Origin: Nitrospirae bacterium JdFR-86 | Lineage (GTDB): Bacteria; Nitrospirota; Thermodesulfovibrionia; Thermodesulfovibrionales; JdFR-86 | Assembly: GCA_002011815.1 (NCBI GenBank) | Contig: MTOV01000009.1 | Coordinates: 43,653-77,264 of the forward strand | Direction of reading: 5' to 3' | Length of the DNA stretch: 33,612 bases | In this document: piece by piece, positions 1 through 33,612 of the stretch | How positions within the stretch are numbered: the first letter of the stretch is position 1 | Layout: each line of letters begins with the position of its first letter | Notes under the pieces: model-generated | Databases searched by the model: none | Told to the model about the DNA's origin: nothing | The model's input: only the letters and a program-made list of their open reading frames with translations | Program-made: the position numbers and the translations under genes

Positions 1-38
1 CCCCGCCATTACCCCCAAAAACCAGTCCTCATTTCCAA

Positions 39-67
39 TAGCCAACCATACTATGCTCTGCTATAAT
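39..67 (+). promoter_or_regulatory. Putative extended -10 promoter of the rubrerythrin gene
   Basis: TATAAT lies at 62-67 and is preceded by TG at 59-60, giving the extended -10 form TGnTATAAT. TAGCCA at 39-44, 17 nt upstream, matches the -35 consensus at four of six positions. Transcription would start near 74, leaving a leader that contains the palindrome at 81-96 and a strong ribosome binding site. This is called by eye. Confidence 0.55.
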
Positions 68-80
68 CAGGCTAAGACAT

Positions 81-96
81 ACAGATAATTGTCTGT
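81..96. promoter_or_regulatory. Imperfect palindrome in the rubrerythrin leader, possible operator
   Basis: ACAGATAATTGTCTGT has 5-bp perfect arms (ACAGA/TCTGT) around an AATT centre with one mismatched pair. It lies just after the predicted transcription start and before AAGGAGGT (97-104), which is 7 nt from the ATG. Rubrerythrin genes are often controlled by peroxide-sensing PerR/Fur-family repressors, so an operator is plausible. The match to the PerR consensus is only partial. Confidence 0.3.
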
Positions 97-111
97 AAGG
101 AGGTATCCTTT

Positions 112-606
112 ATGTCAAAAACAGACAAAAACCTTCAAGACGCATTTGCAGGAGAATCACAGGCAAACAGAAAATACCTTGCCTTTGCAGAGCAGGCTGA
201 AAAAGAAGGACTCAGACAGGTGGCAAAACTCTTCAGGGCTACTGCTGAGGCTGAAACCGTGCACGCCCTTAACCATCTGAGAGTAATGGGCAGTGTTAAG
301 ACCACCAGGGAAAACCTTGAGGTTGCAATCAGCGGAGAATCCTATGAGTTTGAAACCATGTACCCCACAATGATAGAAGATGCAAAAACAGAGGGAAACA
401 AGAAGGCTGAAATATCATTTAACTTCGCAAACGACGTAGAAAAAGTCCATGCAGCACTGTATAAAAAAGCACTTGAAAACCTCGGCAGAAACGAAGAGGT
501 TGACTATTATATCTGTCAGGTCTGCGGCAACACTGTCGAGGGCGAAGCACCTGCAAAATGCCCTATCTGCGGTGCAAAAAAAGAAATGTTTAAAAAGATT
601 CAATAA
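112..606 (+). CDS. rbr: Rubrerythrin
   Basis: Cytoplasmic non-haem iron protein that reduces hydrogen peroxide in anaerobes and microaerophiles. The first ~130 residues are the ferritin-like di-iron domain, with the glutamate and histidine ligand motifs GESQANRKY, EAETVHALNH, GESYEFETMYP and NDVEKVHAALY. The last ~35 residues are a rubredoxin-like Fe(SCys)4 domain with paired CxxC motifs (CQVCG and CPICG). At 164 aa it is somewhat shorter than the ~190 aa Desulfovibrio protein but has both domains complete. The ATG is fixed by AAGGAGGT seven bases upstream. It stands alone, convergent with the PfkB gene. The family assignment is secure; peroxide regulation is inferred. Confidence 0.96.
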   Translation: MSKTDKNLQDAFAGESQANRKYLAFAEQAEKEGLRQVAKLFRATAEAETVHALNHLRVMGSVKTTRENLEVAISGESYEFETMYPTMIEDAKTEGNKKAEISFNFANDVEKVHAALYKKALENLGRNEEVDYYICQVCGNTVEGEAPAKCPICGAKKEMFKKIQ

Positions 607-621
607 TATCCTTATGGGTTT

Positions 622-1524
622 CTAAGTCCTTTTTCCCAAAAACTCACTAACTTCATCAAGGACAGGGATTCCTGCTCTTCCGCCTATCTCCCTGCATTTA
701 AGAGCAGCCATCGCAGAGGCAAAACGGATTGTCCTTGGAATATCCCAGCCTTTAAGCAACCCATAGATATAGCCGCCGTGAAAAACATCCCCTGCGCCTG
801 TTGTATCCACTGCATCCACCTTAAAAGCCGGAATGTGTATAACTTCGCCATTAAGAAAAGTTATGCTTCCCCTCTCGCCAAGGGTAACTGTTACGACTCC
901 CTCACTTATGTTTTTTGCCATTCCTTTGAATTTTTCAACGCTGCCGTCCCATCCCAAGTCTTTTGCAAACTCTTCAGAGGCAACCACATAATCAGAGCTG
1001 GCTGCAATCTGGAGCATGCCTTCTCTTAATCTTCCGGCATCAAGCATCACAGGAACGTTCATCTCTCTTGCCTTCTTTGCAGCGTAAAGTGAAACTTCCT
1101 TCATCAAGCCGTCAATAAGAAGAAAAGAGCTGTCTTTAAGGAAGTCTTCTCCGAGTTCTTCAGGGGTAAGTTCCCTGCCTGAGGGTCTTCTCCAGAATAT
1201 CGTTCTTTTTCCGGTGTTCTCCTCTATGGCTATAAACGCAAGCTGGGACAAAGCCTGAGGTCTTTTAATCAACCCGTCTGTATCAATGCCTTCGGTAATA
1301 AGAGACTGCCTTATCTTTTCCCCTTCATAGTCATCGCCTGTAATGCCGTAAAACCTGCACTTAACCCCAAGACGCGAAAGCGCAACCAGTGCGGTAGCCA
1401 CAGGACCTCCGCCCTGCTCCTTCAAGCTGAGCACTTCTTTCTTGGTATCTACCTGAGGATAAGCGTCTATCAGCGCAAGATAGTCCCACGAACACTGCCC
1501 GATGCCTGTTACCAGCATACGCAA
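622..1524 (-). CDS. PfkB-family carbohydrate/nucleoside kinase
   Basis: A ribokinase-fold kinase of 300 aa that phosphorylates a sugar or nucleoside with ATP; the substrate cannot be read from sequence. The C-terminal PfkB signature DTTGAGDVFHGG (near residue 240) holds the catalytic Asp and the anion hole. The N-terminal di-glycine region (KEQGGGPVATALVALSRLG) is also typical. Two starts are possible: TTG at 1524, with AAAAGG five bases upstream, and ATG at 1518, where that spacing is 11. I chose TTG for the spacing. It is the last gene of a leftward YjbQ-MntP-PfkB run, 9-15 nt after mntP. No functional link to those neighbours is evident. Confidence 0.9.
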   Translation of the reverse strand: MRMLVTGIGQCSWDYLALIDAYPQVDTKKEVLSLKEQGGGPVATALVALSRLGVKCRFYGITGDDYEGEKIRQSLITEGIDTDGLIKRPQALSQLAFIAIEENTGKRTIFWRRPSGRELTPEELGEDFLKDSSFLLIDGLMKEVSLYAAKKAREMNVPVMLDAGRLREGMLQIAASSDYVVASEEFAKDLGWDGSVEKFKGMAKNISEGVVTVTLGERGSITFLNGEVIHIPAFKVDAVDTTGAGDVFHGGYIYGLLKGWDIPRTIRFASAMAALKCREIGGRAGIPVLDEVSEFLGKRT

Positions 1525-1533
1525 TTATACCTT

Positions 1534-2091
1534 TTAGGTCAGATGCTCAATCAATATCTTTACCCCGATGCCGATTAGAATCAGACCGCCTGCAACCTCA
1601 ATCCTGCTCTCAAAGAAGTGCCCCAGCCTGTCGCCGATGAAAACACCAGAGAGCGAAAGCAAAAACGTCACAATGCCGATTATTACCGCAGGAGTTATGA
1701 TGGAGACATTTAGAAGCGAAAGGCTGAATCCTACAGCCAATGCGTCTATGCTTGTAGCCACAGACAGCAGCAGCAAAAAATAAATATTAAGCGGGTCTAT
1801 CCGTTTTTCATCCGACTTCATCCTGCCTGCCTCATAAATCATCTTAATACCGATTATGCTTAAAAGTCCGAAGGCTATCCAGTGATCAACTCCTGAGATA
1901 AAATCCCTCAGACTGAAACCTGCAAGCCATCCCACCAGGGGCATAACAGCCTGAAACAGCCCGAAAAACATTGCAATCCTCAGTGCATGGCCGACCCTAA
2001 GCCGTTTAATCGTCAACCCGCTTGTGACAGAAACGGCAAAGGCATCCATTGAAAGTCCAACCGCTATAAACAAAACCGTAATAATGTCCAT
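1534..2091 (-). CDS. mntP: MntP-family manganese efflux pump
   Basis: A small inner-membrane protein of 185 aa with about six hydrophobic segments, matching the MntP (formerly DUF204/YebN) family that exports Mn2+. The two-fold repeat typical of the family is visible: the first half has SMDAFAVSVTSGL and the second half SIDALAVGFSLSL, each with the conserved Asp of the transport path. Length is normal for the family. It sits 13 nt downstream of yjbQ and immediately before the PfkB-family gene. I see no yybP-ykoY (manganese) riboswitch upstream, although such riboswitches often control this family elsewhere. Confidence 0.92.
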   Translation of the reverse strand: MDIITVLFIAVGLSMDAFAVSVTSGLTIKRLRVGHALRIAMFFGLFQAVMPLVGWLAGFSLRDFISGVDHWIAFGLLSIIGIKMIYEAGRMKSDEKRIDPLNIYFLLLLSVATSIDALAVGFSLSLLNVSIITPAVIIGIVTFLLSLSGVFIGDRLGHFFESRIEVAGGLILIGIGVKILIEHLT

Positions 2092-2104
2092 CGGTCAGAT
2101 CGGT

Positions 2105-2521
2105 CTATTCCCCTGTAATCTGCACTATCAGGTCTCTGCGTCTTTTTCTGTTGTCAAAGTCTATAAAGACCACCTGCTGCCATGTTCCAAGCGTAAGGGT
2201 TCCGTCAACAAGAGGAATGCTTAAAGACGGCTTCATTAACGCTGCCCTTACATGTGAGAATCCGTTTCCATCGCCCCACCGGCGGTCATGCTCATAAGTG
2301 ATATCCGAGGGGACAAGCCTTTCAATCGCTCTTTTAAGGTCGTTGACAACCCCTGACTCATACTCTATCGTTGTCACCGCACCTGTAGAGCCACGGCAAA
2401 AAACAGTAACCAGTCCGTTTTTTATCCCCGAGCGCTTTGAAATCGAGATTACTTCACCTGTGATGTCAATTACATCACTGAAGCCTTTTGTGCTTAATGA
2501 AATCTTCTCTGAAAACGTCAT
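2105..2521 (-). CDS. YjbQ/UPF0047 family protein
   Basis: A 138 aa single-domain protein of the YjbQ (UPF0047) family. The signature motifs are present: TVFCRGSTGAVTTIEYE, the HDRRWGDGNGFSHVRAAL histidine/aspartate segment, and GTWQQVVFIDFDNRKRRR near the C-terminus. Some members have been described as having thiamine-phosphate synthase side activity, but the physiological role is not settled, so I give no symbol. The ATG is supported by GGAGG six bases upstream. First gene of the leftward run with mntP and the PfkB kinase. Confidence 0.92.
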   Translation of the reverse strand: MTFSEKISLSTKGFSDVIDITGEVISISKRSGIKNGLVTVFCRGSTGAVTTIEYESGVVNDLKRAIERLVPSDITYEHDRRWGDGNGFSHVRAALMKPSLSIPLVDGTLTLGTWQQVVFIDFDNRKRRRDLIVQITGE

Positions 2522-2567
2522 CCCTGCCTCCTTGAATCTTGTTCAGACTTCACTATCAGCATAACTA

Positions 2568-2597
2568 ATCATACCATTTTAAAATCAGCACTGTCTG
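2568..2597 (-). promoter_or_regulatory. Weak candidate promoter for the yjbQ-mntP-pfkB run
   Basis: On the minus strand TATGAT (2573-2568) is preceded by TGG, an extended -10. CAGACA lies 18 nt further upstream and matches four of six -35 positions. The leader to yjbQ would be about 40 nt and includes the GGAGG site. Called by eye and of modest quality. Confidence 0.35.
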
Positions 2598-2633
2598 AAA
2601 CCACAGGTAGTATTCCTGCACCTTTCCGTGTCA

Positions 2634-2662
2634 TTGACAAAAATCAGGCAGGCTGATATATT
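2634..2662 (+). promoter_or_regulatory. Strong sigma70-type promoter of the HD-GYP gene
   Basis: A perfect TTGACA (2634-2639), a 17-nt spacer and TATATT (2657-2662) preceded by TGA, an extended -10. The start of transcription is expected near 2669, only about 12 nt before the ATG at 2681. There is no Shine-Dalgarno sequence in that short leader. Confidence 0.7.
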
Positions 2663-2680
2663 TCAATCGCAAGTGTAAAT

Positions 2681-4066
2681 ATGCACATCTACAGAAGAAT
2701 CGATGATACAAAAGACATAAAGTCCGTTGCATTTGTCGTCTGTAATGATGAAATCACGCCTGTCTCAGATATCATAATCAACACTCTTAAGCCTGAATAC
2801 AGGATGCTGAGTGATAACGAGGTAATGCAATACCTTTATGACTCTCCTCCTGACATCTTCTTCATCGGCTCAGACACACGCACACAGAACCAGAAGAGTT
2901 TCCGGCTCTGCCACACGATCCGGGAGTCGGGCTATCAGGGCATTATAGTGCTTATTGCCGACAGCCTGAAACACCTTGGTGCAACCACGGAAGTCACAAG
3001 CGCAGGCTTCGACAACTACCTCCTCAGTTCTGACAGCGCTGAACGCATTAAGGACATCATCCACTGGGCAATAATCAACCGCAAGAGGAAGAACAAATAC
3101 ATCATACAGTTCGATGACAACCCGGACTCATTTTACATAACCGACAGGGACGGCAGAATACATGAAATAAACAAAAGAGCTGCAATGGGCTCGAACCTCA
3201 CACCAAAGGAAATCGTCAGAAACGGAATTAACATCTCCCGTGTTGGCACTCTGAAATCTTTCAAGAGCATAATACGACCGCTTATTACAGAGGAAAACAT
3301 CGGAAAGGTATTCAGCCGCACTGTGTATGAAAGAGAATCAATATTCCAGATTAAAACCAAGATACACAATGTCCCGACAATAGGGCTTGTCGCCACAGTG
3401 GTCAAGACCGACATCACACGGACGATTTACGCCCGCACGCTCGACATCCTTGTCAATTCCATTACCATGCTGTCGCAACGTGACAACTACACAGCCCAGC
3501 ACTCCTCCCGTGTGTTCTACTACTGCATGCATCTCGCTGACAGGCTCGGATACTCCAGAAACAAGAAATTCCTCAGAGAACTCTACTTCGCCGCACTCCT
3601 GCACGACATCGGCAAGATAGGGATAAGGGATCACATACTTCTTAAGCCCGGAAAACTTACAAAAAAAGAATTCCATATGCTTTCCACCCACCCTGTAAAA
3701 GGTTACAAGATACTCAAGCGATATGAATTTCTGAGGGACTCTGTAGAGCTGGTGCGTTCCCACCATGAAAGACCGGACGGTATGGGCTATCCTGACAAAC
3801 TCAGGGGGAACCAGATTCCACTCGGCGCCTCCATCATAGCCGTAGCCGACAGCTTTGACGCAATGACCACAAACAGACCTTACAGAGGCTCACTCCCTTA
3901 TGAAAAAGCAGTCTCGGAGATTAAGGAAAATCTCGGGACTCAATACAATAAAGATGTGGGGGCTGCCTTCCTTTCAATGCTGACCCCGAAACTCGTCGAA
4001 GACATCAGAAACATGTCGCGCAAACCACTGGACATAATTGCACAGGAACTGCTCGAAACGATTTAA
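2681..4066 (+). CDS. HD-GYP domain protein with degenerate receiver and PAS-like regions
   Basis: Probable cyclic-di-GMP phosphodiesterase of 461 aa. The C-terminal half is an HD-GYP domain, with HDIGKIG, HHERPDGMGYP and VADSFDAMTTNRPYR holding the metal and substrate residues. Residues ~14-130 look like a receiver domain (PPDIFFIGSDT), but the position where the phospho-acceptor Asp normally stands is Gly, so phosphorylation there is unlikely. A PAS-like segment (FYITDRDGRIHEINKRA) sits between them. No membrane segment is seen, so it is probably cytoplasmic. It has its own strong promoter and an unusually short leader without a Shine-Dalgarno site. The downstream rtcA begins 46 nt after its stop. 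Confidence 0.9.
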   Translation: MHIYRRIDDTKDIKSVAFVVCNDEITPVSDIIINTLKPEYRMLSDNEVMQYLYDSPPDIFFIGSDTRTQNQKSFRLCHTIRESGYQGIIVLIADSLKHLGATTEVTSAGFDNYLLSSDSAERIKDIIHWAIINRKRKNKYIIQFDDNPDSFYITDRDGRIHEINKRAAMGSNLTPKEIVRNGINISRVGTLKSFKSIIRPLITEENIGKVFSRTVYERESIFQIKTKIHNVPTIGLVATVVKTDITRTIYARTLDILVNSITMLSQRDNYTAQHSSRVFYYCMHLADRLGYSRNKKFLRELYFAALLHDIGKIGIRDHILLKPGKLTKKEFHMLSTHPVKGYKILKRYEFLRDSVELVRSHHERPDGMGYPDKLRGNQIPLGASIIAVADSFDAMTTNRPYRGSLPYEKAVSEIKENLGTQYNKDVGAAFLSMLTPKLVEDIRNMSRKPLDIIAQELLETI

Positions 4067-4096
4067 GCACATCCACACTACACCTGCTCTGTATTC

Positions 4097-4105
4097 TGGT
4101 ATCAT
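4097..4105 (+). promoter_or_regulatory. Candidate extended -10 for a near-leaderless rtcA-miaA transcript
   Basis: TGgTATCAT ends at 4105, exactly seven bases before the GTG start of rtcA, so transcription would begin at or one base from the start codon. The -35 region is weak (ACTACA at 4077-4082). There is no Shine-Dalgarno site before this GTG, which makes either leaderless translation or coupling to the upstream gene necessary. Confidence 0.4.
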
Positions 4106-4112
4106 AATTATT

Positions 4113-5144
4113 GTGATTGAGATTGACGGAAGCTACGGCGAAGGCGGAGGACAGATACTGAGAACTGCACTGGCTCTTTCTTGCCTGCTCGGAAAGCCCT
4201 TCAGGATATTCGATATAAGAAAAGGCAGGAAAAAGCCCGGCCTCATGCCACAGCACCTTACATGCGTAAAAGCCGCAGCATTGATATCAGGTGCATCGTG
4301 CAAAGGAGACAGGGAGGGCTCTACAGAGCTTTTATTCGAGCCTAAGGCAGTAAAGCCCGGAGAATACTACTTCGACATCGGCACAGCAGGCTCAACAAGC
4401 CTGCTTGCACAGACACTCCTGCTTCCGCTTGTAATGTCACGTGGAGAATCAACCGTAACGCTTAAAGGCGGCACTCATGTGCCGTGGAGTCCGCCATTTC
4501 ATTATATAAAGGAAGCGCTCCTGCCCACACTCAGGCGACTTGGCATAAACATCACGGCAGAGATAGACTCATACGGGTTTTATCCAAAAGGAGGCGGAAA
4601 AATACAGTTTTATATCAAACCGTGCAGTAGAGTTAAACCAGCAGACCTTACACACAGAGGGAACATACTCCATATAAAAGGCATCTCCGCAGTGGGCAAC
4701 CTGCCTGTAAGCATTGCACAAAGGCAGAAAGACAGCCTGCTTGAAAAACTCAAAGACATGAAAGAAATTCCAATGGATATAGAAATCAGGGAGGTCAGCA
4801 CTCCGGGGCAGGGAACGTTTGTATTTTTATGCGCAGTATCAGAGAACTCTGTCTCAGGGTTTTCAGCGCTTGGGCAAAGAGGCAAAAGGGCAGAAGCAGT
4901 TGGCGAAGAGGCAGCACAGGCATTCATTGAGTATTACAACTCAGGCTCATGCCTTGACCTGCACATGGCAGACCAGATACTGCCTTACCTGGCAGTGGCA
5001 GAAGGTTCATCACGGTTTACAACGCAGAGACTTACAGAACACCTAAAGACAAACTTCTGGGTCATTAAGAAATTCCTCGATATCCACTACAGTATTGATA
5101 CCTCCAGCAGGGAGGTAACCATTGAGGGAGTTGCAATATCATGA
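4113..5144 (+). CDS. rtcA: RNA 3'-terminal phosphate cyclase
   Basis: ATP-dependent enzyme that converts RNA 3'-phosphate ends to 2',3'-cyclic phosphates through an RNA-adenylate intermediate; part of RNA repair or end processing. The family N-terminus IEIDGSYGEGGGQILRTA is present, and the catalytic His is at residue 284 in LDLHMADQILPYLA. The GTG at 4113 places this N-terminus exactly as in known RtcA proteins and gives 343 aa, the usual length. An earlier in-frame ATG inside the HD-GYP gene would add 25 unrelated residues. Its stop overlaps the miaA start (ATGA), so the two are cotranslated. No rtcB ligase or RtcR activator is in the window. Confidence 0.94.
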   Translation: MIEIDGSYGEGGGQILRTALALSCLLGKPFRIFDIRKGRKKPGLMPQHLTCVKAAALISGASCKGDREGSTELLFEPKAVKPGEYYFDIGTAGSTSLLAQTLLLPLVMSRGESTVTLKGGTHVPWSPPFHYIKEALLPTLRRLGINITAEIDSYGFYPKGGGKIQFYIKPCSRVKPADLTHRGNILHIKGISAVGNLPVSIAQRQKDSLLEKLKDMKEIPMDIEIREVSTPGQGTFVFLCAVSENSVSGFSALGQRGKRAEAVGEEAAQAFIEYYNSGSCLDLHMADQILPYLAVAEGSSRFTTQRLTEHLKTNFWVIKKFLDIHYSIDTSSREVTIEGVAIS

Positions 5145-6058
5145 ACAAGGTCATACTGCTCGTTGGTCCTACATGCGTGGGGAAAACAGAAACATCAATA
5201 CTTCTTGCAAAGACACTTAAAACAGAGATAATCAGTGCTGACTCAATGCAGATTTACAAGCACATGGATATCGGCACGGAAAAACCCTCACCAAAGCAGA
5301 GGAAAGAAGTCAAACACCACATGATAGACATAATAGAGCCCTCTGAAAGCTACAGTGCAGGCAGATACGTAGAGGACGTCACTCCGATAATCAACAGGCT
5401 TCATAAGCAAAATAAGATTCCGATAATCACAGGCGGCACAGGATTATATATAAAGGCAATGACCAGAGGACTGTTTAAAGGACCATCCGCAGACTGGGAA
5501 CTCAGAACCGAACTGCTTAAAGAAGATACCGCTTCCCTTTACATGCGTCTTAAAGGCATTGACCCTGAGACCGCCTCACAAATAATGCCTAATGATACAC
5601 GAAGGATAATCCGCGCGCTCGAAGTCTGCATTAAAAGCGGGAAAAAAATGTCCGAGATAAAAAAAGACCTCACCACCCCACTGCCATATGAGTTTATAAA
5701 GATAGGGCTTACAAGAGACAGAAAAGAACTCTACCAGATGATAGAAAAACGTGTTGACGATATGCTCAAAAGAGGACTCGTTGAAGAGGTCAAGAAAATC
5801 CTTTTGATGAATCCCGACAGAACACCCATGCAGGCTATAGGATATAAAGAAATAGCTGCATACCTTGAAGGACAATACTCGCTTGATGAAGCCATATGGC
5901 TTATAAAAAGAAACACAAAACGCTATGCAAAAAGACAGTTCACATGGTTCAAGAAAGAAGAAGGAATCCACTGGATAGATATAACAGGAATTACAGATGC
6001 CGGGGTTGTGCTTGAAAAAATATTGCCTGTATTAAGGGAATATGAAATAGACGTCTAA
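5141..6058 (+). CDS. miaA: tRNA dimethylallyltransferase
   Basis: Adds a dimethylallyl group to N6 of A37 in tRNAs that read UNN codons. The P-loop GPTCVGKTETS is at residues 9-19, followed by SADSMQIYKHMDIGTEKPS (substrate and catalytic Asp region) and the tRNA-binding FTWFKKEEGIHWID near the C-terminus. At 305 aa it is full length. It overlaps rtcA by four bases, pairing a tRNA modification enzyme with an RNA end-processing enzyme. Its stop also overlaps the stop of the convergent gene at 6055 by a few bases. Confidence 0.97.
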   Translation: MNKVILLVGPTCVGKTETSILLAKTLKTEIISADSMQIYKHMDIGTEKPSPKQRKEVKHHMIDIIEPSESYSAGRYVEDVTPIINRLHKQNKIPIITGGTGLYIKAMTRGLFKGPSADWELRTELLKEDTASLYMRLKGIDPETASQIMPNDTRRIIRALEVCIKSGKKMSEIKKDLTTPLPYEFIKIGLTRDRKELYQMIEKRVDDMLKRGLVEEVKKILLMNPDRTPMQAIGYKEIAAYLEGQYSLDEAIWLIKRNTKRYAKRQFTWFKKEEGIHWIDITGITDAGVVLEKILPVLREYEIDV

Positions 6059-6603
6059 GCAGTGCGTCTAACCGTAACCACCAGCCCTGCCAGACTCAAA
6101 ACAACGCCTGCAATGAGAGCGTATTTATAAGGAAATGCAATCCTCTTTACTGTGATTGTAATCAGTCCGAAATCCACTGCCTCGCTCAAGAACACTGCCC
6201 TGCTGACCTCACTGTAACTGTAGAGTTCTTTGATATCCACTCTGATGCCCATCGGGTCTTTGAAGTCACCCTCATATTGCTCAGGCTCTCCTGGCTTAGA
6301 AGTTGCAGACTTGAGAAATTCCTTATGGAATTCTTCAAACGGCGTGCCGGAGAAATACTTTGCATATAGTCTTTCTGCAAGCTCTTTATCCGGGATGTCG
6401 TTATACATTGGATACCTCTGTCTGAAAGAGGCGATGTCCATGTAATCCACAGTCAAGTCTTCGTACAACACGACCTCTGCATTCTTTATCTTCCATATCA
6501 GACCCATTTTTACCGGGTCATCAGGGATAAAGGGCAGAAACACCACAGGCAGGCAGAATCCAAGAATAATCAAGGCAATTCCTATCTTTCCGGCTTTACT
6601 CAT
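6055..6603 (-). CDS. Membrane protein of unknown function, two transmembrane segments
   Basis: I do not recognise this 182 aa protein. One hydrophobic segment lies at about residues 6-26 (IGIALIILGFCLPVVFLPF) and a second near the C-terminus (ALIAGVVLSLAGLVV). They flank a polar ~120-residue domain that includes the charged stretch FHKEFLKSATSKPGEPEQY. The middle domain probably lies outside the cytoplasm, anchored at both ends. The ATG is supported by AAGGAG upstream. It is monocistronic and convergent with miaA. No function can be assigned. Confidence 0.8.
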   Translation of the reverse strand: MSKAGKIGIALIILGFCLPVVFLPFIPDDPVKMGLIWKIKNAEVVLYEDLTVDYMDIASFRQRYPMYNDIPDKELAERLYAKYFSGTPFEEFHKEFLKSATSKPGEPEQYEGDFKDPMGIRVDIKELYSYSEVSRAVFLSEAVDFGLITITVKRIAFPYKYALIAGVVLSLAGLVVTVRRTA

Positions 6604-6710
6604 TTACACTCCTTCTTTTTACTGACATGAACATCATTTTAATCAAAGACAGAGTTTTTTTCTATATTTGACAGCTCCCCGGCTTTGTAACCACTTTACA
6701 AATACAATCT

Positions 6711-6739
6711 TAAACACGCTTGTAACCCTATGGTATAAT
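6711..6739 (+). promoter_or_regulatory. Promoter for a probably leaderless radC transcript
   Basis: TAAACA (6711-6716), a 17-nt spacer, and TGgTATAAT with a perfect -10 at 6734-6739. Only five bases separate the -10 box from the ATG at 6745, so the transcript should begin at or within a base or two of the start codon. There is no Shine-Dalgarno sequence. Confidence 0.6.
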
Positions 6740-6744
6740 CCCGT

Positions 6745-7425
6745 ATGGAAAAACCCCACTATCTCAACCACAGAAAAAGACTCAGAAAAAGGTTTCTTAA
6801 GACAGGATTCGAGGGCTTTCAGGACTACGAAGCCCTTGAACTTCTGCTTACTTATGCAATTCCGAGAAAGGACGTAAAGCCTCTTGCAAAGGAGCTTATA
6901 AAAAAATTCGGGAGTTTTCAGGGCGTCATGGACGCTTCCTACGACGACCTGATAAGTATCAAAGGCATAAGGGAAAACACTGCTATATTCATACAGGCGC
7001 TTAAAGAATGCGTCTCACTTTATCTTAAGGAAAGAGTTATAAAAAAGAAAAAACAAATATCCTCGACATCTGCACTGCTTGACTACTGCAAGGCTGTGAT
7101 GTCCGGACTTAAGGACGAGCAGTTCAGAGCCATTTTTCTTAACTCGCAGAACGAGGTTATTGCAGATGAGGTTATACACGAAGGCACAGTGAACGAGTCT
7201 GTAGTGTATCCGAGGAAAGTAATGGAAAGGGCGCTTTATCACAAAGCCTCTGCTATTATCTTCGTCCACAACCATCCGAGCGGCAGTTGCAAGCCTTCTG
7301 CCGAAGACAAGATGATAACAGCCGAGCTTTGCAAAGCGGCAAAGGCACTCGGCATAAAAGTGCACGACCATCTGATTGTCTGCAGGTCAGATTATTTCAG
7401 CTTTCTTGAAAGAGGGCTGATGTGA
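6745..7425 (+). CDS. radC: RadC/UPF0758 family JAB-domain protein
   Basis: A 226 aa member of the RadC family. The N-terminal helix-hairpin-helix part (HRKRLRKRF, ELLLTYAIPRKD, KKFGSFQGVMD) is followed by a JAB/MPN metalloprotease-like domain whose JAMM signature HNHPSGSCKPSAED is intact with both His, the Ser and the Asp. The name comes from an old link to DNA repair; the biochemical role is not established. Full length, with its own promoter and no ribosome binding site before the ATG. It is convergent with hemB, with 9 nt between the stops. Confidence 0.95.
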   Translation: MEKPHYLNHRKRLRKRFLKTGFEGFQDYEALELLLTYAIPRKDVKPLAKELIKKFGSFQGVMDASYDDLISIKGIRENTAIFIQALKECVSLYLKERVIKKKKQISSTSALLDYCKAVMSGLKDEQFRAIFLNSQNEVIADEVIHEGTVNESVVYPRKVMERALYHKASAIIFVHNHPSGSCKPSAEDKMITAELCKAAKALGIKVHDHLIVCRSDYFSFLERGLM

Positions 7426-7434
7426 ATCTTTAAC

Positions 7435-8421
<987 letters not shown>

Positions 8422-8435
8422 TCAGGAAGTCTTCA

Positions 8436-8750
8436 TTAACCACAAGAGCTGCAACCGCATGACGGGGGCTGACTGCTACGGATTATAAAGCCCTGATTCT
8501 GCCCGTCGTCTACAAAGTCAATCTCCATGCCGCTGAGCCTCTCAAGGGTATCTTTATCAACAAAGACCTTCAGGCCGTTCTTTTCTATTACTTCGTCTTC
8601 CTCAGTGGGCTTCTCCTCTATATCCATGCCATAGGCAGGACCACAGCAACCACTGCCGGAAATAAAAACCCTCAGTCCCCAGTGAGGCTTGCCCTCTGCG
8701 TTTAATACCTCTTTTACTTTCTCTACTGCTGTGTCTGTTATCGTCAACAC
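8436..8750 (-). CDS. A-type iron-sulfur cluster carrier (IscA/ErpA/HesB family)
   Basis: A 104 aa single-domain protein that carries or delivers [Fe-S] clusters to apoproteins. The three expected cysteine positions are seen: Cys35 (with an extra Cys36) in GSGCCGPAYGM, and Cys98-x-Cys100 in the C-terminal CGCSSCG, which also adds Cys103. The usual motif is SGCSGFSYGM, so the CCGPA form is a variant. The start is GTG, seven bases after AGGAGG. It leads hemB in a probable two-gene operon and diverges from trpC. I leave the symbol empty because sequence alone does not separate IscA, SufA and ErpA. Confidence 0.9.
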   Translation of the reverse strand: MLTITDTAVEKVKEVLNAEGKPHWGLRVFISGSGCCGPAYGMDIEEKPTEEDEVIEKNGLKVFVDKDTLERLSGMEIDFVDDGQNQGFIIRSSQPPSCGCSSCG

Positions 8751-8772
8751 CTGAAAACCTCCTTTTTTCCTT

Positions 8773-8801
8773 AGGATAAATGATTAACCCTAAAAAGACA
8801 A
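8773..8801 (-). promoter_or_regulatory. Candidate promoter of the A-type carrier-hemB operon
   Basis: On the minus strand TTGTCT (8801-8796), a 17-nt spacer and TATCCT (8778-8773), each matching four of six consensus positions. The leader runs through AGGAGG (8763-8758) to the GTG at 8750. The core of the divergent trpC promoter lies just beyond it. Confidence 0.45.
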
Positions 8802-8809
8802 GCGGATTA

Positions 8810-8838
8810 TTGAAAAAGCCGTTGAGTTCCTTTAAAAT
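8810..8838 (+). promoter_or_regulatory. Promoter for a probably leaderless trpCF transcript
   Basis: TTGAAA (8810-8815), exactly 17 nt, then TAAAAT (8833-8838); each box matches the consensus at five of six. Six bases separate the -10 box from the ATG at 8845, which puts the A of the ATG at the expected +1. No Shine-Dalgarno sequence precedes the ATG. Confidence 0.65.
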
Positions 8839-8844
8839 CCTTCC

Positions 8845-9636
8845 ATGAGCATCCTGAATGAAATCCTCAGAAAAAAGCACGAAAGACTCGAATTCGCAAA
8901 GTCAAAAACCCCGCTCAGGGAGCTTAAAGCGAAAATCCCTGACATGGAAAAACCAAGAAATTTTAAAAAGGCAATTAAAAGAGACGCCGGAATAAAACTC
9001 ATAGCAGAAATCAAAAAGGCATCACCGTCTAAAGGGCTTATAAGAGCAGACTTTAACCCTGCAAACATCGCACGCATATACCATGAAAAAGCAGATGCAA
9101 TCTCTGTGCTTACCGAAGAGGACTTCTTTCTGGGAAGCTTGAAGTATATCGAAGAAGTAAAGAGCACCACGGACAAGCCAGTGTTAAGAAAAGACTTTCT
9201 CTTTGACGAATACCAGATATACGAGTCCAGAGCAGCAGGAGCCGATGCAGTCCTTTTCATAGAGACAATACTGGACAGAGTGCAGGCAGAGGAATACTAC
9301 CACATGGCAAGGGAATTCGGCTTAAGCGTGCTCTTTGAAATCCATGACCTTGAAGGACTTGAAAAAGCACTCGCGATAGATGCAGACATAATAGGCATCA
9401 ACAACCGAGACCTCAAAACATTAAATATAGACCTGAATACTACATTTGAGATAAAAAAAGAGATACCAGAGGAGAAAATCACTGTGGGGGAAAGCGGCAT
9501 CAAGACAAGAGAGGATGTCCTTAAAATGGATGATGCAGGTATAGACGCAATGCTTATAGGCACGACATTCATGCAAGCCGCTGACATAGGCAAAAAAATA
9601 GATGAACTCATGAAAGGGGACACAGTCCCCTCTTAA
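8845..9636 (+). CDS. trpC: Indole-3-glycerol phosphate synthase
   Basis: Closes the indole ring from CdRP in tryptophan synthesis. This TIM-barrel protein has the expected motifs: [16 protein letters not shown] (catalytic Lys), [41 protein letters not shown] split over two strands, [10 protein letters not shown] and [11 protein letters not shown]. Length 263 aa is normal. The C-terminal residues KGDTVPS are encoded by a hairpin repeat (9613-9634) and look like an add-on. It precedes trpF by 17 nt; the other trp genes except trpB2 are not in the window. Confidence 0.97.
9613..9634 (+). repeat. REP-like palindrome overlapping the 3' end of trpC
   Basis: AAAGGGGACACAGTCCCCTCTT forms a 6-bp perfect stem GGGGAC/GTCCCC around ACA. 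A close relative (AAAGGGACACTGTCCCCCTTT) occurs at 26122-26142. This copy encodes the last residues and stop of TrpC. Confidence 0.45.
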
Positions 9637-9653
9637 CAAATCAAGAGGTAGAT

Positions 9654-10265
9654 ATGGTTAAAGTCAAAATATGTGGTATAACAAACATTGATGATGCACT
9701 GGCAGCAGTAACGTACGGTGCTGATGCCCTCGGCTTCGTCTTCTACAAGGGAAGCCCAAGATACATCACCCCAGACGATGCCAGAGAAATCATCATGAAA
9801 CTTCCGCCATTTATCACAACAGTCGGTGTCTTTGTAGACGAAAAACCCACCAAGGTCGAAAAAATACTAAAACACACAGGGATTGACATTGCACAGCTTC
9901 ATGGAAACGAGCCGCCTGAGGCATGCACCATCTCAAAAAGGGTGATAAAGGCAATACGGGTCAAAGAGTTGAGCGACCTTGAACCCTTAAGACACTACAA
10001 GGTTTCAGCCTTTCTGCTTGACACATACACGCCGGAGAAACTCGGCGGCACAGGTCAGATATTCAACTGGGACATTGCAGTAGATGCAAAACAGTTCGGA
10101 AGGATTATACTTGCCGGTGGACTTACACCTGAGAACATAAATCAGGCAGTCCAATGGGTGCGCCCTTATGCAGTAGATGTCAGCAGCGGAGTAGAAGAAG
10201 AAAAAGGCAAAAAAGACCACAAAAAACTAAAACTCTTTATCCAGAAGGCAAAGGGGATTACCTAA
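9654..10265 (+). CDS. trpF: Phosphoribosylanthranilate isomerase
   Basis: Amadori isomerase of the tryptophan pathway converting PRA to CdRP, the substrate of TrpC. The N-terminus [16 protein letters not shown] carries the catalytic Cys, followed by [17 protein letters not shown]. The catalytic Asp lies in [15 protein letters not shown], and the phosphate-binding loop is [10 protein letters not shown] and [16 protein letters not shown]. At 203 aa it is full length. GAGGT stands four bases before the ATG. It is the second gene of trpCF and overlaps the stop of convergent queF by four bases. Confidence 0.97.
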
Positions 10266-10642
10266 TCCTGCTCACCTTGCGGATCTGACGAGACCCTTAC
10301 AATAGTTTTTACGTTTCCACGCGGGTTAAAGTCTCCGATTACCTCAAGAAACCTCGGCTTGAGCTTTTCCGCCAGTGCCTCGTATATCCTGTTCGTGGCA
10401 TCCTCATGAGAGATATGAACATCCCTGAAGGAATTAAGAAAAAGCTTCAAAGACTTGAGCTCAACGATTTTCTTGTCAGGCACATAGTTAATCTTTATGG
10501 TCGCAAAATCAGGATAGCCTGAACGCGGGCAAAGACACGTAAACTCAGGAAAGCTTATGTTTATCTCATAGTCCCTTTCAGGATGCGGATTGTCCCAGAG
10601 CTGAAGTTTTGCCTTTTTTATAGCCTTCTCGCCATACTTCAC
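10262..10642 (-). CDS. queF: NADPH-dependent 7-cyano-7-deazaguanine reductase (type I QueF)
   Basis: Reduces preQ0 to preQ1 for queuosine in tRNA. This is the short, single-domain (YkvM-type) form of 126 aa. The catalytic Cys38 is in [13 protein letters not shown], and the type I motif [14 protein letters not shown] and the HISHEDATN segment are present. The start is GTG at 10642. There is no ribosome binding site, but a -10-like TAGATT lies six bases upstream. No preQ1 riboswitch can fit in that spacing. Its other pathway genes are not in the window. Confidence 0.96.
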
Positions 10643-10648
10643 AATAAA

Positions 10649-10678
10649 AATCTAACATTTGCCAGCATTCATTGTAAA
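10649..10678 (-). promoter_or_regulatory. Candidate promoter for a leaderless queF transcript
   Basis: On the minus strand TTTACA (10678-10673; five of six), an 18-nt spacer and TAGATT (10654-10649; four of six). Six bases separate this -10 box from the GTG start, placing +1 on the start codon. Confidence 0.42.
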
Positions 10679-10759
10679 GGTTTAGAAAGGATTTGGACAG
10701 CCTGCTGGTGTGATGACTTTTCTCATAATCGTTATAATAATCTCTTGAAAGGAATCATA

Positions 10760-11488
10760 GTGAGAAAGGATTTCATTTCAGTCATAATACCAGCATATAA
10801 CGAAGAACCCCGGATTTCTGAAACACTAAAGAAGATTCATCAGTATCTCAGGGAAAATTTTGAGGACTTTGAAATCATAGTCGTAGATGACGGAAGCACT
10901 GACAGCACGGCAGCACTGGTCAGCGCAATCAGAAACGAACTCTCCGGGATAAAGCTCCGACAGAACGGAAAAAATATGGGAAAAGGCTTTTCCGTGAAAA
11001 ACGGGATACTGTCCTCAAAAGGCAATCTTGTTCTCATGTCTGATGCAGACCTGTCAACCCCCATTGAAGAACTGCAAAAGCTTCTTCCGTTCATTGACAG
11101 AGGCTTTGACATAGCCACAGGCTCACGTGGACTGAAAGAGTCTGACATCGTCATAAGACAGCCTTGGTACAGGGAAAGAATGGGAAAGACATTCAATGTG
11201 TTTGTCCGCCTTCTGCTCATAGGCGGGATAAAAGACACGCAGTGCGGATTTAAGCTTTTCAAAGGGGATGTTGCCCGGCGGGTATTTGGAAAAACCAGAA
11301 TACACGGATTCAGTTTTGACGTAGAGGTTTTATTCATTGCAAAAAAGATGGGCTATAAGATAAAAGAAATTCCCATAAGGTGGCTTAATTCCCCGGATTC
11401 AAAAGTCAGGGTGTTTAAAGACTCTGCAAAGATGCTTCTTGAGCTTCTGAAGATAAAGGCGTACGGGCTTACCGGCAGATACGGATAG
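10760..11488 (+). CDS. Family 2 glycosyltransferase, dolichyl-phosphate mannosyltransferase-like
   Basis: Transfers a sugar from a nucleotide donor, probably to a polyprenyl phosphate. The GT-A fold motifs are present: ISVIIPAYNEEPRI, IIVVDDGSTDST, GKGFSVKNGI, LMSDADLSTPIEE (DxD-type metal site) and DTQCGFKLFKGDVARRVF. There is no C-terminal membrane domain, unlike many polyprenyl-phosphate glycosyltransferases, so it is probably membrane-associated at most. The GTG at 10760 is chosen because AGGA stands six bases upstream and the glycosyltransferase fold starts immediately; a longer in-frame reading from 10583 adds 59 residues that resemble nothing. 242 aa. Only 3 nt separate its stop from that of convergent fur. 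Confidence 0.9.
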   Translation: MRKDFISVIIPAYNEEPRISETLKKIHQYLRENFEDFEIIVVDDGSTDSTAALVSAIRNELSGIKLRQNGKNMGKGFSVKNGILSSKGNLVLMSDADLSTPIEELQKLLPFIDRGFDIATGSRGLKESDIVIRQPWYRERMGKTFNVFVRLLLIGGIKDTQCGFKLFKGDVARRVFGKTRIHGFSFDVEVLFIAKKMGYKIKEIPIRWLNSPDSKVRVFKDSAKMLLELLKIKAYGLTGRYG

Positions 11489-11491
11489 CAA

Positions 11492-11922
11492 TCACTTCTT
11501 TCTTTTTTTTCTGCATGCCTTACAGTATCCTTTTATTTCGAGTGTATGGGTTACGCCTTCGAAGTTTTCACTCTTGCAGAGCTTGTCCTGAAGTCTTTCA
11601 AGTGCTTCTGAATAGAACTCTATCACCTTACCGCAGGAGATACAGAGCATATGGTCGTGGTGACCTTTGCCTGTGTGTTCATAATGTGCATGCTTGTCTG
11701 TTCTTTCGACCTGCTCAAGCAGACCGCTTTCAAGGAGCAGGGGCAGGGTTCTGTAGACCGATGCCTTTGAGACTCTCAGTCCGTTTTTTTTCAGGGCAAG
11801 GTGAAGCTCCTCAAGGTCAAAGTGTCCGCGGCGGGAAGTTATCTCTTTTATTATAGCCTCACGCTCTTTTGTAAACCTGAGTCCTTTCTTCTTGAGAAAT
11901 TCTTTAAATTCTTCTACCCCAT
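11492..11922 (-). CDS. fur: Fur-family ferric uptake regulator with an apparent one-base frameshift at the start codon
   Basis: A full-length Fur-family reading frame runs from codon GTA at 11917 to TGA at 11494-11492 (141 codons). It has a winged helix (FTKEREAIIKEI, SKASVYRTLPLLLESGLLE), the metal site GKGHHDHMLCISCGKVIEF and a C-terminal GYCKACRKK; both CxxC pairs are intact. This frame has no ATG, GTG or TTG between the preceding in-frame TGA (11938-11936) and the codons deep in the metal site. The only plausible start, ATG at 11922-11920, lies two bases after the stop of the DtxR-FeoA gene, but there it reads ATG GGG TAG. One more G in the G-run would give M-G-V-E-E-F-K-E-F-L, a normal Fur N-terminus (143 aa). 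Causes could be a sequencing or assembly error, a real lesion, or -1 slippage on GGGG before TAG. Identity of the family is secure; expression is uncertain. Confidence 0.85.
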
Positions 11923-11924
11923 TT

Positions 11925-12599
11925 TTATGCCTGCTTCACGTATATTCCTTTAGCTATATCCTCACCGACAGCCAAAGTGGTCTCATCTATTTCCACGACA
12001 TATGACGGTTTTTTCTGCTGAAGTCTTATACTTGCACCTGGCACAAGTCCCATGGATGCAAGCCTGTCCATTGCCGGCGCGGTTATAAAAAGCACTTTTG
12101 CCTGTTTACCCACTTCCAGGTCTTTGAGGCTTTGCACAAGTGGCTGGACTTTTTTTGCATAAAGCTCACAGCACTTTCCCTTAGGTATGGGTCTTCCGTG
12201 CGGGCATAAAGGCGGATGTCCGAGAAAGGTGCATATCGCCTCTTCGACCTCAGGGCTTATCACGTGTTCAAACCTGCATGCATCCTCTTCGTAGTCCGTC
12301 AGGTCAAGGACATCTGCAAAAAGTCTTTCAGCAAGAAGATGGCGTCTGGTGATATCTCTTGCCCTGCACTCGCCCTCTTCTGTGAAATAGATTTTGTCGT
12401 CCTGAATCATTATAAGACCGTTGGCCTGCATCCTGCGTATGCTTTCTTCATTGCCGAGCTCCTCTACGACATCAGCAAGCCTTACGGCTTCACTCTTCTC
12501 TCTTATTTCCCAGACGGTCTCCAGCACTTCGTCCTCAAAGAGGCTTTCTTCGGTGCTGGACCGAGCCGCTCTTCTGCAGGGCTTTCCTATCTCTTCCAC
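11925..12599 (-). CDS. DtxR/MntR-type metal-dependent regulator fused to a FeoA domain
   Basis: The protein has an N-terminal helix-turn-helix, a dimerisation and metal domain (RRHLLAERLFADVL; CRFEHVISPEVEEAI with the Cys, Glu and His ligands; GHPPLCPHGRPIP) and a C-terminal SH3-like FeoA domain (residues ~145-224; APAMDRLASMGLVPGA). I chose GTG at 12599 because AGGAGG lies five bases before it; an upstream in-frame ATG at 12626 has no such site. 224 aa. The recognition-helix region (EEL to GLI) is about 12 residues against about 20 in DtxR, so DNA binding may differ. It sits between feoB and fur and may be the only FeoA in the operon. It probably regulates iron or manganese genes, but the metal is not certain. 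Confidence 0.9.
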   Translation of the reverse strand: MEEIGKPCRRAARSSTEESLFEDEVLETVWEIREKSEAVRLADVVEELGNEESIRRMQANGLIMIQDDKIYFTEEGECRARDITRRHLLAERLFADVLDLTDYEEDACRFEHVISPEVEEAICTFLGHPPLCPHGRPIPKGKCCELYAKKVQPLVQSLKDLEVGKQAKVLFITAPAMDRLASMGLVPGASIRLQQKKPSYVVEIDETTLAVGEDIAKGIYVKQA

Positions 12600-12637
12600 T
12601 GATGCCTCCTGTCCAGAGTTCCACATATTTTACTGAA

Positions 12638-14632
12638 CTATATATTAATGTCAAATGTTCTGAGTATCCAGTTAAGCACTCCGCCGGCAAGCACTGCAAC
12701 CGGTATTATTATTGCGAGCATTGTAAGGGACATGCGTAGTCCGCGTTCTTTTATCATCATAAGAAAGTGTGCCAGACACGGCACAAACAGTGTTATGGTC
12801 ACGAGACTTACAACCGTCTGCACAGGCGTAAGGAGTCCGTCCTGAGCCATTGCGAAAAGTCCGGCTGCTCCGTAATCACGTCTGAAAAACCCGATTAAGA
12901 ACGCCTCTGTTGTCTTTGCAGGAAGTCCGAGCACGCCAACGACAACCGGTGATGTAATCTTTTCAATGACACCTAATATTTTCAGCTTGTCGAGGACAAA
13001 GAGTATAAAAGTGCCGAGCATGAAAAGCGGCACAGCCTCTTTCAGATACCACACAGCCCTGCCTGCTGTCTTCACAGTCACATTGCTTATGGACGGCATC
13101 CTTATAGGCGGAATTTCAAGGAAGAACTCTGACTGCTCACCCGGCACAATCTTGGATGCAAGATAACCGACAAAAAGCAGCACTCCGAGGACACTAAACA
13201 ACCATATAGCCAGAGCCTTTGCCGACAGCGCACTGAGCATTCCCAGTATAACGCCAAGCTGTGCAGAGCACGGCACTGCAAGTGCAAGAAGGAACGTGGC
13301 TATTATCCTGTCCCTTCTGGACTCCAGAATCCTCGTGGTCATCACCGCCATTGTGCCGCAGCCAAGCCCCAGAACCATAGGCAGAACCGCCTTCCCGCTA
13401 AGCCCCATGATGTTGAACACCCTGTTGGACATAATCGCAAGTCTGGGCAGATAACCGCTGTCTTCGAGTATGGAAAATGCAATGAAAAACGTAGTGGTTA
13501 TCGGCAGTATTATGCCTATGGCATATGTAAGAGCCATTGTGATGAGCCCGTATTGCCCGACGAACATCTCCTGAAGGAATTTTACAGGGATTATCGCCTC
13601 TATTGTCTTTATAAACATAGGGTTCAGATACTTCCCGAAGATGGTCTCTTCAAGGAAGTCAACGAGTATGCCTGCACCGAATACACCCACGAATTCATAA
13701 AGACCGTAAAGCACCAGAAGAAGTACAAGAAGTCCCCAGAAAGGATGCATGCTCGCCCTTCCTATATAGACTGAAAGCGAGCCTCCCTTCTGCGGAGACT
13801 TCTTCATGACCATATTCGTTATCTCGCCTGCCTTTTTAAAACGGATTTCATTGACGATTAAGCCCACGGGTCTTTTAACCTTCTTCTGGCATTCATCTCT
13901 GAGGTCTTCAAGCTTCTGGATTGTAGCTTCCTCAAGGTTTGCATTAAGCCAGCCTCTTAAGCTTTCGTCCCCTGAAAGTATCATCAGGGCAAGAGACCTT
14001 TTTGAGATATTTGTTTCAGGCAGATAAGAGGCGACCCTTTCTATATAGTCTTCTATTACACTGCCGTAGTGGATTTTGATTTGCGGCACTTTTGGTATTT
14101 GCTGGCTTATGGCGGCTTTCAGGGTCTTTATTCCTTTTCTTTCGGGTGCGATAGTGCCCACCACCTCTACGCCGAGCACTTCTTTCAGTTTCTTTGTATC
14201 TATAATTATTCCTCTGTCCCTTGCCTCGTCCTCCATGTTCAGGTCAAGAATCACAGGCAGTCCCATCTCAGCAAGCTGTATTGTAAGCAAGAGGGTTCTC
14301 TTGAGGTTTTTTGCATCACCCACCTGCAGGACCAGCGATGGCTTTTCACTCAAGAGGATGTCTCTTGTAACCCTTTCGTCCTCACTCATTGGGATGAGGC
14401 TGTTTACCCCGGGCGTGTCCACCAGCAGGAACTTCTTTCCGTCGAGGGTTATGTTGCCGTGAAAGACCTCGACCGTAGTGCCCGGATAGTTCGATACGGC
14501 AGCGTATTTTCCTGTAAGAAGCCCGAATATAATGCTTTTTCCCACATTAGGGTTTCCGATGAGTGCAATGCGCTGGTATCCGCTTCCGGTTTTATATCCT
14601 TTATCACGATGGCGGTGCCGATGTCGGTGCAT
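12638..14632 (-). CDS. feoB: Ferrous iron transport protein B
   Basis: Inner-membrane Fe2+ transporter with an N-terminal GTPase. The G motifs are visible: G1 GNPNVGKS at residues 26-33, G2 NYPGTT, G3 DTPGVNSL and G4 NMED. The C-terminal ~380 residues are hydrophobic, with the two gate repeats (RLAIMSNRVFNIMGLSGKAV with GLGCGTMAVMTTR, and GFFRRDYGAAGLFAMAQDG). The N-terminus MHRHRHRHRDKGYK is unusual, with four His-Arg repeats before the G domain. At 664 aa it is shorter than E. coli FeoB (773) but complete. GGGGAGGT lies eight bases before the ATG. First gene of feoB-dtxR/feoA-fur, with a Fur-box-like operator at its promoter. Confidence 0.97.
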   Translation of the reverse strand: MHRHRHRHRDKGYKTGSGYQRIALIGNPNVGKSIIFGLLTGKYAAVSNYPGTTVEVFHGNITLDGKKFLLVDTPGVNSLIPMSEDERVTRDILLSEKPSLVLQVGDAKNLKRTLLLTIQLAEMGLPVILDLNMEDEARDRGIIIDTKKLKEVLGVEVVGTIAPERKGIKTLKAAISQQIPKVPQIKIHYGSVIEDYIERVASYLPETNISKRSLALMILSGDESLRGWLNANLEEATIQKLEDLRDECQKKVKRPVGLIVNEIRFKKAGEITNMVMKKSPQKGGSLSVYIGRASMHPFWGLLVLLLVLYGLYEFVGVFGAGILVDFLEETIFGKYLNPMFIKTIEAIIPVKFLQEMFVGQYGLITMALTYAIGIILPITTTFFIAFSILEDSGYLPRLAIMSNRVFNIMGLSGKAVLPMVLGLGCGTMAVMTTRILESRRDRIIATFLLALAVPCSAQLGVILGMLSALSAKALAIWLFSVLGVLLFVGYLASKIVPGEQSEFFLEIPPIRMPSISNVTVKTAGRAVWYLKEAVPLFMLGTFILFVLDKLKILGVIEKITSPVVVGVLGLPAKTTEAFLIGFFRRDYGAAGLFAMAQDGLLTPVQTVVSLVTITLFVPCLAHFLMMIKERGLRMSLTMLAIIIPVAVLAGGVLNWILRTFDINI

Positions 14633-14657
14633 GTACGGCTACCTCCCCTTATTGTTA

Positions 14658-14674
14658 TTGAGACTCATTCTCAA
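14658..14674. promoter_or_regulatory. Fur-box-like palindrome in the feoB promoter
   Basis: TTGAGACTCATTCTCAA has 6-bp perfect arms (TTGAGA/TCTCAA). Read on the minus strand, TGAGAAT-G-AGTCTCA matches the 7-1-7 Fur consensus TGATAAT-N-ATTATCA at 11 of 14 positions. It begins three bases downstream of the -10 box and covers the expected transcription start, which is typical for repression. Confidence 0.65.
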
Positions 14675-14677
14675 TAA

Positions 14678-14706
14678 AGTATACACCATATACCCTGCCC
14701 TGTCAA
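14678..14706 (-). promoter_or_regulatory. Strong sigma70-type promoter of the feo operon
   Basis: On the minus strand a perfect TTGACA (14706-14701) is followed by exactly 17 nt and TATACT (14683-14678; five of six). Just downstream are the Fur-box-like palindrome and then the ribosome binding site at 14648-14641. Confidence 0.8.
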
Positions 14707-14757
14707 GGGTTATGGAAAGGTCTCTAATTAAAATAAAAATTTCAGGCTTGCGGGGAG

Positions 14758-14898
14758 GTCGAAGCGACTCTGCGCGAAGACTCGCTTCGAGTCGAAGCGT
14801 TAAGAATTAATTCGTGTTTGAGGTCGTTTCGACCGAGTTGGAATTAATTCAGCGGAGACCGGCCGAGCGGAACGCCCGGAGGGTCACAGACCCTTTTT
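14758..14898 (+). other. Highly structured non-coding element with alternative hairpins and a terminator-like end
   Basis: This is the core of the only long gene-free stretch (14633-15078). CGCTTCG at 14783-14789 can pair either with CGAAGCG at 14760-14766, as part of a 12-bp stem with one mismatch, or with CGAAGCG at 14793-14799, a perfect 7-bp stem with a 3-nt loop. Then comes GAATTAATTC twice (14804-14813, 14841-14850) flanking the hairpin GGTCG-TTT-CGACC (14822-14834). It ends in GGGTC-ACA-GACCC-TTTTT (14881-14898), which resembles an intrinsic terminator. It could be a small structured RNA on the plus strand or a palindromic mobile repeat. I see no convincing promoter and no coding frame. 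From 14899 to about 14988 I see nothing definite. Confidence 0.45.
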
Positions 14899-14988
14899 AA
14901 TATACGCTTGAAGTGCTCTTAAAAGTGACTGTACCACCGGGCAAAAAAGTGTCGGGGGTTGGGCAGAGGCAACGATACAGCAAATCAT

Positions 14989-15006
14989 TTGACAACATGT
15001 TATAAT
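14989..15006 (+). promoter_or_regulatory. Candidate promoter upstream of the glutamate synthase operon
   Basis: TGtTATAAT (14998-15006) is a perfect extended -10. TTGACA at 14989-14994 is too close to serve this box (6 nt), but is 18 nt before TATTCT (15013-15018), so two overlapping promoters are possible. Either would start near 15013-15025, just before the hairpin at 15025-15047. Confidence 0.5.
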
Positions 15007-15024
15007 AAATTTTATTCTAAACAG

Positions 15025-15047
15025 ACGGCAGCCGATTGCCGTTTTTT
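15025..15047 (+). terminator. Intrinsic terminator-like hairpin in the glutamate synthase leader
   Basis: ACGGCA (15025-15030), loop GCCGAT, TGCCGT (15037-15042), with a run of six T from 15042. It lies between the candidate promoter and the first glt gene, so it would act as an attenuator, or else it ends a short upstream RNA. The stem is only 6 bp, so strength is uncertain. Confidence 0.45.
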
Positions 15048-15078
15048 AGTCTAAAATTAGGAGCATATATACAGAATA

Positions 15079-16188
15079 ATGTGCCGCCTGGCAGCCATAA
15101 CATCCAATGAATATTTCTCCCCGATGGAGAACATCGTTGCCCTTGAGACGATGAAAGAAGGGCATGACGGCTCTGGCATGGGACTGGTGCTCAAAGACCT
15201 TAACGGAGAGTTCCGCGAACTGAAAGACTATCCCATACTGTCAGGCATATGCTCAAAGGACGGCTACAGAAAACTCGAAGACTACATGCAGAGCCTCGGC
15301 TTCAAGGAAAAGCACATGTGGTCTCCTGCAATAAGACCTGTCAAGGGTATAGAAAAGAGGGATTACTACTTCGCAAAGGTTTATCAGTATCCTGAAGAAT
15401 ACCTTGACAAGCCATGGGCTGAAAAAGAAGACCTTCTTATGAAGACCCGCATAGCCCTTAGAAAACTCGGTGAGGAAGACGAATCCATAGTGGTGTTTTC
15501 ATTTTACCCTGACATCATCACTATAAAAGAGGTTGGAGACCCGCTTACCCTTGGCGAGTTCTTCGGGCTTGATAAGTCTAATTTAAAGGCGAAGATAATT
15601 TTTGCACAGGGCAGGCAGAACACAAACTATGCAATAAACCTTTATGCCTGTCACCCGTTCTTCATACAGGGTTATTGCACGATGACGAACGGAGAAAACA
15701 CTGCTTTTGTTCCCATAAGGGAGTTTCTCATGAGCAGGGGATTTCCAGGCTATATCGGCTACAACAGCGACAGCGAGGTCTTCACGCACATCCTGCACTA
15801 CACACGCAGACAACTGGGCTTCCCGCTTACATATTATAAAGACATAATAACCCCGCTTAAAGACACCGAGATAGAGAAAAGACCTGACAGGGACGCACTC
15901 AGGCTCCTGAAGGCATCCCTCAGGATGCTTACCATAGACGGTCCGAACTGTGTTATAGGTTTTACTCCTGACGGGACGTGTTTTATGGTTCAGGATTCAA
16001 AGAAACTAAGACCCGGTGTGGTCGGAGGCGTTAAAGGCAAATATGCCCTTATGTCAGAGGAATGCGGTCTTGACAGGGCTATACCTGACAGAGACAGGTC
16101 TAAAGACGTATTCCCGATGAAATACGACATGGTCATCGTCTCACCGGGAGCTAAAGAGGTAAAGGTATGGAACCAGCTACATGGTTAG
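15079..16188 (+). CDS. Glutamate synthase, class II glutamine amidotransferase subunit (split GltB N-terminal part)
   Basis: Releases ammonia from glutamine for the partner synthase subunit. After removal of Met1 the N-terminal Cys2 (MCRLAAITS) is the nucleophile, so the start codon is fixed; GHDGSGMGL follows. The conserved Asn/Asp part TNGENTAFVPIREFLMSRG and the GYNSDSEVFTHIL segment are typical of the family. It has 369 aa, matching the stand-alone amidotransferase subunit of archaeal-type split glutamate synthases. GGAG at 15060-15063 is 15 bases from the ATG, unusually far; TATATA ends seven bases before it. First of three overlapping genes. Confidence 0.92.
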   Translation: MCRLAAITSNEYFSPMENIVALETMKEGHDGSGMGLVLKDLNGEFRELKDYPILSGICSKDGYRKLEDYMQSLGFKEKHMWSPAIRPVKGIEKRDYYFAKVYQYPEEYLDKPWAEKEDLLMKTRIALRKLGEEDESIVVFSFYPDIITIKEVGDPLTLGEFFGLDKSNLKAKIIFAQGRQNTNYAINLYACHPFFIQGYCTMTNGENTAFVPIREFLMSRGFPGYIGYNSDSEVFTHILHYTRRQLGFPLTYYKDIITPLKDTEIEKRPDRDALRLLKASLRMLTIDGPNCVIGFTPDGTCFMVQDSKKLRPGVVGGVKGKYALMSEECGLDRAIPDRDRSKDVFPMKYDMVIVSPGAKEVKVWNQLHG

Positions 16189-17822
16189 ATCATAATCATC
16201 AACTGTCATTAAAAGAGTTTCCGTATATAATCCGCTGGCGGGACGACAGGTGCAAGCGGTGCGGAAGATGCACTGCAGTCTGTCCTGTAAAGGCTATAGA
16301 GCCGGGCATTCAGGCGCAAAGAATAGTGTATTCCGAAGCACCTACGCCTACCCCAATGGTTACAAAAAGAATAGTGCATGTCGTAAGGCAGGTAACGGAT
16401 ATCAACAGATACTGCACCGGCTGCGGCACATGCACCCTTGTCTGTCCCAACGAGGCTATCGAGCCGGAATATAACCCACAGCACAAGTTCCTGCACTTCA
16501 AGAACAAAGGTGGAGACGCATACAAGAGGGGAGGAAGAAGAAACGACCCGGGCACATCCACACTCGACAGGCTTAAATTCACACGAATATCCATGCTCAC
16601 AGACCCTGCACTGGATGCAGGAAGACACGAATTCCGTATCAGAACATTGCTTGGAAGGATTCTTCCACCTGAGAAACTTCCTCTTAAGGACGAAAACGGA
16701 AAGCTTACCCTTAAAAACGACACGTTTATTCCGCCTGTAAGGGAAATCTATCCGATAATGATAGGCAGTATGTCTGTTGGTGCGCTTTCGCCTCCGATGT
16801 GGGAAGGGCTTGCAATGGGCGTGGCTTATCTGAACGAGGTCATGGGCATGCCTGTTGTAATGTGCACTGGCGAAGGCGGAGTGCCGCCAAGACTTCTTAA
16901 ATCGAGATTCCTTAAGTATTTCATAATCCAGATTGCGTCCGGGTATTTCGGCTGGGACGAAATCATACATGCGCTTCCGCACATGGTGGAAGACCCCTGC
17001 GCCATAGAAATCAAATACGGACAGGGTGCAAAGCCAGGGGATGGAGGACTCCTGATGGCATACAAGGTCTTAAAGCTCATAGCCAACATCAGGGGTGTGC
17101 CAATGTATGTTGACCTTGCTTCTCCGCCAACGCACCAGACAAAGTATTCGATAGAAGAAGCAGTCGCAAAGATGATACAGTCCATGTCAATGGCATGGGG
17201 CTTCAGAGTGCCTGTGTATCCGAAGATATCAGGCACCAAGACTGCAAGGGCAGTGCTTAACAATCTTGCAAGAAACCCCTATGCCGCTGCACTTTCCATA
17301 GACGGCGAAGACGGCGGCACAGGCGCTGCATACAACGTCTCAATGGACAAGATGGGACATCCCATCGCCTCTAACATAAGGGAATGCTATCTTGACCTCG
17401 TAAAACAGGGCAAGCAGAATGAGCTTCCACTTATAGCAGCAGGCGGAATCGGCAAAAAAGGCAATCTTGCTGCAAATGCAGCAGCCCTGTTCATGCTCGG
17501 TGCATCTGCGGTTTCAATAGGCAAATACATCATGCAGGCAGCTGCCGACTGCTTTGGAGACGAGATGAACAGATGTAACCTCTGCAATACAGGCAGATGC
17601 CCAAGAGGAATAACCACACAGGACCCGAAACTTTACAGAAGACTCGATGCCGATAAGGTGGCTGAAAGAGTCGTAGAGGTCTTTAAGGCAGCAGATACAG
17701 AGCTTAAAAAGATATTCGCCCCTATGGGCAGGAGCACAGAGCTTCCTATCGGAATGTCCGACGGCTTAAGCGTGGACGACAAAGCAATCGCAGAGAGGCT
17801 TCAGATAAGTTATGCGTGCTAA
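16167..17822 (+). CDS. Glutamate synthase, FMN-binding synthase subunit with N-terminal ferredoxin domain
   Basis: Carries out the FMN- and Fe-S-dependent reduction of 2-oxoglutarate plus ammonia to glutamate. Residues ~20-105 hold two [4Fe-4S] motifs, CKRCGRCTAVCP (from Cys29) and CTGCGTCTLVCP (from Cys83). The FMN barrel follows, with IKYGQGAKPGDGG, ASPPTHQTKYSIEE and DGEDGGTGAA. The cysteines CNLCNTGRCP (from Cys470) fit the [3Fe-4S] site. 551 aa. The class II amidotransferase and GXGXG domains of bacterial GltB are absent here and are encoded by the neighbours. It overlaps the upstream gene by 22 nt and the downstream one by 11 nt, implying translational coupling. Confidence 0.93.
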   Translation: MEPATWLDHNHQLSLKEFPYIIRWRDDRCKRCGRCTAVCPVKAIEPGIQAQRIVYSEAPTPTPMVTKRIVHVVRQVTDINRYCTGCGTCTLVCPNEAIEPEYNPQHKFLHFKNKGGDAYKRGGRRNDPGTSTLDRLKFTRISMLTDPALDAGRHEFRIRTLLGRILPPEKLPLKDENGKLTLKNDTFIPPVREIYPIMIGSMSVGALSPPMWEGLAMGVAYLNEVMGMPVVMCTGEGGVPPRLLKSRFLKYFIIQIASGYFGWDEIIHALPHMVEDPCAIEIKYGQGAKPGDGGLLMAYKVLKLIANIRGVPMYVDLASPPTHQTKYSIEEAVAKMIQSMSMAWGFRVPVYPKISGTKTARAVLNNLARNPYAAALSIDGEDGGTGAAYNVSMDKMGHPIASNIRECYLDLVKQGKQNELPLIAAGGIGKKGNLAANAAALFMLGASAVSIGKYIMQAAADCFGDEMNRCNLCNTGRCPRGITTQDPKLYRRLDADKVAERVVEVFKAADTELKKIFAPMGRSTELPIGMSDGLSVDDKAIAERLQISYAC

Positions 17823-20151
17823 AAAGAAGGTCATAATCGAAGGAAACGTTAACGGCACAAGGGTTCCATCACGAATCCTTGAGGAGCAGATACAGGAAGC
17901 CGTAAGGAACGGTGCAAGGGATATCCTTGTTCGTGCCGACGGGCAGCACGGAATCGGCGGACGTATATGGCCCAGAGGCGAGACCGTAAGGATAACAGTA
18001 GAAGGTCCTTCAGGACAGAGACTCGGCAGCATGGGCATGTTCGGCACGGAGATAATCGTAAAAGGCAGTGCCTCTGACGATGTAGGCTGGATTAACTGCG
18101 GTGCAAAAATCACTGTTCTTGGAGATGTGACAAACGGCGCGCATAACGCAGCAGCACAGGGAGTTCTTTATGTTCAGGGCGGAGGCGGTGCAAGATGCGA
18201 TACGATGACAAAGCACAATCCAAGATTCGACCCGCCTGAATCATGGTATTTCCGGGATGTGGGTGACTCATTTGCAGAGTTCAAGGCAGGCGGTATAGCA
18301 GTCGTCTGCGGTGTGAACCCAAGGAACAAGGAAAATATCCTGGGTTATCGCCCGTGCGTGGGAATGGTCGGCGGAACTATATACTTCCGCGGTCCTATAA
18401 AAGGCTACAGCGAATGGGACGTAAAGCTCCTTGACCTTACCCCGCAGGACTGGAAATGGCTTACTGAGAGAATGAAGCCTTTCCTTCAGGCTATCGACAG
18501 AATGTCTTACTACCGTGAGCTTACAAAATCCCCTGACGACTGGAAAAAGCTTGTAGCCTACACCCCGGATGAAAAACACAGGAGAAAGAGATTCCCTGTA
18601 ACCACTTCCGAGTTCAGAAAGAACGTCTGGGAAAAGGAAGTCGGCGAAGGCGGAATATTCGCTGAATATATAAATCATGACCTAACTGTCCTGCCTTACA
18701 TAACCACAGGTGATGACAGGCGCAACAAGCCAGTGTGGGCTAATGAAAAATATGCACCGCCATGTGCATACACATGTCCTACGCATATACCCACGCACAA
18801 AAGGACTGCGCTTATGAGGCAGGGCAAGATGAAAGAAGCGCTTGAACTCGTGCTCCAGTACAGCCCGCTTCCGGCTACTGTCTGCGGGCAGATATGCCCT
18901 AATCTCTGTATGCAGAGTTGCACAAGAGGCAGGCTTGACAGACCGCTTAATATTAAAGAGCTTGGAAAACTTGCCTTAAAGCTTCCTGCACCAAAGCTAC
19001 CAAGAAAGAAGACAGGCTACAAGATTGCAGTAATAGGCGGTGGTCCGGCAGGACTTTCAGCCTCATGGCAGCTTGCACTTAAAGGACATACAGTTGACCT
19101 TTACGAGGCAGAAGACAAACTCGGCGGAAAACTCGAACTCTGCATCCCGAGAGAACGTCTGCCCCACAAGGTGCTCCTTAAAGAGCTTTCCAGATTCAAA
19201 GAGATCGGGGTTAAAGTGCATCTTAAGAGCAAGATTAACCAGAAGGCATTTGAAAAACTCTACAAGAGCCATGATGCAGTTATTGTTGCCTGCGGTGCAC
19301 ACAGACCGAGAAAGCTCGAGTTCCCTGGCTCAGAGCACACTGTGCCTGCAATAGAATTTTTGAAAAACATAAACATCGGAAAGCTTTCCACACTCAAGCG
19401 CAAGAACGTAGTGGTAATAGGCGCTGGTAACGTGGGAATGGACGTTGCCTGTCAGGCATTCAACTGCGGTGCGGCTTCAGTCACTGCAGTGGACATACAG
19501 AAACCTGCAGCATTCGGTAAAGAACTTGAGATGGCAGAGGAAAGAGGCACGAAAATCCTCTGGCCTAAGTTCGCAGAAAAATATGACAAAAAGGCAAAGA
19601 AAATATACTTTACCGACGGCACAGTTCTGGATGCAGACCTTGTGGTAATCGCAATAGGTGAAGTGCCCATACTCGATTTCCTGCCACCGAGCATTCATAC
19701 AGAGAAGGGATGGATAACGGTCAATGAGCTTGGACAGACTTCTGATGTCAAGGTCTTTGCCATAGGTGATGCCACAAGACCAGGACTCGTTACACATGCT
19801 ATCGGGCAGGGCAGAACAGTCGCAGAGGTAATACACTCGCAGTTAATGCACTATGACTATATGCCTGAGGTAAAACAGGTCATTCCTTACGAGAGAATCA
19901 AGGCTGATTATTACGACATTTGCCGCACTGAGGAATTCAAGCCTAAAGAAGAGGCGAACATCTGCATGTCCTGCGCCACATGCCGCGACTGCCGTATGTG
20001 CGAGGCTACATGCTACTGGGGTGCTATAAGCCGGAGAGAAAAAGAAGACGGCTCATTCGAATATGTGGTTGACGATGAAAAATGCATCGGCTGTGGCTTC
20101 TGTGCAGGCATCTGCCCATGCGGTGTCTGGGAAATGGTAGAAAACATATAA
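17812..20151 (+). CDS. Fusion of glutamate synthase GXGXG domain, GltD-like FAD/NAD oxidoreductase and C-terminal ferredoxin
   Basis: Residues ~1-230 are the GXGXG beta-helix domain (GIGGRIWPRGE, GSMGMFGTEIIVKGSASDDVG split here, GGARCDTM), which is normally the C-terminal part of GltB. Residues ~320-740 are GltD-like: CPTHIPTH, SPLPATVCGQICPNLCMQSC, FAD Rossmann IAVIGGGPAGLSAS from ~405, and a pyridine nucleotide Rossmann VVVIGAGNVGMDVACQ from ~533. The last ~60 residues carry two [4Fe-4S] motifs (CMSCATCRDCRMCEATC from Cys718; CIGCGFCAGICP near 757). After the second Rossmann glycines the usual Arg-rich NADPH motif is replaced by VDIQKPAAFGKE, so NADH use is possible. 779 aa; last gene of the operon. 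Confidence 0.92.
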   Translation: MRAKKKVIIEGNVNGTRVPSRILEEQIQEAVRNGARDILVRADGQHGIGGRIWPRGETVRITVEGPSGQRLGSMGMFGTEIIVKGSASDDVGWINCGAKITVLGDVTNGAHNAAAQGVLYVQGGGGARCDTMTKHNPRFDPPESWYFRDVGDSFAEFKAGGIAVVCGVNPRNKENILGYRPCVGMVGGTIYFRGPIKGYSEWDVKLLDLTPQDWKWLTERMKPFLQAIDRMSYYRELTKSPDDWKKLVAYTPDEKHRRKRFPVTTSEFRKNVWEKEVGEGGIFAEYINHDLTVLPYITTGDDRRNKPVWANEKYAPPCAYTCPTHIPTHKRTALMRQGKMKEALELVLQYSPLPATVCGQICPNLCMQSCTRGRLDRPLNIKELGKLALKLPAPKLPRKKTGYKIAVIGGGPAGLSASWQLALKGHTVDLYEAEDKLGGKLELCIPRERLPHKVLLKELSRFKEIGVKVHLKSKINQKAFEKLYKSHDAVIVACGAHRPRKLEFPGSEHTVPAIEFLKNINIGKLSTLKRKNVVVIGAGNVGMDVACQAFNCGAASVTAVDIQKPAAFGKELEMAEERGTKILWPKFAEKYDKKAKKIYFTDGTVLDADLVVIAIGEVPILDFLPPSIHTEKGWITVNELGQTSDVKVFAIGDATRPGLVTHAIGQGRTVAEVIHSQLMHYDYMPEVKQVIPYERIKADYYDICRTEEFKPKEEANICMSCATCRDCRMCEATCYWGAISRREKEDGSFEYVVDDEKCIGCGFCAGICPCGVWEMVENI

Positions 20152-20203
20152 GAGCCACCTCACTGCTTGGAATGAAAATGCTCTCCGCCTTGAAATGCAG
20201 GAA

Positions 20204-20998
20204 TTATATCACATCAGAATGTAATCGGGGATTCCCGGTATAACCGAAGCGCATGTAATGGGTTTCTGTTCCGTTTTCCCCTGTTATTGAATCCGACTCT
20301 TCTGATGCAAGGAAAACCGCCAGCCGTGCAACTTCCTCCGGAGGTCTTAAATGCCCCTTTTCTTTCAGGACCAAGAATTCATCATATATCTCACCCAGCA
20401 CTTCAGGTCCGAGTTTTCTTATCTCCTCCTGCATATCCGTATCCATCACCCCTGGGTCAAGACCGTTGACCTGAATGTTATAAGCCTTAAGCTCCTCTGC
20501 CATCGTCTTTGTCAGCTGAATAACCCCTGCTTTTGTTATGGAATAGACTCCGAAAAGAGGCATCACCATCTCGCCCAGACCGGAAGTCACATTAATTATC
20601 TTTCCGCTATTCTGCCTTATCATGTGAGGGATTACCTCTTTTGAAAACAGGTGAACCCCGATTAAATTAATGCGGAACACCTCGTCCCACTCTTTTTCTT
20701 CTACCTCGAATACCGGCTTTACAGGACCTACAACCGATGCATTGTTCATAAGTATGTCTATCCTGCCGAAGATGGATATGGTCTTGTCGACTACGTTTTT
20801 TATGTCATCCGGGTTTGACACATCCGCCTTAAAGTAAACGACCTCTCCGGAGATAAGCTTTGCAGTTTCATCAAGCTCTGAAGGCGTTCTGCTCAAGATG
20901 GCCACAGATGCACCCTCTTTTGCCATCTCAATAGCTGCTGCCCTTCCAAGTCCCCTCCCGGCACCTGTTATGATGGCTGTTTTGCCTTCTAGTCTCAT
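20204..20998 (-). CDS. Short-chain dehydrogenase/reductase
   Basis: NAD(P)-dependent oxidoreductase of the classical SDR fold; the substrate is unknown. TGxxxGxG is present as TGAGRGLG, NNAS follows in LMNNASVVG, and the catalytic Ser and YxxxK occur in VTSGLGEMV and YSITKAGV. The start at ATG 20998 gives MRLEGKTAIITGAG, the normal N-terminus (264 aa); an in-frame ATG at 21010 would add MLFY. Neither has a Shine-Dalgarno site. A -10-like TATGCT lies seven bases before ATG 20998. Monocistronic and convergent with the glutamate synthase operon. The region 21011-21161 upstream shows nothing else definite. Confidence 0.9.
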   Translation of the reverse strand: MRLEGKTAIITGAGRGLGRAAAIEMAKEGASVAILSRTPSELDETAKLISGEVVYFKADVSNPDDIKNVVDKTISIFGRIDILMNNASVVGPVKPVFEVEEKEWDEVFRINLIGVHLFSKEVIPHMIRQNSGKIINVTSGLGEMVMPLFGVYSITKAGVIQLTKTMAEELKAYNIQVNGLDPGVMDTDMQEEIRKLGPEVLGEIYDEFLVLKEKGHLRPPEEVARLAVFLASEESDSITGENGTETHYMRFGYTGNPRLHSDVI

Positions 20999-21161
20999 AT
21001 AAAAAAGCATAGCTCAAAAGAACCCGCTGCGCAATATAAAATACTACTGAAAGATGTATATTGTTTTTGCATTGACCTTCCAAGCCTGTGCAATAAAATC
21101 CACATATGCCACTTAGAATTGTAATCAGAACCCGGTGAGTATCGAGACAATACGCAGGGTT

Positions 21162-22034
21162 TTAATATATAAGCTTTACGGCGTCAGGGACGACGGTAAG
21201 GGAAGCAGGCGTCTTTCCCAGATAATCGCCGTCCACCTGCACATGTGCAGTGCCTTTTACCTCAATGTCTTTTGCCTTGATATAGGTTATGTTTTTTAAT
21301 TTAAGATGCCTTCCGCTTAAAATGCCAAGGGTGTATTTTACGATATCCAGCCGTTTGTTGCCGTGCATTAAAAACACATGAAGAAGCGGTTCTTTAAGGC
21401 TTGCGTCAGGTGCTACCCTGAAGTTCCCTGCATATTTAGACGAGTTGCTCACTATAAGAGAATATCCATGATAGCGTTTTCCGTCTATGTCTATTGTAAG
21501 CAGTTCAGGCTTCCATGAAAGCAGTGTCTTCACCCCGCTTAATATATATGCGCCTTTGCCTGAGTATTTTTTTATCCTTTTGTTTACATTGTTTACTGTC
21601 TGCCCGTCATACCCGATACCAGCCATCAGACAGAAATATCGGACTCCCTGAGAAAACGTTATTTTTCCGAGCGAGACCTTCTGAGGTTTTCCTCTTAGTG
21701 CCCTGTTTATTGCTTCTTCTACGTCTTCGGGTATACTGAGCTCTTTGGCAAGGACGTTTGTTGTTCCAAGCGGCAGTATTGCCATTGGCACATCCGTGCC
21801 TGCAAGACCGTTTATGACCTCATTGAATGTTCCGTCGCCACCAGCTGCAAGGACAAAATGCGGATTTTCAGAAACCAACTGCCTTGCATAGACTTCTGCA
21901 TCACCGCCCTTTTCTGTAAAAAGGACATTAACCTCAAACCCCTCTGCCTTCAGGAGACTTACCGCCCTGTCTATCTTCTTCTTGGATGCACGGCGGGCTG
22001 CAGGATTTGCTATGACTGTCAAAGACGCATTCAT
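21162..22034 (-). CDS. Diacylglycerol/lipid kinase family protein (YegS/DgkB-like)
   Basis: A 290 aa lipid kinase of the DAGK catalytic fold. N-terminal TVIANPAA, the nucleotide loop AAGGDGTFNEVINGL and LGTTNVLAKELSIP are clear, as is the C-terminal VQVDGDYLG motif. The actual lipid or sphingoid-like substrate cannot be assigned. Its ATG overlaps the bioW stop by four bases (ATGA), so it is cotranscribed with bioW and translationally coupled. The link to biotin is not obvious and may be just positional. Confidence 0.92.
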   Translation of the reverse strand: MNASLTVIANPAARRASKKKIDRAVSLLKAEGFEVNVLFTEKGGDAEVYARQLVSENPHFVLAAGGDGTFNEVINGLAGTDVPMAILPLGTTNVLAKELSIPEDVEEAINRALRGKPQKVSLGKITFSQGVRYFCLMAGIGYDGQTVNNVNKRIKKYSGKGAYILSGVKTLLSWKPELLTIDIDGKRYHGYSLIVSNSSKYAGNFRVAPDASLKEPLLHVFLMHGNKRLDIVKYTLGILSGRHLKLKNITYIKAKDIEVKGTAHVQVDGDYLGKTPASLTVVPDAVKLIY

Positions 22035-22840
22035 CGCACAAAATCTCTATGCATTTTGCCTTGATGGTCATGGACGATTTCATTCAGAGATTTCAGCCCG
22101 CTCAGTTTCGAGACCTGTGCAATGATTACTGGTCTGGCTTGAAGATACTCTATTATACCGTCTATGTTATCGGTGTCTTTGATAAAGAAAACTCTTCCGC
22201 CGGAAGTGCTCCCTTTTGTCTTTATATTCGGAACCCTTACATAGCCAAAGTTCTTTGAGGCTACATAGCCTGTAGTGTAATCCGGGTCGTCTGATACGCA
22301 AAGCTCAGCTATAATGCTCTTGCATGAAGCCACCTTTGATGCAAGTATCAGGGCTTCTTTTACTGTAGGTGTGTTGATGCCGAGTCTTGAAAGCCTCTGG
22401 TTTAAAATCCTGAGTGCTGTTTTTTCTATTCCCATTCTTGATGCCCTCACGCCTCTTGTTCTGTCAGGCTCAAATCTTTTACCGGTTTGAGCTGACATAA
22501 GAGCTGCTCCTCTCATATTGCCTGCCTGAATGACTTTGAATGCTTTTTTTACTGCAACGCTGGATACACCAATAGCGCAAAGAAGCTCTGCTGAAAACGC
22601 CTTTGCTTCGGAAGGGGAAGCACACTTAAGAGTGCAGAGCGGAAGAGAGGAGATTTTTTTCGGCTTCTGCGTAAGCACATCAATGCTCAGTGTAATGCTG
22701 TCAGGTATTCCCCTCGGATGAGTCAATGCCCTTTCTGTGTATTGCCTGACTGCCTGCAAAATGTCTTCTGCTTCATAGAGTCCTTCTGCACCTGAGATAT
22801 GAACTCCGTGTCTTGATGCCCTCATCCTTATGCTCCACAT
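22031..22840 (-). CDS. bioW: 6-carboxyhexanoate-CoA ligase (pimeloyl-CoA synthetase)
   Basis: Makes pimeloyl-CoA from pimelate for biotin synthesis. The family N-terminus MWSIRMRASRHGVHISGAE is present, then the GNMRGAALMSAQTGKRFEPD and RGVRASRMG segments and FGYVRVPNIKTKGSTSGGR. The ATG at 22840 gives 269 aa, close to the ~259 aa Bacillus protein; the longer in-frame reading from 22996 would run through the divergent trpB start and adds unlike sequence. No Shine-Dalgarno site, but a TTGTCA/TATAAT promoter with its -10 box nine bases before the ATG. The rest of the biotin pathway is not in the window. Confidence 0.94.
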   Translation of the reverse strand: MWSIRMRASRHGVHISGAEGLYEAEDILQAVRQYTERALTHPRGIPDSITLSIDVLTQKPKKISSLPLCTLKCASPSEAKAFSAELLCAIGVSSVAVKKAFKVIQAGNMRGAALMSAQTGKRFEPDRTRGVRASRMGIEKTALRILNQRLSRLGINTPTVKEALILASKVASCKSIIAELCVSDDPDYTTGYVASKNFGYVRVPNIKTKGSTSGGRVFFIKDTDNIDGIIEYLQARPVIIAQVSKLSGLKSLNEIVHDHQGKMHRDFVR

Positions 22841-22849
22841 GGTACTTGG

Positions 22850-22879
22850 ATTATATCCGTGCTGAAGAGATGTTGACAA
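22850..22879 (-). promoter_or_regulatory. bioW promoter, near-leaderless
   Basis: On the minus strand TTGTCA (22879-22874; five of six), an 18-nt spacer and a perfect TATAAT (22855-22850), nine bases before the bioW ATG. The expected leader is about three nucleotides. The -35 box overlaps TTGACA of the plus strand (22873-22878). Confidence 0.62.
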
Positions 22880-22885
22880 GGGGAA

Positions 22886-22894
22886 TGGTATAAT
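22886..22894 (+). promoter_or_regulatory. Extended -10 promoter of trpB2
   Basis: TGgTATAAT (22886-22894) on the plus strand. TTGACA at 22873-22878 is ten nt away, too close to be its -35 box; it would be 15 nt from TATAAG (22894-22899). The leader to the ATG at 22926 contains GGAGGT six bases before the start, in contrast to the leaderless divergent bioW. Confidence 0.5.
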
Positions 22895-22925
22895 ATAAGG
22901 CTTAAACTTATTCTGGAGGTCTGAG

Positions 22926-24278
22926 ATGCAAGAAACTAAGATAGTGCTTTCTGACAGGGAGATACCGAAAAGATGGTATAACATCATGGCAGACATGCCG
23001 AATCTTCCGAAGCCGCCGCTTCATCCTGCAACGCACAAGCCTGTTGGCCCTGATGACCTGAGTGCTATATTTCCGATGACGCTGATAGAGCAGGAGGTAA
23101 GCACCGAACAATGGATTGACATCCCTGAAGAGGTGCTTGATATATATACCCTCTGGAGGCCAACACCTCTTTACAGGGCACGCAGACTGGAAGCCGCACT
23201 CAGCACACCAGCAAAAATCTACTACAAGTACGAAGGCGCAAGCCCTGTAGGAAGCCACAAGCCAAACACATCAGTTCCTCAGGCTTACTATAACAAGAAA
23301 GCCGGAATGAAGAGGATTGCAACAGAGACAGGCGCAGGACAGTGGGGCTCTGCACTGGCAATGGCAGGAAGCCTCTTCGGTATAGAAGTCACAGTCTATA
23401 TGGTAAAGGTAAGCTATGAGCAGAAGCCATACAGAAGAATAGCAATGGAGACATGGAACGCCACAGTTCATCCAAGCCCTTCCAATCTGACCAATGCAGG
23501 AAGGAAAATCCTTGAGGCAGACCCTGAAAGCCCGGGAAGCCTTGGAATCGCCATATCAGAAGCCATCGAAGATGCAGCTACACACAGCGATACGAATTAT
23601 TCCCTTGGCTCTGTCCTGAATCATGTCCTGCTTCATCAGACTGTTATCGGTCTTGAGGCGAAAAAGCAGCTTGAGATAGCCGGAGACTATCCGGATATCG
23701 TTATCGGCTGCTGCGGTGGAGGAAGCAACCTCGGAGGCGTAAGCTTCCCATTCCTTCAGGATAAAATCAATGGAAAAGACCTCAGGGTCGTGGCAGTAGA
23801 GCCTGCATCCTGCCCTACGCTGACTAAAGGCGAATTCAGATACGACTTCGGAGACACTGCAGGACTCACTCCGCTTTTGATGATGTACACTCTCGGACAC
23901 GACTTTGTGCCTCCAGGCATCCATGCAGGCGGACTCAGATACCACGCCGATGCCCCGCTTGTATGCCAGCTCTACCACGACGGACTGATAGAGGCAAAGG
24001 CATACACACAGACTGCAATATTTCAGGCAGCAGTGCAGTTTGCAAAAACAGAGGGAATAATCCCTGCACCTGAGACTGCACATGCTATAAAAGCAGCTAT
24101 AGACGAAGCACTGCTTGCAAAAGAAGAAGGCAAAGAAAAAACCATATTGTTCAATCTCAGCGGACACGGCTACCTCGACCTTGCGGCATACGCAGACTAT
24201 CTGGCAGGAAAACTTCAGGACTATGAATATCCAGAGGAGAAAATAAAAGAGGCTTTGTCAAAACTGCCTGCTATTTAG
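22926..24278 (+). CDS. trpB: Tryptophan synthase beta chain, TrpB2 type
   Basis: PLP-dependent enzyme that joins indole and serine to make tryptophan. It is of the longer TrpB2 class (450 aa against ~400 for TrpB1): the N-terminus [19 protein letters not shown] and the PLP site [19 protein letters not shown] (Lys112) are those of TrpB2. The phosphate-binding loop [10 protein letters not shown] and the C-terminal [10 protein letters not shown]-like [11 protein letters not shown] are present. TrpB2 usually works without a tightly bound TrpA, and no trpA lies next to it. GGAGG precedes the ATG. Distant from trpCF (8.8-10.3 kb), so the pathway is dispersed. Confidence 0.95.
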
Positions 24279-24353
24279 TCATGACAAGCTTCGGCTGGTA
24301 TCCATACTCTGATATAATGAATCTATAAGAATGCCGCAGAGCCGGGTTATAAA

Positions 24354-25052
24354 GTGACAAAGAAACAGTTTATCCTTCTGGTTGTCATCTTATGCCTTTC
24401 AGTCCTGGTTTGCTTTACAGTTCTGTTTCCTGCGATTGACAAATACTGGAAAGCATCCAGCAAAACCAAAGACGAATCCGCCTTGCAGGAAACCGGATCC
24501 AAAGTTGCAAAGACTACAGAAAGACAGCCTCTTATGATGGTCAATCTAAGCAGTGATTACTGGAAGACAAAACCGCCTGCACCTGTTGCAAACGAGGTAA
24601 GCAAAGCTGCCACGAAACCGGCAAAAACTGCTGCTGTGCGCACCGCAGCCAAAAGAACCCCTGCAAAGTCCAGTGAAGCCGAGAGAGTGCTTGAGCTTCA
24701 GGATTGGTCATGGTTTCAGGACAATAAATATGCTGTTGTGGAGGGATATGTCAAAAACATATCAGACAAAAGTCTTGGCAGTGTGCAGGTGGTCGTCTGG
24801 TTCGAGGATGAAGACGGCAGAATCATATCCTCACAGCATAGTCTGATAGAATACAACCCTATTCTGCCCGGACAAACAAGCCCGTTCTTCTTAATAACAG
24901 ACTTTAACCCCCGGATGAAAACCGCAACCATAGACTTCAGAGGATTCTCCGGAGAAACCCTTCCATGGCGCAACGCCCAGGAAGAGACATCCGAAGAAAA
25001 AGAAGAAAGCGAACCTGAAGAGCCAGTAATTTCTGAATCCAGCCAGAAATAA
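24354..25052 (+). CDS. Membrane-anchored protein with a C-terminal FxLYD-like domain
   Basis: A 232 aa protein starting at GTG 24354. Residues ~5-28 form one hydrophobic segment (FILLVVILCLSVLVCFTVLF), an N-terminal anchor without a lipobox. Residues ~65-105 are low complexity (Lys, Ala, Thr, Pro), a likely linker. Residues ~115-215 look like an FxLYD-type beta domain (YAVVEGYVKNISDKSLGSV, VVVWFEDEDGRIISSQ). The C-terminal tail is acidic (EETSEEKEESEPEE). The function is unknown; it would sit outside the cytoplasm. It precedes the NrpR-like gene by 59 nt and has no clear ribosome binding site. Confidence 0.72.
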   Translation: MTKKQFILLVVILCLSVLVCFTVLFPAIDKYWKASSKTKDESALQETGSKVAKTTERQPLMMVNLSSDYWKTKPPAPVANEVSKAATKPAKTAAVRTAAKRTPAKSSEAERVLELQDWSWFQDNKYAVVEGYVKNISDKSLGSVQVVVWFEDEDGRIISSQHSLIEYNPILPGQTSPFFLITDFNPRMKTATIDFRGFSGETLPWRNAQEETSEEKEESEPEEPVISESSQK

Positions 25053-25063
25053 CCTCCCTCAGG

Positions 25064-25094
25064 TTGGACTATTAATGCAAAGGCGTATTATAAT
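25064..25094 (+). promoter_or_regulatory. Candidate promoter of the NrpR-like regulator gene
   Basis: TATAAT at 25089-25094 is perfect; TTGGAC at 25064-25069 matches the -35 consensus only partly and is 19 nt away. The leader to ATG 25112 contains GGAGGG five bases before the start. No GGAA-N6-TTCC palindrome (the archaeal NrpR operator) is visible here. Confidence 0.4.
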
Positions 25095-25111
25095 AGGCAT
25101 CCGGAGGGATT

Positions 25112-26098
25112 ATGAACAAGACAATGCTCGCAATCCTTGACATCCTTGACAAACATCCGGACACAATACTCGGCTCAAGAGAGATATCAAGACAGTTAAA
25201 ACTCCATGGCATTGAGCTTACCGAAAGGACAGTCAGATACCACCTTAAGATACTTGATGAAAAGGGCTTTACAAAAGTATTCGGCAAGGAAGGCAGAATG
25301 ATTACAAACAAAGGCAAGGAAGAACTTTCAAACGCTCTTGTATCTGAACGGGTAGGCTTTATCATAAGCAAGATAGAAACTCTGTCTTATCTTACGAATT
25401 TCGACATAGAAAGCGAACAGGGCAACATAATACTGAACGTATCCTTTTTCCCTGCAAAGGAACTGGGGGATGCCCTGAAGATTATGAAGCCTGTTTTTGC
25501 CTCGCCTTATGTGATGAGCAACAGGATAGTCCTTGCAAAAGAAGGTGAAAAGATAGGGGAAATCACAGTGCCCGAGGGCATGGTAGGGCTGGGCACAGTC
25601 TGCAGTGTAACGATAAACGGTATATTCCTCAAGGCGGGAATTCCTGTTACATCGAGATTTGGAGGTGTCCTTCAGGTGGAAAAAGAAGGCCCTTCACGGT
25701 TTACAGCACTTATAAGTTATGAAGGCTCTTCTCTTGATCCGCTTATCGTTTTTATAAAGAGCAGAATGACATCTGTTAGTCATACCGTAAAACACAGCTC
25801 AGGAGAGATACTTGCAAGCTTCAGGGAAATACCAGTGGTAAGCATTGAAAAGGCAATGCAGTTACAGGAAAAGCTCAAAGCCATAGGCATAGGCGGAATA
25901 CTGCTTATAGGCAATCCGAACCAGCCATTGATTGAAATGCCTGTAGGCATGGACAAGGCAGGTATGGTGATAGTCGGCGGACTTAACCCCATCGCTGCAC
26001 TCGAAGAGGCAGGCATACCTACAGACAGTAAGGCAATGGCTATACTTTACGATTACTCACAACTGATGCCTTTCAAAGAAGTCCTGAAAGGGATATAA
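25112..26098 (+). CDS. NrpR-like transcriptional regulator (winged helix plus one NrpR regulatory domain)
   Basis: In archaea, NrpR represses nitrogen assimilation genes and is released by 2-oxoglutarate. Residues ~1-75 form a winged helix-turn-helix (ILGSREISRQLKLHGIELT, RTVRYHLKILDEKGF). Residues ~80-328 are a single NrpR/DUF128 domain (FFPAKELGDALKIMK, GLGTVCSVTINGIFLKAGIP, MPVGMDKAGMVIVGGLNP, GIPTDSKAMAILYDYSQL). Methanococcus NrpR has two such domains in one chain; here there is one, as in Methanosarcina NrpRI. Encoded beside GSI-alpha, glnE, glnB and GSI-beta, which supports a role in nitrogen control, though target and ligand are inferred. Convergent with GSI-alpha. Confidence 0.86.
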   Translation: MNKTMLAILDILDKHPDTILGSREISRQLKLHGIELTERTVRYHLKILDEKGFTKVFGKEGRMITNKGKEELSNALVSERVGFIISKIETLSYLTNFDIESEQGNIILNVSFFPAKELGDALKIMKPVFASPYVMSNRIVLAKEGEKIGEITVPEGMVGLGTVCSVTINGIFLKAGIPVTSRFGGVLQVEKEGPSRFTALISYEGSSLDPLIVFIKSRMTSVSHTVKHSSGEILASFREIPVVSIEKAMQLQEKLKAIGIGGILLIGNPNQPLIEMPVGMDKAGMVIVGGLNPIAALEEAGIPTDSKAMAILYDYSQLMPFKEVLKGI

Positions 26099-26121
26099 CC
26101 CCAGCCCTACAAATCCGAAAG

Positions 26122-26142
26122 AAAGGGACACTGTCCCCCTTT
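26122..26142. repeat. REP-like palindrome and possible weak bidirectional terminator
   Basis: AAAGGGACACTGTCCCCCTTT: the stem GGGAC-ACT-GTCCC is flanked by A and T runs of three. It lies between the convergent stops of the NrpR-like gene and GSI-alpha, and closely resembles the palindrome in the 3' end of trpC (9613-9634). Confidence 0.45.
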
Positions 26143-27469
26143 AAAGCATAGGCAGATATGTCTCCAGCTCGTAGGGGAACACCTGTGTGCGGTAGTTATC
26201 CCACTCGGTCTTCTTGCTCATGATAAGCTCATTGAATATATGCTCTCCAAGGGTCTCCTTCAGAAGTTTGCTCTTTTCTGCAATCTCTATAGCCTCTATC
26301 AGACTTCCCGGCAGTTCTCCTATGCCCATCTTTGCCCTTTCCTCCTCTGAAAGGTGATACACATCTATTTCCGTAGGTTCAGGGAGCTTGTAGCCTTTCT
26401 CAATTCCTGTCAGTCCGGCATTGAGCATGCAGGAAAACGCAAGATAAGGGTTGCATGCAGGGTCAGGAGAACGAAGCTCTATCCTTGTTGCCTTTTCCTT
26501 GCCCGGCTTATAAAGCGGCACTCTTACGAGTGCAGAGCGGTTTCTCCTTGCCCAGCAGATATAAACCGGTGCTTCGTATCCAGGCACAAGTCTCTTGTAG
26601 GAGTTTACCCACTGATTAAGAACAAGCGTTAATTCCCTTATATGCGTCAGCAGACCTGCAATGTATTTCTTTGCAGTCTCTGAAAGATAATACTTGTCCT
26701 TTGCGTTGAAAAACGCATTCTGCTTGCCCTTAAAAAGCGACTGGTGGGTGTGCATACCGCTTCCGTTCTGCCCGAACAAAGGCTTTGGCATGAACGTGGC
26801 ATAAACACCGTATTTTCTGGCTATCTCCTTTACGACAACCCTGTAGGTCATTACTGTGTCTGCCATTTCAAGGGCTTCTGCATACCTGAGGTCAATCTCA
26901 TGCTGTGAAGGGGCAACTTCATGGTGTGAATACTCGACCTTTATGCCCATTTCTTCAAGTGACAGAATGGTCTCGCGCCTGAGGTCTTCAGCCGCATCCA
27001 TCGGATAATCGAAATATCCGCCCTCATCCAGAATGTCCGGACACTGGTTTGACCTGAAGTAGAAATACTCAAGCTCTGGTCCAAGATAAAAAGTAAAACC
27101 TTTTTTCTTCGCCTTCTCGATATTCCTTCTAAGCACATATCTCGGGTCGCCTTTATAAGGTGTGCCGTCAGGCTCATAGATATCGCAGAACATTCTTGCA
27201 ACCGCCTTCTCTTTTGGCCGCCATGGCAGGATTGCGAATGTCGTGGGGTCAGGCCGGGCTATCATATCGCTTTCGTCAATCCTTGCAAACCCTTTGATGG
27301 AAGAGCCGTCAAACCCCATGCCTTCCTTAAAAGCATAATCAAGCTCCTCAAAAGGAAGGGCAAAGCTCTTAAGCATCCCGTGAATGTCGGAAAACCACAG
27401 CCTGATAAACTTCACATTATGTTTTTTGCAAAGCTCCATTACGTCTTTGCTGTCTCTCGGCTTTTTCAT
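26141..27469 (-). CDS. glnA: Glutamine synthetase, GSI-alpha type
   Basis: Makes glutamine from glutamate, ammonia and ATP. The 442 aa length and lack of the ~25-residue GSI-beta insertion mark it as alpha type. FDGSSIKGFARIDESDM carries the Arg of glutamine feedback inhibition; the active-site motifs [21 protein letters not shown] and RNRSALVRVP are intact. The residue aligned with the adenylylated Tyr is present (DVYHLSEEE), but the surrounding motif is not the GSI-beta one. It follows glnE by 11 nt and is probably cotranscribed with it. It resembles the Gram-positive and archaeal type that is feedback-controlled. Confidence 0.95.
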   Translation of the reverse strand: MKKPRDSKDVMELCKKHNVKFIRLWFSDIHGMLKSFALPFEELDYAFKEGMGFDGSSIKGFARIDESDMIARPDPTTFAILPWRPKEKAVARMFCDIYEPDGTPYKGDPRYVLRRNIEKAKKKGFTFYLGPELEYFYFRSNQCPDILDEGGYFDYPMDAAEDLRRETILSLEEMGIKVEYSHHEVAPSQHEIDLRYAEALEMADTVMTYRVVVKEIARKYGVYATFMPKPLFGQNGSGMHTHQSLFKGKQNAFFNAKDKYYLSETAKKYIAGLLTHIRELTLVLNQWVNSYKRLVPGYEAPVYICWARRNRSALVRVPLYKPGKEKATRIELRSPDPACNPYLAFSCMLNAGLTGIEKGYKLPEPTEIDVYHLSEEERAKMGIGELPGSLIEAIEIAEKSKLLKETLGEHIFNELIMSKKTEWDNYRTQVFPYELETYLPML

Positions 27470-27480
27470 CTCATGCCTCC

Positions 27481-30270
27481 TTAGTTAAGGTTAATCACTC
27501 CCAAGACATTGTTTCTGAGCATTTCCACATGGCTTAAAAACTCCTCTTTGCTTCTATGTCCCATAAAAACCCCTGCCAGTTCTGTAATCTCTGTATCTTT
27601 AACGACTGCATGCTCTTCATTTAATCTCAGGAAGGTCTCGAGCCTTCTGTAATAGTTGTAGGCATTAAAAAGGACTTCCCTCTCATCCGGATTGAGTATT
27701 CCTTTTTTTGCCAGACGGCTGATTGCATTAGCAGTATTCTGCACAAGCACCTCCGGGGTATCTTTTGCATGCTGAAGCTGTAGCCACTGGATATAAAACT
27801 CTATGTCCTCTATGCCGCCGGGACCAAGCTTAATGTCTATTCCCTCTGCCTCATGCGACAGTTCCTGAATAATCCTTTTCCTCATCTCGCGGATATCTTC
27901 TCTTCTTACACCTGCTCCTCTTTTCAGTATTATCTCGCGTGCCATTTTCATAAACGCTTTTTGAAGCTTTATATCTCCGCCCACAGGTCTTGCCTTAAGA
28001 AGCGCCTGAATCTCCCAGTTATGCGCACTCTTCAGATAATAATCCCTATATCCTTCGACGTCTTTTACAAGCACTCCTTTTGAACCATCCGGCCTTAGTC
28101 TAACGTCTATACTGTAGAGTGCCCCCCTGTCTGTGTATGCAGTAAGTGTCTTTACTACCTGTTCCGCTGCCTTCAGCCCGTCCGGTATTCCGGATAAAAA
28201 GATTATATCAAGGTCTGAGCCGAAAGTAATCTCCCTTCCGCCGAGCTTGCCGAGTGCAAAAACAGAAAGATTATTACTTCCAAACCTGTCTATGGTCGCC
28301 CCTATAACAGCATCGGCAAGATGCGACAAATACCTCTGAAGGTCATGCACCGAGATAACACCCATGAGAAAGAGGATTCCAACACGGAGTTCCTCCGCGC
28401 TTTTATACTCGCTAAGCCTTATCTGAAAATCCCCCTGATGTTCAGAGTCACGTTCTATTTCTTGTTGCATTCTTCTCAGGGACTTTTTTACAGCCCACTG
28501 TTCGATTAACCGGTCAAGGTAGCGTCTGCTGCTTAGAAAGACCCTTGTCAGATATGTGCTGAGTGAAAAAAGCTTCACTATGCCATTTAGCAATTCTCTT
28601 TGTTCTCTGAGTCCTGTAAGATGTGCTTCTTCAACATCCAGTGCCGAGAAGAAACTTTCAAGACCTGAAAGCACTCTGTCCGGGCTTTCTGCCCTTAATG
28701 CCTCTTCAAGCAGTTCAGGAAGAACCTTTCTTATGATAGTGCGTTCTTTCTGCGTCCTGAAAAGCGCGAGATGCTCTTTCATTCTCTTCAGGTTCATCAG
28801 AGCCGACTGCGGGTCTTTCAGCCGCCTGAAGGAAAGATATCCGGCAAGTTCCTCATCGCTGAGGTCGCCTTCAAGCAGCATAAGGGTCTCGGCATGAATG
28901 TCTTCCTTAGTGCCAAGCAGGGAGTTATACATGGTTTTTACCTGCATTCTTCTTAGCCGCAGGTCTGACAAAAACCGCCTGCCTGTGGGAAAACCCATCT
29001 TTCTACCCAGACAATTCAGCTCTTCTTCTGAAGTAGGAACAGCATGTGTCTGAAGGTCGTCTTTCATCTGGAGATAATGCTCAAGCCGCCGGAAATAAAG
29101 ATAGTTCTCCCAAAGAGTAGCAAGGTCTTCTTCAGGCACTATTGCCATTTTCTTGATGCCCTGTATTGCATCGAAAAGTCTGTGGGTTCTGAGTGCCTCC
29201 TGCTCTGCGCTATAGATAAGCTGAAAGGTCTGGACAAAAAACTCCACCTCCCTTATGCCTCCATACCCGCGCTTTATGTCATCTTTTGAGAGGGTTGAGT
29301 CTATTTTCTTTTTCATCGCCCTGATTTCATCAATCTCTGAGTAATCAATCATTCCTTTCCAGACAAACGGCTTAATCGTCTCCATGAACGCTCCAGCCAT
29401 ATTCATATCTCCTGCGACAGGTCTTGCTCTTATAAGAACCATTCTTTCCCACATGCGCCCCCATGATTCGTAATACATCTGGTATGACTTGACAGGCAGT
29501 GCGACTTCGCCTTTCTGCCCGTGCGGTCTAAGCCTGAGGTCAACCCTGTAGGCTATACCATCTTCTGTATTTGAAGACAGCAGTCTGGTAAACATCTCTA
29601 TGACCTTGCAGTAAAACTCATGATTGCTAATTCTGTTTAACCTTATGCCTGCAGGGCTGAGCACGCCGGAGGTCTGCCCCTGTTCGCTGCCGTAAACCGC
29701 AATCAGGTCAACGTCCGAACTGTAATTAATCTCTGCACCGCCAAGCTTTCCAAGACCGATAAGCGCAACTCCTCCATCCGGAGAAGGCTCTCCAAACCGG
29801 CGGAGATTGACTTTCAAGGAGTATCCAAGCACCAAATCAATAATCACCTCTGCAAGACTGGTAAGCTCATCCATCGAAGTACGTATGTCTGTCCTTCCGG
29901 TAATATCCCTCAGTGTTATTCCCAGAAGATACCGTTTTCTGAATAACCGTATTCTCTTCATAGCTTCTTTAATGTCTATGTCTTCATTCAGCACAAGCTC
30001 GGCTTTCGCTCTTTCAAGAAGCAGTTCCCTTGTGACAGGCCTGTTAATCTCTTCCACTGCGGTTAAAAACCCCTCAGGGTTTGAAATGCAGTAATTTGAA
30101 AGGAACTGGCTAAAGGCAAAAAGGCGTGCTGCTTCTTTTATATAAGACGGCGGGGGGTCTTCAGGCAATACCTCAAGAAATCTCAAGAGGTTTGTTTCAG
30201 CCCTTATGGGGTCAGGCGTGTTGAGGGAGATTTCTGCTACCAGTTTTTTTATTTCTTTATCGACTATCAT
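27481..30270 (-). CDS. glnE: Glutamine synthetase adenylyltransferase/deadenylyltransferase
   Basis: Bifunctional enzyme that adds and removes AMP on glutamine synthetase under PII control. Two nucleotidyltransferase domains are clear: the deadenylylation half near residue 171 (GLGKLGGAEINYSSDVDL) and the adenylylation half near 671 (ALGKLGGREITFGSDLD). Each is followed by a helical domain with the VDLRLRPHGQKG and VRLRPDGSKG repeats. At 929 aa it is full length. It heads a leftward unit with GSI-alpha, yet its likely substrate is the GSI-beta at 30723. Divergent from glnB by 74 nt. No Shine-Dalgarno before the ATG; TATATT lies six bases upstream. Confidence 0.96.
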   Translation of the reverse strand: MIVDKEIKKLVAEISLNTPDPIRAETNLLRFLEVLPEDPPPSYIKEAARLFAFSQFLSNYCISNPEGFLTAVEEINRPVTRELLLERAKAELVLNEDIDIKEAMKRIRLFRKRYLLGITLRDITGRTDIRTSMDELTSLAEVIIDLVLGYSLKVNLRRFGEPSPDGGVALIGLGKLGGAEINYSSDVDLIAVYGSEQGQTSGVLSPAGIRLNRISNHEFYCKVIEMFTRLLSSNTEDGIAYRVDLRLRPHGQKGEVALPVKSYQMYYESWGRMWERMVLIRARPVAGDMNMAGAFMETIKPFVWKGMIDYSEIDEIRAMKKKIDSTLSKDDIKRGYGGIREVEFFVQTFQLIYSAEQEALRTHRLFDAIQGIKKMAIVPEEDLATLWENYLYFRRLEHYLQMKDDLQTHAVPTSEEELNCLGRKMGFPTGRRFLSDLRLRRMQVKTMYNSLLGTKEDIHAETLMLLEGDLSDEELAGYLSFRRLKDPQSALMNLKRMKEHLALFRTQKERTIIRKVLPELLEEALRAESPDRVLSGLESFFSALDVEEAHLTGLREQRELLNGIVKLFSLSTYLTRVFLSSRRYLDRLIEQWAVKKSLRRMQQEIERDSEHQGDFQIRLSEYKSAEELRVGILFLMGVISVHDLQRYLSHLADAVIGATIDRFGSNNLSVFALGKLGGREITFGSDLDIIFLSGIPDGLKAAEQVVKTLTAYTDRGALYSIDVRLRPDGSKGVLVKDVEGYRDYYLKSAHNWEIQALLKARPVGGDIKLQKAFMKMAREIILKRGAGVRREDIREMRKRIIQELSHEAEGIDIKLGPGGIEDIEFYIQWLQLQHAKDTPEVLVQNTANAISRLAKKGILNPDEREVLFNAYNYYRRLETFLRLNEEHAVVKDTEITELAGVFMGHRSKEEFLSHVEMLRNNVLGVINLN

Positions 30271-30276
30271 TTATAT

Positions 30277-30282
30277 AATATA
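30277..30282 (-). promoter_or_regulatory. Candidate -10 box for a leaderless glnE transcript
   Basis: On the minus strand TATATT, six bases before the glnE ATG. The -35 region is poor (TGATGC at 17 nt). The call rests mainly on the absence of a ribosome binding site and the same arrangement at trpC, radC and bioW. Confidence 0.35.
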
Positions 30283-30323
30283 TCTGTTGCCGGGTCATAG
30301 CATCAGGTATAGATAGATAATAA

Positions 30324-30683
<360 letters not shown>

Positions 30684-30689
30684 AAAAAG

Positions 30690-30717
30690 GGGGCAGGCAG
30701 AACGCCTGCCCCTTTTT
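30690..30717. terminator. Strong bidirectional intrinsic terminator between glnB and glnA
   Basis: Nine-bp perfect stem GGGGCAGGC (30690-30698) and GCCTGCCCC (30704-30712), loop AGAAC, with TTTTT after it and seven A before it. It can end both the rightward glnB and the leftward glnA transcripts. Confidence 0.9.
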
Positions 30718-30722
30718 AATTT

Positions 30723-32135
30723 TTAGATGTCATAGTAGAGGAAGAACTCATACGGATGGGGTCTCAGCCTGAGGGCATCTACTTCGTTTGCCCTCTTGTA
30801 TTCAAGCCATGTCTGGAGTGCATCCTCTGTAAAGACATTTCCTTTCAGAAGGAACTCGTGGTCTTTTTCAAAGCTGTCCAGTGCCTCTTCAAGGCTGCCG
30901 GGCATCTGAGGAACTTTTGCAAGCTCTTCCGGAGGAAGCTCATAAATGTCTTTGTCCAGTGCCTCGCCTGGGTCTATCTTGTTCTCTATTCCGTCAAGAC
31001 CAGCCATGAGCATCGCTGCAAACGCAAGATAAGGGTTGCATGACGGGTCTGGGAATCTGACTTCCACTCTCTTTGCCTTTGGAGAAGGTGAATACATCGG
31101 GATTCTTACAGCCGCAGACCTGTTTCTTGCAGAGTATGCAAGGTTAACCGGTGCCTCATAGCCAGGGACAAGCCTCTTGTAGGAGTTGGTCGTTGGGTTT
31201 GTAAGTGCAGCAAGTGCCTTGGCATGCTTCAGTATGCCTCCGATGTAATAAAGAGCCATTTCACTTAAGCCGGCATAACCGTTGCCTGCAAACAGAGGCT
31301 TGCCGTCCTTCCAAATGCTCTGGTGGGTGTGCATGCCTGAACCATTGTCACCGAATACCGGCTTGGGCATGAATGTAGCAGTCTTTCCATGCTGCCGTGC
31401 CACGTTCTTTACTATGTATTTAAAGAGCATGAGGTTGTCCGCCATCTTTACAAGAGGAGAAAATCTCATGTCAATCTCGCCCTGTCCTGCTGTAGCAACT
31501 TCGTGGTGCTGTGCCTCAACGTGTATTCCGCACTTCTTCATTATGTTGACCATCTCTGTTCTCATGTCCTCAAGACTGTCTGTCGGCGGAACAGGGAAAT
31601 AACCCTCTTTGTGCCTTGGCTTGTATCCGAGATTCGGGCCCTCTTCCTTTCCGGAATTCCAGATTCCCTCTACAGAATCCACAAAGTAATAACCACTGTG
31701 AGCATTCTGGTCATACCTTATGTCATCAAAGATAAAGAACTCTGCCTCAGGACCGAAATACGCTGTATCGCCAATGCCTGTGGACTTCAGATACTGCACA
31801 GCTTTCTGTGCTATGTATCTCGGGTCTCTTGTGTAAGGCTCTTTGGTTACAGGGTCAACAATGTTGCATATGAGGCTCAGGGTCGGATACTTTCTGAACG
31901 GGTCGAGGATTGCAGTCTCAGGGTCAGGTATAATGAGCATGTCCGATGCGTTTATCGCCTGCCATCCCCTGATTGATGAACCGTCAAAACCAACGCCTTC
32001 CTCAAAAGTCTCTTCCTTAAGCTCATCGATGGGAATCGAAAAATGTTGCCAGATACCAGGAAAGTCGATGAACTTGAAGTCAACCATCACCACATCGTTT
32101 TCCTGTGCAAAGGTCAAAACATCCTTTGGCGTCAT
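30723..32135 (-). CDS. glnA: Glutamine synthetase, GSI-beta type (adenylylatable)
   Basis: Main ammonia-assimilating glutamine synthetase, 470 aa. It has the beta-specific insertion (~residues 145-170, in [15 protein letters not shown] and the following stretch). The adenylylation site is Tyr398 in [12 protein letters not shown], matching the E. coli position. Active-site motifs [18 protein letters not shown] and [20 protein letters not shown] are complete. CAGGAGGT stands before the ATG at 32135. It is the likely substrate of the GlnE encoded at 27481. Downstream of the amidotransferase gene on the same strand; ends at the strong terminator. This is a second glnA alongside the alpha type. 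Confidence 0.96.
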
Positions 32136-32195
32136 AGCCTACCTCCTGAATTTAAATTTATGGGCAAAAACCTGCCGTCTTAAATATGTTCGCAC

Positions 32196-32894
32196 TTAAA
32201 GTTGCAGGAAAAACGCCTTGTAAAAATTCATCGCCCTGCCTGTGTATTCTTCATAAAGGGCATTGGTCTTATCCATAATGTCGGGCGTTGCATTAGGGTC
32301 GTCCTTGAACCACTCCTGCACCATCTCCTTCGTTACCTCTATATGGAACTGAAAGGCATAGACGTTGTTTTTATACCTGAACGCCTGATTTTCATAAAGC
32401 GCAGAACTTGCAAGCCTCTCGGCACCCATCGGCAGATCAAAAGTATCACCGTGCCAGTGAAAAACTTTAAATCTTTTCCAGAAATCCCCCACTGCCGGAT
32501 GAACCGCCAGCTTTCTCATCAAAGAGTCTTTGATCCCCTCACTGGTAAGCTCTATGTCAAACCAGCCTATCTCCTGTTTATGCCCCTTATATACATTCGA
32601 GCCAAGACAATGCGCAATCATCTGTGCGCCAAGACAGATACCCAAGACCTTCATCCCGCGGTTTATCGCCTCTCTGATAAGCCTTGAACCTGCCTGAAGA
32701 TGCGGATATTCGTCCATTTCATAAATAGCCATCGGACCGCCCAACATCACCACTGTATCGAATGCATCCAGAGACGGAGGCGTCTCACCGTCGCCGAGTT
32801 CTATAATCCTGTAGGGGATGGAATTCTCCAACAGGAAGTCCTCTATTGTCCCAGGACCCTCAGAGATTATATTCTTTAGGATAAGGACTGACAT
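32196..32894 (-). CDS. Class I glutamine amidotransferase-like protein
   Basis: A 232 aa protein with the class I (Cys-His-Glu) GATase fold. The catalytic Cys is in LGICLGAQMIAHCLG, and the His and Glu are in FQFHIEVTKEM. This resembles the amidotransferase domain of GMP synthase, but there is no synthetase domain, so the acceptor or substrate (for example a gamma-glutamyl compound) is unknown. It lies 60 nt before GSI-beta on the same strand, which hints at a link to glutamine metabolism, but this is positional only. No clear ribosome binding site before the ATG. Confidence 0.88.
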   Translation of the reverse strand: MSVLILKNIISEGPGTIEDFLLENSIPYRIIELGDGETPPSLDAFDTVVMLGGPMAIYEMDEYPHLQAGSRLIREAINRGMKVLGICLGAQMIAHCLGSNVYKGHKQEIGWFDIELTSEGIKDSLMRKLAVHPAVGDFWKRFKVFHWHGDTFDLPMGAERLASSALYENQAFRYKNNVYAFQFHIEVTKEMVQEWFKDDPNATPDIMDKTNALYEEYTGRAMNFYKAFFLQL

Positions 32895-32971
32895 CTCGGC
32901 AAACGGTTGCCGTATGTTATACTAAACTGCGGTGCTTTGTCAAGCGGTGGAATCCAGCCGGAAAGAGGCTG

Positions 32972-33541
32972 TTATTTAACGAGCTCCCTGCCTGCCTCGA
33001 ATGCCTCGTTCAGGGCATCCGGATACAGGAGTATCTCGCCTTTTGCGTCTATGCCTGTAAAACTCAATGTCTTATGCTCAGGCACGCTTACGGTTCTGAA
33101 AAATGCAATAGCTGTTGCCTCTGAACATTTAACGCCTGTCGGCTTCTTCTGCCCTCCTACGATTATCAGCAGTCCTTTTCTACCGTGCTGTCCTTCGGCA
33201 ATCGGTTTTTTCAAAATATATTTTTCACACCAGAACTGCTGGCATCTGTCTATCATTGTCTTTACCTGTGCGGAAAGCCCTGAGAAGAATACAGGGCTTG
33301 TAAGTATAATCCTGTCTGCCTTCCTGATTGCCTGAGAGACCTTCTGCATGTCGTCTTTTACGACGCACCTGCCTGTTTTATTACATCCGCCGCAGTTCTG
33401 GCACGGAGCTATATTCATCCGGTTAAGGTCGAAAATCCTTACCTTAAAACCCGATGCCCTGACACCCCTTACTGCCTCCTTAAGAAGTGTCTCTGTATTG
33501 CCCCCTTTCCGGGGACTGCCAAGAAATGCAATAACATTCAT
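32972..33541 (-). CDS. Iron-sulfur flavoprotein / NADPH-dependent FMN reductase family
   Basis: A flavodoxin-fold protein of 189 aa. The FMN phosphate loop is GSPRKGGNTETLL. A compact CX2CX2CX5C motif (Cys47, 50, 53 and 59, in CQNCGGCNKTGRC) matches the [4Fe-4S] site of iron-sulfur flavoproteins of anaerobes. The family moves electrons from ferredoxin or NAD(P)H; the acceptor is unknown. Its ATG overlaps the stop of the upstream gene by four bases, so it is translationally coupled to it. Confidence 0.9.
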   Translation of the reverse strand: MNVIAFLGSPRKGGNTETLLKEAVRGVRASGFKVRIFDLNRMNIAPCQNCGGCNKTGRCVVKDDMQKVSQAIRKADRIILTSPVFFSGLSAQVKTMIDRCQQFWCEKYILKKPIAEGQHGRKGLLIIVGGQKKPTGVKCSEATAIAFFRTVSVPEHKTLSFTGIDAKGEILLYPDALNEAFEAGRELVK

Positions 33542-33612
33542 TCTTCCTGAGACTCCATGAGCTTTTTATAAAGTTCTATTTTCTCTTTCATCTCCTGCAG
33601 ATTGGTCGTAAG
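33538..33612 (-). CDS. 3' end of an unidentified gene, cut by the window edge
   Basis: The minus-strand frame is open from the window edge to TGA at 33540-33538 and encodes the 24-residue tail LTTNLQEMKEKIELYKKLM plus SQEE, helical and charged. It overlaps the start of the next gene by four bases (ATGA), which supports it as a true reading frame. Too little is visible to name it. Confidence 0.65.
   Translation of the reverse strand, partial: LTTNLQEMKEKIELYKKLMESQEE

Follow-up and report, generated by a model that had tools for sequence, protein, structure and literature searches.

A fur gene one base out of frame with its start codon in the assembly of Nitrospirae bacterium JdFR-86

Nitrospirae bacterium JdFR-86 carries a gene for the ferric uptake regulator Fur that, in the genome assembly, lies one base out of frame with the only ATG well placed to start it. 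The lesion is almost certainly an isolated mutation or base-calling slip and not a programmed switch. It is very probably an unprogrammed one-base loss between the fur ATG and the first conserved Phe codon, confined to this assembly. It was seen directly that the frame is broken, that it is one base short by comparison with the closest relative, that none of the relatives compared shares the break, and that the remainder of the gene is intact. The main relevance is for annotation: automatic gene calling would probably omit or shorten fur, with the risk that its absence from the organism is wrongly reported.

The fur reading frame and its start

The window (the whole stretch of DNA analyzed, 33,612 nucleotides) carries fur on its minus strand. 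Read on that strand, the stop codon of the dtxR-feoA gene (TAA, 11927-11925) is followed by AA, ATG (11922-11920), GGG (11919-11917), and TAG (11916-11914). The ATG at 11922, the ancestral fur start position, therefore reads ATG-GGG-TAG (11914-11922, minus strand) and now meets an in-frame stop after two codons; direct reading of the sequence places a short Shine-Dalgarno-like match, AGG (11930-11932, minus strand), 7 nt before it. The Fur reading frame (11492-11917, minus strand; 141 codons plus stop) is one base off this ATG. It opens GTA-GAA-GAA-TTT at 11917, runs to a stop at 11492, and is complete except for an in-frame start. From stop to stop, the frame spans 147 codons (11935-11492). 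None of the standard starts ATG, GTG, and TTG precedes its DNA-binding domain, and the vicinity of the expected start position offers no near-cognate codon either. As assembled, fur is thus not a translatable gene with an in-frame start. Ribosomes reinitiating at the ATG at 11922 after dtxR-feoA would be expected to make fMet-Gly and then stop, and from the sequence as written no Fur would be made.

The encoded protein is itself intact. Residues 16 to 134 of 147 matched the Pfam FUR domain (PF01475) at 113.9 bits (cut-off, 23.1), the HHDHMLC motif and both CXXC motifs are present, and the best solved relatives are the Fur structures 6d57 and 4ets (E value about 7e-26). By its FUR domain with winged helix and its metal-binding motifs, the product is a predicted member of the Fur family, which it resembles in the full-length match and in these motifs and from which it differs in that the gene as assembled has no in-frame start codon. 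The preliminary description had proposed a complete Fur from 11917 to 11492, with helix-turn-helix and metal site, in a frame with no usable start codon, and both points hold. Across 51 relatives, 35 columns show conservation of 95% or more, and the window protein keeps every one of them. Its branch (0.15) is the shortest of its family in a tree built from 59 Fur proteins, the others measuring 0.25 to 0.42. The short branch and the kept columns together argue that Fur has not decayed in this genome and, therefore, that the lesion is either very young or absent from the organism. With the rest of the frame pristine, either the consensus is wrong here or the null arose very recently.

Relatives and an audit of the assembly

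The source genome (2.10 Mb, 25 contigs, completeness of 100) was compared with relatives, among them five others of its family and none of its genus; the matched records bearing a name were mostly from the Nitrospirota (Thermodesulfovibrionales and neighbors). An in-frame fur start, usually an ATG located 2 to 5 codons upstream of the aligned position, was found in 71 of 71 related loci (L003 to L073) and in 14 of 14 further loci, two sets that overlap in part, with some of the same genomes in both collections. Conservation of GGGG followed by TAG between species had been put forward as a check on programmed slippage; this junction occurred in none of the 71 and 14 loci. No relative was found in viral contigs.

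The closest junction found (L196, at G128:C16:484-900) encodes a Fur with 75% amino acid identity to that of the window and shares 71% nucleotide identity over dtxR-feoA plus fur, together with the TAA-AA-ATG arrangement. The distance from ATG to the first conserved Phe codon is 15 nt in L196 and 14 nt in the window, so the window gene is exactly one base short, as had been proposed, and the shared junction and spacing place the fur start at the ATG directly after the dtxR-feoA stop, where the preliminary description had put it. The L196 genome belongs to another family (f10) and is 73% complete; in both its feoB-dtxR/feoA-fur order and its Fur sequence, the contig is nearer to the window than any genome of the window genome's own family, and it is perhaps misbinned.

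Among the genomes compared, the break is unique to the window genome and confirmed by homologues, the pattern of a singleton indel or sequencing error. In the GeneTack classification, singleton frameshifts confirmed by BLASTp and Pfam are regarded as likely sequencing errors or recent indels (PMC3711429). The fur break is like these prokaryotic singletons in being homologue and Pfam confirmed and not common to relatives, and unlike them in falling within the first codons, where it resembles a missing start and not a split gene.

We audited 1.2 Mb of the source genome against 0.98 Mb of a same-family genome (G001) for other frame losses. Among 333 orthologues, one candidate emerged (C7:75573-76306), which was rejected because it reads as an antisense open reading frame spanning two genes; no other credible frameshift was found, and the 16 alignments containing a stop look, by position and reading, like overextended or antisense frames. 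Frame loss was detected at none of the 120 G/C runs and 1,573 A/T runs of 5 or more in the 297 intact stretches (298.8 kb of aligned coding sequence), which makes a systematic homopolymer error unlikely. When a random one-base deletion was placed in each stretch, 176 of the 297 (59%) were detected, or about 77% away from the ends; the audit therefore has power inside genes and little at gene ends.

Starts were tested in 250 source-genome orthologues, four of which, fur included, had no standard start. The remaining three comprised a gene with ATC after a good Shine-Dalgarno sequence, a gene with CTG at the aligned start, and an alignment apparently inside or against another frame. Apparent starts at CTG (C2:39149, minus strand) and ATC (C1:307676, plus strand), both following good Shine-Dalgarno sequences, were also seen in two conserved genes of this genome. 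In the reverse test, 6 of 303 genes of G001 had no standard start, several having CTG at the aligned position. The fur gene is the only unexplained missing start among the 250, and with no other credible frameshift among the 333 its lesion is a singleton. A generally poor assembly was rejected as the cause, since the assembly is otherwise clean.

The audited 1.2 Mb also held 67 isolated single N characters, often clustered. In long open frames, 40 of 63 fell at third codon positions, against a chance expectation of one-third. Their position suggests ambiguous base calls where the population is polymorphic, and the assembly probably represents the consensus of a mixed population; a wrong consensus and a segregating deletion would then both gain in plausibility.

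Explanations for the missing base

The preliminary description had offered a sequencing error, a null mutation, or a −1 slip of the ribosome; the first two stand and slippage falls, no relative having GGGG-TAG. We consider the chance about even that only the consensus lacks the base and that fur is functional in the organism, a reading weakened by the improbability of systematic homopolymer error. Also a serious possibility, at somewhat under even, is a genuine deletion that inactivated fur very recently and is either fixed or carried by part of the population; this reading is weakened in turn by how few real frame losses the audit found in conserved genes. This division is inferred and reflects judgement, not measurement; both are ordinary events. 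Under a genuine null, the DtxR-FeoA protein, whose gene lies directly upstream, would be left in charge of iron control, and a PerR-like member of the Fur family would remain elsewhere in the genome. Such a loss is favored by the audit, which detected no other frameshifts, by the DtxR-type repressor in the same operon, by a second Fur-family gene in the genome (C8:81652; best scores to PerR models, below their cut-offs), and by the third-position N characters, which suggest that the consensus was built from a population where a variant might segregate. Against it, the conserved columns are intact and Fur shows no acceleration, so a loss, if real, would be very recent; the operator-like palindrome before feoB is also still perfect, though DtxR-FeoA could be its binder. 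If the deletion is real, Fur would have been lost naturally in a lineage whose fur operon also encodes a DtxR-FeoA regulator, a finding of modest interest.

Programmed or conditional −1 slippage is highly improbable. Here the Gly tRNA on GGG would slip back one base to a GGG that uses the G of AUG, with UAG waiting in the A site, and GUA-GAA-GAA would then be read into Fur. Full P-site re-pairing is possible after a −1 slip at G_GGG, the stop directly follows, and the downstream Fur frame is fully conserved. The junction is like the Z_ZZN tetramers of −1 frameshifting (PMC4066793) in having G_GGG before a stop codon, but it is unlike them in being conserved in no relative and in having no stimulator: shuffled sequences fold as stably as the 131 nt spanning the site (z = −0.15, pseudoknot-free folding), and no Rfam match lies in 11300-15200. 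The junction contains no known slippery motif, only G_GG.G, which a systematic test in E. coli judged non-frameshifting with or without a strong pseudoknot and found above background only through presumed initiation at a downstream codon (PMC4066793). The arrangement was not seen in a second gene across the audited 1.2 Mb, and a literature search turned up no report of Fur being subject to programmed frameshifting at a start codon. Slippage confined to this species has only the sequence reading in its favor and is likewise improbable. A start-proximal −1 slip on AUG-GGG-UAG specific to this one genus, making Fur synthesis conditional on, for example, release-factor or initiation state, is more doubtful still. 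For phase variation, the break offers no hypermutable repeat tract, only four G residues; intact audited genes contain 817 G/C runs of exactly four.

It is likewise highly improbable that Fur is started by a rare in-frame codon or by a +1 shift out of dtxR-feoA that yields a fusion. The apparent CTG and ATC starts elsewhere in the genome lend this some plausibility, but the local codons (AGG CAT AAA AAT GGG GTA GAA GAA TTT) include no NTG or ATN, and close relatives begin at the very ATG from which the window's Fur frame is displaced. Other start codons within that frame were rejected, as none is present. A +1 shift from dtxR-feoA into Fur fits the frame relation and was rejected because relatives contradict it and there is no known shift site; to our knowledge, the dtxR end, CAG-GCA-TAA, is not a +1 site. 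Reading UAG as sense was also rejected, since the frame would remain wrong and TAA follows soon after. The isolated one-base loss remains the best explanation.

The operon and neighboring features

The minus strand carries, in order, feoB (12638-14632), dtxR/feoA (11925-12626), and fur; the second encodes a DtxR-type repressor with a C-terminal FeoA domain directly upstream of fur. Between a likely promoter and feoB lies the palindrome ATTGAGA-ATGAG-TCTCAAT (14657-14675, minus strand), a candidate iron-regulator operator that is preceded by a promoter-like TTGACA and is the sole exact match to TTGAGAN5TCTCAA in the genome. Similar motifs (TTGAGACTCAATCTCAA) occur upstream of fur in several relatives (L030, L064, and L066), and because of these the ATTGAGA-N5-TCTCAAT palindrome may be the iron-regulator operator of this order.

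An antisense open frame of 113 amino acids (11515-11856, plus strand) lies over fur and might be annotated by a gene caller in its place. Upstream of feoB, the window at 14710-14960 (minus strand) is part of a dispersed repeat family with 38 matches in the genome, itself included, that are up to 98% identical and consist of at least two modules (query positions 11 to 85 and 81 to 170).
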